Shown here: in pieces, positions 1 through 59,115 of the stretch
How the letters are laid out: each line of letters starts with the position of its first letter
Numbering within the stretch: the stretch's first letter is position 1
NCBI GenBank assembly: GCA_018064525.1
Contig: JAGHVB010000016.1
Coordinates: 1-59,115, forward strand
Source of the DNA: Candidatus Treponema merdequi
GTDB taxonomy: Bacteria > Spirochaetota > Spirochaetia > Treponematales > Treponemataceae
Length of the DNA: 59,115 nt
Reading direction: 5' to 3'
The notes under the pieces: generated by a model
Databases searched by the model: none
Seen by the model: only the letters and a program-made list of their open reading frames with translations
Told to the model about the DNA's origin: nothing
Position numbers and translations under genes: made by a program

Positions 1-2
1 AT

Positions 3-965
3 ATAAATGATGATGGTATATATGAAAATTTCTTGATGGATATTAAATATAATAATGAAATTATTTATATGTTATCCACTGACTTACAGGTTATCGATAC
101 AGAAAAGATTGTAGAAAATGAAAAAATGTTAAGATTAATTCCAGAATATTATTTAGAAGTTTTATGCAAAAAGAATACTGATTTAATTTTTGAAAAACAA
201 CCTTTATGGAACGAACGAAAAAAAAGAATGGAAAATGAACCTTTTCCGTTCGAAGAATCTTTTCAACCCGAAAGCTATTATATATCAAATACAGTAATAC
301 TTTTTAGTCAGCATAATTATTATCTGGTCAAGAACGTTAAGAAAAAAAATAATAATATAGAACTCGATTTACTTCACTATTCTGATGATGATGTAACTGA
401 TTATTTTGGAAAAACAGAAGATGTTTTTTCGGAGGTATATAATACATTTCGAAGCAATTCAAATATTAAGCTTTTGATTCAAACTGATGGAGATTATTTT
501 GATCTTTGGATCAATACAAAAGAAAATTATATTGGAAAGTACATTGCAGCATCGGAATCACTATGTGAACAAATTGTAAATCTGGTTAGAAGTAACAAAT
601 GTGACCTTTCAAAAGTCACGTGGCCCCGCCATGCTGATGGCTCATGCGACTACGACAGAAGTAAAAAAACAACTGCAGCTCAAACCGTAAAACCAACATC
701 AACTACAAACGTCACCAAAAATAAAATCATGCTCGTTAACGAAAACCTAAAACTCCGTTCCAGCGAAGCCACTTCAACCCAAGTCCTAACCGTAATGATT
801 GCCGGCACAAAAGTAAAAATCCTCGAACTCGGCAAAGCGGAAACTATCGATGGCATCAACAGCAACTGGGTAAAAGTTGAAGTACAGCCTGGAGCTAAAG
901 ATAAGGACGGAAAAAGCATAAAAAAGGGAACCGTAGGCTGGTGCTACGGCGGATATTTGAAGTAG
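3..965 (+). CDS. SH3-domain protein, 5' end outside window
   Basis: The reading frame is open to the left edge, so the true start lies upstream; the internal TTG at 33 is not a convincing start. The N-terminal ~200 residues match no family I recognise. The last ~75 residues form a bacterial SH3-type domain (KLRSSEATSTQVLTVM, then VKILELG and GWCYGGYLK), a class usually linked to cell-wall or ligand binding. A linker with WPRHADGSCDYD precedes it. Base use changes near position 600, from very AT-rich to richer in C-ending codons, as if the C-terminal cassette had a different history. Any signal peptide would be outside the window. Domain call fairly sure; function unknown. Confidence 0.75.
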   Translation: MNDDGIYENFLMDIKYNNEIIYMLSTDLQVIDTEKIVENEKMLRLIPEYYLEVLCKKNTDLIFEKQPLWNERKKRMENEPFPFEESFQPESYYISNTVILFSQHNYYLVKNVKKKNNNIELDLLHYSDDDVTDYFGKTEDVFSEVYNTFRSNSNIKLLIQTDGDYFDLWINTKENYIGKYIAASESLCEQIVNLVRSNKCDLSKVTWPRHADGSCDYDRSKKTTAAQTVKPTSTTNVTKNKIMLVNENLKLRSSEATSTQVLTVMIAGTKVKILELGKAETIDGINSNWVKVEVQPGAKDKDGKSIKKGTVGWCYGGYLK

Positions 966-1174
966 AATAAAGTGGAATATTCCAGAAAGCAAGTCAAGCT
1001 TGCTTTCTGAAATTAAATAGAACTTTAGGGCTTTGACGAAGAAGCGGTAGTATGCGACTTTACGCCGCTTGAAAAATAAATAATAATAGAAGTATAACTT
1101 CGAATAAGGTACAGAATAATTCTTAAAGAAAAAAAAGAATTAAGAAAGCTTATTTAGTATAAGAAATATATTTG
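966..1174. other. Intergenic stretch with perfect hairpin
   Basis: No gene is recognised between the SH3 gene and the first attC site. A perfect 11-bp inverted repeat (983-993 with 999-1009, loop TCAAG) sits 17 bases after the stop codon. It lacks a T-run, so it is at most a weak terminator or RNA-stabilising hairpin. At 1029-1079 a short stretch reads GFDEEAVVCDFTPLEK then stop, with GC-richer codons than its surroundings. It could be the 3' scrap of a lost gene, but 16 codons is too little to identify it. Confidence 0.4.
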
Positions 1175-1238
1175 CCATAACAATGTTTTCAAAGCCGACA
1201 CGCAGTCGAGCTGCGTGCGATTTAAAACAATGTTATGT
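1175..1238 (+). repeat. attC recombination site 1 (integron cassette)
   Basis: The outer simple sites are CCATAAC (1175-1181) and GTTATGT (1232-1238), complementary at six of seven positions. Inside them AATGTTTTCAAA faces TTTAAAACAAT as the inner L-type arms. The centre folds as CACGCAG-TCGAG-CTGCGTG. This R''-L''-stem-L'-R' layout is the hallmark of integron attC sites, which IntI recombines as a folded bottom strand, cutting after the G of GTT. Just beyond, CGCCC (1242-1246) pairs with GGGCG (1253-1257). Two similar sites downstream support the call. Confidence 0.75.
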
Positions 1239-1331
1239 GGACGCCCGCACTGGGGCGCTTAAAAGAAGAGAAAATTTGGCGAGCTACATAGTAAGAAGTG
1301 ATTGTTAATAAGGTTCAAAAGGAGCGATAAA

Positions 1332-2099
1332 ATGCAAAACGAAAAAACGATGATTTTTGAAGGCCTTAAAGTTTATGATAACGGCTGGCCGTGGAACTGT
1401 GATGTTATGACTTCAAGTGAGGCTGTAAACGAGAGAATCAGCTTTGCGAAAGAACTTATTAAAGAGTACAAAAAATACAAGAACCTGATTAAATTTGAAT
1501 CAGTCAATGAGTCTCCAGCCCATTTCTCGGATTTTCTTAGCCTTGATTTATTTCCCAAAAATGATTTTGGTCAGTTACTGGCAATAGAAAATTATCCTGA
1601 AATCTCATCGCACGACAGGTGCGCGGGACCAGACCATCCCAGTCTTTACAACATTCACATCTGGAAAGAAATCGGCTCAGAAAGCTATAATATCCAGATT
1701 CCAACAAGACCGTGCGGGCCTGAAGACATAGAGCAGAACCGAGCTTTCGGGGACTGGCTTCGGGACTTTTGCGATAAAAACGGAAAAAACATCTGGTTCG
1801 GTCGCTATCAGATCAATGACAAGGAAAGCCTGAATACAATCCTTGAAAAAGTTCATTCTTCAATAAAGGTGGAAAAGTTCGGATTTCTTTATAGAGTCAT
1901 TCTGAAAAAATCTGATTTCGGAGTCTTCACCGAAACTATGTTGAATCTCGAAAATGTTCCCGAATCCGGGCAAAATCTTTTTAAAAATCATGATTCGTCA
2001 TTGAATTACAATTTTTATTCATTTTTGAATCAGCAGCATATTTTCATAGAAAATCGACGCGAAGATTATGTCTGTGTTGATTTTATAGAAGAACAATGA
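1332..2099 (+). CDS. Cassette-encoded hypothetical protein
   Basis: A 255-residue protein of unknown function. I chose the ATG at 1332 (MQNEKTMIFEG) because AAGGAG lies 7 bases upstream; a frame-extending start at 1302 has no ribosome site. There is no signal peptide or membrane segment, so it is probably cytosolic. It is rich in aromatic and charged residues, including a central segment with DRCAGPDHPSLYN and RPCGPEDIEQNRAFGDWLRDF. It is the first gene of the cassette between attC1 and attC2, about 95 bases after the recombination point, the usual position and orientation for a cassette gene. I recognise no family. Confidence 0.65.
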   Translation: MQNEKTMIFEGLKVYDNGWPWNCDVMTSSEAVNERISFAKELIKEYKKYKNLIKFESVNESPAHFSDFLSLDLFPKNDFGQLLAIENYPEISSHDRCAGPDHPSLYNIHIWKEIGSESYNIQIPTRPCGPEDIEQNRAFGDWLRDFCDKNGKNIWFGRYQINDKESLNTILEKVHSSIKVEKFGFLYRVILKKSDFGVFTETMLNLENVPESGQNLFKNHDSSLNYNFYSFLNQQHIFIENRREDYVCVDFIEEQ

Positions 2100-2265
2100 A
2101 AGAAAAATTGGCAAAATTTTTTACAATTATAAACTCAATTTTCACAATGATTTTTTTTGATACTGGCAGTTTTATCTTTTTCTATTGGAAAAGGTAAAAT
2201 ACGCCTTTGTAACTTGATTTGTATCCGCAAATTGAATTTACGTTTACGATTAAAGGAGGTCTGAT

Positions 2266-2553
2266 ATGGATTATGTTTTTGTAAAAGATTCGGAAGGCTA
2301 TGTTTTCAAGAAATTAGAATCAGAAATTTCTCCTGACGAAAAAATCATTTCTGAAAAAGAGTACATGAAAGTATCTGGCCTTACTTCTTATGAAAACAAA
2401 TTCGGACATGGTGGAGCAAGAGAAAATGCCGAAAGAAAACAAAAATTTGGTTCACCATTAAAATTTCAGATTCGCGTAACAAAAGAAGAAAAAGAATTCC
2501 TTGCGTATGCACGCGAACATAATATAAATTATTCTGCACTGATGCAGATGTAA
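2266..2553 (+). CDS. Small ribbon-helix-helix-like protein
   Basis: A 95-residue protein with a near-perfect ribosome site (AAAGGAGG) 7 bases before the ATG. The C-terminal third (PLKFQIRVTKEEKEFLAYAR, then a helix ending NYSALMQM) resembles a ribbon-helix-helix fold: one beta strand followed by two helices. Such proteins are often antitoxins or small repressors. The N-terminus is acidic with a GHGGAREN linker. The stop codon falls four bases before attC2, so the gene ends at the cassette boundary and the second helix may be cut short. No toxin partner is obvious; the preceding gene is 166 bases upstream. The RHH assignment is inference from pattern. Confidence 0.6.
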   Translation: MDYVFVKDSEGYVFKKLESEISPDEKIISEKEYMKVSGLTSYENKFGHGGARENAERKQKFGSPLKFQIRVTKEEKEFLAYAREHNINYSALMQM

Positions 2554-2557
2554 AATC

Positions 2558-2620
2558 ACATAACAAAGGTTCGTAGTCGACAGCGATTCAAGCCCGCTGC
2601 GGTACAACCAGTTGTTATGG
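2558..2620 (+). repeat. attC recombination site 2 (integron cassette)
   Basis: The outer boxes are ACATAAC (2558-2564) and GTTATGG (2614-2620). Inner arms AAAGGTT and AACCAGTT are complementary with a small offset. The centre holds CAGCG...CGCTG. Length 63 bp matches attC1. Immediately after it CAGGCC (2624-2629) pairs perfectly with GGCCTG (2633-2638), the same kind of GC-rich hairpin as at the other two junctions. Confidence 0.72.
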
Positions 2621-2655
2621 CGACAGGCCGCTGGCCTGCTTTTTAGGATTAAAAA

Positions 2656-2772
2656 ATGGAATTTAATGCATTAATACCAGAATTAAGTGTTTCTGATATA
2701 AATAGTAACTGGTCTGGATGTAAAAATACTTTAAGCAACTTTCGTTGCTTGATAATTAAATTTATAAATTAA
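2656..2772 (+). pseudogene. 5' remnant of a VOC/glyoxalase-family gene
   Basis: A 38-codon frame begins MEFNALIPELSVSDIN, the typical opening of small vicinal-oxygen-chelate (glyoxalase/bleomycin-resistance) proteins, which continue with a motif like KSLDFY. Here homology stops abruptly after about 16 residues (next NSNWSGCKN) and the frame ends at 2772. An AGGA element lies a few bases upstream, so the scrap may still be translated. A perfect 7-bp hairpin (AAGCAAC 2733-2739 / GTTGCTT 2744-2750) lies within it. This looks like a gene start left by deletion or cassette recombination directly after attC2. The family call rests on memory of the N-terminal motif. Confidence 0.5.
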
Positions 2773-2790
2773 ATATCTTGGCAGGAAAAT

Positions 2791-3393
2791 ATGAAAAGAA
2801 AAGTTATTTTAATTTTTTTATTAGCATTTAATTTTAGTTTATTTGCTCAAGATTTTATTTTCCCACCAGAATTAAAATGGTGGCTGGATGAAATTCAAAA
2901 GATTGATAAAAATATCAGTCTGGAAAAATTCGAATTTTTTGATGAATGTTTTATTTATGAAGAAGATGGACCTGTTTCATTTAAGAATAAATTGTATCCA
3001 GTTTTAAAAAAATGGAATTACTTTGGTGATATGTTTGCTTGTTATCCAGTAATATGTTCATTGAAAAAGAATAGAAATGGAAAATATTCGTTTGAAGGTG
3101 AAGATCCTGATACTGAGTTTGGAATCTTTGATAGAAATGAAAAACTTTTGTTTGTAGATTTCTACGGAAGTTCCTGCTGCCTTGATTCATTTTGCTGGGT
3201 AAGGGATAATCGGCTTACTGTAGTTGGTGAAGGCTGGGGAAAAGAATCTGATGAATATTATTTTTCCATTTATGATTATTTTATAAAAGATGGAAGGTGT
3301 ATTGTCAGAGAATATGTTTATAAAGTAAAAAATCCTGATTTGTCAAAGTCAAAATTGAGATGGCATGAACAACGAAGTGATTATTTTGAATAA
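2791..3393 (+). CDS. Secreted hypothetical protein (cassette gene)
   Basis: A 200-residue protein starting with a clear Sec signal peptide (MKRKVILIFLLAFNFSLFAQ), probably cleaved after FAQ and periplasmic. There is no lipobox cysteine. The mature part is rich in aromatic and acidic residues and has a CC pair (GSSCCLDSFCW). It ends in a charged segment. I recognise no family. AGGA lies a few bases before the ATG. The gene fills the cassette between attC2 and attC3 in the same direction as the neighbouring cassette genes. Confidence 0.65.
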   Translation: MKRKVILIFLLAFNFSLFAQDFIFPPELKWWLDEIQKIDKNISLEKFEFFDECFIYEEDGPVSFKNKLYPVLKKWNYFGDMFACYPVICSLKKNRNGKYSFEGEDPDTEFGIFDRNEKLLFVDFYGSSCCLDSFCWVRDNRLTVVGEGWGKESDEYYFSIYDYFIKDGRCIVREYVYKVKNPDLSKSKLRWHEQRSDYFE

Positions 3394-3438
3394 TTTAAAA
3401 TTGGTTGATAAAACATGGAATTTAACTGTAAAATGAAT

Positions 3439-3580
3439 GTATAACACAGTTTTCAAAGCCAGCTAGGGGACAAGCACATTGTGTTTTAAGAAAATACACG
3501 AATGCATGAAAAACCAGATTTAAAATCAAAAACTATTGATGGGGTTACTTTAAATAAGTAATTTTTAAACTATGTTATGT
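3439..3580 (+). repeat. attC recombination site 3 (integron cassette)
   Basis: The outer boxes are GTATAAC (3439-3445) and GTTATGT (3574-3580). Inner arms CAGTTTTCAAA and TTTTTAAACTA are complementary. At 142 bp it is more than twice as long as the other two sites because the variable central stem is larger and contains its own imperfect hairpin near 3481-3499. Right after it TGCCCG (3585-3590) pairs perfectly with CGGGCA (3592-3597) around one G. Great variation in attC length is normal for integrons. Confidence 0.68.
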
Positions 3581-3610
3581 GTAATGCCCGGCGGGCAACG
3601 GAGGAAAAAA

Positions 3611-4345
3611 ATGAAAAAAACAGTTTTAGGTTTACTATTTGTTGTAATATCAACATTTGGTTATTCACAGTCAAAGTTTAATGAAAATGATTTTGTAAAT
3701 GCAATTAATGAAGTTGTAGGTTTTAAGAAACAGCATCTTGCAAAAGATTTTATATGGAAAAAAGGAAGAAGCTCAGCTTTAGTTGAAAAGTCAGAACCTG
3801 TAAATAAATATGAAATTTCAAACTTGCATGATGAAAATTGCTGTACATCATGGGTTGAAGGAAAATCTGATGATGGTATTGGTGAATGGGTTGTTATTCC
3901 TGTTGAAAACTGGGACGAAAATTTAAATTATGTTTATGAATATTCGCACAATAACATCAAGCAGTTTAATGTTGTATTAGAAGTGTGGAATGGCTATCAG
4001 GAAACATTAGATTTATATAAAAAGAATAACAGGGTAAAAGACGCAAAAATTACGATTTATGCAGTTCCATTCTGTACAAGCATGGAAGGAGTAAGTGAAC
4101 TTGAAGCAAATCCTGAAGTTGTACATGAAGAAACTGTTCAGTTTTCAGACGAAATTTTTGATACTCCAATATATTTAAACAGTTCTACTCATAAGTTCAG
4201 TTTTACTTTACCAGAAAAATATAAAACTCAATATTATGAATATGAATTTTATATCAAAGTCGAAATAATGTCTGTTTACAAAGGAACAAAATACAATGAC
4301 ACCTGTATTTCAGAAATGAATGCAAAACTTGTAAAATCGTTCTAA
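3611..4345 (+). CDS. Secreted NADase-type glycan-binding-like protein
   Basis: A 244-residue protein. ATG 3611 is chosen because GGAGG lies 6 bases upstream and it opens a signal peptide (MKKTVLGLLFVVISTFGYSQ). The mature part holds a discoidin-like beta-sandwich: CCTSWVEGKSDDGIGEW, NGYQETLDLYKKNNRVKDAK and a final VYKGTKYNDTCISEMNAKL. The same landmarks occur in the protein at 9761-10720. I associate this pattern with the NADase-type glycan-binding domain of spirochaete surface proteins; ligand unknown. The gene begins 37 bases after the attC3 junction and has no recognisable attC after it, so it may be the last cassette of the array. Confidence 0.65.
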   Translation: MKKTVLGLLFVVISTFGYSQSKFNENDFVNAINEVVGFKKQHLAKDFIWKKGRSSALVEKSEPVNKYEISNLHDENCCTSWVEGKSDDGIGEWVVIPVENWDENLNYVYEYSHNNIKQFNVVLEVWNGYQETLDLYKKNNRVKDAKITIYAVPFCTSMEGVSELEANPEVVHEETVQFSDEIFDTPIYLNSSTHKFSFTLPEKYKTQYYEYEFYIKVEIMSVYKGTKYNDTCISEMNAKLVKSF

Positions 4346-4432
4346 GAAAAAAACAATTTCAAAGAGTTGCAGTTATTCATATGATTGGCAAACTGAATTG
4401 CGAAAGCCAGCATTGAATTATTCAAAAAAAAA

Positions 4433-4461
4433 TGGAAATTTATGCTAAAACTGGCTATATT
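4433..4461 (+). promoter_or_regulatory. Promoter of cyclase-like gene (leaderless)
   Basis: TGGAAA (4433-4438), a 17-base spacer and TATATT (4456-4461), with the ATG only 6 bases later. No Shine-Dalgarno sequence is present. The -35 box matches consensus at four of six positions. Confidence 0.45.
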
Positions 4462-4467
4462 ATTAAT

Positions 4468-5166
4468 ATGCTTGATTTTAAAAAAATAAAGGCTGATATT
4501 AGGGCCGTTCATAATGATGAAATAATTCAACCGATGTCCATTACTACAAAAATTCCTGCCGAAAAAAAACTGATAATTCTGATTGATATTGTCGGGTTTT
4601 CAAAAGGAACTACAAAAGAACAGGTTTATAAAATTTACTGTTTTGAACATTATGTTATAAAAAATGTTCTGTCGAATCGGCATCGTTTTTCAAAGAGGAT
4701 TAAGATTAGTCAGTTTATTCCAACTGGAGACGGCTGTTATATTGTTGCCGATGAATGTGAGCCGTGTCTTGCTTTGGAGTTTATTATTACTTTGATAAAA
4801 AATTTTCAGTATATAAAAAATGATGATAAAGAGCCGTGGGCGTTGAGGGCTTCGGCGATTTTTGGCGAATGTGTGCCTTTTCTGGATCTTGCGCGCCACA
4901 AAAATTATATCGGTGAAGGAATGAATGAAGCGGCCAGAATTTTAAGTTACGGTCAGTCTGCTTTGGAAAAACAGTTTCTTAAAGATAATCCGGATGCAAA
5001 TGAAAATGATGCAAAAAATTTTTCAACAAACAGTTTATTTACAGATGAAAGTCTTGCCTCAGAACTTATAAATTATGGCGATGGAAGAAATATTCATAGA
5101 CTTATTCAGGTTGCCGACAAACACAGAAAGTGCCGCGATATTACGGTTTATCAGGGATTAAAATAA
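4468..5166 (+). CDS. Class III nucleotidyl-cyclase-like protein
   Basis: A 232-residue protein resembling a stand-alone catalytic domain of class III adenylate/guanylate cyclases. IILIDIVGFSKG carries the first metal-binding aspartate. IPTGDGCYIV matches the second (GDG hairpin), and YIGEGMNEAARIL matches the conserved segment with the ribose-orienting asparagine. There is no transmembrane or sensor domain. ATG 4468 is preferred over 4432 because a -10 box lies 6 bases before it and neither site has an SD. It could make cAMP, cGMP or a pyrimidine cyclic nucleotide; the substrate cannot be read from sequence, and no effector gene is adjacent. It lies just beyond the cassette array. Confidence 0.65.
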   Translation: MLDFKKIKADIRAVHNDEIIQPMSITTKIPAEKKLIILIDIVGFSKGTTKEQVYKIYCFEHYVIKNVLSNRHRFSKRIKISQFIPTGDGCYIVADECEPCLALEFIITLIKNFQYIKNDDKEPWALRASAIFGECVPFLDLARHKNYIGEGMNEAARILSYGQSALEKQFLKDNPDANENDAKNFSTNSLFTDESLASELINYGDGRNIHRLIQVADKHRKCRDITVYQGLK

Positions 5167-5167
5167 A

Positions 5168-5246
5168 AAACTCCAGCCTTAAAAAAAAGTGTACCTCAAA
5201 AGTAAAAGACAATTTTTGGAAGTACACTTCTATTTTGCGGGAGTTT
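5168..5246. terminator. Large inverted repeat between convergent genes
   Basis: AAACTCC (5168-5174) pairs with GGGAGTTT (5239-5246). Inside, AAGTGTAC (5187-5194) pairs with GTACACTT (5222-5229), flanked by CTCAAAA and TTTTGGA. It lies between the cyclase-like gene and the minus-strand peptide gene, so bidirectional termination is plausible. The inner ends also look like IS3-type termini. Confidence 0.45.
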
Positions 5247-5277
5247 AACATTCGGGTAAAAAAATATTTTTCTCAAC

Positions 5278-5487
5278 TTATTTCGAAATTCCGACTTCTT
5301 TTATAAATTCCCAGGAAGACTTTGAGGCTCGTGCCTGTGCTTCTATTACTGCTTTTAAAGGACCGCCAATCATTTCTGAAAATGGGATTGGTGAAAGATT
5401 GTCTGGTACTGAGCCCCAAAAGCCGCCGGAAACTTTTTTTATTTCCGAATCATTCAATTTAGCAGATGTTTTAATTTCTTTATTCAT
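5278..5487 (-). CDS. Double-glycine leader peptide (bacteriocin-like)
   Basis: A 69-residue peptide. The first 22 residues end LNDSEIKKVSGG, matching the double-glycine leader pattern (LxxxEIxxVxGG) cut by C39-type ABC exporters during export of class II bacteriocins and signalling peptides. The predicted mature peptide has 47 residues, begins FWGSVPDNLSPIPF, has an internal IGG and no cysteine. AAGGAG lies 7 bases before the ATG, which strongly supports translation. No exporter, protease or immunity gene is within the window, so the activity (antimicrobial, signal or other) is unknown. A 10-bp inverted repeat lies just upstream of the ribosome site. Confidence 0.68.
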   Translation of the reverse strand: MNKEIKTSAKLNDSEIKKVSGGFWGSVPDNLSPIPFSEMIGGPLKAVIEAQARASKSSWEFIKEVGISK

Positions 5488-5504
5488 AAGGCAACTCCTT
5501 TATA

Positions 5505-5546
5505 TGTGTAATTCAATTTATTTGTTTACTGAAGTGGAATTACACA
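5505..5546 (-). promoter_or_regulatory. Inverted repeat in leader of GG peptide gene
   Basis: TGTGTAATTC (5505-5514) and GAATTACACA (5537-5546) are perfect complements separated by 22 bases. The repeat ends four bases upstream of the minus-strand ribosome site (5495-5500). It could be a repressor operator or an mRNA hairpin controlling translation of the peptide. Confidence 0.45.
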
Positions 5547-5713
5547 AAGGTATTCAGTTCTTGTTTTATGTATTACCAATACATTTACTTAACAGTTATT
5601 TATACGAACAAAGAGAAAAAAAGGACAGAAAAAAAATCAAAACTCGCTTGGAAAAGTACGGTTTTTAGTTAAAAATTCGTAAAAAAAAGTGTGGTTTCCG
5701 ATGCCAGATAAAA

Positions 5714-5839
5714 ATCCTTGTATTTCTTGATGCAGGCGTTGCGGTTTTGAGCATGCATGCTCCGTGGGAAATTACCAGCACCGAAGATATTACGCAGGCA
5801 TTCAATGCTTACAAGGCATTTTTAGCACTCGGCGAATAG
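5714..5839 (+). pseudogene. 3' remnant of an M18 aspartyl aminopeptidase gene
   Basis: A 41-codon frame ending at 5839 reads LDAGVAVLSMHAPWEITSTE and ends AYKAFLALGE. This matches the C-terminus of M18-family aminopeptidases, where the SMHAPWE histidine is a metal ligand. The preceding bases have no start codon or ribosome site and no matching upstream homology; the rest of the gene is absent. Its codons are GC-richer than the flanking DNA. It is a decayed gene end at the accessory/core boundary. Confidence 0.6.
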
Positions 5840-5850
5840 CCTGAACTTTT

Positions 5851-5879
5851 TCCACAATTTATAAAAACTATGATATAAT
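5851..5879 (+). promoter_or_regulatory. Promoter of chemoreceptor gene
   Basis: TCCACA (5851-5856), 17-base spacer, then TATAAT (5874-5879) preceded by TGA, giving an extended -10. It would make a leader of about 68 bases before the gene at 5954. Confidence 0.5.
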
Positions 5880-5953
5880 AGATGAATAAATGTTTTATAT
5901 TTAAAAAGACGGCTGGTTTATTTATTTTATTATTGTGAAAGAGGTTATTTTTT

Positions 5954-8062
5954 ATGTCAGATTCAAGTAAAGTAAAATTTTCTTTGCAGGCAAAACTTTT
6001 GATTATGATTTTGTCTATCGTAATTATTTCTACGCTTTTTCTTGGAATTGCAACATACAGCCGTTTTTCAGAAAATATGACAAAAAGCGTTTATAAGCAT
6101 CTGGGAGAAGTTTCTGATAATGTTGCAAATCAAATTACTGCGTTGAATGACAAAAACTTTTCCATGCTGCACACTCTTGCTGATCTTTCTGATTTACGAA
6201 ATCCGGAAAATTCACTTGATAAAAAACAGGCAATGCTTACTGATGTTTTAAAAGAACTTGATGGTGATTATGAAAATCTTGCTTTTTATGACAGAGAAGG
6301 GGACGCAATTTTAGCAGACGGACGAAGAATGAATTTTGCTTCACGCGATTATTTTTTAATTCCATTCAGCGGAAAAGATTATGTTCAGGATCCGACTTTT
6401 AGTCCTGTTACAAAAAGTGTACTGCAGTATTATGCCGTTCCGGTTCGTGATTTTAATAATCAGATTGACGGTGTTCTTGTTTTGATAAATCGTGGTAATG
6501 CAATTTTAGATACTGTTTCTAAAATTGATATTGGTGCAGGAATGCATCCGTCTGTAATTAACCGTGTTACAAAACAAACTGTTGCGAATGCCAATGAAAA
6601 TGTTGATGACAGTTCCCAGACAAAGGATGGCGCAATTCTTGATGACTCTCGGGGAATCGGTTACGTTTTAAAAAAAGTATTTAACGGTGAAAAAAGTGTA
6701 GAAATTTTTAAGGATGATTTCATCGGATTAAATATGATTGCCGCATTTCAGCCGGTTCCGGGAACAGACTGGTCGATTTTTGCGGTTACAGTTTACGATT
6801 TTTATTTTGGTGCACTTAAGGAAATGCAGACTTATATTTTAATTTTCCTTGTTGTAACAATTATCGTATCTATTATAATAAGTATTATTCTTATTCAGCT
6901 TTTAATTAAGCCTTTAAAGTCAGTAAAAAATTCAATCTCAGAAATTGCTACTGGAAATGCCGATCTGACAAAACGACTTGAATGCCGTTCTAAAGATGAA
7001 ATCGGAGTTGTAGTTTCAAGCTTTAATCAGTTCTCGGAAAAATTGCAGTCAATTATCGGCGATATAAAAAATTCAATTACTTTACTTGGAGAATCAGGAG
7101 ATATCTTAAAAGAAAGTACTGTAGATACAGGAGATTCAATTAAAGAAATTATTTCCAATATTGAATCTGTACACAATCAGATTTTAACTCAAGGTTCCAG
7201 TGTAGAAGATACTGCAAGTTCAGTAAGAAAAATTGCACAGAGTATAGAAGCGCTTGAAAACATGATTGAGAAACAGAGCGCCGGAGTTGCAGAAGCGTCG
7301 TCGGCAGTTGAACAGATGATTGGAAATATTCAGTCGGTAAATAATACTGTGGACCTGATGGCAGGTTCTTTTGATGGTTTGATTAAGAGTACCAGAAATG
7401 GTGTAGACATTCAGATGGATGTAAATAGAAAGATCGAAAGCATTCGTGCGCAGAGTGTAACTTTGCAGCAGGCCAACGCTGCAATTGAAAACATTGCAGG
7501 CCAGACAAATCTTCTTGCGATGAATGCGGCAATCGAAGCGGCTCATGCCGGTGAGTCTGGAAAAGGTTTCTCTGTTGTTGCAGATGAAATCCGTAAACTT
7601 TCTGAAACATCAACAAAGCAATCAAAGACAATTGGAAATCAGTTAAAAGAAATACAGGATTCAATTGATTCTGTTGTAAAAGCATCTTCACAGTCGAGTC
7701 AGGCATTTGAAGATGTAAGTACAAAAATTGAATCTACCGATGAACTTGTCCGTCAGATTCGTGGTGCAATGAACGAACAGCAGCAGGGCTCAATGCAGAT
7801 TAACCAGGCTTTGCATTTTATGAATGAAAGTACTGTAGAAGTAAAAACAGCTTCTCAGGAAATGTCACAGGGAAATGCTTCAATTCTTGAACAGATTCAA
7901 AAACTTCAGTCTGTTTCAGATACGATGAAACAGAGCATGGAAGAAATGTCAGTCGGTGCAGGTAAAATCAAAGAAACAGGTAATTCTCTCAATAAAATTG
8001 TTTCAAATATGGAAGAGTCAATTATTGATATAAGCAGTCAGATAGAACAGTTCAGAACATAA
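5954..8062 (+). CDS. Methyl-accepting chemotaxis protein
   Basis: A 702-residue transmembrane chemoreceptor. Order: short cytoplasmic tail, TM1 (about 15-37), a periplasmic double-Cache-like sensor (about 38-290), TM2 (about 292-318), a HAMP linker (about 318-370) and a long coiled-coil signalling domain. The hairpin tip [16 protein letters not shown] at about 518 binds CheW and CheA. It passes ligand binding in the periplasm to the CheA kinase and so to the periplasmic flagella. The ligand is unknown. AGAGG about 9 bases before the ATG serves as ribosome site. The gene has its own promoter, and its 3' end abuts a -10 box for the next gene. Confidence 0.93.
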
Positions 8063-8065
8063 CGA

Positions 8066-8071
8066 TATAAT
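8066..8071 (+). promoter_or_regulatory. -10 box six bases before ATG
   Basis: A perfect TATAAT starts four bases after the chemoreceptor stop codon and ends 6 bases before the next ATG. No good -35 or SD is visible. It suggests a leaderless transcript for the 8078 gene. Confidence 0.35.
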
Positions 8072-8077
8072 TTTATT

Positions 8078-8953
8078 ATGAAACGAAATCTTTTTTTAAT
8101 AATCTTAACGGTTACATTCTCTTTTCTTTACGCAGGCGAAGCACAGTCTCAGCTTCATCATTGTAAAGTATATAAAGATGCGGTAATTACAGAAAATAAA
8201 GTTAATGTCCGTTCGTCTCCGGGGATGTCGGGTAATAAAATATTTCAGGTTAATGCCGGCGATGTTGTTGAAGTTCTTGAAATTTGCAAAGAAGAATTTT
8301 TTGCAGACGGTGCATATGCTCCATGGGTTAAGATTAGTTGTGATTATGGAACCGGTTATATCTGCAGCCGCTGGATGAGTTCGAATTATGTTTTACTGGA
8401 AACAGGCCCTTGCAGTGATGCTGAGTATTTGGTGTATGAATATTTTTATGAAATTCCAGAAAACTTTAATCCTGATTGGGATGAATTAAAAGTTGTAAAA
8501 GATGATTTTATTTATATTGCAAAATCGAATGTCAGAATTTTTGATACAGTAACATTAATTCCTGAAAATGAGAATCAAATGTTTATGTATCCAGATACAA
8601 TGCTGGATATTACTGACAGGTCCTTTTATTCAACTGGGTTAAAAGAAGATCATGTGATTCTCATAAGGAGTAGATTTAAATATGATGCCGGCTCTTGTTC
8701 GAATGTAATGTTCTTAGCGTTTACTGACGGAAAATTAAAAAAAATTATTTCCGAGAGTGCATTTTCTGAATCAGGCTGCTATCGAAAGCCTTATATTAAT
8801 TTTCCAAAAATATGTTATAATGTATTTGACGGCGAATGGGTGACACAGATATCTCCAAAAAAATATGACCCGATTGTTGTTTATATTCAAAAAATGAATT
8901 ATGTTGACGGAGAACAGGTTTCTTCTGTCGAAGAATACACTTTGGAAAAATAG
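8078..8953 (+). CDS. Secreted SH3-domain protein
   Basis: A 291-residue protein with a signal peptide (MKRNLFLIILTVTFSFLYAG), so periplasmic or surface-exposed. Residues about 32-105 form a bacterial SH3 domain (ITENKVNVRSSPGMSGNKIF through WVKISCDYGTGYICSRWM). The remaining ~180 residues are a spirochaete-type domain of unknown role, with several cysteines (ETGPCSD, GSCSN, SGCYRK). Such SH3 domains often bind cell-wall or other polymeric ligands. It follows the chemoreceptor by 15 bases but has its own apparent -10 box and no SD, so it may be transcribed separately. Confidence 0.75.
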   Translation: MKRNLFLIILTVTFSFLYAGEAQSQLHHCKVYKDAVITENKVNVRSSPGMSGNKIFQVNAGDVVEVLEICKEEFFADGAYAPWVKISCDYGTGYICSRWMSSNYVLLETGPCSDAEYLVYEYFYEIPENFNPDWDELKVVKDDFIYIAKSNVRIFDTVTLIPENENQMFMYPDTMLDITDRSFYSTGLKEDHVILIRSRFKYDAGSCSNVMFLAFTDGKLKKIISESAFSESGCYRKPYINFPKICYNVFDGEWVTQISPKKYDPIVVYIQKMNYVDGEQVSSVEEYTLEK

Positions 8954-8965
8954 TTTTTATTTAAA

Positions 8966-9748
8966 ATGGATATTAAAATAATTTTTTTAGATTTAGATTT
9001 AACTCTTCTTCACACTGATGGAACTCTTTCCGAGAAAAATATACAAACTCTCGAAAAATGCAGGTCAAATGGAATAATGACTGCATTTTGTACAAGTCGT
9101 GGAACAACCCGTATCGAAAAATATACAAAACTTTTTATGCCTGATTTTTTAATCTGCAATGCAGGTGCATGTATATATCACGGTGAAAAACTTATTCATT
9201 CCGAAACTTTTTCTCTTAAAGAAACTAAAATCTTATTAAATTCAATTTATGAAATATGCGGAGATGAAGCAGAAATTACAGTTGATACAATTGATGATTT
9301 TTTCTGGAACCGTACGGAAAATAAAACAACACAGTATATGCCGGAAGCAAAATATAATGATTGTAAAAATTTTACACAACCTGCAATGAAAATCTGCGTT
9401 GCAACAAATGATTTACAAAAAGCCCGTAAGATTTCTGATTCTGTCTCAAACTGCAGCGCTGTTCTTTTCAGTGATATTCCATGGACAAAATTTTCTCCAA
9501 AAAGTTCTTCAAAAGAAAATGCAGTTAATTTTCTTTCAGAATATTTAAATATACCGTTAAAAAATATGGCAGCTTTTGGAGACGACTATGCTGATATCGG
9601 TATGCTCAAAATTTGTGGAACAGGAGTTGCAATGCAGAATGCAATTCCTGAAGTAAAAGAAATCGCAGATGAAATTACTTTAAGTTGTGACGAGGATGGT
9701 GTTTCTACATGGATTGAAAAAAATCTTTTTATAAGACATAATAAATAA
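8966..9748 (+). CDS. HAD-IIB (Cof-type) phosphatase
   Basis: A 260-residue cytosolic haloacid-dehalogenase hydrolase. Motif I is FLDLDLTLL (nucleophile and acid aspartates), motif II CTSRGT, and motif IV AFGDDYADIGML with the Mg-binding aspartates. The cap insert between motifs II and III fits the Cof subfamily, which dephosphorylates sugar phosphates or cofactors such as pyridoxal phosphate and flavins. The substrate cannot be told from sequence. It starts 12 bases after the SH3 gene without a clear ribosome site and is followed 12 bases later by the next gene, so it is probably co-transcribed. Confidence 0.88.
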   Translation: MDIKIIFLDLDLTLLHTDGTLSEKNIQTLEKCRSNGIMTAFCTSRGTTRIEKYTKLFMPDFLICNAGACIYHGEKLIHSETFSLKETKILLNSIYEICGDEAEITVDTIDDFFWNRTENKTTQYMPEAKYNDCKNFTQPAMKICVATNDLQKARKISDSVSNCSAVLFSDIPWTKFSPKSSSKENAVNFLSEYLNIPLKNMAAFGDDYADIGMLKICGTGVAMQNAIPEVKEIADEITLSCDEDGVSTWIEKNLFIRHNK

Positions 9749-9760
9749 GTGGAGTATTAT

Positions 9761-10720
9761 ATGAAAAAAGTATTAGTTTTATTTTTAATAACAATGATTT
9801 CAATTGTAACAGTCTTTTCACAGAAAATTGACTTAGATTGTGAAGAAGATGATGAATTCGGATATATCACATTGATACCAGATACTGTTTCTGTAAGTTC
9901 AACTTTAAAAGAAAAATCAAAAACTGCAGATTTTTATGGAGCAGATAATCTTTATGATGGGACATGGAAATCATGGTCTGAAGGCGAAAACGGTGATGGC
10001 ATTAATTCTAAAATAACATATAAATATAATTCAAAACATCATCTGAAGTTTTTAATGATCAGAAACGGTTATGGTGAATTAAAAAGTTACTATAAAAATA
10101 ACCGTGTAAAAGATCTGAAAATTACAGATGGAAAAAAAGAAATTTTATATACTCTTAGAGATACATATCTGCCTCAATTCATTCAACTTGATTTTTCAGA
10201 ATGTGACAAAGTTACTTTTGAAATCCTTTCAGTTTATAAAGGTACAGATTATAATGATACCTGTATTTCTGAACTTCGCTTAATGAATTATCCTGATGAC
10301 AATACATTTAATTTTGAACCGGATGATTACACAAAACATGCTATGGATTTAATTCCGAATTTTACTCAGTTTAAGTGTAACTACGGTGAATATAAATACA
10401 AACTTATAAACGGATTTAAAGAAAGTCAAATAGTTCTGTTATATAATAAAAATGGCAAAATGCTTTTAATTTCAGAAGAAAAGCAGAATAACAAAAACGT
10501 TATATCATATAAAGAATTTAACGGAACTGAATGGATCAACAGTAATGATAAGACTTTTGATTATTTAAAATCATTAAAAGTTACATCTGTTTTTACTCAT
10601 CCAATTGACGAATATCCGTATAAAACAGATTTCTTTATAAAAAATAAGTCAGGAATTAAATGTTTTGTTTTAACACCGGATGGATTTGAAGAAGTCTTTG
10701 ATTATGTTTCAGGAATGTAA
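9761..10720 (+). CDS. Secreted NADase-type glycan-binding-like protein
   Basis: A 319-residue protein. ATG 9761 is chosen because GGAG lies 6 bases upstream and it opens a signal peptide (MKKVLVLFLITMISIVTVFS); an in-frame GTG at 9749 would precede the ribosome site. Residues about 45-175 form a discoidin-like sandwich (DNLYDGTWKSWSEGENGDGI, NNRVKDLKIT, SVYKGTDYNDTCISELRL), the same domain as in the cassette protein at 3611-4345. A ~140-residue C-terminal domain of unknown function follows. It was probably annotated in relatives as glycan-binding; I infer surface or periplasmic location only. Confidence 0.7.
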   Translation: MKKVLVLFLITMISIVTVFSQKIDLDCEEDDEFGYITLIPDTVSVSSTLKEKSKTADFYGADNLYDGTWKSWSEGENGDGINSKITYKYNSKHHLKFLMIRNGYGELKSYYKNNRVKDLKITDGKKEILYTLRDTYLPQFIQLDFSECDKVTFEILSVYKGTDYNDTCISELRLMNYPDDNTFNFEPDDYTKHAMDLIPNFTQFKCNYGEYKYKLINGFKESQIVLLYNKNGKMLLISEEKQNNKNVISYKEFNGTEWINSNDKTFDYLKSLKVTSVFTHPIDEYPYKTDFFIKNKSGIKCFVLTPDGFEEVFDYVSGM

Positions 10721-10740
10721 GTTTTTTGATTTCAATCATA

Positions 10741-10769
10741 TTGACCTCTTTTAAAAAATTCTCTATATT
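10741..10769 (+). promoter_or_regulatory. Promoter of the rimP-nusA-infB operon
   Basis: TTGACC (10741-10746), exactly 17 bases, then TATATT (10764-10769). Each box matches the sigma-70 consensus at five of six positions. The start would be near 10776, giving a leader of about 85 bases. Confidence 0.7.
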
Positions 10770-10801
10770 ATAGTTGTACATTTTAATTACCTTTTAAGAT
10801 G

Positions 10802-10826
10802 GACTCGTGTGAACGGGTCTTTTTTT
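10802..10826 (+). terminator. Terminator-like hairpin in rimP leader
   Basis: GACTCGT (10802-10808) pairs with ACGGGTC (10813-10819), including one G-T wobble, around the loop GTGA, followed by seven T. It lies between the promoter at 10741 and the rimP start, not after the upstream gene's own transcription unit, so it could act as an attenuator for the operon or stop read-through from 9761-10720. Confidence 0.65.
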
Positions 10827-10860
10827 ATTGCTGCACGATTTTTGTGCATAAGGGGAAAAT

Positions 10861-11325
10861 TTGGAATACATTTCTTTACAGACACTATCACATTATTCTG
10901 ACTGTCAGCCGCTTGTTGACGGTCTTGGTTACATTCTGGTAGATCTTAAAATTATTCCGGCAAAAAGTACTGTAAAAATCAGCGCAGTAATCGCTTCTAA
11001 AGATGTTACAAAAGACATCGGTGTAGAGGACTGCTCAAAAGTTCACCATGCTTTACTTCCACGTTTACAGGCTTTGCTTGGAACAGAAGATACCTACATG
11101 GAAGTCACATCTCCAGGAATGGACAGAAACATCAGGAATGCAGCAGAATTTGAACTGTTCAAAGGACACGAAGTCCGTGTATGGGACAAGGAAATTTCTG
11201 ACTGGGTAAGTGGAATTATCAAAACCGCAGATTCAAAATCTGTAACATTGGAAAATCAGCAAACAAAAGAAAACAAAACTGTCAGTTTTGAAAATATTGC
11301 TAAAGCGAAATTTATATATATGTAG
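10861..11325 (+). CDS. rimP: Ribosome maturation factor RimP
   Basis: A 154-residue cytosolic protein that helps assemble the 30S subunit. The N-terminal RimP domain contains DCSKVHHALLPRLQ and YMEVTSPGMDR, and the C-terminal SH3-like domain holds FKGHEVRVWDKE. The start is a TTG at 10861, with AAGGGG about 7 bases upstream. It heads the conserved order rimP-nusA-infB-rbfA-truB. The next gene begins 15 bases after its stop, with AGGAGG in the gap. Confidence 0.92.
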   Translation: MEYISLQTLSHYSDCQPLVDGLGYILVDLKIIPAKSTVKISAVIASKDVTKDIGVEDCSKVHHALLPRLQALLGTEDTYMEVTSPGMDRNIRNAAEFELFKGHEVRVWDKEISDWVSGIIKTADSKSVTLENQQTKENKTVSFENIAKAKFIYM

Positions 11326-11340
11326 GAGGCTTGCTAAAAA

Positions 11341-12834
11341 ATGGCTTCAAAGAAAAAATCACAAAAAACACAGGAAAAAGATCAGGGAATGGGAGAAGCA
11401 ATCCGTGCTTTAATGCAGGAAAAGGGACTCTCAGAAGATTCCGTTAAATTGACAATTGAGAATATGCTTAAAGCAGCATATAAAAGAACTTATGGAACAG
11501 CAGATAATGCTGTTGTTGTATTCGAAGACGATTTGTCTGATGTTACTATTTATTCAAGAAAGACAGTTGTAGACGGCGTATATGATCCTATCATTGAAAT
11601 TGAACTTGAAGAAGCTCGTCAGCTTGATCCGGACTGTGAAGAAGGTGATGAAATTGATATTCCAGAAGATCCAAAAAGCTGGGGTCGCTCTGCAGTTTCA
11701 ACTGGTAAGCAGACAGGACATCAGGGGTTGAACGAAAGTTTCAAAGATAACCTTTACAATGAATATAAAGACAAAATCGGTGAAATCATAATCGGTTACT
11801 ATCAGCGTGAAAAGAATGGAAATATTTATGTTGACCTCGGAAAAGTAGAAGGTGTTCTTCCTCTTAAATTCCAGTCACCACGCGAAAAATATGAAAAGAA
11901 TGACCGCATCAAAGCTCTCATCACAGATATCAAAAAAACAAACAACGGAATTCAGATTGTGCTTTCAAGAAGCGATCCTGAATTTGTTCGTTCAATCGTA
12001 GAACTTGAAGTTCCAGAAGTATCTGACAGAACTGTTGAGATTCATAAAATCGTTCGTGATGCTGGATACAGAACAAAGATTGCAGTTTATACAAACCGCG
12101 AAGATGTTGATCCTGTTGGAGCATGTGTTGGTCTTAAAGGAAATCGTATTCAGAATGTAATCACAGAACTTCTCGGTGAAAAAATTGATGTTCTTAAATA
12201 TGATCCTGATCCGACAGTATTCATCAAGAATGCTTTAAGTCCTGCAGAAGTTTCAAAAGTTATCATTCTTGATGCAGATAAAAAATCTGCTCTTGCAATC
12301 GTTCCTGATACACAGTTCTCTCTTGCAATCGGTAAGCAGGGACAGAACGTAAGACTTGCAAACAGACTTTGTGACTGGACAATCGATGTAAAGACTGAAG
12401 AACAGGCTGCTGACATGGATCTTTCAGATGTTGTAAGCCGTCAGGCAGCTCTTAACCTCTTTAAAGATGATGAAACATCAGAAGATGTTAATGCAATTTC
12501 AGATCTTCCTGGAATTGATGTTCGTGTTTGTGACATTCTTAAAGAAGCAGGAATTGTTGATGTTCAGGCATTTATCGATGCTTATGAAGAAGATGCTCTT
12601 AAAAATATTGAAGGCTTGACAGAAGATGATATTGAAAATGTAAATACAATCATCAATCAGAATGTTGAGTTTGTAGATGAAAATGAAGATGCAGAAAATA
12701 AGACAGAAGAAACTTCATCAGAATCTGATGAAGAAGAATATTTCTGTCCTGAATGCGGTGCAAAAATTACACTTGATATGACACATTGTCCAAAGTGCGG
12801 CGTTGAATTTGAGTTCGAAGAGGACGCAGAATAA
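11341..12834 (+). CDS. nusA: Transcription elongation/termination factor NusA
   Basis: A 497-residue protein that binds RNA polymerase and modulates pausing, termination and antitermination. Domains in order: N-terminal polymerase-binding domain (1-~130), S1 (~145-210, GNIYVDLGKVEGVLPLKFQ), KH1 (VGACVGLKGNRIQNV) and KH2 (FSLAIGKQGQNVRLANRL), then one helix-hairpin-helix/acidic region. Unusually the C-terminus ends in a four-cysteine zinc ribbon, CPECGAKITLDMTHCPKCG, after an acidic linker. The N-terminus is lysine-rich (MASKKKSQK). A strong AGGAGG ribosome site precedes it. It lies in an operon with rimP and infB, where NusA may also regulate its own synthesis. Confidence 0.94.
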   Translation: MASKKKSQKTQEKDQGMGEAIRALMQEKGLSEDSVKLTIENMLKAAYKRTYGTADNAVVVFEDDLSDVTIYSRKTVVDGVYDPIIEIELEEARQLDPDCEEGDEIDIPEDPKSWGRSAVSTGKQTGHQGLNESFKDNLYNEYKDKIGEIIIGYYQREKNGNIYVDLGKVEGVLPLKFQSPREKYEKNDRIKALITDIKKTNNGIQIVLSRSDPEFVRSIVELEVPEVSDRTVEIHKIVRDAGYRTKIAVYTNREDVDPVGACVGLKGNRIQNVITELLGEKIDVLKYDPDPTVFIKNALSPAEVSKVIILDADKKSALAIVPDTQFSLAIGKQGQNVRLANRLCDWTIDVKTEEQAADMDLSDVVSRQAALNLFKDDETSEDVNAISDLPGIDVRVCDILKEAGIVDVQAFIDAYEEDALKNIEGLTEDDIENVNTIINQNVEFVDENEDAENKTEETSSESDEEEYFCPECGAKITLDMTHCPKCGVEFEFEEDAE

Positions 12835-12865
12835 GGCGAGAGACTAAGAGGAATAATCGGAATAT

Positions 12866-15538
12866 ATGGCAGAAGAAAAAGAAAAGAAAGCTGTAGTTGT
12901 ACATAAAAAGGTAAATAAACCTTCAGCACCTCAGACAGCTGCAAGTACACCGGCAGAAAATACAGCCAAAACAGAACCAGCTGCAAAAAGAAAAATTGTC
13001 ATTAAGACAAAAGTATCTGCAGAAAAGAAAAAAACTCCGGAAAGTGAAAGTCCTGCTGCAAAACCAGCTCAGACTGCAGAAAATCAGACTCCAAAAGCAG
13101 AAAAGAAAACTGTTCCAGAAAAAAGAGAACAGCAATCTTCACAGGGACAGTCAAAATCTTTCAAGAGAACTTCTTCTTTTGAAATAAACTCATCTCGTCC
13201 AAATGTAAAAGCCGGAAATCTTTCTGAACATACAAGAGGCGGATATGGTAACCGTGAAGGCGGTCGTCAGGGCGGATTTAACCGTGACGGTCAGGGACGC
13301 GGTGGTTTTACCGGAGCACAGGCTCGTCAGGGGTATCAGAACCGTGAAAGAGATGGTCAGGGAAGAGATGGACGTCAGGGTGGATTTAACCGTGACGGTC
13401 AGGGACGCGGCGGATTTAACAGAGACGGACGTCAGGGTGGATTTAACCGTGATGGTCAGGGACGCGGCGGATTCAACCGTGACGGACAGAATCGCGGAAA
13501 CGGCGGATTCAATCGCGGCGGACAAGGCGGTTTTGGCGGCGGACAGGGAAGAACCTTTGCGCCACCTGCAGATAACATTACAACAAATAAAACAGCGGCT
13601 AAGAAAAAGTTTACCGGTAAAAAGCAGACTTACAGCCGTAAAGACAGAGAAGAAGCTTTTGACGAAGACAAGTTCTTTGAAACAAAAAAGAAAGTTGAAA
13701 CTCCTGCAAGCGTAGTTCCTGCAAAAATTGATATCATGGAATCAATTTCTGTTTCAGACCTCGCTCGTAAGATGAATCTCAAGGCTTCTGAAATCATCGG
13801 AAAACTCATGTCGATGGGAATGATGGTAACAATCACTCAGTCTATCGATTCAGATACTGCAACACTTTTAGCTGCAGAATATAACTGTGAAGTTCACCTT
13901 GTAAGCTTGTACGATGAAACAGTAATTGCTTCAGATACAACTGACGATGAAAACATGCTTCCTCGTGCTCCAATCGTAACTGTAATGGGACACGTTGACC
14001 ACGGTAAAACAAAAACTTTGGATGCAATCAGACATGCAAATGTTGCCGCAGGAGAAGCTGGTGGAATTACACAGGCAATCGGTGCTTATTCAGTTAAGAC
14101 ACCAAAAGGTTCTATCACATTCCTTGATACACCGGGACACGAAGCATTTACAATGATGCGTGCGCGCGGTGCTCAGATTACAGATATTGTAGTTCTCGTT
14201 GTTGCTGCAGATGACGGTGTAATGCCTCAGACTCTCGAAGCTATCAACCATGCCAAGGATGCGAAAGTTCCAATTATCGTAGCCGTAAACAAAGTTGATA
14301 AACCAGAAGCAAATCCGGAACGCGTTAAAACTCAGCTTTCAGAACTCGGACTTACTCCGGAAGAATGGGGCGGAGATACACAGTATGTTCATATTTCAGC
14401 TCTCAAAAAAGAAGGTATCGATGATCTTCTTGATGCAATTCTTCTTCAGGCAGAAATGCTTGAACTTAAGAGCGCATGGGACTGCCGTGCAGAAGGAAAG
14501 ATTCTTGAAAGCCGTGTAGACCAGGGTCGTGGTGTTGTAGCAACTGTTGTTGTTCAGAAGGGAACTTTAAAACAGGGCGATCCGTATGTTGCAGGAATTT
14601 ATTCTGGCCGCGTTCGTGCTATGTTTGACGACAAAGGAAAACGAATTACAGAAGCAGGTCCTTCAACTCCAATCGAAGTTCTCGGTATGGAAGAAATGCC
14701 GAATGCAGGTGACCCGTTCCAGGTAACAGAATCAGAAAAAGAAGCTCGTGCAATTTCTGCAAAACGTCAGGAACTCAAACGTTTCGAAGCTGCCAAAGCT
14801 GTTAAGAAAACTACACTTGAATCATTGTACTCAGATATCGCAGACAGCGAAGTTAAAGAACTTAAAGTCATCATCAAGGCTGACCTTCAGGGTTCTGCCG
14901 AAGCTCTTAAAACTTCACTTGAAAAACTTACAACACGCGAAATCCGTTTGAATGTAATTCACTCAAGCGCAGGTGCAATCAACGAATCAGATGTTACTCT
15001 TGCAGCTGCTGACGAAAACGCAATCATCATCGGATTTAACGTTCGTCCGACACCAAAAGCAAAAGCTCTTGCAGAACAGGAAAGCGTAGAAATCAGAAAA
15101 TACAATATCATCTATAAGTGTGTTGAAGAAATTCAGCAGGCTATGGAAGGTATGCTTTCTCCTGATACAAAAGAAGAAGTTATCGGACAGGTTGAAGTTC
15201 GTGATACATTCAAAGTTCCAAAGATTGGTGTTATTGCAGGATGTTACGTTACAGAAGGTTCTGTCAAGAGAACTTGTACAGTCAACATCATCCGTGAAGG
15301 AATTGTTATCCACAACGGAAAAATTGCTTCTCTCAAACGATTTAAAGATGATGCAAAAGAAGTTCAGAAGGGCTTTGAATGTGGTATCGGTATCGTAGAC
15401 TGGCAGGATATCAAAGTTGGTGATACACTCGAAATTATTGATACAGTAGAAGTTGCAAGAAAGCTTGGTGATTCTATTGCTAAAGAAAAAGAAGCAGAAG
15501 CAAAGACAGATACTGCTGTTTCAGGAGATGCTGAATAG
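12866..15538 (+). CDS. infB: Translation initiation factor IF-2
   Basis: An 890-residue GTPase that places fMet-tRNA on the 30S subunit and promotes subunit joining. The G domain (~370-540) has P-loop GHVDHGKT, switch II DTPGHEAF and NKVD. Domains II, III and C2 follow, ending in an acidic tail. The N-terminus is a long disordered Lys/Ala/Pro region, then about 110 residues rich in RG, GG and FNRDG repeats (about 120-235). Such an RG-rich segment is not typical of well-studied IF-2 and may bind RNA. An IF2_N-type domain (SVSDLARKMN) precedes the G domain. The stop codon overlaps the rbfA start by one base. Confidence 0.95.
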   Translation: MAEEKEKKAVVVHKKVNKPSAPQTAASTPAENTAKTEPAAKRKIVIKTKVSAEKKKTPESESPAAKPAQTAENQTPKAEKKTVPEKREQQSSQGQSKSFKRTSSFEINSSRPNVKAGNLSEHTRGGYGNREGGRQGGFNRDGQGRGGFTGAQARQGYQNRERDGQGRDGRQGGFNRDGQGRGGFNRDGRQGGFNRDGQGRGGFNRDGQNRGNGGFNRGGQGGFGGGQGRTFAPPADNITTNKTAAKKKFTGKKQTYSRKDREEAFDEDKFFETKKKVETPASVVPAKIDIMESISVSDLARKMNLKASEIIGKLMSMGMMVTITQSIDSDTATLLAAEYNCEVHLVSLYDETVIASDTTDDENMLPRAPIVTVMGHVDHGKTKTLDAIRHANVAAGEAGGITQAIGAYSVKTPKGSITFLDTPGHEAFTMMRARGAQITDIVVLVVAADDGVMPQTLEAINHAKDAKVPIIVAVNKVDKPEANPERVKTQLSELGLTPEEWGGDTQYVHISALKKEGIDDLLDAILLQAEMLELKSAWDCRAEGKILESRVDQGRGVVATVVVQKGTLKQGDPYVAGIYSGRVRAMFDDKGKRITEAGPSTPIEVLGMEEMPNAGDPFQVTESEKEARAISAKRQELKRFEAAKAVKKTTLESLYSDIADSEVKELKVIIKADLQGSAEALKTSLEKLTTREIRLNVIHSSAGAINESDVTLAAADENAIIIGFNVRPTPKAKALAEQESVEIRKYNIIYKCVEEIQQAMEGMLSPDTKEEVIGQVEVRDTFKVPKIGVIAGCYVTEGSVKRTCTVNIIREGIVIHNGKIASLKRFKDDAKEVQKGFECGIGIVDWQDIKVGDTLEIIDTVEVARKLGDSIAKEKEAEAKTDTAVSGDAE
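13373..13486 (+). repeat. Two tandem 57-bp repeats inside infB
   Basis: Units 13373-13429 and 13430-13486 are nearly identical in DNA and encode a 19-residue repeat starting RQGGFNRDGQGRGGFN. Further partial copies flank them between about 13265 and 13540. Because the length is a multiple of three, copy number can change without breaking the gene. Confidence 0.8.
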
Positions 15539-15942
15539 TGGGTGAATACAGATTACTTAGGCTTGGAGAACAGATCCGAGGAGAAATTGCAAATATGATG
15601 CTCCGCGGTGAAATCAAAGATCCACGTGTAAATTCAGCAACTGCAGAACTTCCTCTTTCAACTCTGCTTACAATCAACAGAGTTGAAGTTGTATCAGATC
15701 TTGCTTATGCAAAAGTTTTTGTTTCAGGATATTTACCGGAAGATGCTCTCAATAAAGGTGTAAAAGGCCTTCAGAGTGCAGCCGGATTTATCCAGAGTTC
15801 TATTGCAAAAAAATTAAGAATCAGAAAGTTTCCAAAATTAACTTTTGTTGCAGATACAAGTCTTCGTGATGGTTTTAATATGGTTCAGCGCCTTAATGAA
15901 ATCGAAACACAGGATGCTGCAATAGCTAAAAACAATGAGTAA
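15538..15942 (+). CDS. rbfA: Ribosome-binding factor A
   Basis: A 134-residue KH-fold protein required for late 16S rRNA processing and 30S maturation, especially in the cold. The start is a GTG overlapping the infB stop by one base; the protein begins MGEYRLLRLGEQIRGEI, typical of the family. The body has the type-II KH pattern (LAYAKVFVSGYLP, LRIRKFPKLTFVAD) and ends with the usual SLRDGFNM and NEIE segments. It overlaps truB by 8 bases, so translation of the operon is probably coupled. Confidence 0.92.
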   Translation: MGEYRLLRLGEQIRGEIANMMLRGEIKDPRVNSATAELPLSTLLTINRVEVVSDLAYAKVFVSGYLPEDALNKGVKGLQSAAGFIQSSIAKKLRIRKFPKLTFVADTSLRDGFNMVQRLNEIETQDAAIAKNNE

Positions 15943-17056
15943 AAAATCGAGCAATGCGTCAGGAATTGTTCTGCTTGCAAAACAGCCTGGCATTACAAGT
16001 TTTTCTTCGCTCTTCGCAGTAAAAAAAGCCCTTGAGACTTCTAAAGTCGGTCACACCGGAACTTTGGACAGTTTTGCTCAGGGGCTTTTAATTGTCTGCG
16101 TCGGTAATATGACCCGTCTTGCTTCTCACATCACAGCATTTGATAAAACTTACGAAGCTGTAATTCAGTTTGGAAAAGAAACTGATACTCTTGATCCGAC
16201 TGGAAATGTAATCGAAACTTCAGAACTTCCGGCTCTTAGTGACTTAAAAAAATCAATACAGAAATTTACAGGGCCACTGCTTCAAGCACCGCCTTCATAC
16301 AGCGCTCTTTGGGTTAATGGTACTCGTGCAAGTGACTTGATGAGAAAAGGCGTTCAGGTGGAACTTGATAAACGCGAGATCAATGTTTTCAGTTCAAGTT
16401 TATTGGAGATAAAAACTGAAGATGGAAAAAATATAATTTTTAATGATGATACACCTTCAAAAAATGAAATTTCATCATGTCTATCAGATTTTTCAAATAT
16501 CCGTGTTCAATTCGCCCGCGTAAAATTTCATGTCAGTAAAGGAACCTACATCAGATCTCTTGCACGCGACATCGCACTTGACTGTAAATCTCGTGGACAT
16601 CTTATCGGACTTTTGAGAACAGAAATCGGTTCATTCAAACTTGAAAATTCAGCCGGTTTTTCATTGTTAAAAAAATTTACAATTGATGATGCTGTTAAAA
16701 ATCTTTCTGAAATTAAATATGAAAAAGATAATACAGAAAATGAAAATAATTCTAAACCTGATAAAGGTAAAAAGCTTGATGATGAAACTTTTCATTTTTT
16801 AATGTCTGAAATTAAAAATAAGATTACGGATGTTACAAAAGAAGTTGCATCAGAATGCGGGTTCCAAACTGCAGTAATAAAAGATGTTTATTTATCAGAT
16901 TTTCAAAACGGAAAAAAACTTTATACAAAGATGTTCTTAACAGAGCCAGATAAAGAAGGTAAGTACGCAGTCTTTTCAGAAGGGCAAAAATTTAGCGGCT
17001 TATTTTCTTTCGAAAACCGCCGCTTCAAATACGAATATGTAATTTCCGAAAAATAA
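15935..17056 (+). CDS. truB: tRNA pseudouridine-55 synthase TruB
   Basis: A 373-residue enzyme that isomerises U55 of the tRNA T-loop. The catalytic motif GHTGTLDSFAQGLLIVCVGN holds the active aspartate. KTYEAVIQFGKETDTLDPTG, YSALWVNG and KGTYIRSLARDI are also family motifs. It is longer than the usual ~300 residues because of inserted acidic/lysine-rich segments (about 165-190 and 265-290) and a C-terminal extension that probably forms a PUA-like RNA-binding domain. It overlaps rbfA by 8 bases and closes the operon; a terminator hairpin incorporates its stop codon. Confidence 0.93.
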   Translation: MSKKSSNASGIVLLAKQPGITSFSSLFAVKKALETSKVGHTGTLDSFAQGLLIVCVGNMTRLASHITAFDKTYEAVIQFGKETDTLDPTGNVIETSELPALSDLKKSIQKFTGPLLQAPPSYSALWVNGTRASDLMRKGVQVELDKREINVFSSSLLEIKTEDGKNIIFNDDTPSKNEISSCLSDFSNIRVQFARVKFHVSKGTYIRSLARDIALDCKSRGHLIGLLRTEIGSFKLENSAGFSLLKKFTIDDAVKNLSEIKYEKDNTENENNSKPDKGKKLDDETFHFLMSEIKNKITDVTKEVASECGFQTAVIKDVYLSDFQNGKKLYTKMFLTEPDKEGKYAVFSEGQKFSGLFSFENRRFKYEYVISEK

Positions 17057-17083
17057 TTTTCAGAAATTACTTGATTTTTTTTT
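17039..17083 (+). terminator. Terminator after truB
   Basis: GTAATTTC (17039-17046) and GAAAA (17048-17052) pair with TTTTC (17057-17061) and GAAATTAC (17063-17070), with one mismatch and loop ATAA. A T-run follows from 17075. The stem begins within the last truB codons. Confidence 0.75.
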
Positions 17084-19874
17084 ATCTACCGTGACACTGC
17101 TTGTATTTCTTTCCAGAGCCACATGGACAAGGATCATTTCTTCCAACTTTTGGCATTGTTCGCCTGACAGTTACATTGTCGCCGCCCTGCTGGGCACGAT
17201 GACTTGTTGAACTGTTTGCAGCCTGTCTTCTTGCAGCATCTCCATTGATGCCTGATCTTACTCCTGCAAATCCATTCTGACTTTCATCATGCTTTGCATT
17301 CATGTTCTGCATTGCCTGAGCCTGTCTTGCTCTCTGAGCCTGAGCTTCTGGGCTGAGCTGAACACGTACTTTGAAAAGACGTGAAATAATTGATGTTCGT
17401 ATTCCATCGAGCATGTCATAGAATACGTTGAATCCATCATTTTTATATTCTGTAAGAGGATTTTTCTGGCTGTATGTTCTGAGTGCTACAGCTTCACGAA
17501 GTCCTTCAAGTGTTTCAAGCTGGTCGAGCCATTTTTTATCAATTGAAGTTACATACTGATATCTGATAAACATATTAAGATTGTCTTTTCCGGCAAGAGT
17601 TTCTTTTTCTGTAATATCATTCTGAAGGGCAGCACAGATAGCTTCTTTATTAAGGTCTTTTTCTGCAAACTGAACGCCAAATACATCGCGGAGTCTTGTA
17701 AGACAGTCACTTGCAGCATTCGGATTCTTTCTGTCATTTTTATAATCATCAAGAATATCATCTACAAGTTCAGTTGCATTATTAAATACACGCTGTGCAA
17801 GATTTTCATCAGCAAGAATCTGGTCACGCTGTTCATAAATTACAGAACGCTGTTCGTTCAATACATCATCATAATCAAGAAGGTGCTTACGAATTTCAAA
17901 GTTTCTCTGTTCAACTTTATGCTGCGCTTTCTCAATTGATTTATTCAACATTGGATGATCAATCGGTTCACCAGGCTGCATTCCGATACGGCTCATAAGG
18001 TTCTTCATTCTTTCACCGCCGAAAAGGCGCATAAGGTCATCATCCATTGAAATAAAGAATTTGGAACGACCAGGATCTCCCTGACGGCCTGAACGACCAC
18101 GAAGCTGATTATCGATACGGCGTGATTCATGACGTTCTGAACCGATTACATAAAGACCACCGGCTGCTTTAACTTCTTCTGAATCTTTTACATGAAGTTC
18201 TTTTTCAATTTTAAGTGCTGCTGCGTATTGTTCCGGAGTTGCATTTGTTCCGGCACGTTTCTGAGCACGCATTTCAGGGTTTCCGCCGAGTTTGATATCA
18301 GTACCACGACCTGCCATGTTTGTTGCAATTGTTACGGCGCCTTTTGCTCCGGCTTCTGCAATGATTAAAGCTTCTCGTGCATGGTTTTTAGCATTCAGGA
18401 CTTCGTGTCTTACACCTTTGCGTGTCAAAAGAGCAGAAAGATGTTCTGATTTTTCAACTGAAACTGTACCAACGAGAACAGGCTGTCCTTTTGCATGGGC
18501 TTCTTTAATTTCTGCACAGATTGCTTCCCATTTGTCTTCTTCATTGAGATAAACTTCATCGTTTTCATCAATACGTGCAACAGGGCGGTGTGTTGGAATT
18601 GCAACAACGTCGAGTTTGTAGATATTTGAAAATTCAATTGCTTCTGTAGCAGCTGTTCCTGTCATTCCGGAAAGTTTTTCATACATACGGAAGAAGTTCT
18701 GGAATGTGATGGTTGCAAGAGTTCTGTTTCTCTGTGCGATTCTTAAATGTTCCTTTGCTTCAATTGCCTGATGTAAACCGTCGCCATAGCGTCTTCCTTC
18801 AAGAACACGGCCTGTAAATTCATCTACAATCTGAACCTGTCCATCCTTTACAAGATAGTCAACATCAACATGATAAAGTTCATGAGCACGGACAGCCTGT
18901 GTAAAGTAGTGAACATATTCAAAATTTTCTTCATCATAAACTGATGAATTTGCAGGAATTAAATTATGCTGATGAAGAATGTCATTGATGTGGTTCATTC
19001 CTTTTGAAGTAAAAGTAACGCGTTTTGATTTTTCATCAAGCTGGTAGTCACCTTTAAGAGCTTCACGTTCTTCCGGAAGCATGTTGACTTCATCCGGATA
19101 AAGATCAGTTTTAGGATCTTTTTCCATTTCTTCAAGTTGACCTACATATTTGTCAACTTCGTGATATTTGTAAGTATCATCTTCGCCCTGACCAGAAATG
19201 ATAAGAGGAGTTCTTGCTTCATCAATGAGGATAGAGTCAATTTCATCGACGATACAAAAGTTAAATCCACGCTGAACTTTCTGTTTTAAATCAATCTGCA
19301 TGTTGTCACGAAGATAATCAAAACCAAATTCGTTGTTTGTACCATATGTAATATCGCAGTTATATGCAATTTTCTTTGCTTCGTTATCCATGTTGGAAAG
19401 AATAGTTCCAACTGTCTGACCCATATATGCGTAAACAGGTCTCATCCATTCAGCATCGCGTTCTGCAAGGTAATCGTTGACGGTAACAATATGAACACCT
19501 TTTCCGGAAAGAGAGTTCAAATAAGCTGCGGCAACACACATAAGTGTTTTACCTTCACCGGTTTTCATTTCTGTGATTCTTCCAGAATGCAATACAAGTG
19601 AACCCATAAGCTGAACATCATAAGCACGTTCACCTAAAACACGGTAAGCAGCTTCTCTTGCAATTGCAAAAGCTTCCGGCAAAATATCATCAAGAGTTTT
19701 ACCTGAAGCAAGCTGTTCTTTAAATATTTTAGTCTGTTTAGGAAAGTCTTCTGCGGAAAGGGATTTAGCCCATTCTTCTTTAGCATTGATTGCAGCAACA
19801 ATCGGTAATAAGTTTTTTACATCGCGATCATTTTTAGATCCGAAAATTCCAGTCAAAATTTTATCTAATAACAT
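17082..19874 (-). CDS. secA: Preprotein translocase ATPase SecA
   Basis: A 930-residue motor ATPase that drives proteins through SecYEG. Walker A is MKTGEGKT at 103-110; the Walker B/DEAD-type motif is [11 protein letters not shown]. The preprotein-binding domain, NBD2 ([23 protein letters not shown]) and helical wing/scaffold domains follow in order. The C-terminus ends in the SEC-C zinc motif ([18 protein letters not shown]), which binds SecB or ribosomes. Full length. The -10 box lies 9 bases before the ATG with no SD, so the mRNA may be leaderless. It is transcribed divergently from the lipoprotein gene at 19944 with overlapping -35 boxes. Confidence 0.97.
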
Positions 19875-19883
19875 AATAGTATA

Positions 19884-19912
19884 AATATACTAAAGATTTG
19901 CATAATTGACAA
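19884..19912 (-). promoter_or_regulatory. secA promoter
   Basis: On the minus strand TTGTCA (19912-19907), 17 bases, TATATT (19889-19884). Each box has five of six consensus matches. The ATG follows after 9 bases. Confidence 0.65.
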
Positions 19913-19934
19913 TAATTTTCATTATCTTTATTCT
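19906..19934 (+). promoter_or_regulatory. Promoter of lipoprotein gene, overlaps secA -35
   Basis: TTGACA (19906-19911), 17 bases, TATTCT (19929-19934). The ATG follows after 9 bases without an SD. The -35 hexamer shares five bases with the secA -35 on the other strand. Confidence 0.6.
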
Positions 19935-19943
19935 ATTAATATT

Positions 19944-21188
19944 ATGAAAAAAACAGTTATTTTTTACAGCCTTTTTTTAGTTATCAGTGGAATTTTCATA
20001 AACGGCTGTCATAAAAACGGTATCGTTCCCTCAATAAAACGTGAAAATCTGTTTTCACTTAAATACGGAAATTTTGAAAATCAGCTTAATCTTTTTGATC
20101 TTGCAGAAGCCGGTAATTTTATTAATACCCAGGTTTCAATGCAGAACGGATTTTTTTATATTTCAAATGGAGAATCAAAAAAAATTCTTAAAATGAATTC
20201 TTATGGCGATCTTCTTACTTTGTATTACAACAGCCAGAAAAATCCGTCACCGCTTTTCAATTCTTCAAATATCAATGCAGTTGGAAATCTTATAAAAAAT
20301 CAGGAAATCAGTACAAAAAAAATTATTGATTATCCATTGAATAATCCTTCATACATTGCTGTAGATTCAAAGCAGTTGATTTATGTAGTGGAACTTTATC
20401 CTGAACAGCAGTTTGAAACAGACAATAACAGAACTTTAAGACAAATTGTTCTTCGTTTTGATTCAAACGGCTGTATCGGACACATCGGACAGCAGGGCCC
20501 GGGTGGAACTCCATTCCCATTTATTAAAAATATTTATGTAAATTCAAATAATGAACTTGTCGTAATCTGCATTGTCCCTGAAGGAATCGAAGTTTACTGG
20601 TTCTCAGAATCAGGATATCCTCTTCATAATATTTTAATCAATGCAGATGATGCTCCAAATCCGTTGAAACAGAATAATGAAAACAATACTTTTCTTAAAG
20701 TTGAAAATGTAATTCCAGATAACAAGGACTATAAACTTTTTGTAAAAATTGATTATTACAATACAACCATTGATGAAATAAGCAAAGTACAGTCTGGCAT
20801 TGAATATAATTCAACTTATATTTATCCTCTTGATGCAATTTCCGGAAAATACAGCCGTCCGCTTTTAATTCCACCGTATGAAGATGTTATCACTCAGGGA
20901 TTCAATAAAAATGTTTACAAAAATCCTTATGATTTTCTTGGTGTTTCATCAAATAACTGGCTGTTCTTTACTTTAACGACAGAGCATGGATACATCGTTC
21001 AGATTGTTGATCCTTCAAGCAACAAAATTATTAAGAGACTTCTTGATTTTGAAAATGATAAAGTTGTCTATCAAAGTTTTTCTCTCTCTAAAGAGGGTAT
21101 AATCAGCGCACTTCTTGCATCAAAAGAAAAAGCAGAAGTTGTATGGTGGCGGACAGATAATCTGATAGATGCACTTTTAAAATCTTAG
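19944..21188 (+). CDS. Spirochaete lipoprotein, beta-propeller-like
   Basis: A 414-residue protein with a lipoprotein signal (MKKTVIFYSLFLVISGIFIN, then GCHKNG with the acylated cysteine). The mature part has repeated segments such as SYIAVDSKQLIYVVELY and a glycine-rich GHIGQQGPGGTPFPF, suggesting an NHL-like beta propeller; it ends VVWWRTDNLIDALLKS. I associate this layout with a conserved spirochaete family of unknown role, but cannot confirm that. It probably sits on a membrane facing the periplasm. The two following genes are close (20 and 17 bases), so an operon is likely. Confidence 0.65.
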   Translation: MKKTVIFYSLFLVISGIFINGCHKNGIVPSIKRENLFSLKYGNFENQLNLFDLAEAGNFINTQVSMQNGFFYISNGESKKILKMNSYGDLLTLYYNSQKNPSPLFNSSNINAVGNLIKNQEISTKKIIDYPLNNPSYIAVDSKQLIYVVELYPEQQFETDNNRTLRQIVLRFDSNGCIGHIGQQGPGGTPFPFIKNIYVNSNNELVVICIVPEGIEVYWFSESGYPLHNILINADDAPNPLKQNNENNTFLKVENVIPDNKDYKLFVKIDYYNTTIDEISKVQSGIEYNSTYIYPLDAISGKYSRPLLIPPYEDVITQGFNKNVYKNPYDFLGVSSNNWLFFTLTTEHGYIVQIVDPSSNKIIKRLLDFENDKVVYQSFSLSKEGIISALLASKEKAEVVWWRTDNLIDALLKS

Positions 21189-21208
21189 TTTGTGGTGAAT
21201 TTGTAAAA

Positions 21209-21838
21209 ATGGCATTCGGTGATAACATGAAGGAAATAGAAGATCCCTCTCTTAAAAATTCTGAAATACCAGAAAATTATACAAGTTACATACATGAAGA
21301 AAGAATAAAAAATGCACCGAAAATTGTACAGGATTATTATGCCGGCAAAGTCTGTAAATTTGAAAAAGGTCTTTTTAAAGTTCTTGTTGCAAAAAAATCA
21401 AATAGAATTATTTTTATAGTGATGATTATGCTCGCTTTAATTGTCTTTATTAAAAATAATCTTTCAAACGGCGAAAATATTGCAGTTATAAGCGGCTATG
21501 AATGTGAACTCGCATCTTTTTCTTATGATGATACAATTTATGCAAGCGTAAAAATTCATCCGGTTAAAAACAAAAGAGAAGAAATAAAAAAACAGAAATC
21601 GGTTTTAAAAGTTCAGACTGAAAATGCTGAAAAAAATGTAAAAATTTCTTTTAAAGGGTTTACGGATGCCGGTGCAGAAGTTATTTTTAAAGATGAACTT
21701 GAAGGAAAAATTTTCGACAGTCAGCAGTTTTTCAGGACAAGTAATCTTGATTGTGATATAATTACCGTTGAAGCAACTGTAATTATTGATGATGAAAGTA
21801 AGCAGATTTCTGCAAAAGTAAGTAAAAAGTTACAGTAA
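21209..21838 (+). CDS. Single-pass membrane protein, unknown
   Basis: A 209-residue protein. Residues 1-~70 are charged and cytosolic (EIPENYTSYIHEERIKNAP). One transmembrane helix follows (RIIFIVMIMLALIVFI), then a ~120-residue beta-rich periplasmic domain with lysine-rich strands. I recognise no family. It lies between a lipoprotein and a multi-pass protein in one direction with short gaps, suggesting a shared envelope task. A weak GGTGA element precedes the ATG. Confidence 0.6.
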   Translation: MAFGDNMKEIEDPSLKNSEIPENYTSYIHEERIKNAPKIVQDYYAGKVCKFEKGLFKVLVAKKSNRIIFIVMIMLALIVFIKNNLSNGENIAVISGYECELASFSYDDTIYASVKIHPVKNKREEIKKQKSVLKVQTENAEKNVKISFKGFTDAGAEVIFKDELEGKIFDSQQFFRTSNLDCDIITVEATVIIDDESKQISAKVSKKLQ

Positions 21839-21855
21839 AAAAAGGAGAGTGACAT

Positions 21856-22314
21856 ATGGTTCAGTTGTATTTTTTATTAGTTCTATTAAATATAGTTGCC
21901 GGAATTGTTTTAATTTCAACAGATAATTCCACAAAGCTTGATGTTTCGGATTTTGATTCCGATGACAAAAATAAAAATTCAAATTCCTTTTTGGAAAATG
22001 ACAGTATTTTTACAAATGAAACATTTTGTCTTGTAACTGGTGCTCTTTGTACTCTGGTAAGTTTTATAACTTTGTTTTTTGCATATTCAAAAACTGGAAA
22101 ACCAATTCCTGTTATCGGAGATCTTTTTCCTTCTGTTCTCGGTCTTGCCGGCGGTCTTACAATTCTTCTTGATTATTATTCAAAATCTTTTGCAGAACAT
22201 GAACTTCCAGATTTTGTTGAAGCAGTATTTTTTAATAATAAAAAATATATAGGATTTGGCTGTATTATTGCAGCTGTAATTCATTTTATAATTCCTGGTT
22301 TTATTGTATTTTAA
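21856..22314 (+). CDS. Small multi-pass membrane protein, unknown
   Basis: A 152-residue protein with about four hydrophobic segments: the N-terminal one (YFLLVLLNIVAGIVLI), two near the middle and the C-terminal one (IIAAVIHFIIPGFIVF). A hydrophilic Asp/Asn-rich loop (FDSDDKNKNSNSF) follows the first. AGGAG precedes the ATG. No family is recognised; it is probably co-transcribed with the two genes before it. Confidence 0.6.
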   Translation: MVQLYFLLVLLNIVAGIVLISTDNSTKLDVSDFDSDDKNKNSNSFLENDSIFTNETFCLVTGALCTLVSFITLFFAYSKTGKPIPVIGDLFPSVLGLAGGLTILLDYYSKSFAEHELPDFVEAVFFNNKKYIGFGCIIAAVIHFIIPGFIVF

Positions 22315-22319
22315 TTTTT

Positions 22320-22736
22320 ATGAAAAAATCTGTTGCCTGTATTGCATATCATAATCAGAAAGTTTTAATTGCTCACAGGAATCCTGTCGGACAGATGGGG
22401 TCCAGATTTGAATTCCCTGGTGGAAAAGTTGATGATGGAGAATCAGAAGAACAGGCAATCAAAAGGGAAATGTCAGAAGAATTTGGAATTGATGTTTCAA
22501 TAATTGAAAAAATAACAACTGGATATTTTTCACATAACGGAAAAGAAAGTTCCCTTGAAGTTTATTTAATAAAAGTAAGTCACGACGGAATGACAGAAAA
22601 ATACAGATTAACTGAACATACAGATTACAGATGGGTTGATATTGATGATATTCCAAAAGACAATTTTGTTGATTCTGATTTATCAATTTATCCGGAAGTA
22701 AAAAAATATTTAAAAACATTACAGGAAAAAAATTAA
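22320..22736 (+). CDS. NUDIX hydrolase, MutT-like
   Basis: A 138-residue cytosolic NUDIX pyrophosphohydrolase. The box starts GGKVDDGE and ends REMSEEFG, with all key acidic residues. The short length and RNPVGQMGSRFEFPGG context resemble MutT/(deoxy)nucleoside triphosphatases that clean oxidised nucleotides such as 8-oxo-dGTP. The exact substrate is unproven. It begins 5 bases after the previous stop and its own stop overlaps the next start. Confidence 0.85.
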   Translation: MKKSVACIAYHNQKVLIAHRNPVGQMGSRFEFPGGKVDDGESEEQAIKREMSEEFGIDVSIIEKITTGYFSHNGKESSLEVYLIKVSHDGMTEKYRLTEHTDYRWVDIDDIPKDNFVDSDLSIYPEVKKYLKTLQEKN

Positions 22737-23104
22737 TGAAAAAAATTATTTTTATATTATTGGCTGTCAGTACATTATTCTTTTCATGTAAAAATGACAA
22801 AGATGAAATTGATATTCATCAGAATGATATGCTTGCTTTAAATCCAAATGTTCAATGGGCTGTCGTTATTGAACCTTATGCTGCGTTCAGAACAGAAGCT
22901 TCATGGAATGCCGGAACAAACGATCATTCTCGTCTTGGCGATGTACTTATGATACAGGGAAATGCCATTCTTGAAAGTTCAAATGAAAGTTCTTCAAAAG
23001 AAATCTGGTACCGTTTTGACAAAGGATGGCTTTCTGAATCCAGTGTCAGCGTGTACCAGAATAAATATAAAGCACAAAGCGCTTCAAAAGAAATTACAAA
23101 ATAA
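22736..23104 (+). CDS. Small SH3-like lipoprotein
   Basis: A 122-residue protein with a lipoprotein signal (MKKIIFILLAVSTLFFSCKN; acylated cysteine at 18). The mature part has an SH3-like pattern: WAVVIEPYAAFRTEASWNA, GDVLMIQGNAIL and IWYRFDKGWLSESSVSVY. It overlaps the NUDIX gene by one base, so translation is coupled. The gene converges on hisS with no gap. Function unknown; probably an envelope-anchored binding module. Confidence 0.7.
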   Translation: MKKIIFILLAVSTLFFSCKNDKDEIDIHQNDMLALNPNVQWAVVIEPYAAFRTEASWNAGTNDHSRLGDVLMIQGNAILESSNESSSKEIWYRFDKGWLSESSVSVYQNKYKAQSASKEITK

Positions 23105-24412
23105 TTATCTGTTTTTTAAGATGATGTCAAAGGCTTTGTCTGCAGTCATGTCTGCAAACATCTCACGTGTCTTAAGATTTTTCAAAGTGAAAGTTCCTTT
23201 TGCAATTTCATCTTTGTTCATAAGTATTCCCCATGGAATGCATTTTGCTTCAGTTACGTTATACTGCTGATTCATTTTTTTAGGTTCAGGGAAAACTTCT
23301 GTATTGATTCCTTTTGCTCTGAGCTGTGCTGCAACTTTCTGATAAGATACAATATCTTCTGCATTCTGACAGAAAATTTCTGCATCAAGATAACTTCCTT
23401 TCTTTTCTGTAAGCCCAAGCTGTTCAAGTCCGGCAATAAGACGGTCAAGACCGATTGAAGCTCCGACTCCAGGAACTTTTTCTTTCATGTAAAGTCCTGC
23501 AAGATTATCATATCTTCCTCCTGAACAGACAGATCCGATTGATGGAAGATCGTTAAGGAATGTTTCGTAAACAACACCTGTGTAGTAATCAAGTCCGCGT
23601 GTAATCGAAGGATCAAATACATATGTTGATTCAATTCCGCTTGCGCACATCATATCATAAATATCTTTCATGCGCTGACTGTCTTTGTCACTTCCACCGG
23701 CCATTGTTTCAAGCTGTGAAAGTATTTCTGTAAAGCTTCCTTTTGCGCTGATATATTTTATGATTTCATCTGCTTTTGATTTGTCACCTGTAAATTCAAC
23801 AAGTTCTTTTAAAACTTCTTCTTCACCGACTTTTGCAAGTTTATCAACTGAACGGAGAATATCTTCTGATTTTTCAAGACATCCGATCTTATTTAAGAAG
23901 CGGTTAAAAATTCCGCGATGATTAACATGAATTGTAATGTTGTTAACACCGATTTTATTTAATGCTTCTTTCATTACATTAAGAATTTCAAAGTCACTTA
24001 CTGCGCTGTCAGAACCGACAGTATCAATATCACACTGAACGAATTCTCTGTAGCGGCCCGCCTGAGGTTTTTCTCCACGCCATACTTTTGCAATATGATA
24101 TCTTTTGAATGGAATATAGAGTTCTGAAAAATGCTCTGCAGTAAATCTTGCAAATGGAACAGTAAGGTCAAAACGCATTGCAACATCGCGACCGCCATTG
24201 TCTTCAAATCTGAAAACCTGTTTTTCTGTTTCTCCATTTGATTTTCTCAAAAGAATTTCAGTATATTCGAGAACTGGTGTATCAATCGGAACAAATCCAA
24301 ATGAACGGTAAACTTCTGTAATTTTTTCCTGAAGTGTATCGCGTAAAATCTGCGACTGTGGAAGGAAATCACGAAAACCTTTTAATACTTTAGGTTGAAT
24401 TAAGTCACTCAT
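23105..24412 (-). CDS. hisS: Histidyl-tRNA synthetase
   Basis: A 435-residue class II synthetase that charges tRNA-His. Motif 2 is RYHIAKVWRGEKPQAGRYRE, the histidine-specific segments are TRGLDYYTGVVYE and SVCSGGRYDNLAG, and motif 3 is GVGASIGLDRLI. The C-terminal anticodon domain begins near 330. A consensus-like promoter ends only 6 bases before the ATG and no SD is present, suggesting a leaderless mRNA. It is convergent with the small lipoprotein gene. Confidence 0.96.
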   Translation of the reverse strand: MSDLIQPKVLKGFRDFLPQSQILRDTLQEKITEVYRSFGFVPIDTPVLEYTEILLRKSNGETEKQVFRFEDNGGRDVAMRFDLTVPFARFTAEHFSELYIPFKRYHIAKVWRGEKPQAGRYREFVQCDIDTVGSDSAVSDFEILNVMKEALNKIGVNNITIHVNHRGIFNRFLNKIGCLEKSEDILRSVDKLAKVGEEEVLKELVEFTGDKSKADEIIKYISAKGSFTEILSQLETMAGGSDKDSQRMKDIYDMMCASGIESTYVFDPSITRGLDYYTGVVYETFLNDLPSIGSVCSGGRYDNLAGLYMKEKVPGVGASIGLDRLIAGLEQLGLTEKKGSYLDAEIFCQNAEDIVSYQKVAAQLRAKGINTEVFPEPKKMNQQYNVTEAKCIPWGILMNKDEIAKGTFTLKNLKTREMFADMTADKAFDIILKNR

Positions 24413-24418
24413 AAAAAG

Positions 24419-24447
24419 ACTATATCAGAATAAAAGGTTTTCTTCAA
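24419..24447 (-). promoter_or_regulatory. hisS promoter (leaderless)
   Basis: On the minus strand TTGAAG (24447-24442), 17 bases, TATAGT (24424-24419) with an extended TGA before it. Six bases (CTTTTT) separate it from the ATG. Confidence 0.65.
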
Positions 24448-24474
24448 TTAAGTGAAAGTTTAAATTGATGGAAC

Positions 24475-25578
24475 TTATAAGCCTTTAATTTCGTTTTTTT
24501 GAATGCCCGCACCAGATGTAACGTCACATAAAAGTTCTCTGCCTAAAACAGTTTCATAAAATTCAGGACTGATTCCCGGGGTAAGAACTTTTTCTGTACG
24601 CAGAACACCGACGTCTTTTTCCGTAAGAATATGACCTTTTTTTAATGCAGTCATATAATGAAGGCTTCGGTTTGTCCTTCCATAATTTGCTTCTTCTGAA
24701 GGTGCAAGGACTTTTTTTCCGTCTCCAAGTACTTTATTTACTTTTTCAATTCCAAACTGTTCAGAAATCTGTGAGATGATTGTTTCAAAACCTTTGTCTT
24801 TTCCATAACGGTTATAAGCAGCTTTTGCATTGTTAACAACATGAACCATCATTGCAAACTGTTCACCTTCAAGAGCAACAGGATCATCCAGTCCTGATGT
24901 TTTTCTGCTTAATGTAATATGTTTTTCGATTATTGTTCCACCACAGGCGATGCTTAATGCAGGAACCAGAATCGGATCGAGGCTATGATCTGAAACACCG
25001 CATTCGATATTGAATTTCTGTTTATAGGTTGAAATAAGCCTTAAATTATATTCTTCTTCCGGAGCAGGGTAACTTGTAATACAGTGCAAAAGGCTTACAT
25101 TTTCTGTTCCTAAAATTTTAAGTGCTTTTTCTATGTCAGAAAGTTTTGAAACTCCCGATGACAGGACTACAGGAATTTTGTTTTTCTGTGTTGAACGGAA
25201 TTCTCTGAGTTTGTTTAATAGTGGAAAATGATTAAGTTCTGGAGATGCAATTTTTACGGCATCAGGAGAAAGGCTTAGAAGTTCCTCCAGACTTTGAAGT
25301 CCAAAAGGCGAGCAGATGAATTTTTTTCCTTTTGAATGAATATAATCCATAATTTTTTTATAAAAATCTGGTGAACATTCAAGACTTTTAAAACGCTCGT
25401 AAAGAGGAATGTTGCCTGTCGGCAGCTTTACAAAACCTGTATCAGGATGAAGAATTTCATGAGCATAAACCCATTGAAATTTTATGTAATCAGCACCGCT
25501 TTCAATTGCGGTATCAGTGAGTTTTACGGCTTTTTCAAAGGAACCTTCATGAGAAGTTCCGATTTCTGCAATAATCAT
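24475..25578 (-). CDS. NeuB-family sialic-acid-type synthase
   Basis: A 367-residue enzyme that condenses phosphoenolpyruvate with an acylated hexosamine to make a nonulosonic acid (sialic, legionaminic or pseudaminic type). It begins MIIAEIGTSHEGSF, the family start, with DYIKFQWVYAHEI and IIEKHITLSRKTSGLDDPVA in the barrel and a SAF (antifreeze-like) domain from ~305. I chose ATG 25578 over a TTG at 25596 because of this alignment and a TATAAT 7 bases upstream. No other sugar genes are adjacent. Treponema flagellins are known to carry nonulosonic-type glycans, a possible destination; that link is inference. Confidence 0.88.
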   Translation of the reverse strand: MIIAEIGTSHEGSFEKAVKLTDTAIESGADYIKFQWVYAHEILHPDTGFVKLPTGNIPLYERFKSLECSPDFYKKIMDYIHSKGKKFICSPFGLQSLEELLSLSPDAVKIASPELNHFPLLNKLREFRSTQKNKIPVVLSSGVSKLSDIEKALKILGTENVSLLHCITSYPAPEEEYNLRLISTYKQKFNIECGVSDHSLDPILVPALSIACGGTIIEKHITLSRKTSGLDDPVALEGEQFAMMVHVVNNAKAAYNRYGKDKGFETIISQISEQFGIEKVNKVLGDGKKVLAPSEEANYGRTNRSLHYMTALKKGHILTEKDVGVLRTEKVLTPGISPEFYETVLGRELLCDVTSGAGIQKNEIKGL

Positions 25579-25585
25579 AATGGAG

Positions 25586-25591
25586 ATTATA
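25586..25591 (-). promoter_or_regulatory. -10 box of NeuB-type gene (leaderless)
   Basis: A perfect TATAAT on the minus strand ends 7 bases before ATG 25578. ATGAAA lies 16 bases upstream as a possible -35. There is no SD. Confidence 0.4.
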
Positions 25592-25643
25592 AACAATTCC
25601 AGTCGTTTTTCATAGTAATATTGTATTCATTGTAAAAAAAAGG

Positions 25644-25672
25644 TTTACAAGCAAAAATTGATAGGTTATAAT
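25644..25672 (+). promoter_or_regulatory. Promoter of 25715 gene
   Basis: TTTACA (25644-25649), 17 bases, TATAAT (25667-25672). An alternative TTGATA-N17-TATAGA follows about 13 bases downstream. Leader about 35 bases. Confidence 0.6.
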
Positions 25673-25714
25673 TGATTTAATATAGAAAATAACCGATGGA
25701 GTTTAATAATATAG

Positions 25715-26875
25715 ATGTCTGCCAGAAAATTAATGCTTGATTTACCCCTTAAGCTGATTTTAACAGAAGCAGGGGCTTCAAATTTTATCAGTCATAGAAA
25801 AAATCTCAAACGAATTAAACTTGCTGACAATGTTGAAGAGTATGGTGTTTCATTAAATAAATTTTCACCACAGTCAATTCAGAATATGCTCCTTCTTGAA
25901 TATGTTTCCAAGATTGAAATTTCAATGTCTGAGTTTGTTTCTAAACGTCAGGAAGTAATGGATCTTTCAAAACTCATTGTTTATTCAGTTTTGTACAAAC
26001 AGTTTGACAGAGAAATTTTCCAGGCATTTATCGCATCTGATTGTGTTCGCCGTCATAACAGACAGAATCCGGCTCAGCTTATCGATGAAAAAACAAATAT
26101 CGGTGAAATGAAATTAAGACAGATGCTTTCTACAAAAAATGGTCTTATTGAACAGACAAGAAAAGCAATTCTTGCTCCAATCTGGAAAGGAATCATGTCT
26201 AATAAAGATTATTCTCCGGAAGAAAAAAATGTTTATCTTTTGACTTCAGAAAAGTTCATGAACCGTCTTGGACTTTTAAACTGGTATATCATTACTAAAT
26301 TTTCTAAAGATGAAAATTTTTCAGAAATGCTTTCTTCAATCAGAAGTTTGCTTACACGTTATATGGATAAATCAAAAGTTGCAGAATACATTTCTGTAAT
26401 GGTTATGGAACTTGCGCTCAATAACGAAAACTCAAATATCAAGAAAGAAGCTCAGCAGATGTATCAGGATAGAGATGATATCAATACTCTCGTTCTTGAT
26501 CCTGATGTACGCCGAAAAATTGTCCGAGAACTTGAATCAAAACACGAACAGGTATTCTTAAGCTGGAAGCTTGGTGGAGGATCAAGTTCAATCGGTAAAC
26601 AGGGAAGACTCCATATTACTCTTTACAACAAGGACGACGAATTTCAGGAAGTTAAAACTAATTTTGAATCTAAAGCACAGGCAGATACAAATAAACGTTC
26701 TCTCGTAGACTTTTACCGCGAACTTCCGGAAGGTGAAGAGGGAACTGATCTTGGTATGTATTATCTTTCTTATCTTGATGATGCATGTAAAAAGGTCAAT
26801 GTAAAATTTGAATCTCTTGTAAATCAGTATTCTACTTCAGGCTTAACAGTCATCAACCTGATTTTTAATTTTTAA
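25715..26875 (+). CDS. Conserved-looking cytosolic protein, unknown
   Basis: A 386-residue, mostly helical, soluble protein without signal peptide. It starts MSARKLMLDLPLKLILTEAG. A central part is rich in Lys/Glu helices (KEAQQMYQDRDDINTLVLDP), followed by WKLGGGSSSIGKQGRLHITL and a C-terminal LVNQYSTSGLTVINLIFNF. I recognise no family. Regular codon use, a good promoter and a start coupled to the next lipoprotein gene (stop and start overlap by one base) indicate a real gene. Confidence 0.65.
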   Translation: MSARKLMLDLPLKLILTEAGASNFISHRKNLKRIKLADNVEEYGVSLNKFSPQSIQNMLLLEYVSKIEISMSEFVSKRQEVMDLSKLIVYSVLYKQFDREIFQAFIASDCVRRHNRQNPAQLIDEKTNIGEMKLRQMLSTKNGLIEQTRKAILAPIWKGIMSNKDYSPEEKNVYLLTSEKFMNRLGLLNWYIITKFSKDENFSEMLSSIRSLLTRYMDKSKVAEYISVMVMELALNNENSNIKKEAQQMYQDRDDINTLVLDPDVRRKIVRELESKHEQVFLSWKLGGGSSSIGKQGRLHITLYNKDDEFQEVKTNFESKAQADTNKRSLVDFYRELPEGEEGTDLGMYYLSYLDDACKKVNVKFESLVNQYSTSGLTVINLIFNF

Positions 26876-27600
26876 TGGTTATGGATAAGCCTCCAAGTAA
26901 TTTTTTTAATTTATTTTCTCAAATCCTTAAAGTAACAGGTTTACTTTTTTGTTTTATATTTTTTTCATTTTTTTATTTTTCATGTTCAAATACAGCACCT
27001 GATATTTCAAATGTAAATGCAAAAGTAATTTATGATTATGAAAACAATGCTGACAGACCTGTTCAGAAACTTTCAATTTTTCTCCAGATGAAAAGTGAAG
27101 TCAGAAGAATTGAGCAGATTAATATTTATCACAAAGAAACCGGATACAGATGGATTATCAAAAGTCCGCTGATTTTTGAAACTAATTCGAATCAGTATGC
27201 AGGATATACAAACTGTCAGGTTGCAGGAATTTTAAATGAAATTCCTGAAGGCGATTATCAGGTCTTTTATATTGATTCACAGGGACGTGAAACTTTTTCT
27301 AATTTTTCAATTTCAAAAAATGAAAATTCCATTCAAAATACAAAAAAAATAGAATCTTACTTAGCATCTGATGAAACAAACCTGATGCTTGCAGTTTATG
27401 ATAAAGATTCAAAATTGATTTCTTATTCAAAACCGGAATCAAAATTTGAAATAAATAAAGAAAATCAAACTTATAACGGAGAAATAATTTTTAAAACATT
27501 TTCGGAAGCATCTTTTTTCAGATTGATTTTTGAAACAAAAGAAAAAGTTTATATGCTTCCAAAAGTATTTAAAGAAGAAAAAACTGATTCAAAAAATTAA
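26875..27600 (+). CDS. Lipoprotein, unknown
   Basis: A 241-residue protein with an unusually long N-terminus (about 20 residues) before a hydrophobic core and a lipobox (FFYFSCSN), the cysteine being the likely acylation site. The start may instead be the second ATG at 26881. The mature part is beta-rich and resembles an immunoglobulin-like sandwich (NVNAKVIYDYENNADRPVQK, then IEQINIYHKETGYRWII). Function unknown. It overlaps the upstream gene by one base and precedes trmB by 20 bases. Confidence 0.65.
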   Translation: MVMDKPPSNFFNLFSQILKVTGLLFCFIFFSFFYFSCSNTAPDISNVNAKVIYDYENNADRPVQKLSIFLQMKSEVRRIEQINIYHKETGYRWIIKSPLIFETNSNQYAGYTNCQVAGILNEIPEGDYQVFYIDSQGRETFSNFSISKNENSIQNTKKIESYLASDETNLMLAVYDKDSKLISYSKPESKFEINKENQTYNGEIIFKTFSEASFFRLIFETKEKVYMLPKVFKEEKTDSKN

Positions 27601-27620
27601 AAAAAAATTAAGAGGAATTT

Positions 27621-28319
27621 ATGTCTGACGAAATACGTGAAACTCCAAATGGATTTTACAGAACAATAAAAACTTATGTTTTAAGACAGGGACGTTTAAC
27701 ACAGGCTCAGGAAAGAGATTATAATGAACTTTCTCCTGTTTTTTGCATTCCTTATGAAGAAAAAAGAATTAATTTTATAGATCTTTTTGGAAATACAAAT
27801 CCAGTTGTAATCGAAATTGGGTTCGGAATGGGAGCCGCAACTGTTCAGATTGCAGAAAATAATCCGGATATTAATTACCTCGGAATTGAAGTTCATAAAC
27901 CAGGTGTTGGTGCTGTACTTGGAGAAATAAAAAAAAGAAACTTAAAAAATCTTTACATAGTTCAATATGATGCACTTGATGTTCTTGAAAACATGATTGG
28001 TGATGAAAGCGTAAATGGTTTTCATATTTTCTTTGCAGATCCATGGCCTAAAAAAAAGCATCATAAAAGAAGACTTGTTCAGCGTCCAAGAACTAATCTT
28101 TTTGAAAAAAAACTCTGTAAAGGCGGATATGTTTATTTTGTAACTGACTGGCAGGAATATGCAGATTTTGCTTTGGAAGAATTAAATGCTACAGAAGGTC
28201 TTGAAAATAAATATGATGGTTTTGCAGAACATCAAAGTTGGAGACCGGAAACTAAATTTGAAAGAAAAGGACTTAACGCAGAACGCGTAATCAACGAATT
28301 GTTTTTTGAAAAGATATGA
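27621..28319 (+). CDS. trmB: tRNA (guanine-46-N7)-methyltransferase
   Basis: A 232-residue SAM-dependent methyltransferase that forms m7G46 in the tRNA variable loop. The SAM-binding loop is [20 protein letters not shown]. Family motifs [14 protein letters not shown] and [20 protein letters not shown] are intact, the latter with the DPWPK catalytic/RNA-binding signature. AGAGGA precedes the ATG by 5-6 bases. It follows the lipoprotein gene by 20 bases. Confidence 0.95.
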
Positions 28320-28357
28320 AGTAAATTATATATATAATTTGTAGTTTGAGGGGCACT

Positions 28358-30322
28358 ATGGATTTATTTGATTTAGACGAAGCAACATCTGAAAACAATA
28401 AAAAACTCAGAATAAAAGAACTTGAAAAATTAATTACAAAATATCAGAAATCATATTATGACGGTGAAGGAGAAATTTCTGATGCCGAATTTGATAAACT
28501 CTGGGATGAATTAAAATCCTTAGATCCTAAAAATGCTATCTTACAGAAAGTTGGTGCGGACAGTGGAAATTTTGAAAAGGCTGAACACATAATGCCGATG
28601 GGATCACAGGAAAAAGCTGCAACGCCTGAACAATTTCTTGAATGGGCACAAAAACATGTATATCCGGAATATCTTGTTGAATATAAACTTGACGGAGCAT
28701 CTCTTGAACTTCAATATCAAAGTGGAAAATTAATAAAAGCTGTTACACGCGGTGACGGGCAGACCGGTGATGACATTACAGAAACAGCACTTATAATGCA
28801 GGGTGTATTTTCTGAATTAAAAGATAAAAATGGAGTTCTGAATTTTACCGGAGGAATCCGTGGCGAAGTAATTATGACTCATGAAGTTCACGATAAATAT
28901 TTTTCAGATAAAGCTAACTGCCGAAATGCAGCTAATGGTCTTATGAAAAGAAAAGATTCTTCCGGTGGAAAATATTTAAAACTGATAACTTATGATGCAC
29001 TTTCAACAGTCGGACCAAATCCATTTTCTGATGAAGAAGAAAAAATGAAATGGCTCGAATCGCTCGGTTTTAATGTAAGTCCGCTTTTTATCTGTAAAAA
29101 TCCAGAAGAAGTAATTGATTACCGTGCTCATGTAATGGAAATACGAAAAACAATTGAATACGATATTGACGGTCTTGTTATAAAAGAAAGAACAATTAAT
29201 TTTGAAGATGCAAAAAGAAATCGTCCTGATCATCAGATTGCATTTAAATTTTCACTTGAAGAAGCGATAACAGTTGTAAAATATGTTGAATGGAGTGAAT
29301 CTGGAAGTACATATACTCCGGTTGCAGTTTTTGATCCTGTAGAACTTGCCGGAACAACTGTTCAGAGGGCAAGTCTTGCAAATCCTGATACATTAAGAAA
29401 TCTTGGAGTTCAGATTGGAAGTCATGTCGTTGTTGTAAAACGCGGTGAAATTATTCCAAAAATTGAAAGAGTAGTCACAGAAAAAAATCTTGAAAACTGT
29501 CATCCTGTTGAATTTCCAAAAAAATGTAATGTCTGTGGCACAGAACTTGAAGATTCAGGCTCAAGACTTTTCTGTCCGAACAGACTTTGTAAAAAAAGAA
29601 TCCTGCACAGACTTTTCAAATGGATTGAATGCATTGATATCAGGGACTTTGGCGATGTATTAATCAACAGTCTTTTTAATGACGGTGTAATTCAGAGTAT
29701 AAGTGATATTTATAAACTTGATACAGAAAAATTAATTCCATATTTCGTAAATCAGGATACTCAGGAAAAAATTTCTAAAGGAGAAAAAACTTCTCTCGGT
29801 GCACAGAAAGTATTTGATTCAATTCAGGCAAATAGAAGGGTAAGACTTTCCAGTTTTATCGCAGGTTTTGATATTGAGGGAATGGGTGAAACAATGGTAG
29901 ATAAACTTATCGAAGCAGGATTTACAACCCTCGATAAACTTTTGTCTGCCAGTGAAGAAGATTTTGCGAATGTATATATGTTTGCAGAGATTACTGCAAA
30001 AACTTTATATGACGGCCTTAGAGAAAATGAAAAAGAAATGCGCTTTTTAACAGAAAGCGGGGCTATTGTAATTGAAGAAATTTCAGAGGGTAAACTTACC
30101 GGAATGTCTTTCTGTTTTACAGGCGAATTAAAAACTATGAAAAGACAGGATGCAGAAGCTCTTGTCAAACAGAACGGTGGAAGTGCTAAATCCTCTGTTA
30201 CAAAAGATCTGACATATCTTGTTACAAATGATACATCAAGCGGATCTTCAAAAAATGTAAAGGCTCAGAAACTCGGAATTACAATTATTTCAGAAGAAGA
30301 ATTTATTCATCTTTTGAAATAG
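28358..30322 (+). CDS. ligA: NAD-dependent DNA ligase
   Basis: A 654-residue ligase that seals nicks using NAD+. The start is ATG 28358 behind GAGGGG; an in-frame TTG at 28346 would precede that site. The adenylation lysine lies in EYKLDGASLEL (about 110). TRGDGQTGDDIT and GGIRGEVIM follow, then the OB fold, a four-cysteine zinc finger (CNVCGTELEDSGSRLFCPNRLC), HhH motifs and a C-terminal BRCT domain. The N-terminal Ia domain (KSYYDGEGEISDAEFDKL) binds NMN. Its 3' end overlaps the convergent M23 gene by 20 bases. Confidence 0.96.
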   Translation: MDLFDLDEATSENNKKLRIKELEKLITKYQKSYYDGEGEISDAEFDKLWDELKSLDPKNAILQKVGADSGNFEKAEHIMPMGSQEKAATPEQFLEWAQKHVYPEYLVEYKLDGASLELQYQSGKLIKAVTRGDGQTGDDITETALIMQGVFSELKDKNGVLNFTGGIRGEVIMTHEVHDKYFSDKANCRNAANGLMKRKDSSGGKYLKLITYDALSTVGPNPFSDEEEKMKWLESLGFNVSPLFICKNPEEVIDYRAHVMEIRKTIEYDIDGLVIKERTINFEDAKRNRPDHQIAFKFSLEEAITVVKYVEWSESGSTYTPVAVFDPVELAGTTVQRASLANPDTLRNLGVQIGSHVVVVKRGEIIPKIERVVTEKNLENCHPVEFPKKCNVCGTELEDSGSRLFCPNRLCKKRILHRLFKWIECIDIRDFGDVLINSLFNDGVIQSISDIYKLDTEKLIPYFVNQDTQEKISKGEKTSLGAQKVFDSIQANRRVRLSSFIAGFDIEGMGETMVDKLIEAGFTTLDKLLSASEEDFANVYMFAEITAKTLYDGLRENEKEMRFLTESGAIVIEEISEGKLTGMSFCFTGELKTMKRQDAEALVKQNGGSAKSSVTKDLTYLVTNDTSSGSSKNVKAQKLGITIISEEEFIHLLK

Positions 30323-31286
30323 TTTGAAAAGCATAATTTTCCTGCAAAAAATCTGGAAAGATGCATACACCATTCAGTCTTACTTCCCAGTGAAGATGAG
30401 GTCCTGTAGAAAGTCCTGTGCATCCGGAAAGCGCAATTAGATCACCTTTTTTTACAATATTTCCTTCTTTACATTTTAATTCACTTAAATGATAGTAAAT
30501 ACTGTAAAGTCCCGGAAGATGTTCAATTATTACACTGTATCCTGTTACAATTCTCCATTTTGCCATTACAACTTTTCCACCAGCACAGGCTGTAATTTTT
30601 GAACCTTCTGGAATTCCAAAATCAATTCCACAATGATAACTTGGAGCTTCTTTTTTGTTTGAATATATAAATGTTCTTGTCTGTCCGAATTCTGAGGTAA
30701 TTCTTTTTCCATCTGTAGGTCTTATGAAATTTGAATAGTCATAGACATCTTTAGATTTTACAGTTGAAATAAGTTCATTCAATTCTTTAGACTGTTCTTT
30801 TTTTTCTGGAGAAGGGGTTGAAACTAAATCTGAAAGAGAACTGTTGAGTCTGATTCTTTCTGAAGGATAATCTTTTTTTTCGATAATGACAGGAATTTCA
30901 AAAGATTTTTGCACTTCTTTGTTAAACTGCCATGTGATTACGATTTTTGAATTTTCGCAGGGTTTGTCCCATGTCCACATCGGAAGTCCGGTCATAAGTT
31001 CTGTAACATTTTTATGATTTTTATAAGGTTCAAGATAATAGAAATCAGATTTGCAGACTGATTTTTCGTTAAACAGTTCTGCCTGTGCTTTAATTTTTAT
31101 CTGTCTGTTTTTTTTATGTGATTCTACGAGCATTCTTAAAAAAAATGCCTCACCTGGGAATGCTTTTTCTTTATAAGTTATCGTAAAATCATAGTTTTCA
31201 TCCTGAAAAAAAAATTCAGCACAGAAAAGCGGATTGCATATAAAAAAAATTGCAGTTAAAGTAATAAGAATTTTTTTCAATAACAT
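30303..31286 (-). CDS. Periplasmic M23 (LytM-type) peptidase
   Basis: A 327-residue protein with a signal peptide (MLLKKILITLTAIFFICNPL). The N-terminal ~180 residues form a beta-rich domain. The C-terminal LytM domain keeps the zinc ligands: HCGIDFG (His and Asp) and GPHLHWEVRLNG (HLH). SIYYHLSEL is also typical. It probably cuts peptidoglycan cross-links or activates amidases. AAGGAG lies about 9 bases upstream. It is followed by nothing in the same direction (convergent with ligA) and is downstream of recJ by a 27-base gap. Confidence 0.88.
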   Translation of the reverse strand: MLLKKILITLTAIFFICNPLFCAEFFFQDENYDFTITYKEKAFPGEAFFLRMLVESHKKNRQIKIKAQAELFNEKSVCKSDFYYLEPYKNHKNVTELMTGLPMWTWDKPCENSKIVITWQFNKEVQKSFEIPVIIEKKDYPSERIRLNSSLSDLVSTPSPEKKEQSKELNELISTVKSKDVYDYSNFIRPTDGKRITSEFGQTRTFIYSNKKEAPSYHCGIDFGIPEGSKITACAGGKVVMAKWRIVTGYSVIIEHLPGLYSIYYHLSELKCKEGNIVKKGDLIALSGCTGLSTGPHLHWEVRLNGVCIFPDFLQENYAFQTISKDE

Positions 31287-31313
31287 AAACAGAATCTCCT
31301 TTGACTTAATAAA

Positions 31314-33443
31314 TTATTTTTTAACTTCCAGTGCAACTAACTGCAAGTTTTCCATTCCATTAAAAATATTTCTTTCTACAGTATAAACCAGATCAACCTG
31401 ATCGCCTGTAAAAAAATCTTTATTAATTTTTTCAGCGGCATTCCAGTACATTACAGGAATTTTATGATTTTCAGTTTCAAGAATAAGTTTTAAATGCTGC
31501 TTTTCTGATTTTCCGACAACCTGATATGATAAAATTTTTATCTGTTTTGTCATAAATTTAAGTGTGGAATTAGTTTCACCGTAAGGTTCAAATAAATCGA
31601 TTATCTTAAAAAGATCTGGATTTATGTAAGAGGCTGGAAGTTCTGCATCGACATTAATTATATCTTCGGTACTTTCATCAAGTTCAATCTGCTGTATGAA
31701 TTTTTCAAGATTTGACTGGAATATTTCCAGATTCTGTTTTGTCATGCTGAATCCGGCAGCTTTATTATGTCCTCCATAATTTATGAAAAGATCTCCAAAA
31801 TTAGAAAGGAATTCCGTGCAGTCAAGTCCCCGGCAGCTTCTCATAGATCCGACAGCTGTATCATCATCAGTAAAAGTTACTGTAATTGCCGGAACCTGAT
31901 ATTTTTGAGAGAGTCGGGCAGAAATTAAACCGATTACACCTCTATGAATTCTTTTTTCAATTATGAAACAGAATTTACGGTATTTCTGATAACTCATTTC
32001 TGCATTAAAACTCACAAATTCCTGTGCTGTATTTACAAGAGATTTTCTTTCTGTATTTAATGAAATTATTTCGTCTGCAATCTGAGTTCTTTTTGCAGCA
32101 TCTTCTTCCATCAAAAGTTTTATTCCAAGTTCTGGAGAACCAAGCCTTCCTGTTGCGTTTATTGCAGGAATTACTGTCCATGCAAGATCTGTTGCCGTAA
32201 TTTTTTTTGTATACATGTTTAATGCAGATAAAAGTTCTGTTAAGCCTCGTCTTGTTTTCTGGCTGTTGATCATTTTTAAACCATGTTTTACAAAAATTCT
32301 GTTTTCATTTTGAAGAGGCATAACATCTGCAAGAGCGGCAAGTGCTACAAGCTGAAGTTCATTATTTTCCAGATTCTGTCTGTTAGGAAAAGCTTCAAGA
32401 GATTTCTGATTTATGTATGTAATAAAAATATTTACAAAGCCGTCCATCAGGTCCTGTTTTTTTTCTGAATAGCGTGCAATTTTTGATTTTGAATTTAATT
32501 GTTCAAGAGAAAGGGAAGAAAGCTGTGGAATTATTTTTGCAGCTTCGGGTCTTAAATCAAAAGTATTAAATTCAACAGAATTTCCAAAAATGGATTTTAA
32601 GATTTCTTTTACTTTTTTATCGTCCCATGTAAAAATCTGCTGACCTTTTAAAAATGATTCAAGTTTTGTTCCGGAAATTGAAATATGTTCTGAAATATCT
32701 CTGAGAGAAAATCTTTCTTTTTCCACATTGTTATGTAGCTTTACACAATCAAGTGAAAAACTGTTTTCATTTTCAGATGCGTTTAATAAACAGATGTCCT
32801 GTTTATAAAGTTCAGTTTCTGAAAAACGAAGTGCCTGAATAAGTTTAAATGCAACTGCACAACCTGAAATTTCCTTAAAAGGATAATTTGAATCGGGCAT
32901 TTTAGGATTTATAATTATTGCGGGCTCGGGAATTTTTTCAGGAACATTATGATGATCTGTAATTATTACATCAATTCCAAGTGAAGATGCATATTTAACT
33001 TCTTCTGCATTTGCAATTCCACAGTCAACAGTAATTATTAAAGTTCCATAATTTTTTGCAAATTCATCGATTGTTTCAATGTTCATTCCATAAGCTTCAT
33101 CACCAGTTGGAACTTTAAATTGAACATCCATTCCTATAGATTTTAAATATTCATATAAGATTGTTGTCGAAGTAATTCCATCAACATCTCTGTCTCCGAA
33201 AATTAAAACTTTTTCACCTTCATCTTTTGCATCCAGAATACGGTCAACGGCATCTTCCATCTGATTAAATAAAAACGGATTGTGTAAAAATCGTAAATCT
33301 TCTTCAAGATAAAACATTATGTCACTTGAGTTTAAAATATTTCTTCTTGCAAAAATACTTGCTGTCAAAGGGTCAAGTGAAAACTTTTGAGTAAGATCGT
33401 AAACCTGATCTTTAGTTATGTCTTTTTTTATCCAGGTACTCAT
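31314..33443 (-). CDS. recJ: Single-stranded-DNA exonuclease RecJ
   Basis: A 709-residue 5'-3' exonuclease. DHH-family motifs are present: VLIFGDRDVDGITSTTIL, ITVDCGIANAEE and VIITDHHNVPE. The DHHA1 part has MRSCRGLDCTEFL and NYGGHNKAAGFSM, and an OB-fold end follows. It is longer than the usual ~570 residues, with an insert of about 130 residues between the two catalytic halves (about 205-345). Its ATG overlaps the recO stop by four bases, so two recombination-repair genes are translationally coupled. Confidence 0.94.
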   Translation of the reverse strand: MSTWIKKDITKDQVYDLTQKFSLDPLTASIFARRNILNSSDIMFYLEEDLRFLHNPFLFNQMEDAVDRILDAKDEGEKVLIFGDRDVDGITSTTILYEYLKSIGMDVQFKVPTGDEAYGMNIETIDEFAKNYGTLIITVDCGIANAEEVKYASSLGIDVIITDHHNVPEKIPEPAIIINPKMPDSNYPFKEISGCAVAFKLIQALRFSETELYKQDICLLNASENENSFSLDCVKLHNNVEKERFSLRDISEHISISGTKLESFLKGQQIFTWDDKKVKEILKSIFGNSVEFNTFDLRPEAAKIIPQLSSLSLEQLNSKSKIARYSEKKQDLMDGFVNIFITYINQKSLEAFPNRQNLENNELQLVALAALADVMPLQNENRIFVKHGLKMINSQKTRRGLTELLSALNMYTKKITATDLAWTVIPAINATGRLGSPELGIKLLMEEDAAKRTQIADEIISLNTERKSLVNTAQEFVSFNAEMSYQKYRKFCFIIEKRIHRGVIGLISARLSQKYQVPAITVTFTDDDTAVGSMRSCRGLDCTEFLSNFGDLFINYGGHNKAAGFSMTKQNLEIFQSNLEKFIQQIELDESTEDIINVDAELPASYINPDLFKIIDLFEPYGETNSTLKFMTKQIKILSYQVVGKSEKQHLKLILETENHKIPVMYWNAAEKINKDFFTGDQVDLVYTVERNIFNGMENLQLVALEVKK

Positions 33444-34237
33444 AATATTCCGATTCCAGATTGAAGAGATTTTATTTTTCCGACACCAAGCGTTATAAGT
33501 GAAAAAACAAAATCTTTTAACTGTTCAATTTCATTGATGGTAAGAGTCATATTCCGCGAAACAGAAGGTTCTAATAAAGCTGTTGCTTCAAGGTAGACAA
33601 CGGCTTTACTTGTGATTTTGGAAATGAACTGTTTTTCTGAACTGTCATACATCAGTTTAAAACAGTCTTCACAGATAAATCCGTTTTCTGATTGTGAATA
33701 AAATGCCCCACCTGATTTATATTCTATAGCATTTTGACTTAAGTTTCCACTAAAAAAAGCTTTGTCACATTTTAAGCATGTAAAATTCTGAGGCTGAATT
33801 CCGAGAAGACCAAGATATCTCCATAAAAATCTTATTAAACCCGATTTTGAATGTTCTTCAGAAAGTAAATCAAGTCCATCAAGAAAGCCATTTAAAAGTG
33901 TAAAACATTCTTGGGAACTTCCTCCGCATTTTGTTGTAATTACAATTTCTGTAGCGACATTTGCAGCCATTGTTTTATAAAGATTTTCTCTAAAGGACGG
34001 ATGATATTTTTTAACGTCAAAATCAGTAATTTTAGATGAATTTTTTGATTCGTCATTATAAAGATAAATCTGACCGAAATTCCAGGGACTTACGAGTGAA
34101 CGAAGTTTCGATTTTGGACCTCCGTATAAAAGAGAAGTACAGATTCCATCTTCTTTTGTGATGTAAGTTATAAGTCTGTTTGATTCACCCTGAGGTTTTA
34201 CTGTTAAAATCAGAGCTTCTTTTTGATTATTCCTCAT
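33440..34237 (-). CDS. recO: DNA repair protein RecO
   Basis: A 265-residue protein that loads RecA onto SSB-coated DNA with RecR. The OB fold starts MRNNQKEALILTVKPQGESN; this alignment and a TATTAT box 6 bases upstream favour ATG 34237 over an in-frame ATG at 34273, and neither has an SD. The helical body carries a zinc finger (CLKCDKAFF and CEDCFKLM). It overlaps recJ by four bases. The -35 region coincides with that of the divergent rpoZ-miaA promoter. Confidence 0.88.
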   Translation of the reverse strand: MRNNQKEALILTVKPQGESNRLITYITKEDGICTSLLYGGPKSKLRSLVSPWNFGQIYLYNDESKNSSKITDFDVKKYHPSFRENLYKTMAANVATEIVITTKCGGSSQECFTLLNGFLDGLDLLSEEHSKSGLIRFLWRYLGLLGIQPQNFTCLKCDKAFFSGNLSQNAIEYKSGGAFYSQSENGFICEDCFKLMYDSSEKQFISKITSKAVVYLEATALLEPSVSRNMTLTINEIEQLKDFVFSLITLGVGKIKSLQSGIGIL

Positions 34238-34243
34238 ATCTAT

Positions 34244-34249
34244 ATAATA
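34244..34249 (-). promoter_or_regulatory. -10 box of recO (leaderless)
   Basis: TATTAT on the minus strand ends 6 bases before ATG 34237. The possible -35 (TGTCAA at 17 bases or ATGTCA at 18) overlaps the TTGACA of the opposite promoter. Confidence 0.4.
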
Positions 34250-34266
34250 CTTTTTTTTTGAAAAAA

Positions 34267-34295
34267 TTGACATTTATTTTTTATTTATATATAAT
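34267..34295 (+). promoter_or_regulatory. Consensus promoter of rpoZ-miaA
   Basis: TTGACA (34267-34272), 17 bases, TATAAT (34290-34295): a perfect sigma-70 consensus. The leader would be about 42 bases. Confidence 0.85.
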
Positions 34296-34343
34296 TATTT
34301 TATTAATTTTGTCAGATTTTTGACATATAAAGACGGAGTTAAC

Positions 34344-34538
34344 ATGATTTTTCCACTTGAACAGCTTGTAAAATATTCAAATAACATCTACGAAATTACT
34401 GTAGCAGCAAACCGCCGCGCTTATCAGATGGCAATGGTAAAAGATCCATTGATCGAAGAAAATGAAGATAAGACTGTATCACTTGCAGCACAGCAATTAT
34501 TCAACAATAAAGTAACTATCCGTATCGATCAGAAATAA
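34344..34538 (+). CDS. rpoZ: RNA polymerase omega subunit
   Basis: A 64-residue protein, shorter than the E. coli subunit (91) but typical of the core fold. It begins MIFPLEQLVKYSNNIYEITV and has AANRRAYQMA and VSLAAQQLFNNKV, which match the omega fold that clamps the beta' C-terminus. ATG 34344 follows GGAG by 5 bases. It starts one base before miaA, so both are co-transcribed from the consensus promoter. Confidence 0.85.
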   Translation: MIFPLEQLVKYSNNIYEITVAANRRAYQMAMVKDPLIEENEDKTVSLAAQQLFNNKVTIRIDQK

Positions 34539-34539
34539 T

Positions 34540-35496
34540 TTGAACCAGAAAAAAATTCCGGCAATTGTTATTTTTGCGCCAACGGCAACAGGAAAGACTG
34601 CACTGACTGTAAAACTATTCGGTAAGGGCAGTCCTTATTTTTTTAAAGATAATGCAGAAATAATCAGTGCAGACTCAATGGCAGTTTATAAATATATGAA
34701 TATTGGAACTGCCAAACCGGACAAAAATCTTACAGATCAGATTCCTCATCACTTAATAGATGTCGTTACTCCGGACATTCAGTTTTCTGTAAGTGATTTT
34801 GTAGAACGCGCAGATGAAGCTGCTGGTGGAATTTTCGAAAAAGGCAGAATCCCTGTTATTGCCGGTGGAACAGGTTTTTACATCAGAAATTTTCTTCTGG
34901 GACTTCCTGATACTCCAGAGTCTGATCCTGAACTTCGTAATAATCTTAAAGTTGAACTTGAAAAATCCGGTCTTGAATTCATGTACCAGAAACTAAAAGT
35001 TGTTGATCCTCAAAGTGCAGAAAAAATCAATCAGAATGATGCATATAGAATTTTAAGGGCACTTGAAGTTTTTTATTTAACAGGAAAACCCCGAAGTTCT
35101 TTTGAGCTTTCTGAAAAATTACGTGAACAATATGACTTTACAATAATCATTCTGGAACGCGACAGGAATGACCTTTATAAAAGAATTGATTCAAGAATAG
35201 AACAGATGTTTGAACACGGACTTGCAGAAGAAATCGATACACTAAAAAAAATGGGATATACAAAAGAAATGCCCGGCATGCAGGCAATCGGCTACCGTGA
35301 ATTTTTCATGGATTTAAAATCTGAAGATGAAATTAAAGAAAAAATCAAACACGACAGTCACAGATATGCAAAAAAACAATATGTCTTTATGAAAGGTATT
35401 CCAAATGCCAGGACATTCTTCATTCCTGAAGAAGTAGAGTATACCGATGAGATTATCAATTATCTGAAAGATAAAATTAATCTGATTGAAAATTAA
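34540..35496 (+). CDS. miaA: tRNA dimethylallyltransferase MiaA
   Basis: A 318-residue enzyme that adds dimethylallyl to A37 of tRNAs reading U-starting codons. The P-loop is APTATGKTAL, followed by ISADSMAVYKYMNIGTAKP and HHLIDVV, all family motifs. GGTGFYIRNFLLG and GMQAIGYREF complete the set. The start is a TTG one base after the rpoZ stop, so expression depends on re-initiation. The extended P-loop spacing (KLFGKGSPYFFKDN) is an insert compared with E. coli. Confidence 0.94.
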   Translation: MNQKKIPAIVIFAPTATGKTALTVKLFGKGSPYFFKDNAEIISADSMAVYKYMNIGTAKPDKNLTDQIPHHLIDVVTPDIQFSVSDFVERADEAAGGIFEKGRIPVIAGGTGFYIRNFLLGLPDTPESDPELRNNLKVELEKSGLEFMYQKLKVVDPQSAEKINQNDAYRILRALEVFYLTGKPRSSFELSEKLREQYDFTIIILERDRNDLYKRIDSRIEQMFEHGLAEEIDTLKKMGYTKEMPGMQAIGYREFFMDLKSEDEIKEKIKHDSHRYAKKQYVFMKGIPNARTFFIPEEVEYTDEIINYLKDKINLIEN

Positions 35497-35519
35497 ACTA
35501 AAATTAATAATCATGTGAA

Positions 35520-35570
35520 AAAAAATTAATATAAAAATACAAGAAGGTAGTATTTTTATATTAATTTTTT
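35520..35570. terminator. 21-bp perfect hairpin between convergent genes
   Basis: Arms 35520-35540 and 35550-35570 are perfect reverse complements with a 9-base loop (AAGAAGGTA). The stem is AT-rich, with A6 at one end and T6 at the other, so it can serve as a terminator for miaA on the plus strand and for the 35604 gene on the minus strand. Confidence 0.8.
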
Positions 35571-35603
35571 ATTTATTCGAGCACTTATATTCCTATTTTT
35601 TAT

Positions 35604-36497
35604 CTAATCTTTTTTGATTTTATCTTTCAGAGAAATCTTATCGATTATGATACTTACTTCTTCAATTAATATTCCTGTATATTTTTCAATATTGTCAATT
35701 ATATACTGCTGAAGTTTATAAATTTCTCCTGTAAGTTGTTTTCCAAATGGAACATCAATTGTTATTACAAGACGATAACCGCGGGAATTTGTCTTTATCG
35801 AAAATTTTTTGATTCTGATATTCGGATCAAATTCCTGAACACAATGCATTGTCATTTGAGTGAGCGCAGCCTCAGAAATACTTACTCTTCCTTTTTTTGA
35901 AAACTCAGGAGTAACTACAGATTTTTCAAAAGTTTTTGCATTTCCCGACATCTTTGATTTAAAAAACAGAGCAGGTTTTTTGAAAAACACTTTTATCGAA
36001 TCATAAAAAATCTGTGAATAATTTCTTTTGATTTCAATAGCAGGAACAGGAATAACATGTTTGCCTTCTACCTGTCTTGAACGGATTGCTTTGTCAATTT
36101 CTTCTCTTGTTGCAATGTCTTCAATCTTGATTATTTTTGAAGGCGGTGGTAACTGAAGTCTTGTTGCGATTTTTATTACCATTTTTTCAGAAGTTCCGAG
36201 AATGAGAAGTTTTTTGATATGTGATTTTTTTAAGATACGGGCAATCTGATCACGCTGTTCTTTATCATCAAAGAGAGCAACTCTTACAGCACCCATATAA
36301 GTCTTTTCTGTCTTAGCAGATTTTCCACCTAAGATTTTATCATTCTGAATTAAAAGACCGTCATCAATAATTGCATCGATTCCATATTTTTGAGCAAGAA
36401 GTTTTGATTTAAAACTTTTTCCAGTTCCGCTTTCGCCAACCAGAGCCATTATGTTATAACCAGAAACTTTTTTAAGTAAATTAGAAATAGAATCCAT
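35604..36497 (-). CDS. P-loop ATPase fused to Asp23/Gls24-like domain
   Basis: A 297-residue cytosolic protein. The N-terminus has a Walker A loop (ALVGESGTGKSFKSKLLAQ) and kinase-like features (IIDDGLLI, KLLILGTSEK). After a basic linker, residues about 205-290 (ISEAALTQMTMHCVQEFDPN, then YIIDNIEKYTGILIEEVSII) resemble the Asp23/Gls24 (DUF322) alkaline-shock fold. The combination is unusual. I suggest it is a spirochaete protein linking nucleotide binding to an envelope or stress module, but the function is unknown. GGAG lies about 6 bases before the ATG. It is downstream of the pseudouridine synthase gene by 49 bases. Confidence 0.65.
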   Translation of the reverse strand: MDSISNLLKKVSGYNIMALVGESGTGKSFKSKLLAQKYGIDAIIDDGLLIQNDKILGGKSAKTEKTYMGAVRVALFDDKEQRDQIARILKKSHIKKLLILGTSEKMVIKIATRLQLPPPSKIIKIEDIATREEIDKAIRSRQVEGKHVIPVPAIEIKRNYSQIFYDSIKVFFKKPALFFKSKMSGNAKTFEKSVVTPEFSKKGRVSISEAALTQMTMHCVQEFDPNIRIKKFSIKTNSRGYRLVITIDVPFGKQLTGEIYKLQQYIIDNIEKYTGILIEEVSIIIDKISLKDKIKKD

Positions 36498-36546
36498 AAA
36501 TCTCCGAAATCTTATTTTATAATAATTTAATAAATAATTGCCTTTC

Positions 36547-37533
36547 TTATTTTATTATAAGAGACCCGTCCCAATTTATCAATGAAAGACTTAAAAAATT
36601 AATAAAATTTTTATTTAATGGTGCTGTCAGTTCAGAAGGAATTTTTAAGCAGTTATCTTCTGGAAAAATAAGTCTGTAAGCATGTAGATAAAAATCCTGT
36701 TTTTCATGTAGCGGTATAGATCCGTAAGCTGTATCTCCGAGTATTGCAATTTTATGAAATGCACTCTGACATCTTATCTGATGTTTTTTTCCTGTTAAAA
36801 TTTCAAATTGACAGAGCGTAACATCCTGTTTCTGATATTTTCCGTGAGCAAGAGGAGTGCAGATTGTTCTTGCAAGATTTTTTTCTTCGCAATTTGTGCT
36901 GTCAATTTTCATTTTATAAAAGGAAGTAGAATTTTCTTCATCAGGAATTATATAATCTGACCATTCTTCTTGATTCTTAAAATTTCCAAGACAGACTGCT
37001 ATATAAAATTTTCTGATTGTTTTATCAGCGATATTTTTTGTAAACCATTCTGCACCAGAGAGACTGTTTGAAAAGCAGAGAAGTCCTGTTGTTTTTCGGT
37101 CAAGTCTGTGACATGGTCCCGGCATGAATGAAAGAGATTTATCATGCTTTTCATCTCTGTAAATTGATTCAATCGTTTCTGAAAGAGAATTATTACCATG
37201 TACATTTGTATCGTAAGGTTTGTTAATTATTTTTACATATTCATTCTGAAAAACAACATCAAATGAAATTCTTTTAATCTGTATAGTGTTCTGTTTGTTT
37301 TCCGATTCAATTTTTACAGTATTATTCTGAAGCAGGAATGAGGCAATTGAAATTTTATCATTCTGTTTTACTTTATATGAAATATCTGCTTTTTTATCAT
37401 TCACTTTAATAAGACCTTTTCTGATTGCAGAATAAAGTGAAGAAATATTTGAATCCGGGGTCATTTTTCTTATGACCCTGTCAAGGCGTCTTGTTTCATC
37501 GTCAGGTTTAGCAAAAAAGTCCGTAAACTGCAT
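36547..37533 (-). CDS. RluA-family pseudouridine synthase
   Basis: A 328-residue enzyme. An N-terminal S4 RNA-binding domain (SLYSAIRKGLIKVNDKKADI) is followed by the catalytic domain with CHRLDRKTTGLLCFSNS, the RluA signature with the catalytic aspartate. It isomerises uridines in rRNA; the target (RluC/RluD type) cannot be told. GKKHQIRCQSAFHKIAILGD is also typical. A TATAAT 7 bases before the ATG and no SD suggest a leaderless mRNA. It is divergent from the PAP2-like gene. Confidence 0.88.
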   Translation of the reverse strand: MQFTDFFAKPDDETRRLDRVIRKMTPDSNISSLYSAIRKGLIKVNDKKADISYKVKQNDKISIASFLLQNNTVKIESENKQNTIQIKRISFDVVFQNEYVKIINKPYDTNVHGNNSLSETIESIYRDEKHDKSLSFMPGPCHRLDRKTTGLLCFSNSLSGAEWFTKNIADKTIRKFYIAVCLGNFKNQEEWSDYIIPDEENSTSFYKMKIDSTNCEEKNLARTICTPLAHGKYQKQDVTLCQFEILTGKKHQIRCQSAFHKIAILGDTAYGSIPLHEKQDFYLHAYRLIFPEDNCLKIPSELTAPLNKNFINFLSLSLINWDGSLIIK

Positions 37534-37540
37534 ATTTTCT

Positions 37541-37546
37541 ATTATA
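37541..37546 (-). promoter_or_regulatory. -10 box of pseudouridine synthase (leaderless)
   Basis: A perfect TATAAT on the minus strand, 7 bases before ATG 37533. No convincing -35 at standard distance. Confidence 0.38.
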
Positions 37547-37567
37547 ATGTTTTCTTTATATTAGCAC

Positions 37568-37595
37568 TAGACAAAATTTACCTAGATGATAAAAT
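37568..37595 (+). promoter_or_regulatory. Promoter of PAP2-like gene (leaderless)
   Basis: TAGACA (37568-37573), 16 bases, then TGA-TAAAAT (-10 at 37590-37595). The ATG at 37604 follows after 8 bases without an SD. Confidence 0.5.
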
Positions 37596-37603
37596 ATAAT
37601 ATT

Positions 37604-38083
37604 ATGTTTGGAGACTTAAAAAGTAATTTACTGAAACTGTTTTTAAATCCTGTTTTTCTTTCCTGTGTTTTCAGCTGGTTTGTTGCACAGTTTATTAAAA
37701 CTATCATAAATCTTTGTTTAAGAAAAATTCACAGCATCGGGGAATTGTTTGAATTTCTGATCTGGAAAACCGGCGGCTTTCCTTCAAGTCATACAGCATT
37801 AGTTACTTCTCTGTGTACTTCAGTTTCTTTCAGGAATGGAATTGATTCTGATATCTTTATGCTTGCTGCATGTTTAATGATGATAACAGTTCGTGATGCT
37901 CTTGGTGTAAGACGAGCAAATGGAATTCACGCAAAAAAATTAAATGAAATGGGGCAGAAGCTCGACGAAAAAAATATTATTGAATATAAACCAATAAAAG
38001 AAGTTTTAGGTCATAATCCTATGGAAGTTGTTTTCGGAGCAATTCTTGGATTTTTTATCGGCCTTGCATTTACAACTTTATAA
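37604..38083 (+). CDS. Divergent PAP2 (DUF212) membrane protein
   Basis: A 159-residue membrane protein of the YuiD/DUF212 class. GGFPSSHTALVTSL is the phosphatase-like motif, followed by VRDALGVRRANGIHAKKLNE and GHNPMEVVFGAILG, characteristic of the family. About four membrane segments. It may act on lipid phosphates, but the family is not biochemically settled. ATG 37604 is chosen because a promoter ends 8 bases before it; an in-frame ATG at 37586 lies inside that promoter. The next gene starts 17 bases downstream. Confidence 0.82.
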   Translation: MFGDLKSNLLKLFLNPVFLSCVFSWFVAQFIKTIINLCLRKIHSIGELFEFLIWKTGGFPSSHTALVTSLCTSVSFRNGIDSDIFMLAACLMMITVRDALGVRRANGIHAKKLNEMGQKLDEKNIIEYKPIKEVLGHNPMEVVFGAILGFFIGLAFTTL

Positions 38084-38100
38084 TTTAACAAGGCTTTCAG

Positions 38101-39489
38101 ATGAAATATATAAAAAAGTTTGTAATACCGTCTCTTTTAACTGTCTCAATTTTTATTCTGCTTTTGATTTTAAGAACTGTACCAACATCAAAATTATGGA
38201 AAGGATTTTCTGTTTTATATGTACCATGTGATACTGATTCAAAAATCGTTTTAGATACATTAAAAGATGTCGGATGTAAAGATGTAATTTCCTTTTATAA
38301 TCAGAAAGTTCCTTTTGTAAATCAATTTCTGCCGATTAAATCTGATGAACATGATTCATACCTTTCAAAACGAAATGCATATTTTTTTGATAAAGACAGA
38401 ACTGTCATGATTTATTACATACCTGACAGTTATTCAAAAGAAGCAAAAAAAGGATGTGAATTATTAATCAGCCGGTATTCAATTGATGCAGGACTGGACA
38501 GTAAATCATCCTTTCCGCTTTTGACTCCAATCATCTGTATTATCGTTGCAGTTTTATTTCTTATCATTTCAAAAAACAGAATCATATTTCTTGCAGCATC
38601 TTTATTTCCAATAATTTACAGTTTTACAATGCCTTTTTATACAAATGCATCCTGTGTCTGTATTTATCTTTATTCAATTTATTTGTGTCAGAAAATCTGG
38701 AACAGAAAAAATGCTTTTTCATGCATTAAAAATAACTTTTATATCTTAATACTTTTTGCCGTTTCTTTAACAGGAACTTTTTTCTCATCTTTTGTATCAG
38801 GATTTATGTTCATGCTCTGTATTGCGGCAAGTTTTTTGCTTCTCTATATGATACATAATCTTGAAATTATAAAAGATTCAAAATTAAGATTCTGTCCTGT
38901 TTTAATGAGAAATGCTTTTTTAATGAATGTAATTAATATAAATTCAATTAAAAAAGCACTTATTCCTGCAATTGCAGTTTCCGTTCTGTTTATTTTATAT
39001 ATAACAAGTGTAAATATTTTTACAATCTCAAATTCTGCAGACTTGTCTTTTCCTATGCCGACAATGTATAATGTAAATAACGATATTCCGACTCTTGACG
39101 ATTATATCGTATGGAACTGGAATGCAGTTACTAAACCTTATAAATCATTGAACAATACTTATTCAGACATTCCGGTTGATGGTGAAAACATTGTCATTCA
39201 GAGATTTAAAAATTCTGATGAAGGTGTTGTTTCTACAGAAGAAGTTTTATACAGTTTTGATGATGAGTTTAAATCTCAGACTGTAAATCTGATTGATGAT
39301 TTACAATATCCGGCTCTTGAAAAACTTATGAAAAATCAGCAGTCTGGTTTTTCTGTTGATTATTCGTATGGAACTGGAGAAAAATTTAGTAAGGTAAATG
39401 TTATTTTAATGCTGGTTTTAATTTTAATTCCATGCTTTATGATATTGATTTATTTTAACGGAAGAAGAAAATATGGAAATGCAGATTAA
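38101..39489 (+). CDS. Polytopic membrane protein of the rnf operon
   Basis: A 462-residue membrane protein. One N-terminal helix (FVIPSLLTVSIFILLLILR), a ~130-residue periplasmic domain (VLYVPCDTDSKIVLDTLKDV), a cluster of about seven helices (~145-310), a second periplasmic domain and a final C-terminal helix. I recognise no family. Its 3' end overlaps rnfC by 17 bases, so it is translated with the Rnf genes and may be an accessory subunit or assembly factor. Two extracytoplasmic domains around a helix bundle suggest substrate or partner handling in the periplasm. Confidence 0.65.
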   Translation: MKYIKKFVIPSLLTVSIFILLLILRTVPTSKLWKGFSVLYVPCDTDSKIVLDTLKDVGCKDVISFYNQKVPFVNQFLPIKSDEHDSYLSKRNAYFFDKDRTVMIYYIPDSYSKEAKKGCELLISRYSIDAGLDSKSSFPLLTPIICIIVAVLFLIISKNRIIFLAASLFPIIYSFTMPFYTNASCVCIYLYSIYLCQKIWNRKNAFSCIKNNFYILILFAVSLTGTFFSSFVSGFMFMLCIAASFLLLYMIHNLEIIKDSKLRFCPVLMRNAFLMNVININSIKKALIPAIAVSVLFILYITSVNIFTISNSADLSFPMPTMYNVNNDIPTLDDYIVWNWNAVTKPYKSLNNTYSDIPVDGENIVIQRFKNSDEGVVSTEEVLYSFDDEFKSQTVNLIDDLQYPALEKLMKNQQSGFSVDYSYGTGEKFSKVNVILMLVLILIPCFMILIYFNGRRKYGNAD

Positions 39490-40798
39490 TTATCCGAAAA
39501 AAAATAAATATCCTGTTACAAAATTAACAACCGGATTTTTGCCTCGTACTCTTATGATTCCACTTTCACAGGAAGATAATTTTGTTTGTGAAAGTATTGT
39601 ACATGAAGGGGATTTTGTAAAAGAAGGCCAGGTAATTGCTGAAGTTTCAAGAGAAACTTATGGAGCTAAATCTTTGGGAGCTGCAAAAATTCATTCACCA
39701 GTACCAGGAAAAATACTTGGAATTAAAAACTGTTCTTATCCTAACGGAAAACAGGGAAAGGCAATTGAGATTTTGTTAAGCGGAAGTTTTTCATATTTAG
39801 GTAAACAGCTTTCTGCATTTGATTTTAAAAATTATTCACCTTCAATGCTTTTAAGAACAATCAGTGATGCTGGAGTTATAAACACTTTCTCATGCAATTC
39901 ATATAATTCTTTTGAAATCGATGTAAATAAAATTAAAGAAGAACAGAATAAAAAACTTTTTGTCAGACTTTTTGATGAAGATCCGTCATGTGATACAGAT
40001 TCAATTTTAACAAGAAGTGATTTTGATAAAATCATGACAGGAATTTATATTACAGCAAAAGTTTGTGATGTAAATGAAATAGTCATTGCTTATTCAAAAA
40101 AATCAAATCTTCTGACAATGTTTAATATCAGTCAGAAAGAACTTTTCGAATCAATTCCAATGACATTTCTGGAAATAAAATCATATGAATATCCTTCTGG
40201 TGGAAAAAGAGAATTAACAGGTGCTTATCTTAAAAAGAAAAAACTTGCATCTTCTCCAAAAGAAATTATTAAAGGAAGTTTTTTTACAGATTCTACTACA
40301 ATGGTTCATGTTTATGATGCTGTTGTTTTAAATATTCCTGTTGAAACTGTAAACGTATATGTAAATGGAAATTGTCTGCAGGCTACTGCATTATTAAAAG
40401 TTTGTGTCGGAACTTCTTTTAATGAAATTGCAAAACAATGCGGTGGTTTTACAAAAAAACTTGGAAAGATTATTGTTAATGGAGAAATTAATGGAGTTTC
40501 TGTTAATTCTCTTGATACACCTGTTACAAAATATGTTAAATCAATTACATTTACTTCTCACGAAGACAATATTGACAGAAGTGTAAGTATCTGTCTCCGT
40601 TGCGGAAGATGCAGAAGTGTATGTAAGACAGGTTTGAATCCTGATATCATTTTTGCAAAAGTTATTTCCGGAGCAGTGGTAGATGAAGCATATATAAAAA
40701 GTGCTGTCCTCTGTAATCAATGTGGATTATGCAGTGCTAATTGTCCTTCTAAATTGCCGCTTGCAAAAGTAATTAAATTATTAAAAGATGAGAGATAA
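39473..40798 (+). CDS. rnfC: Rnf electron-transport complex subunit C (divergent)
   Basis: A 441-residue subunit, cytoplasmic and membrane-attached, which in canonical Rnf accepts electrons from or gives them to NAD(H). The N-terminal barrel-sandwich hybrid (MIPLSQEDNF, VHEGDFVKEGQVIAEV, HSPVPGKILGI) and SLBB-like region match RnfC. Two [4Fe-4S] motifs close the protein: CLRCGRCRSVC and CNQCGLCSANCP. The middle part differs strongly from well-known RnfC (the usual ECEPY segment reads DEDPSCDTDS), so nucleotide/flavin binding is uncertain. First of rnfCDGEAB; it overlaps the upstream gene and precedes rnfD by 3 bases. Confidence 0.82.
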   Translation: MEMQINYPKKNKYPVTKLTTGFLPRTLMIPLSQEDNFVCESIVHEGDFVKEGQVIAEVSRETYGAKSLGAAKIHSPVPGKILGIKNCSYPNGKQGKAIEILLSGSFSYLGKQLSAFDFKNYSPSMLLRTISDAGVINTFSCNSYNSFEIDVNKIKEEQNKKLFVRLFDEDPSCDTDSILTRSDFDKIMTGIYITAKVCDVNEIVIAYSKKSNLLTMFNISQKELFESIPMTFLEIKSYEYPSGGKRELTGAYLKKKKLASSPKEIIKGSFFTDSTTMVHVYDAVVLNIPVETVNVYVNGNCLQATALLKVCVGTSFNEIAKQCGGFTKKLGKIIVNGEINGVSVNSLDTPVTKYVKSITFTSHEDNIDRSVSICLRCGRCRSVCKTGLNPDIIFAKVISGAVVDEAYIKSAVLCNQCGLCSANCPSKLPLAKVIKLLKDER

Positions 40799-40801
40799 AA
40801 A

Positions 40802-41863
40802 ATGGAAGAAAATATTTTAAAGAATAAATCATATAAAACAGTAAATCTCAGTCCTTACATAAATAAAAGTTCAACATTTATGACTTATCTTGCAATCTTT
40901 ATTGCTGTTGTTCCTCAGATTATAATGCTTTTTGTTACAAAAAGTTATTCTAATCTTATTATAATTGCAACATGTATTTTTGCATGTCTTTGTTCAGAAA
41001 TTATAAATTATATCAATAAAAAACATATTAAACTTTCAATTCTGATGAGTTTTCTTAAAGGAACTTTAATCGGATTCTTTTTGCCTTCCGGATATCCGCT
41101 TTTATCAGTATTTTTCATAACTCTGTTTGTAATGCTTTTTGTAAAATACTCTTTTGGAGATTTAATTGTTTCATGGATAAATCCTGTCGTAATTACAGTT
41201 GCAATCTGCTGGTTTGTAGGCCAGATTAATTTTCCTTCATTTCTTGTTACAAAGTATTTTCTTTCAACAAAAAATCCGTCTCTTTCATTGATTCAGGAAG
41301 GAATTTTCCCGATATTTGCTTTTGATGATATGGTTACTTCATTTATGAATGATTCCGCATTCAGTCTGTTTGGAGTTTCTGTTCCGTCAGGTTATGCTTC
41401 ACTTTTCTGGGACAGTGGATCAGTAATTCCTGCATTCAGATTTAATTTTTTAACATTGCTTTCATCAATAGTTTTAATTTCAATTGATGTAATTACTTTT
41501 GATATTCCGTTCTGTTTCCTTACAGTTTACGCTTTGCTTGTAAAATTTCTGTCACCGGTTTTTTCAGGTGGTTTCCCTATGCAGGGTGATATAATTTTAG
41601 CACTTCTTTCAAGTGGAATTTTGTTTACCGCATTCTTCCTTTTACAATGGTTTGGTACTACACCAATGACAAAAGCAGGAAAATTAATTTTTGGAATTGC
41701 AGGTGGAATTATTGCATTCATTTTCTGCGGCTGCGGAACAAGTCCTGTCGGTGCTGTAATTTCAGTTCTCTTTTTAAATATCATATCTCCTGTAATTCAG
41801 TATTTTGAAAACAGAATCAAGAGAAATAAATTAAATATAATTTTAAGGAAAGAAAATGCTTGA
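40802..41863 (+). CDS. rnfD: Rnf complex subunit D (divergent)
   Basis: A 353-residue membrane subunit of the RnfD/NqrB family with about nine helices. GDIILALLSSGILFTAFFLL and MTKAGKLIFGIAGGIIAFIF match the conserved C-terminal part. Canonical RnfD carries a covalently bound FMN on a threonine of an SGAT-type motif; no such motif is visible here (the region reads FWDSGSVIPAF). It overlaps rnfG by 8 bases. Confidence 0.82.
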   Translation: MEENILKNKSYKTVNLSPYINKSSTFMTYLAIFIAVVPQIIMLFVTKSYSNLIIIATCIFACLCSEIINYINKKHIKLSILMSFLKGTLIGFFLPSGYPLLSVFFITLFVMLFVKYSFGDLIVSWINPVVITVAICWFVGQINFPSFLVTKYFLSTKNPSLSLIQEGIFPIFAFDDMVTSFMNDSAFSLFGVSVPSGYASLFWDSGSVIPAFRFNFLTLLSSIVLISIDVITFDIPFCFLTVYALLVKFLSPVFSGGFPMQGDIILALLSSGILFTAFFLLQWFGTTPMTKAGKLIFGIAGGIIAFIFCGCGTSPVGAVISVLFLNIISPVIQYFENRIKRNKLNIILRKENA

Positions 41864-42359
41864 GACTATAGATAAAGAAACTAAATTAAAAGTTAAAACA
41901 TATTTAATTTTTACCAGCTTATTAATTGTAATGGCCTTACTGCTTACTTCTTTTTCTTTACTTGCAAGAAAAAACTGGAACAATCAGCTTAGAGTTCATG
42001 TAGAAACTGTTCTGGAAAATTCACGTCCAGAAGAATTCCCTGCAAAATATTCTATCGGAAATCCCGTTAAAATTAATTCCTCAATTTCTGTAAGTTCAAA
42101 TATGTATGAAATTACTTCAAAATCAAATAAAACTTCAAAATATGTTTTAATAACACGTATTACATCCTATTGGGGACCTCTTGCAGCTGTTTTCCTTTAT
42201 GACGGAAACGGTGTCGTAACATTTGAAGGTTTTGTTTTTCCAAGTAAAAGAATAGAATCACAGTTTGACAATGCAGAAAATGAATTATCAATAAAATACT
42301 GGAAAAATAAAGCACTTGTAATTTTTGAACAGACTCTTAAAGATGGAGAAAAAAAATGA
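41856..42359 (+). CDS. rnfG: Rnf complex subunit G (divergent, FMN-bind-like)
   Basis: A 167-residue protein with one N-terminal transmembrane helix (YLIFTSLLIVMALLLTSFSL) and a periplasmic FMN_bind-like domain (AVFLYDGNGVVTFEGFVF). RnfG normally holds FMN covalently on the threonine of an SGAT motif near the C-terminus. Here the end reads ALVIFEQTLKDGEKK with no such motif, and the protein is shorter than the usual ~200 residues. It overlaps rnfD (8 bases) and rnfE (4 bases). Confidence 0.72.
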   Translation: MLETIDKETKLKVKTYLIFTSLLIVMALLLTSFSLLARKNWNNQLRVHVETVLENSRPEEFPAKYSIGNPVKINSSISVSSNMYEITSKSNKTSKYVLITRITSYWGPLAAVFLYDGNGVVTFEGFVFPSKRIESQFDNAENELSIKYWKNKALVIFEQTLKDGEKK

Positions 42360-42979
42360 ATAAATACCTTTATTATATTTTTACATCAATTTCATTTGCA
42401 TTATTAATTGCAGCTCCAGGAAGATTTGCATTTGGACTTATTCTTTGCTTTGAATTATTCTTTTTGATTTTTACAGGATTTCTTTTTTCATTTATCTTAA
42501 AAAAACTTGAACTTAATGAAATGAATTCTGTTTTTACAGTCATAAGTCTTATCTTTTCGACAATTCTTTATAAACAGATTATAATGTGCCTTTTTCCTTT
42601 AATCGCACTTCAATTAAGTTTTGTATTTTATCTTCCTGCGGTAACATCTTATATAATTGGAATTGTTTATAAAAACGTTAATTCATCAACAAAAATATCT
42701 CTTATTGAAAATGTTAAAGTCACAGGTTTGTTTTCAATTCTTGCTTTGATTTTTTATTTAATCAGAGATATTATCGGATATGGAACATTTACTTTTCCAT
42801 CGTCAAAAGGACTTTTTGAATATCAGATTCTGAATTCTGAAAATTTTGTATGGGGAACTTTATTTGCTTCAATTCCTGGAAGTTTAGTTCTTGTTTCTGT
42901 TACAATTTTGATTTTCATTTTTGTTCAGAAAAAATTTAATATTATTGAAAGAGCAGAGGATGCAAATGATTCTGAATAG
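42356..42979 (+). CDS. rnfE: Rnf complex subunit E (divergent)
   Basis: A 207-residue membrane subunit with six helices. The C-terminal half (GLFSILALIFYLIRDIIGYG) fits RnfE, where the family has IREILGxGT. Canonical RnfE has cysteines in GLCP and VNC segments that hold an intramembrane [2Fe-2S] cluster with RnfA; the corresponding stretches here read AAPGRFAFG and LPAVTSYIIG. It overlaps rnfG by 4 and rnfA by 14 bases. Confidence 0.75.
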   Translation: MNKYLYYIFTSISFALLIAAPGRFAFGLILCFELFFLIFTGFLFSFILKKLELNEMNSVFTVISLIFSTILYKQIIMCLFPLIALQLSFVFYLPAVTSYIIGIVYKNVNSSTKISLIENVKVTGLFSILALIFYLIRDIIGYGTFTFPSSKGLFEYQILNSENFVWGTLFASIPGSLVLVSVTILIFIFVQKKFNIIERAEDANDSE

Positions 42980-43526
42980 TTTATTTTATTATATTTTGTT
43001 CTGTTCTTCTGTTTTAATTTATGGAATTGGTTTCAACAGAGAATCTGTTATGTGCAACAGTCCGCGTAAAATTTTGTTCAGTGCAATAAAAACCTATGCA
43101 TGTGTAATTATTTCTTTTGTTTTAACTTTTCTGATTAACAAAAGTCTTTTAATTCCACTAAATATTGTAGAAATTTATCCTTTCTTTTCTCTGATCATAT
43201 ACATTGCAATAACTGTATTTTTTGAAATTTTAATTCAGATTACAACAAAGAAAACTTCTTCAGAATTTGCCGTTTCTTTTTTAACATTACTTTTATCTGT
43301 TAATGAAGCAATGTCCATACCGGAAGGTATTTTAATCTGTGCAGGTTGTCTTACAGCTTTTTATATTTTGATTCCAGTATTATATGCTCTTGAAAAAAGA
43401 ATGGAATCTTCAACAACCAACGATATTTTTAAACAGAAAAGCCTGATTTTTTTGAGTATGGTCATCATTATGATTGCCTTATATTCTTTTAAGATTTCGT
43501 GGTTGAACAGCGGGGTTATAAAATGA
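42966..43526 (+). CDS. rnfA: Rnf complex subunit A (divergent)
   Basis: A 186-residue membrane subunit with six predicted helices, paired with RnfE. ATG 42966 is chosen because GAGGA lies 6 bases upstream. The family's first cysteine segment (GLCPFLG) corresponds to IYGIGFNRES and the second (TNCAVLG) to SVNEAMSIPE, so the cluster ligands appear replaced. The C-terminal VLYALEKRME fits RnfA. It overlaps rnfE by 14 and rnfB by 4 bases. Confidence 0.72.
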   Translation: MILNSLFYYILFCSSVLIYGIGFNRESVMCNSPRKILFSAIKTYACVIISFVLTFLINKSLLIPLNIVEIYPFFSLIIYIAITVFFEILIQITTKKTSSEFAVSFLTLLLSVNEAMSIPEGILICAGCLTAFYILIPVLYALEKRMESSTTNDIFKQKSLIFLSMVIIMIALYSFKISWLNSGVIK

Positions 43527-44140
43527 TTGTACGCATTCTTTTAGTTTTTTTATTTGTAATTTTTACTTCTTTCATTTTGTATTTTATTTATGGTGTATTT
43601 ATTCCTGCAATAAAAAGTCAGACTGTAGAAAATAAAGATCCATTGTTTTCTGAAGTTGAACTTAATTATGTAGGAAATATGTCGGAAAAAACAATCACTG
43701 TTTCTGACAAGACTGCCGTAGTATTATGTAATCCGGACAGATCTTTTTCAAATCAGAGACTTTCCTATAATGGAATTAAAAGCTGCGCATTATTTCATTC
43801 CATTTATGAAACATCAAATGACTGTGCTTTCGGTTGCATAGGTTTTGGTGACTGTGTAAAAAAATGTCCGCAGGAAGCAATTATCATTAAAAATTCTACA
43901 GCAATAATCACAAAAAATTGCTGCGGATGTGGTGAATGTATTTCTTCATGTCCAAAAGATTTAATAAAATTGTACGAAAGAAAAGCCTTAAAAGAAAATT
44001 CAGAAATTAAACTTTGCAATGCATCAGAAAACTGTCTGACAAGCTGCAATAAATGCCAGAAATTGCAGAAAGTTGAATTTCCTGAACAAAAGAACTTTAA
44101 ATTCTGGAAATCTTGTTATAAAATATTCAACAGAAAATAA
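43523..44140 (+). CDS. rnfB: Rnf complex subunit B, shortened
   Basis: A 205-residue ferredoxin-like subunit with one N-terminal helix. ATG 43523 overlaps the rnfA stop by four bases (ATGA), with GGGG about 8 bases upstream. KTAVVLCNPDRSF and IKSCALFHSIYETSNDCAFG lead into GCIGFGDCVKKCP, then CCGCGECISSCPKDLI: two [4Fe-4S] binding motifs. The usual N-terminal LPGxNCGACGYPGC cluster domain is absent, so the subunit is shorter than typical RnfB (~260-330). A cysteine-rich tail (CNASENCLTSCNKCQ) follows. It is the last rnf gene. Confidence 0.82.
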   Translation: MIVRILLVFLFVIFTSFILYFIYGVFIPAIKSQTVENKDPLFSEVELNYVGNMSEKTITVSDKTAVVLCNPDRSFSNQRLSYNGIKSCALFHSIYETSNDCAFGCIGFGDCVKKCPQEAIIIKNSTAIITKNCCGCGECISSCPKDLIKLYERKALKENSEIKLCNASENCLTSCNKCQKLQKVEFPEQKNFKFWKSCYKIFNRK

Positions 44141-44161
44141 CAGAAAGTGGTTTATCAGTAA

Positions 44162-46135
44162 ATGAGTATTTTAAAATTTTGTCTTCAGTTTACAACAGGT
44201 GCAAGCAGTTTTCTCGATAGTTCTGACTATAAGTCAATTTATGAAAATTATTACAAACCGATAGGAACATATCTTTATGCACATCCTGAAGTTCCCTTTA
44301 CATTTTATTTTACAGGTCCTCAATTTGATTTAGTTAAACAGAAAAATCCTGAGTTCATAGAAATTTTAAGAAAGCTTTACAACAGAAAACAAATTGAACT
44401 TCTTGGCGGCGGTTATTATAATCCAGTCTTTCCTTTATTGTTTCCACTCGATAGATCAGGTCAGATTGAAATGCTTAGTTCTACTGTAAGAAAAGCTCTT
44501 GGAAAAAGACCTCGCGGTGTTGTTCTTTGTGCAAGTGCGTGGGATCCGTCTCTTGTAACTTCATTTGAAACATGCGGAATGGAATATGTAGAAATTGATT
44601 CTTCTTTAATTCCAAAAGATAAAAACTTATATTTACCGTTAATTGTTTCTGACAGAGGAAAATGTCTTAAAGTAATTTCTCTTAATACCGATTTTGTTCC
44701 TCAGAAAGATGAAACTCCAGAAAACTTTATCAAAAGAATTAAGAGTTCACTTGATAAAGTTTTAAAAATTGAAAATGAATTTTCAGAAAGTGACAGAGTA
44801 GTTACAATTCCGATGGTAAAAGAATCAATGCAGATTTTTTTGCAGAAAGGCTGGGCTGATGAATTTATTAATCTGATAAATACAAAATATTCAGATGCAA
44901 TTAAATTTGATTTACCTGCAAACTGTGCAAAAGATTCTGATTCATTTGTTCCTGCTTATATTCACGCTGGAATCAGCGCAGAAATTGCTAAATGGGCTCT
45001 TGAACCTTACAAACAGACAGATGTAAAAAATCTTTCTGTAAATATTTATGATTTTATGCAGACATATAAACGAAGTCAGGCATTATATAACCGAATGACT
45101 TTTGTTTCTTATCTTATCAATCAGTGTAAAGGTGACAAGATGAGAAAAAAAACTGCAAGGGAAAATCTCTGGGCTGCACAGACTGGAGATGCGTATGTCT
45201 GTAAATCAAGCGGAATTCTTGTTAACAGTCAGGAAAGACAGAACGCATACCGAAAACTTACAGAAGCTGAAAAACTTGTTCGTGAATGCGAAGAATTTCA
45301 TGAATCGGTAATTCCTTATGACTATAATTGTGACGGTTTTAATGAATATCTTTGCCGTATGGAAAAATTCAATGCATGTATCAATCCACGCGGTGGATGT
45401 ATTTTTGAACTTGATTTGATAAAAAAATCAGGAAACTATGCAGACAATATGACACGCGTAATGCCGCTTGATAAATGTAACGACAATTATGAAAAAGGAA
45501 TTTTTGTTGATCATCTTTTTGAACCTGAAGAATATAACAAATATGTAAAAGGACTTCCTTGTAAAAACGGAGTTTTTTCAGGAAACATTTACAAAGAAGT
45601 AATGTACAACGCAAACAAAAAAGAAGTCTGCCTTGAAACAAATTCTCATTTTCCAGGTCTTGATCAGACAATACGGCTCCGTAAAAAATTCATCATAACT
45701 TCAAACGGAATCATGGTTCAGTACATTCTTAAAAATACAAGTCCGATCGCATTAAAAGCAAAATTTGTTGTTGAATCAAATTTTGCACAGACAGATTTTA
45801 CTTCTGATAAATTTGACTCGTATAAAATTGATGTTGTTAATAACAGTCAGATTGAAGAAAAGACACCTGAAAATCTTGAATTTATGAAAAATGTTGATGC
45901 ATTTCAGCTTACTGATATTGTAAACAATGTAACATTCACTTTCGAACCGAATGAAATAGCAAATCTTGTTTCATACCCTGTAACATTGATGCGTCAGAAA
46001 ACAAATTCCACAAACCTCGAACCAGCAGGCCGAACACTTGCACTTTCTCTTGCATGGGATGTAGACCTTTCTGCCGGCATGGAAATGGAAAAGACAGTAA
46101 ACCTCACGATTATCTCAAACAAACGTAAAAAATAA
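44162..46135 (+). CDS. GH57-fold protein, probable pseudoenzyme
   Basis: A 657-residue cytosolic protein resembling GH57 4-alpha-glucanotransferases: N-terminal barrel (KPIGTYLYAHPEVPFTFYFT, LLGGGYYNPVF, RGVVLCASAWDPSLV), a helical part and a C-terminal beta domain of the DUF1925/1926 kind (from ~390). In active enzymes the barrel starts with an HxHQP motif and holds a nucleophile glutamate in LTERVWQP and an acid aspartate in FHDDGEKFG. Here these read LQFTTG, LCASAWDP and TIPMVKES, so catalysis is doubtful. It may bind glucans or sense them. It begins 21 bases after rnfB and may be co-transcribed; an SD is weak. Confidence 0.75.
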   Translation: MSILKFCLQFTTGASSFLDSSDYKSIYENYYKPIGTYLYAHPEVPFTFYFTGPQFDLVKQKNPEFIEILRKLYNRKQIELLGGGYYNPVFPLLFPLDRSGQIEMLSSTVRKALGKRPRGVVLCASAWDPSLVTSFETCGMEYVEIDSSLIPKDKNLYLPLIVSDRGKCLKVISLNTDFVPQKDETPENFIKRIKSSLDKVLKIENEFSESDRVVTIPMVKESMQIFLQKGWADEFINLINTKYSDAIKFDLPANCAKDSDSFVPAYIHAGISAEIAKWALEPYKQTDVKNLSVNIYDFMQTYKRSQALYNRMTFVSYLINQCKGDKMRKKTARENLWAAQTGDAYVCKSSGILVNSQERQNAYRKLTEAEKLVRECEEFHESVIPYDYNCDGFNEYLCRMEKFNACINPRGGCIFELDLIKKSGNYADNMTRVMPLDKCNDNYEKGIFVDHLFEPEEYNKYVKGLPCKNGVFSGNIYKEVMYNANKKEVCLETNSHFPGLDQTIRLRKKFIITSNGIMVQYILKNTSPIALKAKFVVESNFAQTDFTSDKFDSYKIDVVNNSQIEEKTPENLEFMKNVDAFQLTDIVNNVTFTFEPNEIANLVSYPVTLMRQKTNSTNLEPAGRTLALSLAWDVDLSAGMEMEKTVNLTIISNKRKK

Positions 46136-46223
46136 CGCAATTCCGCGGGCATTAAAAATGATGTAAATTATTCAAAAATGTCACGCAATACTATCAAGTT
46201 CCACTTTAATTTCTAAAATCTAA

Positions 46224-46252
46224 TTGAAACAAACGACGCAAAAAACTATAAT
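46224..46252 (+). promoter_or_regulatory. metG promoter (leaderless)
   Basis: TTGAAA (46224-46229), 17 bases, TATAAT (46247-46252). ATG 46261 follows after 8 bases, about where transcription should start; no SD is visible. Confidence 0.75.
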
Positions 46253-46260
46253 GTTCTATT

Positions 46261-48570
46261 ATGAACAGACGATTAATCACATCCGCTTTACCTTATGTAA
46301 ACAATATCCCTCATCTCGGAAACCTCATTCAGATGCTTTCTGGAGATGTTTTTGCACGTTTCTGCCGCAACCGCGGTTATGACACATTGTATATCTGTGG
46401 AACAGATGAATATGGAACTGCCACAGAAACAAAAGCTCTCGAAGAAAATAAAGATCCGCGCTCACTCTGCAATCATTATTATCAGGAACATACAAAAATC
46501 TATAAATGGTTCCACATCAACTTTGATAAATTTGGACGCACATCAAACGAGCAGTGTACAGAAATTACACAGGACCTCTTCAACGATCTCGACAAAGCAG
46601 GTCTTATTACTGAACATGTAAACAAGCAGCTTTTCTGTCCGACATGCAGCCGCTTTTTAGCAGACCGTTATGTAGATGGAACTTGCCCAAAGTGCGGATC
46701 AACAAAAGCGCGCGGTGACCAGTGTGATGACTGCGGTTCTCTTTTAGATCCGATTGAACTCAAAGATCCTAAATGCCACACATGTGGAAAAACTCCAGAA
46801 GTCCGCGAAACAAAACATCTTTACATCGACCTTCCAAAACTTTCTGACAAGCTCAACGACTGGATGTCAAAAACATCAGTCGAAGGAAAGTGGGCTGATA
46901 ACGCAATCAATATTACAAAAGCATGGATCCGTGACGGACTTAACGAAAGAGCAATCACCCGCGACTTAAAGTGGGGAATCCCTGTTCCAAAAGAAGGATA
47001 CGAAAACAAAGTATTCTACGTATGGTTCAATGCACCGATCGGATATCTTTCTATTACAAAACAGCTTGCTGACGAACTTGCAAAATCAGGACGTGGTTCT
47101 TTTGACTGGAAGTCATGGTGGCTCCCTGAAGAATCAGAAGAAGGAAAAAATAAAGAACATGTAGATCTCTTCCAGTTTATCGGAAAAGACAACATTCCGT
47201 TCCACACTGTAATTTTCCCTTGTACACTTTTAGGTTCACCACACAATTGGACAAAACTCTATCACATGAGTTCAACAGAATACATGAACTATGAAAATAC
47301 AAAGTTCTCAAAATCACGCGGAGTCGGAGTATTCGGAACAGACGCAATCGAATCAGGAATTCCGGCTGATGCATGGCGTTTCTATATTTTCTACAACAGA
47401 CCTGAAAAGCAGGACTTTCAGTTTACATGGAAAGACTTTATGGAAAAAATGAATTCTGAACTCATCGGAAATCTCGGAAACCTTGTAAACAGAACATTGC
47501 TTTTCGTAAATAAATATTTTGATGGAATTATTCCAGACGCACCTGTTGATGAAGAACTCTGGGCTCAGGTTAAAGAACTTGAAGCAAAGATTACAGAAAA
47601 TCTCGAATGGGCAAATCTTAAAGATGCATTCCACCAGTGCTTTGAGATTGCAGACATCTGTAACAAAAAGTTCCAGGCTGCAGAACCTTGGAAGACACGC
47701 GAAACAGATCCTGCTTCATGCGCAAAACTCATTCACAACCTCTGCTATGTAATCAAAGATCTTATGATCATGATGAATCCATACATGCCTCAGTACACAC
47801 AGACAATCGCTTCTTACTTTGGAAAATCAATTCAGGAAACAAAGATCGGTACACCTGCAGTAGAAGGCATGACATGGGCAGACCTTGGAAAAACAGAAGG
47901 CCTTGATAAAGTCGGACCGACAGAAGTTTACTTTAAACCGCTCGACCAGAAGACAATGCTTGCATTCCGCGAAAAGTTCTCAGGAGCTCAGCAGAAAAAA
48001 GCAGAAAAAGAAGCTAAAAAAGCAGAAAATAAAAAGGAAGAACCAAAACCAGCTCTCACACCAGAACAGCAGATTGAGTTCTTCAACAAAAACATCAATC
48101 TCACAGTTGCAAAAATTACAGATGTTAAACCAAACCCTGAAGGTGAAAAACTTTACATCGAAACTCTCGATGACGGAAGCGGAACACCTCGTACAATTCA
48201 GTCAGGACTCCGCATGTATCTTAAAGAAGAAGAACTCCTCGGAAAGCATGTCATCATCGCAGAAAACCTTGCACCTAGAACTATGCGTGGTGTTGAAAGC
48301 CGCGGAATGCTTTTAGCAGGTGATTACAAAGACGCTGACGGAAAAGATTGTGTCGAAGTATTAGACGCATCATGGGCAGCTCCTGGTACAAAAGTTGTTC
48401 TTGAAGGCGCAGATGTTAATGCTGTTAAAAAAGAACAGATTACAGGCGATGACTTTTTCAGCGTTGCAATTGAAGCAAAAGATGGCTTTGTTCAGATTGC
48501 AGGAAAGAAACTTCTTGCAGACGGAAAAGAGCTTAAGACAGAAAAAGCGCTTAACTCTGAAATTGGTTAA
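46261..48570 (+). CDS. metG: Methionyl-tRNA synthetase
   Basis: A 769-residue class I synthetase that charges tRNA-Met. The HIGH-type motif is PYVNNIPHLGN and the KMSKS-type motif TKFSKSRG at about 347. The connecting peptide has four CxxC zinc pairs (CPTC, CPKC, CDDC, CHTC), the two-knuckle form. A lysine/alanine-rich linker (~580-605) leads to a C-terminal EMAP-like tRNA-binding domain (NINLTVAKITDVKPNPEGEK). Codons here favour C-ending forms, as expected for high expression. The start lies 8 bases from the -10 box. Confidence 0.96.
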   Translation: MNRRLITSALPYVNNIPHLGNLIQMLSGDVFARFCRNRGYDTLYICGTDEYGTATETKALEENKDPRSLCNHYYQEHTKIYKWFHINFDKFGRTSNEQCTEITQDLFNDLDKAGLITEHVNKQLFCPTCSRFLADRYVDGTCPKCGSTKARGDQCDDCGSLLDPIELKDPKCHTCGKTPEVRETKHLYIDLPKLSDKLNDWMSKTSVEGKWADNAINITKAWIRDGLNERAITRDLKWGIPVPKEGYENKVFYVWFNAPIGYLSITKQLADELAKSGRGSFDWKSWWLPEESEEGKNKEHVDLFQFIGKDNIPFHTVIFPCTLLGSPHNWTKLYHMSSTEYMNYENTKFSKSRGVGVFGTDAIESGIPADAWRFYIFYNRPEKQDFQFTWKDFMEKMNSELIGNLGNLVNRTLLFVNKYFDGIIPDAPVDEELWAQVKELEAKITENLEWANLKDAFHQCFEIADICNKKFQAAEPWKTRETDPASCAKLIHNLCYVIKDLMIMMNPYMPQYTQTIASYFGKSIQETKIGTPAVEGMTWADLGKTEGLDKVGPTEVYFKPLDQKTMLAFREKFSGAQQKKAEKEAKKAENKKEEPKPALTPEQQIEFFNKNINLTVAKITDVKPNPEGEKLYIETLDDGSGTPRTIQSGLRMYLKEEELLGKHVIIAENLAPRTMRGVESRGMLLAGDYKDADGKDCVEVLDASWAAPGTKVVLEGADVNAVKKEQITGDDFFSVAIEAKDGFVQIAGKKLLADGKELKTEKALNSEIG

Positions 48571-48584
48571 TGCTTGATTTGATG

Positions 48585-48618
48585 CAGCCGGCGATTAAAA
48601 ATGCCGGCTGTTTTTTTT
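48585..48618 (+). terminator. Strong terminator after metG
   Basis: CAGCCGGC (48585-48592) pairs perfectly with GCCGGCTG (48603-48610), followed by eight T. It separates metG from the lipoprotein gene. Confidence 0.9.
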
Positions 48619-48634
48619 ACAGGAGAATAAGTTT

Positions 48635-49786
48635 ATGAAAAAAGTTTTATTTATTTTAACAGCATCTTTAATTTTATTCAGTTGCAAAAATAAAAAAGAT
48701 TCGATAGCTAATTGTTTACCTGAAGAAAATTCTTCAATTAAATCTGAACAAACAGCATCAATTGAAACAATAGAAACCGAAAAAACAGAAATTAAAGAAG
48801 ATGATTATTCGGGGCCTGAATATTCAGAAGACATTTATTTTGAAAAAGATGCAGTTGACCCGGATGATGATGATCCTGTTAAAATTAGATGGGTATATGT
48901 AAATGATATGCCGACCGGAAATCCTGATATCTTTGCATATAAAACAAATATTAGAATTCCAATTAAGCCATATATAAAATTAAAGACTTTCGGAATTAAA
49001 AGAGAAGGACCAATTGTCTGTTATTTTGTACTTCTTCCACGATATATGTGGGAAGAAGCTCAAAGCCGATACGGCTATATCAATGCAGACTGTGCTTCAA
49101 CAGAACCAAATTGCTTTTTTTGGAATTATTTAAAGAATTTTCGTCTTGCAGAATATCTTGTTGATAAAGAATATCGTTCTGTAGAGAAATATGGACCTGC
49201 AAGTATTTATATTTTTGAAGGTAACGGAAGCTTTAAGTGTTTGGTCGAAGAAAGAGGGGTTGGTGCATTTGGAAGATGGAAAGTTGATAGCGAAGATAAT
49301 TCCATTGTAAAAACATTTGCTAGTGTTCAATTTGACGGAGACGATTCGGGTCAGGAAATGGAAGAGGTTGAAGTTGATTACAAAGCAATCGATATGCATC
49401 CGTCAATAGTAAAATTACAATCAGATGGTGAAGAACTTATAATTTATCACAAATTCAATTTCGATCTTTATAAAAGTAATCCTGAAAATTATAATGATTG
49501 TGATGAACCTTACATTTATTATTATGATTTTAATGATGTCTTTAATTATTATTGTGGAGCTTATAAAGGTGATCCATTTGATAGAAATGAAGATATTCGT
49601 ATAGAATTTATCGAAAGTGGAATTTATTTAGACAATGAATATTATCTCGAAAAGTACAATAAATACTGGGATGGAATAATTAATGAAATCTTTCATAAAG
49701 ATGATTCGAATGAAGATGAAATCTCAACATCAAATAATGAAACTACTAATGTCGAATTAGACGATGAAGAAGATTTTTTTGATTAA
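48635..49786 (+). CDS. Acidic lipoprotein, unknown
   Basis: A 383-residue protein with a lipoprotein signal (MKKVLFILTASLILFSCKNK, acylated cysteine at 17). The mature part is very acidic, with Asp/Glu-rich stretches near both ends and a tyrosine-rich middle (EPYIYYYDFNDVFNYYCGAY). No known domain is recognised. It is probably anchored in a membrane facing the periplasm or outside. AGGAG precedes the ATG. folA starts 14 bases downstream and may be co-transcribed. Confidence 0.65.
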   Translation: MKKVLFILTASLILFSCKNKKDSIANCLPEENSSIKSEQTASIETIETEKTEIKEDDYSGPEYSEDIYFEKDAVDPDDDDPVKIRWVYVNDMPTGNPDIFAYKTNIRIPIKPYIKLKTFGIKREGPIVCYFVLLPRYMWEEAQSRYGYINADCASTEPNCFFWNYLKNFRLAEYLVDKEYRSVEKYGPASIYIFEGNGSFKCLVEERGVGAFGRWKVDSEDNSIVKTFASVQFDGDDSGQEMEEVEVDYKAIDMHPSIVKLQSDGEELIIYHKFNFDLYKSNPENYNDCDEPYIYYYDFNDVFNYYCGAYKGDPFDRNEDIRIEFIESGIYLDNEYYLEKYNKYWDGIINEIFHKDDSNEDEISTSNNETTNVELDDEEDFFD

Positions 49787-49800
49787 AGGAAAATTTATTA

Positions 49801-50331
49801 ATGCCAGAAATTGCCATAATTGCAGCACATTCCAAAAATCTCGTTATTGGAAACAAAGGTCAGATTCCATGGAATATCTTTGAAGATAAAAAACATTTCA
49901 AAGAACTGACTACAGGACATGTTGTAATTATGGGAAGAAAATCTTTTGAAGAAATTACAGGCCTATTGAAAAAGCCGCTCCCAAATAGAGTTAACCTTAT
50001 ACTATCAAAGACAAAAAACTTTTCAACAGAAGATTTTTTAAATGATGATAGTCCTTTATCATCAGAAGTAAAAACATTTTCAAATTTACAGTCTGCAGTC
50101 AATTTTGCAAAAGAAAAATATCCAGACAAAAAAATATTCATCTGTGGCGGTGAAAAAATCTTTGAAGAGACAATTTCTTTTTGTAATAAAATGTATTTGA
50201 CTAAAATTGATTCTGATTTTGAAGGCGATGCATTTTTTCCAAAGTTCGATGAAAAAGAGTTCAAGGTAATAAGCGAAAAACTGTTCGACGAAATTCCACC
50301 TTATAAATTTGTAGAATTGGAGAGAAAATAA
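49801..50331 (+). CDS. folA: Dihydrofolate reductase
   Basis: A 176-residue enzyme that reduces dihydrofolate to tetrahydrofolate with NADPH. It begins MPEIAIIAAHSKNLVIGNKG, with IPWNIFEDKKHFKELT (substrate acid residue), HVVIMGRKSFEEI and FICGGEKIFEETI (NADPH loop). An insert of about 15 residues occurs near the middle (SKTKNFSTEDFLNDDSPLSS). AAAGGA precedes the ATG. It is the likely trimethoprim target. Confidence 0.93.
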   Translation: MPEIAIIAAHSKNLVIGNKGQIPWNIFEDKKHFKELTTGHVVIMGRKSFEEITGLLKKPLPNRVNLILSKTKNFSTEDFLNDDSPLSSEVKTFSNLQSAVNFAKEKYPDKKIFICGGEKIFEETISFCNKMYLTKIDSDFEGDAFFPKFDEKEFKVISEKLFDEIPPYKFVELERK

Positions 50332-50360
50332 CAAATATAATTATTTCATAGGAGTAAAAA

Positions 50361-51372
50361 ATGAAAAAAATTAAAAATTATTTTATAGGATTTATGACAT
50401 TTGTTTTGATGCTTGCTTCATGTAATCAAGTTTCAAATACAGATAATTCAACACCACCTGTATATAATGGGAGTTATCTTATTAAAGATTTGAATGGTGA
50501 AACTATATTTTCTAGTACAAAATATGTTTCAGATATTGATTTAACTGACGAAACATTAGGACTTTCTCATTTAAATAATCAAATTGGTTGGGAAGATGAA
50601 AACGGTCAAGTATATAAACTTAATTCAAAAATAGAAAATTGTACTGGTGATAAAATATTCAAACCTTCATGTTATAAAAATAATGCAGATTCTGTTGGAG
50701 ATATTAGGCTTGCTGATAATACTTATGTAACGGCAGAACAAATGACTGGTCTTAAAAAATCAACTTGCCGAACCAGTTTCTGTTGTAATTTCATACCCTG
50801 AAGATTCTTCATTCTGGAAACTTGAAATGGCACTTGATTTTATTGAATGTAAAGAATTTTGGACAGAAGATTCAGAAGCAGCAAAATTGTGTGATTATAA
50901 AAAACAAAAAGGAAGTTCCTCTGGTTATTATCTTTTTACTCAAGATTTCCCTCAAGTAATATATGATTTATATTATAATATAGAAGATGGAAGCTTTGAA
51001 AAAGATGGAAGTGTAATATATGATGTCTGGTGTAAAACATTCTCTGATGGTAACACAGATAAATATCCGGCATTTTATTTTGCACATAATTGTACAAAAG
51101 GTGGTTTTACAGACTGGTATTTACCATCACAATATGAAATTGATGGTAGAAACGGGGGTAATGATATATATGACTTTTACAGTCTTACCCCTGCCATCAG
51201 TAAATCATTAAGAGCATGTGGATTTGACAATTTATTTAGAGTAAAAAGAACTCCAGATTTTCCTCTGTTTCAATTTTTCAGAGCTTCTATGGGTAAGCTT
51301 TTGAATGATATTTGGCATTGTACTAATAAAGTCGAAACTTTTGATTACGCCTGTGCAGTTCGAAAATTTTAA
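50361..51372 (+). pseudogene. DUF1566 (Lcl-type) lipoprotein with frameshift
   Basis: Two frames describe one gene. The first (50361-50801) has a lipoprotein signal (MKKIKNYFIGFMTFVLMLAS, then CNQ) and ends TGLKKSTCRTSFCCNFIP. The second frame is open from about 50760, reading NQLAEPVSVVISYPEDSSFW, and runs to 51372. Removing one A from the A6 run at 50754-50759 joins them as one protein of about 336 residues. The second half has a DUF1566-type domain (TKGGFTDWYLPSQYEID and SLTPAIS), found in surface lectin-like or FGE-related proteins. The break is a real mutation, a phase-variable site or a sequencing error. Confidence 0.75.
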
Positions 51373-51385
51373 TCATTAAAATAGC

Positions 51386-51439
51386 ATACACCGTTTGTTT
51401 ACTTTCCAATCTTTCTCGCAAGATAAATAAACGGTGTGT
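51386..51439. terminator. Inverted repeat between convergent genes
   Basis: Arms 51386-51401 and 51424-51439 match at 14 of 16 positions (core ACCGTTT / AAACGGT) with a 22-base spacer. It spans the 3' end of the transporter gene and may stop transcription from both sides; no long T-run. Confidence 0.45.
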
Positions 51440-52082
51440 CGAGCAGGCTTGTAAAAATGTAAATTACATAGCACATGGTCGTAATGCTTACAAGTTCCAT
51501 TAAACCGTAAACCCATGCAAATGCACCAAAATTAAAAATCACGATATTCACAAACTGAGCAATCAGCGTTGCACCGTTGTTGCGGAGCCAGAGAAAACTT
51601 TTTCTGTTTCCAGATTTTTGTTCTGTCTTATTCCATATAAAATGATAAAGTTTGACGTCAACAAATTCTGAAACAGCATACGCTGCAAGGCTTGCAATTA
51701 AGATTCGTGGTGTATTTGTAAAAAGTGTTTTAATGGAATTATAAGCCCAGTCATTTTCTGCCGGTGTATAAAACTGCCATATGACAGAAAAGAGAATGAA
51801 GGCTGCCGAAGTTGCAATTCCTATTTTGACACCGCGTTCGGCATCTTCTTTTGAACAGAGTTCACTCAGGATGTCAGTTGCAAGAAAACTTGATGCAAAA
51901 AGAGCATTTCCTAAAGTCTGCGTCATTCCAAACGCGTTTACTAAAACTGTGACTTCGATGTTTGCAAGAATCGCGCAGATACAAATCCACGCATAAAGAC
52001 CGACCTTTGAAAAAAGTCTGTAAAAAAGAAGTGTCATTCCAAACGACACAAACAGTGTAAAAAGAATAAGTAATTCGTTCAT
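51399..52082 (-). CDS. Queuosine precursor transporter (YhhQ/VUT family)
   Basis: A 227-residue membrane protein with about six helices. It matches the ECF-like YhhQ family: NAFGMTQTLGNALFASSFLA, TDILSELCSKEDAERGVKIG and the end SLLDTPFIYLARKIG. Such proteins import preQ0/preQ1 or queuine for the queuosine modification of tRNA. The SD AGGTGA (52091-52086) directly follows an apparent preQ1-I aptamer, which supports the substrate and implies repression of translation when preQ1 is plentiful. No queuosine synthesis genes are in the window, so the bacterium may salvage. Confidence 0.9.
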   Translation of the reverse strand: MNELLILFTLFVSFGMTLLFYRLFSKVGLYAWICICAILANIEVTVLVNAFGMTQTLGNALFASSFLATDILSELCSKEDAERGVKIGIATSAAFILFSVIWQFYTPAENDWAYNSIKTLFTNTPRILIASLAAYAVSEFVDVKLYHFIWNKTEQKSGNRKSFLWLRNNGATLIAQFVNIVIFNFGAFAWVYGLMELVSITTMCYVIYIFTSLLDTPFIYLARKIGK

Positions 52083-52090
52083 ATTTCACC

Positions 52091-52130
52091 TGGTTTTGTT
52101 TATAGACAGGAAGGACCTCGAACTGTCTGT
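52091..52130 (-). promoter_or_regulatory. preQ1-I riboswitch
   Basis: On the minus strand stem P1 is AGACAG (52128-52123) with CTGTCT (52109-52104). The conserved TTC follows the 5' arm, and ATAAACAAAACC follows the 3' arm, as in the known class I aptamer. Loop GGT can pair with tail ACC to make the pseudoknot. The tail abuts the SD (52091-52086), so ligand binding should hide the ribosome site. The gene it controls is the expected transporter. Confidence 0.78.
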
Positions 52131-52139
52131 AATTTTTTT

Positions 52140-52320
52140 TGCTTAGTCTGTAAGCTTGTTTATGGGGAGAGATTACCAGATTAAATGGAAATGAGCAAGT
52201 GGTGAAATTTGCGAAGATGTTGATTTGATAAAGTGGTAATATGAAATCCCGTGACTCAAAAAGTCTAATTTGTCTAATTTATTTTTAATAAAAATTTTAA
52301 TATTTTTTTTTTGAAAATTA
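52140..52320. other. Non-coding stretch between divergent genes
   Basis: No gene or RNA is recognised. It separates the riboswitch leader from the flotillin promoter. TTGCTC-N17-TAATCT on the minus strand (about 52168-52196) is a weak candidate for the transporter promoter. Confidence 0.35.
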
Positions 52321-52348
52321 TTCACTTTCAGAAAATATATGCTATATT
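52321..52348 (+). promoter_or_regulatory. Flotillin promoter
   Basis: TTCACT (52321-52326), 16 bases, TATATT (52343-52348) preceded by TGC as an extended -10. The leader is about 50 bases and ends in the SD AAGGAGAT. Confidence 0.5.
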
Positions 52349-52405
52349 ATAATTCGATGTAAAAAATACTGTACCAACAGGTCATTTACATTCAAGGAGA
52401 TATAA

Positions 52406-53899
52406 ATGATTTCTTATGTTATCACTATTCTTGCAGTTGCTCTTGTACTGCTGTTTATCATTTCTTACAAGAAAGTTCCAAAAAACAGAATTGGAATTCG
52501 TGTCGGACCATTTGGTTCAAAGACTGTAACTGGGAAAGCTATTTTTGTAATTCCATTTTTACAGAGAATTGACTACATGACTCTAGAAAACATTCAGGTT
52601 GATTTTGTTTCTAAAGATTCAATTCCAACTCAAGATGCCATTAATATTAAAGTAGATGCTGTTGCAAACATTTCTGTTTCTCAGGATCCAGATACAATGA
52701 AAAAAGCTGCGGCAAAATTCATCGGCTACTCAACTTCTGATATTGCTCAGGTTGTAACTCCTGTTCTTGAAGGTAATATCCGTGAAATCATTTCTCAGAT
52801 TAAGCTCAAGGATTTGATTCAGGGCGATAAAAAAGTTCTTGCAGAAAAAGTTGCAGAAAACGTAAAACCAAACCTCATCGATTTGGGCCTTGAACTTACA
52901 ACTTTCAACATCCAGAACTTCAAAGATGACAATGGTGTAATCAATAATCTCGGTATTGAAAATACAGTTGCCATTTCAAAAGATGCCGCAAAAGCAAAAG
53001 CTGCTGCAGAAGCTGAAGTTAAGATTGCACAGGCTCAGGCAGACAAAGATGCAAATGAAGCTCGTGTTGCTGCAGAACTTGAAATTGCACAGAAACAGAA
53101 TGACCTTGCAATCAAAAAAGCCGCATTACAGCTTCAGGCAGATACAGAAGCTGCAAAAGCAGAAGCAGCAAAAGGAATTGAAACAGAAAATCAGCGTAAG
53201 GTTCTCGAAATCAAAGCTGCTGATGCCAACATTGCAAGACAGGAAAAACAGATTGAAATTCAGGAAAAAGAAGTTTCAATCAAAGAAAAAGCTCTTGATG
53301 CAGAAGTTAAGAAAACTGCAGAAGCAGAAAAATTTGCAGCCCAGCAGAAAGCAGAAGCAGAACTTTATACAAGACAGAAAAAAGCCGAAGCTGAAGCATT
53401 TGAAATTCAGCGTCAGGCAGAAGCAGAAGCTTTCACAAGACAGAAGAAAGCCGAAGCTGAAAAAATTGCAATGGAAAATGAAGCATCCGGTAAAAAAGCA
53501 CTTGCTGAAGCAACTCAGGCTCAGGGTGAAGCAGAAGCTGCAGCAATCAAGGCAAAACTTGTTGCAGAAGCAGACGGTATGCGCGAAAAAGCAGAAGCTC
53601 TCAAAGAATACGGTGATGCCGCTAAACAGCAGATGCAGCTTGATGCTCTCAAAGTTTACTTTGAACAGCTTCCAAAAATTGCTGAAGCTTCTGGAAAAGC
53701 TTACCAGAATGTTGATAAGATTTACATGTACGGCGGAGATTCATCAAAACTCCAGGGCGACATGATGAAGACAATCACACAGGTCAGCGAAAGCCTTGGA
53801 CAGACACTTGGCATCGACCTTAAAACTCTTGCAGCAGGTCTTGTGGGCGGAAAAATCGCTTCTGACATTGCAGATAAAAAAAACAAGTCTGATAAATAA
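52406..53899 (+). CDS. Flotillin family protein
   Basis: A 497-residue SPFH protein. One N-terminal membrane helix (VITILAVALVLLFIISY), then the SPFH/band-7 domain (about 30-200; DYMTLENIQVDFVSKDSIPT), a long Ala/Glu/Lys-rich coiled coil (about 200-400) with repeated QKKAEAEAF units, and a C-terminal domain ending in a basic tail. Flotillins scaffold ordered membrane patches and affect secretion and signalling. AAGGAGAT lies 6 bases before the ATG. It is a single-gene unit closed by a terminator. Confidence 0.93.
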   Translation: MISYVITILAVALVLLFIISYKKVPKNRIGIRVGPFGSKTVTGKAIFVIPFLQRIDYMTLENIQVDFVSKDSIPTQDAINIKVDAVANISVSQDPDTMKKAAAKFIGYSTSDIAQVVTPVLEGNIREIISQIKLKDLIQGDKKVLAEKVAENVKPNLIDLGLELTTFNIQNFKDDNGVINNLGIENTVAISKDAAKAKAAAEAEVKIAQAQADKDANEARVAAELEIAQKQNDLAIKKAALQLQADTEAAKAEAAKGIETENQRKVLEIKAADANIARQEKQIEIQEKEVSIKEKALDAEVKKTAEAEKFAAQQKAEAELYTRQKKAEAEAFEIQRQAEAEAFTRQKKAEAEKIAMENEASGKKALAEATQAQGEAEAAAIKAKLVAEADGMREKAEALKEYGDAAKQQMQLDALKVYFEQLPKIAEASGKAYQNVDKIYMYGGDSSKLQGDMMKTITQVSESLGQTLGIDLKTLAAGLVGGKIASDIADKKNKSDK

Positions 53900-53952
53900 T
53901 ACACTTCAGGATGTTTGAAATAAACAAATAAATGTCCTGATTATTTAAATTG

Positions 53953-53999
53953 AAACAGTGAAATTTCTGGTTTTATCCATGAAGTTTCACTGTTTTTTT
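53953..53999 (+). terminator. Terminator after flotillin gene
   Basis: AAACAGTGAAA (53953-53963) pairs perfectly with TTTCACTGTTT (53985-53995), followed by T-rich sequence to 53999. Confidence 0.8.
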
Positions 54000-54017
54000 A
54001 TGTGGAATTTGTACTTA

Positions 54018-54046
54018 TTCCATAAATCTTCAATAACTGATAAAAT
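54018..54046 (+). promoter_or_regulatory. Promoter of FemA/B gene (leaderless)
   Basis: A weak -35 TTCCAT (54018-54023), 17 bases, TGA-TAAAAT (-10 at 54041-54046). ATG 54055 follows after 8 bases and has no SD. Confidence 0.45.
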
Positions 54047-54054
54047 AAACTGTT

Positions 54055-55197
54055 ATGTCAGAATATAAAATTTCAGAAATAAACAGTTCAAAACACCCGA
54101 ACGACGGCACTTTTTTGCAGACTCCTTTCTGGTGTTCTTTCAAATCACGCCATGGATGGACTTACCGCCGTTTTTCAATCAATGACACAGAATGCGCAGT
54201 TTTAAACCGCGACTTTTTCAAAAGAAAATTTTCAATCGCATATGTTCCACTTTATCCTAAACTCGGCGACATCGTAACACAGGCAGCTTCAGATACAAAC
54301 TCTGCTTCATCAATTCCAGACGCCGCATCAATTTCAAAAGAACTTTCTGACATCGCTTTTGCATTAAAACCATATCTTCCAAAAAATACAATCGCAATCC
54401 GTTTTGATCCGGACTTAATTTTTGACACACCAGAAGCCCGCGACTCATTCAATAAAAATTTTTCAAAATCTGCTTCTTCACAAAAATTGTCAATCAGAAA
54501 AAACAAAGTCGACATTCAGCCGCCTGACTCAACTCAGATTGACCTTACAGCTGACACAGAAACAATCATGTCGCGAATGCATTCAAAATGGCGATACAAC
54601 ATAAGGCTTGCAGAAAAAAAAGGCGTGACAATTAAAAAATATATCGGATCAGATTCCATCATAACTGAAAAACTCGATAAATTTTACGAACTCACAAAAG
54701 AAACAAATGCCCGTGACGGAAACTCAAGCCACGCAAAATCATATTACCTTGACCTCATAAAATATTCTGCAGAAAAAATTAATTCGGGCGAAGATGTTCC
54801 GCTTATTTCACTTTATATTGCAGAACACGAAGGTGAAGAAATTGCATCGATTATGACTCTTTTTTCTCATGATGAAGCAATTTATCTTTACGGTGCAAGT
54901 TCAAACAAAAAAAGAAATTTAATGCCTAATCATCTTTTGCAATGGACAGCAATGAAAGATGCAAAAGAATACGGTTCAAAATATTATGATATGTACGGAA
55001 TGCCGCCTGAAGGAAAAAATGAAAATCATCCGATGCACGGACTTTATATGTTCAAGGCAAATTTCGGCGGAAGAAATATTCACAGAATCGGATCATTTGA
55101 TGTTCCGTTAAAATCAGTTTACAAACTTTACAACATGGCAGAAAAAGCGAGAGCTTTCTATCATAAAGTTATTCTTAAAAAAATCAGGGGCCGTTAG
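54055..55197 (+). CDS. FemA/FemB-type aminoacyltransferase
   Basis: A 380-residue cytosolic enzyme of the Fem/MurM class, which uses aminoacyl-tRNA to add residues to the peptide of lipid II. Landmarks: FLQTPFWCSFKSRHGW, RMHSKWRYNIRLAEKKGV and LYGASSNKKRNLMPNHLLQW, the acetyltransferase-like second domain, then YDMYGMPPEGKNENHPMHGL. The coiled-coil arm of staphylococcal FemA is missing. Which residue is added is unknown. RNase Z starts 3 bases after its stop, so they are co-transcribed. Confidence 0.85.
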   Translation: MSEYKISEINSSKHPNDGTFLQTPFWCSFKSRHGWTYRRFSINDTECAVLNRDFFKRKFSIAYVPLYPKLGDIVTQAASDTNSASSIPDAASISKELSDIAFALKPYLPKNTIAIRFDPDLIFDTPEARDSFNKNFSKSASSQKLSIRKNKVDIQPPDSTQIDLTADTETIMSRMHSKWRYNIRLAEKKGVTIKKYIGSDSIITEKLDKFYELTKETNARDGNSSHAKSYYLDLIKYSAEKINSGEDVPLISLYIAEHEGEEIASIMTLFSHDEAIYLYGASSNKKRNLMPNHLLQWTAMKDAKEYGSKYYDMYGMPPEGKNENHPMHGLYMFKANFGGRNIHRIGSFDVPLKSVYKLYNMAEKARAFYHKVILKKIRGR

Positions 55198-55200
55198 TTT

Positions 55201-56127
55201 ATGAACATGGAAGCTTTTATTTTAGGTTGCGGTGGAATGCAGCCGCTGCCGTACAGACATTTGACTTCTGTTCTTCTTCGACGCGATGGAGATTTATTTT
55301 TATTTGACGGAGGCGAGGGAACTCAGGTTTCTTTAAAGCGTCTTAACTTAAAATGGAAAAAAATAAATGCTATTTTCGTTTCACATACACACGCCGATCA
55401 TGTAACAGGACTTCCTGGAATCATGATGCTTTCATCTCAAGTTGACAGAACAGAACCTCTTTATATTTATGGACCTCCGAAAATTGCAGAGTACATCGAG
55501 ACAAGCCGCAAAGTTCTTGATATGTATATTAATTATCCTGTTGTCGTAAAAGAAATTACAGCGCCTTGTGTCGTTCACGAAGAAAAAGATTTTATCATCA
55601 GAGCTTTTCCACTGAATCACACAAAAGTCTGCGTAGGTTATACTCTCGAAGAAAAAGACAGACCAGGAGAATTTAATCCTGAGCGCGCAAAAGAACTCAA
55701 TGTTCCGTGCGGACCTCTCTGGTCAAAACTTCAGAACGGAGAAACAGTCGAGGCCTCAGACGGAACTCTCGTAAAACCAGAAGATGTTTTAGGAAAGCCT
55801 CGTAAGGGGAGAAAATTTTCTTATGTAACTGATACAGCTTATATGGACTCAATTGCAGAAGAAGTTAAAAACTCAGATCTCCTTGTCTGCGAAGGAATGT
55901 TTGAAAGAGCTCTCATCGACCAGGCAAAAGAAAAAAAACATATGACTTCATCACAGGCTGCAACGATTGCCCGCGACAGCAATTCCAAAAAAATGTGCCT
56001 CATTCATTACAGCCCGCGCTATACTGATAAAGAACTTGGAATTCTCGAAGAAGAGGCAAAAGAAATTTATCCCGGAACAATTCTTTCAAAAGACAGAATG
56101 CATTTCGAGATTCCGTTTGAAGATTAA
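55201..56127 (+). CDS. rnz: Ribonuclease Z
   Basis: A 308-residue metallo-beta-lactamase-fold endonuclease that trims tRNA 3' ends. FVSHTHADHVTGLPG is the HxHxDH zinc motif, FDGGEGTQ precedes it, FPLNHTKVCVGY and SYVTDTAY supply further ligands, and CLIHYSPRYTD carries the final histidine. Length fits the short form (RNase ZS). It follows the Fem gene by 3 bases and lacks its own clear SD. Confidence 0.94.
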   Translation: MNMEAFILGCGGMQPLPYRHLTSVLLRRDGDLFLFDGGEGTQVSLKRLNLKWKKINAIFVSHTHADHVTGLPGIMMLSSQVDRTEPLYIYGPPKIAEYIETSRKVLDMYINYPVVVKEITAPCVVHEEKDFIIRAFPLNHTKVCVGYTLEEKDRPGEFNPERAKELNVPCGPLWSKLQNGETVEASDGTLVKPEDVLGKPRKGRKFSYVTDTAYMDSIAEEVKNSDLLVCEGMFERALIDQAKEKKHMTSSQAATIARDSNSKKMCLIHYSPRYTDKELGILEEEAKEIYPGTILSKDRMHFEIPFED

Positions 56128-56154
56128 ATTAAGTGGAATTTATTAAACCGCAAT

Positions 56155-56898
56155 ATGATTGAACTTGTTAATTTTTCAAAAAGTTATAAATCGATTTTCT
56201 CAAAAGAAAAAATTGCAGCAGATGATATTTCATTTACGGTAAAACCAGATTCAATTACAGGTTTACTCGGACCAAACGGCGCCGGAAAGACAACAATTAT
56301 TAAAGCAATCTGTTCAATACATTATCCGTCATCAGGAAATGTTTTTATTTATGACAAAGATGGCAGAAAATTTGATACAGCGTCTCAGACTGCAGATTCA
56401 AAGCATCTTATCGGTTATGTAAGTGAAAATCCTCATCTTTATAGAAATCTTACTGTTATTGAATATTTAAAACTTATCTGCGAAATTTATAAAACTGATG
56501 AATCAAATTTACAGAAAGTTATAAAAGATTTTTCTCTTTCTGAAGTTCTTTCACAAAAAATTTCAACATTATCAAAAGGTTATTCACAGCGGGTAAGCTT
56601 TGCATCAAGCCTTATTCATAATCCTGAAATATTGATTCTTGATGAACCGTCATCAGGACTTGATCCTAATCAGATTATTGAAACAAGAAATATTATTAAA
56701 AAACTTTCAAAAACAAAGACAATTTTATTTTCAACACATATTATGAGTGAAGCAGAAAATCTTTGTGATGAAGTTGTAATTCTGCAGAATGGAAAACTGC
56801 TTGCAAAAGGTTCTGTATCTGAAATAAAGAAACAGACAAAAGCCAGAACTCTTGAAGATGCATATATAAATCTGACAAAAAAAGGAGACTTCAGATGA
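56155..56898 (+). CDS. ABC transporter ATP-binding protein
   Basis: A 247-residue ATPase. Walker A LGPNGAGKTTIIKAI, Q-loop region GYVSENPHLY, signature LSKGYSQRVSFASSL (LSKGY in place of LSGGQ), Walker B ILILDEPSSGLD, and H-loop FSTHIMSEAE. It is of the ABC-2 export type (GldA/NatA-like). Its stop overlaps the start of the partner permease gene by three bases. It works with that protein, possibly in surface export or in gliding-type envelope functions. Confidence 0.92.
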   Translation: MIELVNFSKSYKSIFSKEKIAADDISFTVKPDSITGLLGPNGAGKTTIIKAICSIHYPSSGNVFIYDKDGRKFDTASQTADSKHLIGYVSENPHLYRNLTVIEYLKLICEIYKTDESNLQKVIKDFSLSEVLSQKISTLSKGYSQRVSFASSLIHNPEILILDEPSSGLDPNQIIETRNIIKKLSKTKTILFSTHIMSEAENLCDEVVILQNGKLLAKGSVSEIKKQTKARTLEDAYINLTKKGDFR

Positions 56899-59115
56899 TA
56901 AGCAAAGCTCTTATTTTAAAAGATTTTAAGTCTCACACTTTAAGCTATATTCTGTGTTCTCTTTTTTTATTTTTAACGTCGAGTTTTCAGTTTTTTATAT
57001 TTAACCGTTTTTTTATATTCGGATATGGAACTACAAATCTATCAAATTTCTTTTCAACAATTCCATATATCTTTTGTCTTATAATTCCTGTAATCGTATT
57101 ATTAAACAGTAATTCCGACGTAGAAAATATTTTTCCGTTTTCACAGACTTCAATTATTCTTTCCAAACTTATTTCACATTCTTTGATTTTATTTGCAATG
57201 ATAATTCCACTTGCAGCAATTCCTGTTACAGTCAGTTTTTTTGGTGATGTGGAAGCTGTAAATGTAGTAACAGGTTTTATGGGAATTTTCCTGTATGAAG
57301 TTCTTGCAGTAAGCCTTTGTCTTTTTGTAAACGAAATTATATCATTAAAACCTCTTTTCTTAGTTGTTTCAGTTTTAATTTTGATTGCGATTAATTCAAT
57401 TCAGATCATACCTCTATACATAAACTGTAATTCCTTTTTTACAGGACTTTTTAACAACTTAAGTTTTATATGGCATTTTGATTCTTTTTCAAAAGGAATA
57501 CTTGATACGAGAGATTTGATATTCTTTATACTTTCATCTATGCTTTTACTTCTTCTGGCGGTTTGTATAAATGAAATAAAAAAAGAAAGAAACTTTTTTT
57601 CAAAAGATTTAAAAATTTATTCAATTCTTGTCATTTGTATTTTTCTTTTTGCGTTCATCGACAACTCAAGACTATATCTGAGACTTGATTTTACAAAAGA
57701 TAAACAGTTTTCAGTATCAAAATATACAAGACAGACTTTAAGCATTGCATCTGATCCTGTAAGAATAACTTATTACCGTTCAAAAGAACTTGTCTCAAGG
57801 TATCCAGAAGTTCGAGATGTTTATGATTATTTAAAAATCTGTGCAAATGAAAATAAAAATATTTCACTTTCTGTTCTAGATGCCAATAAAAAAGAAAATG
57901 AAGAAATCTTAAAAAATCTTTCTGTAGCACCTCAGCAGATACAATCTATAAATGATAATAAAGCGGAATATATTAAAATTTATTCCGCTATTGTCATTGA
58001 ATATCAGGGTAAAAAAGAAGTAATTCCATTTGTACTTTCAACAGCTTCTTTGGAATTTGAACTTAACACAAGACTTGATGCTTTGATTAAAAATAAATTT
58101 TATTCTGCATATATTCTATGCGGAAATGAATATAACACAGATGACTGTCATTATCTTGAATTACTCTTAACAACTTCGAATATTCACTGTTATCCGGTTG
58201 AAAAAGAATCAATTACATATATTCAGGATCAGCTTCAGACAGACATTCCGTTGATTTTATTTGGAACAAGTTCATTGACACCGGAACAGTCATCAGTAAT
58301 AGAAAATTTTATTTTACGCGGTGGAAAGGCATTGATAATGACATCCCAGTATTCTGTTGATATCAACGGAAACTGGAAAATTTCAAAAAATGAAAATGAC
58401 AGTTTTATTCCTGTACTTGAAAAATGGGGTGTAAAATTTGAAAATAAAATTGTAAATGATCTTTCAAATATAAGGACAAGTTTTGTTTCATCTCAATCTG
58501 ATAAAACTTATGAAACTGAAAATCCTCAGTATGAATATATAAATTATCCTCAATGGATTTCTCTCTTGCCACAAAAAAATATTCCAAACGGACTTACACT
58601 TTTCTGGGCAAGTCCTGTAAAAGAAGACAGCAGGGTAATGCCATTATTTTATTCCTCTGATATGAGCTGGACTGTGAAAGAATTTGATTTTAAAACTTAT
58701 TCTCAAACTTCTGAACTTTTTATTTCAAATCCTTTTACTGTAGAAAAAGCTCCGATTTCAGATCCTCTTTTTACAAAAGAAGTTTCTACACTTGGAGTTC
58801 AATTAAAATCTCCGATAACAGGCTTATATAACTATGAAACAAATGAAAATCCGAAAATAATTATAATTCCATGTCAATATTTTGCATTTGACCTTCTTCT
58901 TGAACTTGCAGGAGGTGAAAACGGAGATTTCAGAAATCCTGATTTTATTCTTCAGAGTATTTTAAAACTTACAGATTCAGAGGAACTTTCTAAAATGCAG
59001 TATGGTGGAATTAAAAATATTTCACTTTATAAAATAACAGATCCTCAGAAATTTAATTTAAAATGTGCAGAAGTATTGCGTATAATTTTCTTTATTGCAA
59101 TTATTCATATTATAT
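56895..59115 (+). CDS. Fused GldF-GldG-like ABC permease, 3' end cut
   Basis: The frame opens at ATG 56895 behind AAGGAG and stays open to the right edge (740 codons). Residues about 1-235 hold some six membrane helices of an ABC-2 permease (GldF-like). After one more helix (ILVICIFLFAFIDN), a large extracytoplasmic GldG-like domain follows (DFTKDKQFSVSKYTRQTL, ARITYY-type strand, then LIKNKFYSAYILCGNEYNTD and RGGKALIMTSQYSVDI). The last residues (VLRIIFFIAIIHII) start the terminal helix, so little is missing. The ATPase partner is directly upstream. GldF and GldG are usually separate, so this is a fusion. Confidence 0.85.
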   Translation, partial: MISKALILKDFKSHTLSYILCSLFLFLTSSFQFFIFNRFFIFGYGTTNLSNFFSTIPYIFCLIIPVIVLLNSNSDVENIFPFSQTSIILSKLISHSLILFAMIIPLAAIPVTVSFFGDVEAVNVVTGFMGIFLYEVLAVSLCLFVNEIISLKPLFLVVSVLILIAINSIQIIPLYINCNSFFTGLFNNLSFIWHFDSFSKGILDTRDLIFFILSSMLLLLLAVCINEIKKERNFFSKDLKIYSILVICIFLFAFIDNSRLYLRLDFTKDKQFSVSKYTRQTLSIASDPVRITYYRSKELVSRYPEVRDVYDYLKICANENKNISLSVLDANKKENEEILKNLSVAPQQIQSINDNKAEYIKIYSAIVIEYQGKKEVIPFVLSTASLEFELNTRLDALIKNKFYSAYILCGNEYNTDDCHYLELLLTTSNIHCYPVEKESITYIQDQLQTDIPLILFGTSSLTPEQSSVIENFILRGGKALIMTSQYSVDINGNWKISKNENDSFIPVLEKWGVKFENKIVNDLSNIRTSFVSSQSDKTYETENPQYEYINYPQWISLLPQKNIPNGLTLFWASPVKEDSRVMPLFYSSDMSWTVKEFDFKTYSQTSELFISNPFTVEKAPISDPLFTKEVSTLGVQLKSPITGLYNYETNENPKIIIIPCQYFAFDLLLELAGGENGDFRNPDFILQSILKLTDSEELSKMQYGGIKNISLYKITDPQKFNLKCAEVLRIIFFIAIIHII

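Follow-up and report, generated by a model that had tools for sequence, protein, structure and literature searches.

Genes and recombination sites at the left end of the contig

The window, by which we mean the whole 59,115-nt stretch of Candidatus Treponema merdequi DNA that was analysed, begins inside a gene, and its first 4,345 positions carry five genes, all on the + strand, with attC-like sites of the same direction between them. The first gene (3-965), whose 5′ end lies off the contig, encodes a C-terminal bacterial SH3 domain (PF08239, E 4e-8). It is followed by attC site 1 (1176-1237, 62 nt; outer boxes R″ CATAAC and R′ GTTATG), which reads in the + cassette direction and scored 60.9 bits (E 2.1e-13) in an attC covariance model fitting its bottom strand. 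Just behind its R′ box lies a short hairpin (1240-1258, +) made up of a G, an unpaired A, a CGCCC/GGGCG stem around the loop GCACTG, and a C. The next gene (1332-2099, 255 aa) had no relative in the fetched loci and no significant Pfam or NCBIfam match, and is left here without an assigned function. A 95-aa antitoxin-like gene with a weak RelB-like C-terminus (2266-2553, E 0.012) precedes attC site 2 (2559-2619, 61 nt; CATAAC/GTTATG; 61.9 bits, E 1.2e-13), which is again trailed by a hairpin of G, unpaired A, a CAGGCC/GGCCTG stem with the loop GCT, and C (2622-2639, +).

Beyond this hairpin, a 200-aa gene (2791-3393) probably encodes a secreted protein, to judge from its hydrophobic N-terminus. 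Site 3 (3440-3579, +) is long (140 nt) and degenerate, with boxes TATAAC and GTTATG, a canonical left arm and a weak right arm, and a third hairpin follows it (3585-3597, +; TGCCC/GGGCA stem, loop GGC). The last gene (3611-4345, 244 aa) encodes an NADase-type glycan-binding (F5/8 type C) domain (PF25302, E 3e-19; NF047619, E 1e-24); it has a cassette start before it and no recognisable intact attC after it, and marks the end of the array. The open reading frame just past the array (4432-5166) has a single good relative in the genus (in G014, about 50% identity) and therefore cannot serve as a marker of a shared flank. A flanking chemoreceptor considered for synteny and empty-site comparison belongs to a multi-copy family whose best relative is 53% identical, too distant for that use. 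The contig also carries genes that, from reading their sequences, we take to be nusA, infB, truB and secA, which makes it chromosomal. The initial annotation had proposed an integron cassette array in a Treponema chromosome with genes of one direction between the sites, a proposal borne out by these core genes, by the attC model matches and by the variation of cassettes between relatives.

attC sites in the window and across the genus

A simple scan for boxes and arms at loose settings returned many chance matches, for which reason a covariance model built from relatives (R1) was used instead. To avoid circularity, the model was built from attCs of other genomes only, namely five sites of two Treponema genomes (G001 and G025) that lie beside complete integrase genes. 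Sites 1 and 2 are the two model matches in the window, the next best having an E of 0.07. In both, the outer boxes pair perfectly, the complementary inner arms leave a base unpaired, and there is a central stem; each site folds into one long hairpin. The features expected of an integron array were found here: in sites 1 and 2, R″/R′ boxes (AAC/GTT) that pair, inner arms in which a base stays unpaired, and a variable centre; in site 3, the boxes plus the left arm; and for the genes, a single direction with one or a few per attC. Three attC-like sites had been annotated initially; sites 1 and 2 stand as model matches, and site 3 is not matched by the covariance model. Over its left 20 nt (ATAACACAGTTTTCAAAGCC), site 3 is identical to the left arms of intact attCs from two other contigs of the same genome (C27 and C1), a cassette-start hairpin follows its GTTATG, and relatives carry intact attCs about 130 nt in length.

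Model matches were found in 29 of the 36 genomes of the genus, this one included, and in none of the 23 genomes from other families of the order. The initial view of integrons as rare does not hold for this genus. Within the assembly, about a dozen attCs are spread over five contigs: seven on C1 (9.7 kb), one on C24, two on C27, two on the window contig (C70) and one on C86, the last being a match on both strands. Sites at contig ends were seen both here and in relatives.

Cassette exchange and the extent of the array

The 95-aa gene has relatives of 85-92% identity in G001, G028 and G030 and of 76% in G033, compared with a NusA identity of 67-70% between our genome and the first three. G001 carries a close copy of attC site 2 behind this same gene. 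The relatives are preceded by a Gp49/HigB-type toxin gene (PF05973); in the window this partner is missing and an unrelated gene precedes instead, leaving the antitoxin-like gene orphaned. The antitoxin-like gene also recurs as the partner of a RelE/ParE-type toxin gene on the T. bryantii plasmid pTB1. For the 200-aa gene, relatives of 55% identity lie in arrays of G152 and G146 (loci L237 and L229). In G016 a relative of the gene with the glycan-binding domain lies next to an attC, another is the first cassette of the C27 platform, and the SH3-domain gene family recurs in the arrays of C1 and of relatives. Judged from sequence, cassettes are shuffled between genomes, with gene identity above that of NusA and different neighbours.

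A SinI-type restriction-modification cassette of C1, together with part of its SH3-gene neighbour, has 87% DNA identity to a stretch of the T. saccharophilum plasmid pTS1, which carries about a dozen attCs. No Treponema plasmid was among the best-listed matches to IntI, and the pTS1 attCs therefore seem to belong to plasmid-borne cassettes that lack an integrase.

The draft assembly comprises 87 contigs and is 99.8% complete; the contig end cuts the first gene of the array, and no end overlaps were found among C70, C1, C24 and C27. Clusters of attC sites lacking an integron-integrase are known as CALINs (IntegronFinder 2.0, PMC9024848). The window has in common with them at least two attCs and no integrase nearby or elsewhere on the contig; it differs in that the array reaches the contig end at position 1, which leaves room for linkage to an integrase. 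There is some chance, which we put well short of even, that the cassettes of the window, rather than forming the tail of one array, are a group of strays produced by off-target IntI insertion and now isolated without an integrase. The near-complete G001 has single attCs at a great distance from its intI-linked array, which would fit such an origin, as would the lack of common end overlaps among C24, C27, C1 and C70. Against this, the window group begins mid-gene at the contig end and so extends further left, and C1 consists of cassettes over most of its length and must attach somewhere. We infer past IntI activity, present immobility of the arrays and physical linkage of the contigs.

A hairpin at the cassette start

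The hairpins first became apparent on reading past each R′ box: one was seen at almost every cassette start, at all three boundaries in the window and at two attI-like junctions as well. For a quantitative assessment, 245 distinct attC sites were taken, picked by the attC model and not by the hairpin. A stem of five or six pairs in a fixed register, starting at +5, was present in 208 of them; shuffling gave 18 on average and at most 26, and the same test 30 nt further on gave 26. Base +4 was A in 239 of the 245 sites. There are 75 distinct hairpins, whose stems differ yet pair. In the two main registers, 426/432 and 562/580 cells were Watson-Crick, compared with 278 and 450 when the 3′ arms were permuted; because pairing was itself a criterion in choosing the sites, and related cassettes do not count as independent, the weight lies on the permutation and the compensatory changes. 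Base +3 pairs with the base after the stem in 195 of the 208 sites (145 after permutation, at most 158), which places the A at +4 unpaired inside a helix. The element is accordingly a hairpin of 15-16 nt, mostly with the loop ACT or GCACTG, enclosed by an additional base pair next to which an A stays unpaired, and it starts 3 nt after the R′ box. In denticola-type arrays (attC TCTAACACCCGC...), the listed sequences read as a shorter hairpin with TTC- or TAC-type loops in the same G-A-stem-C frame.

The commonest form, a 27-base pattern including the box, was found in 121 of 245 genomes of the family and in 8 of 20 genera, and its reverse in none of the same family genomes. When the hairpin core alone was searched in six genomes, 38 matches were obtained, nearly all at the coordinates of box-plus-hairpin matches. 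Integrons from outside the Spirochaetes, among them class 1, cyanobacterial and proteobacterial ones, share attCs with R and L boxes and an IntI of family TIGR02249 with the arrays described here; they differ at the cassette start, where sites of other phyla had the hairpin in 3 of 46 cases, the chance rate. All the properties by which we propose to recognise the element were thus found: a fixed distance after R′, compensatory stem changes, an A at +4 and a chance frequency elsewhere. Matches in clinical resistance cassettes were also considered; those on Pseudomonas plasmids, behind blaVIM, were weak (E 7) and on the opposite strand, and are attributed to chance.

Possible roles of the hairpin

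The median start codon lies 38 nt after R′, with the hairpin in between. The hairpin might therefore be an RNA device of expression, shielding the gene start from the variable upstream attC or stabilising the cassette mRNA. Its position would suit this, and stems formed by attC in mRNA reportedly impede translation of the cassette that follows (Jacquier et al., cited in the review PMC8876359). When 60 cassettes were folded in foreign attC contexts, the spread of predicted start-region accessibility over these contexts was slightly lower with the hairpin (0.019) than otherwise (0.024-0.025; p 0.05-0.16). However, the start region itself was less accessible with the native hairpin (0.462) than with the hairpin deleted (0.503), so that shielding of the ribosome-binding site is unsupported by folding. 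The hairpin was also kept in cassettes without a near sense ORF (48/61, compared with 153/176 of the others), several of the failures being wrong-strand matches. As a test for the strand under selection, stem mismatches were counted, and G-T was not in excess over A-C (6 and 14, respectively; p 0.12); an early G-T excess in the hairpins (18 to 4) was an artefact of scoring that favoured G-T and was gone with unbiased scoring. Taken together, we regard an RNA device as improbable, at perhaps the level of one chance in several.

The lower accessibility and the hairpins of cassettes lacking a near ORF favour a role in DNA, that is in recombination, rather than in translation. On the bottom strand, the hairpin sits beside the folded attC, no more than four bases from the crossover box, and like the attC arms it contains an unpaired base. 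Its role would most likely be in cassette recombination or cassette formation. We tentatively suggest, at somewhat less than even confidence, that cassettes of the Treponemataceae may be bipartite, consisting of an attC and a 5′-end hairpin that either assists IntI in selecting or keeping hold of the folded strand or is a record of how the cassette was made. Alternatively, the hairpin could be a relic of cassette formation, or have an RNA role beyond the reach of folding.

Integrase relics here and complete genes in relatives

An integrase had been expected upstream of the window; no intact intI turned up on that side or elsewhere in the assembly, in which no gene scored above the cut-off of the integron integrase family TIGR02249. 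Four tyrosine recombinases are encoded, two of the Xer type and two of the phage type; one Xer-type gene lies between ftsZ-like and dprA-like genes, and the other has topA-like and hslVU-like genes on its two sides. When the G001 integrase was used as query, a relic with an internal stop was revealed on C27. With a panel of 20 integrases, this relic (1978-2160) reached 58% identity, and a second one on C24 (2057-2257), which has an internal deletion, reached 53%; both fall within IntI residues about 195-275. Downstream of each in the cassette direction lie a GTTATG attI-like junction and then cassettes, from which it follows that intI was transcribed toward its cassettes. The same arrangement is seen in G001, where intI is on the + strand and the attCs run in the + direction, and complete intI genes of sister species are likewise transcribed toward the array. 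An intI above the TIGR02249 cut-off was present in 22 of the 59 genomes searched, and the relatives bearing one include Treponema zioleckii, T. bryantii and rumen or faecal Treponema MAGs.

A complete integron, with intact intI near attI and the array, was thus not found in this genome, relics being all that was seen, and the window array is most likely no longer mobile in cis. Since the assembly is a draft of many contigs, the array runs off its contig end and the ends do not overlap, an intact intI could sit in an unassembled part of the genome, the integron being complete and active and the relics being older copies. Complete intI genes are common in the genus, and arrays break assemblies, as the attCs at contig ends attest. 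This reading is nevertheless unlikely, given an assembly of such completeness without an intI above the family cut-off and two platforms that already carry relics. Weaker still, and rejected for sites 1 and 2, is the reading of the palindromes as dispersed repeats or terminators: palindromic repeats are frequent in bacterial genomes and another palindromic element of the window (975-1035) recurs in this one, but the attC model matches stand at 1e-13 and are absent from the 23 genomes of other families, attCs are linked to intI in sister genomes and gene exchange falls exactly between the sites, so that it stays open for site 3 only.

Of three findings that the initial annotation had named as speaking against an integron, namely no attC model match, no intI on the contig and a fixed gene order without cassette variation among relatives, the absence of intI from the contig alone was observed. 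We conclude with high confidence that a sedentary chromosomal integron array of an intestinal Treponema has its distal end at positions 1-4345, with intI decayed to two relics elsewhere and a second element, the cassette-start hairpin, at cassette 5′ ends. An IntI tyrosine recombinase, using the bottom strand of attC in its folded form, would have inserted the cassettes (gene plus attC) in one direction throughout. The integrase gene would then have decayed to the relics on other contigs, each still followed by its attI-like junction and cassettes, and, barring the action of an integrase in trans, the arrays are probably immobile now.

Relation to known integrons and implications

According to the main text of Wu, Doak and Ye (2013, PMC3607928), chromosomal integrons occur in T. 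denticola, T. vincentii, T. succinifaciens and T. brennaborense, the attCs of T. succinifaciens are 63 and 132 nt long, T. phagedenis has retained attCs after the loss of intI, and transcription of intI toward the cassettes is the known Treponema arrangement. Our array shares with the integrons presented there the attC structure and lengths, the orientation of intI, the variable cassettes and the keeping of attCs after intI loss, and differs in that two intI relics persist beside cassettes. Phylum-specific attC sequence and structure is a feature shared with the Spirochaetes-type attC, for which Ghaly et al. (2021, PMC8352920) built a covariance model; model R1 used here derives instead from five attCs of two genomes of Treponema. 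The main text of Wu et al. makes no mention of the cassette-start hairpin.

No description of the hairpin was found in the literature searched; Coleman et al. 2004, reportedly the first account of the T. denticola integron, lay outside that search. The array is of an already known sort, since Treponema integrons, clusters without intI and variable attC length are all known; by its hairpin it is a variant of that sort.

Integron biology has yet to explain how gene cassettes first arise. Cassettes that are otherwise unrelated have in common a conserved, covarying structure at their 5′ end, which offers a direct handle on their formation, and intI or arrays were seen in species with cultured strains (T. 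bryantii, T. zioleckii and T. saccharophilum). The hairpin may also serve as a cassette-start signature for tracing cassettes to Treponema, which is relevant because six aminoglycoside acetyltransferase resistance cassettes have been assigned to Spirochaetes from attC alone (Ghaly et al., PMC8352920). The genome itself, with two decaying intI copies beside lasting cassettes, adds a further case of integron loss of the kind described by Wu et al. If the bipartite reading is true, the cassettes of Treponemataceae would be unlike the textbook cassette of a gene plus an attC.

Integron remnants and scattered attC sites

The genome of Candidatus Treponema merdequi carries two distinct relics of the integrase gene intI, one on contig C27 (L078:1978-2160) and the other on contig C24 (L077:2057-2257), each followed by an attI-like junction and then by cassettes. 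These loci are two integron platforms in decay. In the near-complete relative G001, solitary attCs (C2:173277, 189584 and 469925; C5:65118) are distant from the array that is linked to intI, and cassettes therefore occupy scattered positions too.

A recurring palindrome and a second cassette hairpin

A repeated palindromic element with the loop GTCAAGC, which resembles the centre of an attC, occurs in the window (975-1035), on the minus strand of contigs C1 (about 4885-4830) and C24 (about 695-655), and in the flanks of loci L179 and L247. It scored weakly with the attC covariance model (E 0.07 for the window copy), and several copies are followed by AATTGAACTTTAGGGC or similar. In part of the relatives' cassettes (L086:5805, L099:5169, L087:1236 and others), a second small hairpin of the CTTATCGTTGATAAG type directly follows the conserved cassette-start hairpin and precedes a conserved GTAAATC stretch.

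Cassette cargo and plasmids

Among the cassette genes of C1 (L076:7851-8450) and C27 (L078:270-746) are those for a HigBA toxin and antitoxin and for a zinc-finger protein of the DksA/TraR type. At window positions 9749-10720, outside the array, lies a gene for a second protein akin to the NADase-type glycan-binding cassette gene product. Behind an attC on C1 (L076:26-2211), a SinI-type restriction endonuclease and a convergent cytosine methyltransferase form a cassette 87% identical at the DNA level to plasmid pTS1 of T. saccharophilum: a defence cassette common to plasmid and genome. attC arrays or cassettes are present on the Treponema plasmids pTS1 (NZ_AP025289.1, about 352270-378340) and pTB1 (NZ_AP025287.1, about 58100-58850); no close IntI match on either was seen among the matches listed. 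These plasmids may be vehicles for exchanging cassettes.

Follow-up and report, generated by a model that had tools for sequence, protein, structure and literature searches.

The Rnf complex is taken to indicate redox-driven energy conservation. In A. woodii its intramembrane cluster is bound by residues C25 and C108 of RnfE and C25 and C113 of RnfA, and both Rnf activity and growth are lost when these cysteines, the FMN-G residues, or the riboflavin-D residues are mutated (PMC11889175). The membrane core of Na+-NQR is homologous to that of the complex described here and its NqrA, a homologue of RnfC, is cofactor-free (PMC12174285). For Treponema pallidum, an RNF complex has been proposed as a noncanonical flavin-dependent ion pump (PMC7512555), with TP0151 being its rnfD (PMC11371664), and the energy model published for this organism rests on the annotation of 'rnfD' and its neighbours.

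The stretch of DNA analysed here (59,115 nucleotides from Candidatus Treponema merdequi, referred to as the window) carries an operon which probably encodes a hollow Rnf, namely an old paralogue in which the subunits C-D-G-E-A(-B) are kept and the transmembrane electron route is lost. Judged from its sequence, it is a conserved, repurposed paralogue, and no known mechanism would let it act as a ferredoxin:NAD+ redox pump; that it is not a redox pump at all and has been selected for something else would seem highly probable.

Gene content and subunit identity

The operon of the window has the order PAP2-like, X462, C-D-G-E-A-B (Table 1). Within this six-subunit Rnf architecture C, D, E, A, and B were assigned by HMM, hhalign, and fold, and G by position. 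In its six subunits and their order the window agrees with the Rnf complexes of A. woodii (9ERI), C. tetanomorphum (7ZC6), and A. vinelandii (8AHX), and it shares with them the folds of RnfE and RnfA, the barrel-sandwich domain and two [4Fe-4S] sites of RnfC, and the RnfD family PF03116. The window differs from them in being without the RnfA/E [2Fe-2S] ligands, the flavinylation motifs of D and G and the FMN loop of RnfC, in having a truncated RnfB (absent in some relatives), and in the extra constant neighbours PAP2-like and X462. The Na+-NQR retains [2Fe-2S], covalent FMNs, and NqrF, whereas in the hollow Rnf the Fe-S sites are found in RnfC and the membrane part appears empty. The last gene of the window operon is RnfB-like and not NqrF, and NqrD/E-type cysteines are absent, which sets it apart from Na+-NQR.

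Table 1. Genes of the hollow Rnf operon and its upstream neighbours in the window.
Feature	Position	Strand	Basis and remarks
PAP2-like protein (DUF212)	37586..38083	+	PF02681 match, E=5e-40; first in conserved cluster
X462, cluster-specific membrane protein	38101..39489	+	Outside any Pfam family
RnfC-like	39473..40798	+	NCBIfam rnfC, E=5e-54, below cut-off
RnfD-like	40802..41863	+	Pfam PF03116, E=7e-39
RnfG-like, short	41856..42359	+	Position between D and E
RnfE-like, 207 aa	42356..42979	+	hhalign, AF2 model, Cys table
RnfA-like, 186 aa	about 42966..43526	+	hhalign, AF2 model, Cys table; listed ORF starts upstream at TTG
RnfB-like, truncated	43523..44140	+	NCBIfam RnfB-type match, E=5e-23, middle part of protein

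As no Pfam match was obtained for the RnfE and RnfA of the window, their identity was tested separately by profile-profile comparison (hhalign), using profiles from 40 genus orthologues together with the window. The E profile paired with canonical RnfE (E=2.3e-6) and not with RnfA, and the A profile with canonical RnfA (E=3.8e-6) and not with RnfE. The AlphaFold (AF2) model of RnfE (pLDDT 91) gave a Z of 16.8 to the RnfE of 8ahx and of 14–17 over about 180–195 residues to RnfE/NqrD chains, while that of RnfA (pLDDT 77) gave 14.8 to the RnfA of 9eri and 13–15 to RnfA/NqrE chains. The identity of both subunits is secure despite the absent Pfam match.

The order X462-C-D-G-E-A was kept in all 40 genus loci examined and the PAP2-like gene lies ahead of the operon in 38 of these, as it does in other families; the RnfB gene is missing in 10/40. 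X462, for which the profile search returned no Pfam match, is an undescribed Rnf-associated protein which precedes hollow Rnf operons across Spirochaetia and is missing from the reduced genome G165 (see below). A further X462 gene (L324:5899-7443) was found directly before a canonical Rnf operon, and at one locus (L322, G525:C1:1208500-1225500) the PAP2-like and X462 genes are adjacent with no Rnf genes beside them in the fetched stretch. Directly 3' of the operon there is a GH57-family gene, both in the window (44162-46135) and in a T. pallidum-like genome (L154:3931-5832).

The genome to which the window belongs (2.70 Mb, 99.8% complete) possesses, on contig 78 (L003:4964-9980), a separate canonical Rnf operon that is complete and has every motif intact (GLC/NC, SSAT, SGAT, and the RnfC FMN loop).

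Loss of cofactor sites

It had been claimed in the initial annotation that RnfE and RnfA are without all four cysteines of the cluster. This was borne out by a joint alignment of the window with intermediate relatives and with the canonical Rnf of its genome, in which the four ligand columns are occupied by A15 and S98 in RnfE and by N24 and A102 in RnfA. Two of the stretches quoted as counterparts, TSYIIG (RnfE) and GIGFNRES (RnfA), were in register, but AAPGRFAFG and VNEAMS were not: the equivalent of GLCP in RnfE is FALL(IA), 6 residues upstream of AAPGR, and that of NC in RnfA is SEFAVS, ~12 residues upstream of VNEAMS. The mis-registration leaves the conclusion of cysteine loss unchanged. 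Next to the second cluster site, RnfA has a deletion of about 10 residues round the half-helix, with a spacing of 15 between E87 and A102 compared with 25 between E88 and C113 in A. woodii.

Cysteines at shifted but equivalent positions had been named as the observation that would speak against this loss, and no conserved set of four was found among 61 loci of the window's family. RnfA C128 is present in 36/61 members, no Cys column of RnfE exceeds 15% across the family, and no alternative Cys/His metal site is conserved in either subunit over these loci. The conserved candidates are carboxylates only, i.e., E100 (60/61) and E114 (53/61) of RnfA and D138 of RnfE (61/61), the last of which belongs to the canonical R-E motif. 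A salt bridge between RnfE R23 and RnfA E114 in place of the cluster was considered and rejected, as neither residue aligns with a ligand column after register correction and R23 is not family-wide (50/61). A fixed carboxylate standing in for the charge of the cluster is kept only as an idea, since E100, with the adjoining half-helix of RnfA deleted, may be situated near the membrane surface instead of at the old cluster site. With regard to the Na+-path residues of A. woodii, R67 and E115 of RnfE are not conserved in the hollow family, about half of whose members retain RnfA E88.

Counts of cofactor motifs over the same 61 loci gave a similar picture for the other subunits. The dicluster motif for the two [4Fe-4S] sites of RnfC was kept in all of them, while neither the GxGGAxFP loop nor ECEPY of its FMN/NADH site, both of which the canonical paralogue has, was found in any (0/61 each). 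No flavinylation motif was found at the canonical position in RnfD or in RnfG (SGATxT) (0/61 each), with stray SGAT-like matches off this position in two D and one G sequences (of 61 each). In the window, the profile search gave no FMN_bind match for RnfG and no PF04060 match for RnfB, i.e., the N-terminal membrane-adjacent Fe-S domain of the latter is missing; its ferredoxin-type Fe-S sites are still present. The riboflavin ligand N123 of RnfD is retained as N127 in 56/61 members, and the window has W at the position of D249. RnfD has acquired a new D-x3-T-x3-N / LPxGY / IPAFRFN signature, of which LPxGY...IPAFR[FY]N occupies the former place of the flavinylation loop, and its residues D175, N183, P195, G197, Y243, G272, and E336 are invariant (61/61). 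These residues, together with RnfA position 100 (acidic in 60/61), point to a putative new conserved site. The loss of motifs argues strongly against covalent FMN and [2Fe-2S], and more weakly against a non-covalent flavin.

Distribution, selection, and order of loss

Orthologues of the window RnfE were identified in 129/146 genus genomes and, at the family level, in 222/245, representing 19 of the 20 genera; among high-quality family genomes they are present in 127/128. Between close pairs, dN/dS for C, D, G, E, A, and B was 0.04–0.28, with one pair including a genome without canonical Rnf (G034), and every subunit is under purifying selection. Both the hollow and the canonical operon occur in most genomes. 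At least eight genomes, each at least 95% complete, have no PF02508 Rnf/Nqr gene in addition to the hollow operon (G018, G034, G036, G020, G201, G223, G158, and G165), including Treponema berlinense (G018, matched to ATCC BAA-909). An OadB-type Na+-pump subunit was found in all hollow-only genomes tested, G165 included. Elsewhere, the canonical RnfA of G205 (C1:1272344-1272905) is broken by a stop and lies in two frames, possibly a recent break of a canonical Rnf, and G120 has an unusual expansion of flavinylated-type proteins with thirteen FMN_bind matches, mostly in frames of about 590–770 aa.

The loss of cofactor sites, as read from the motifs, is graded and family- to class-wide. All four cysteines of RnfE and RnfA are retained in family f3 of the order (L228-L230), where RnfB is near complete and L229/L230 also have SGAT-type motifs in D or G; the RnfC of this family is already without the FMN loop. 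Three cysteines are left in f4 (L327), only the first RnfE cysteine (GLCP) in some genera of the window's family, and none in f5, f6, f12, the window's genus, and the G165 locus. In another family of the class (L324), the Rnf operon immediately 3' of X462 is canonical throughout, pointing to a layout of this kind as the ancestor of the hollow operon. In the RnfC tree, which is unrooted and comes from a quick search with some long branches, a single branch splits hollow from canonical sequences with an SH-aLRT of 100. It is suggested that the RnfC FMN site was lost first and that the transmembrane chain decayed later, more than once. A hollow Rnf would offer a rare example of a primary redox pump without its cofactors whose membrane core is still under selection, and one where living intermediates show the order of cofactor loss.

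Possible functions and the operon of a T. pallidum-like genome

A hollow Rnf would be unable to work as a ferredoxin:NAD+ redox pump and, with redox pumping precluded, its membrane subunits D, A/E, and G would serve another membrane task. Most likely these would form a transport or ion-conducting module, anchored to RnfC and perhaps gated by it, with RnfC acting as an electron port or an Fe-S sensor on the cytoplasmic side, a mechanism which is put forward tentatively and leans to the doubtful side. A broader reading is possible, if still short of probable: a descendant of Rnf without transmembrane electron transfer, acting as a transporter, channel, or sensor with an Fe-S RnfC, conserved across Spirochaetia and constituting the only Rnf of T. 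pallidum, where the proposed redox pump would be nonexistent. As counterpoints, flavins could bind non-covalently at sites invisible to motifs, and the [4Fe-4S] sites of RnfC with the RnfB sites of some members suggest electron transfer on the cytoplasmic side.

The main rival to a transport or ion-conducting role is a pure redox-sensing or signalling complex, in which the Fe-S sites of RnfC would sense the cytoplasmic electron-carrier pool without any transport and the membrane part would relay this state to the periplasm (X462, PAP2-like, and RnfG). The invariant cofactor sites being cytoplasmic Fe-S only, and the constant neighbours having periplasmic or membrane parts, are in agreement with such a sensor; however, RnfD and RnfA/E retain a full transporter-like membrane fold with invariant polar residues and there is no linked regulator, so that it is considered rather unlikely. 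The complex could also still pump ions by redox chemistry through cofactors that are non-canonical or bound non-covalently, e.g., as a flavodoxin-fed pump of the kind proposed for T. pallidum. The proposal of a noncanonical flavin-dependent pump there (PMC7512555), the RnfC dicluster, and the retained RnfD N127 speak for this. Against it stand the absence of the four cluster ligands, of both covalent FMN sites and of the RnfC FMN loop, the complete absence of RnfB in many members, an RnfG unrecognised as FMN_bind and the lack of any A/E Cys/His column conserved enough as a substitute, making a redox pump improbable.

It is less probable still that the hollow subunits act as accessory or regulatory partners in mixed complexes with canonical Rnf, as the joint occurrence of both operons might indicate, since this is contradicted by the hollow-only genomes, which provide no such partner. 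The least credible explanation, to which almost no weight is given, is that of a decaying pseudo-operon or random drift. Although RnfB has been lost or shortened in several lineages and X462 is missing in G165, frames that are open nearly everywhere combined with low dN/dS rule out such decay and a pseudogene reading with it, and the new RnfD motifs are invariant and the operon is kept in a reduced genome of 1.14 Mb. The initial annotation had likewise preferred a re-purposed complex to random drift, a view strengthened by the further losses in RnfB and at the flavin sites of C, D, and G, by orthologues whose frames stay open under purifying selection in almost every complete genome of the family, and by persistence of the operon in genomes that have lost canonical Rnf.

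G165 consists of a single contig of 1,139,633 bp and falls in the same genus-level group as several treponemes of 2.7–3.4 Mb. Published T. pallidum genomes are of 1,139,510–1,139,577 nt (PMC6103504), which makes it almost certain that G165 is T. pallidum. The hollow locus of G165 (L154) is orthologous to that of the window and has the order C-D-G-E-A, without B, flanked as in the window by pseudouridine synthase and PAP2-like genes upstream and the GH57 gene downstream. A comparison with host-associated Treponema including T. pallidum had been proposed, and for this T. pallidum-like genome the cluster cysteines are indeed absent, as are the flavin motifs; the locus is hollow in every subunit. 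It is the only Rnf copy of G165, in which no PF02508 Rnf gene was found. The literature (PMC7512555; PMC11371664) describes the putative T. pallidum RNF (TP0151 and neighbours) as a flavin redox complex that pumps ions, whereas L154 is without known cofactor sites, and the motif evidence does not support a pump function by any characterised Rnf mechanism. A hollow Rnf challenges the Rnf-pump model published for T. pallidum, and if this organism has no Rnf other than a hollow one, its membrane must be energised by other means. Outside the hollow operon, G165 encodes FMN_bind proteins at C1:622681-622899 and C1:192278-192514, which are candidate substrates of a flavin transferase.
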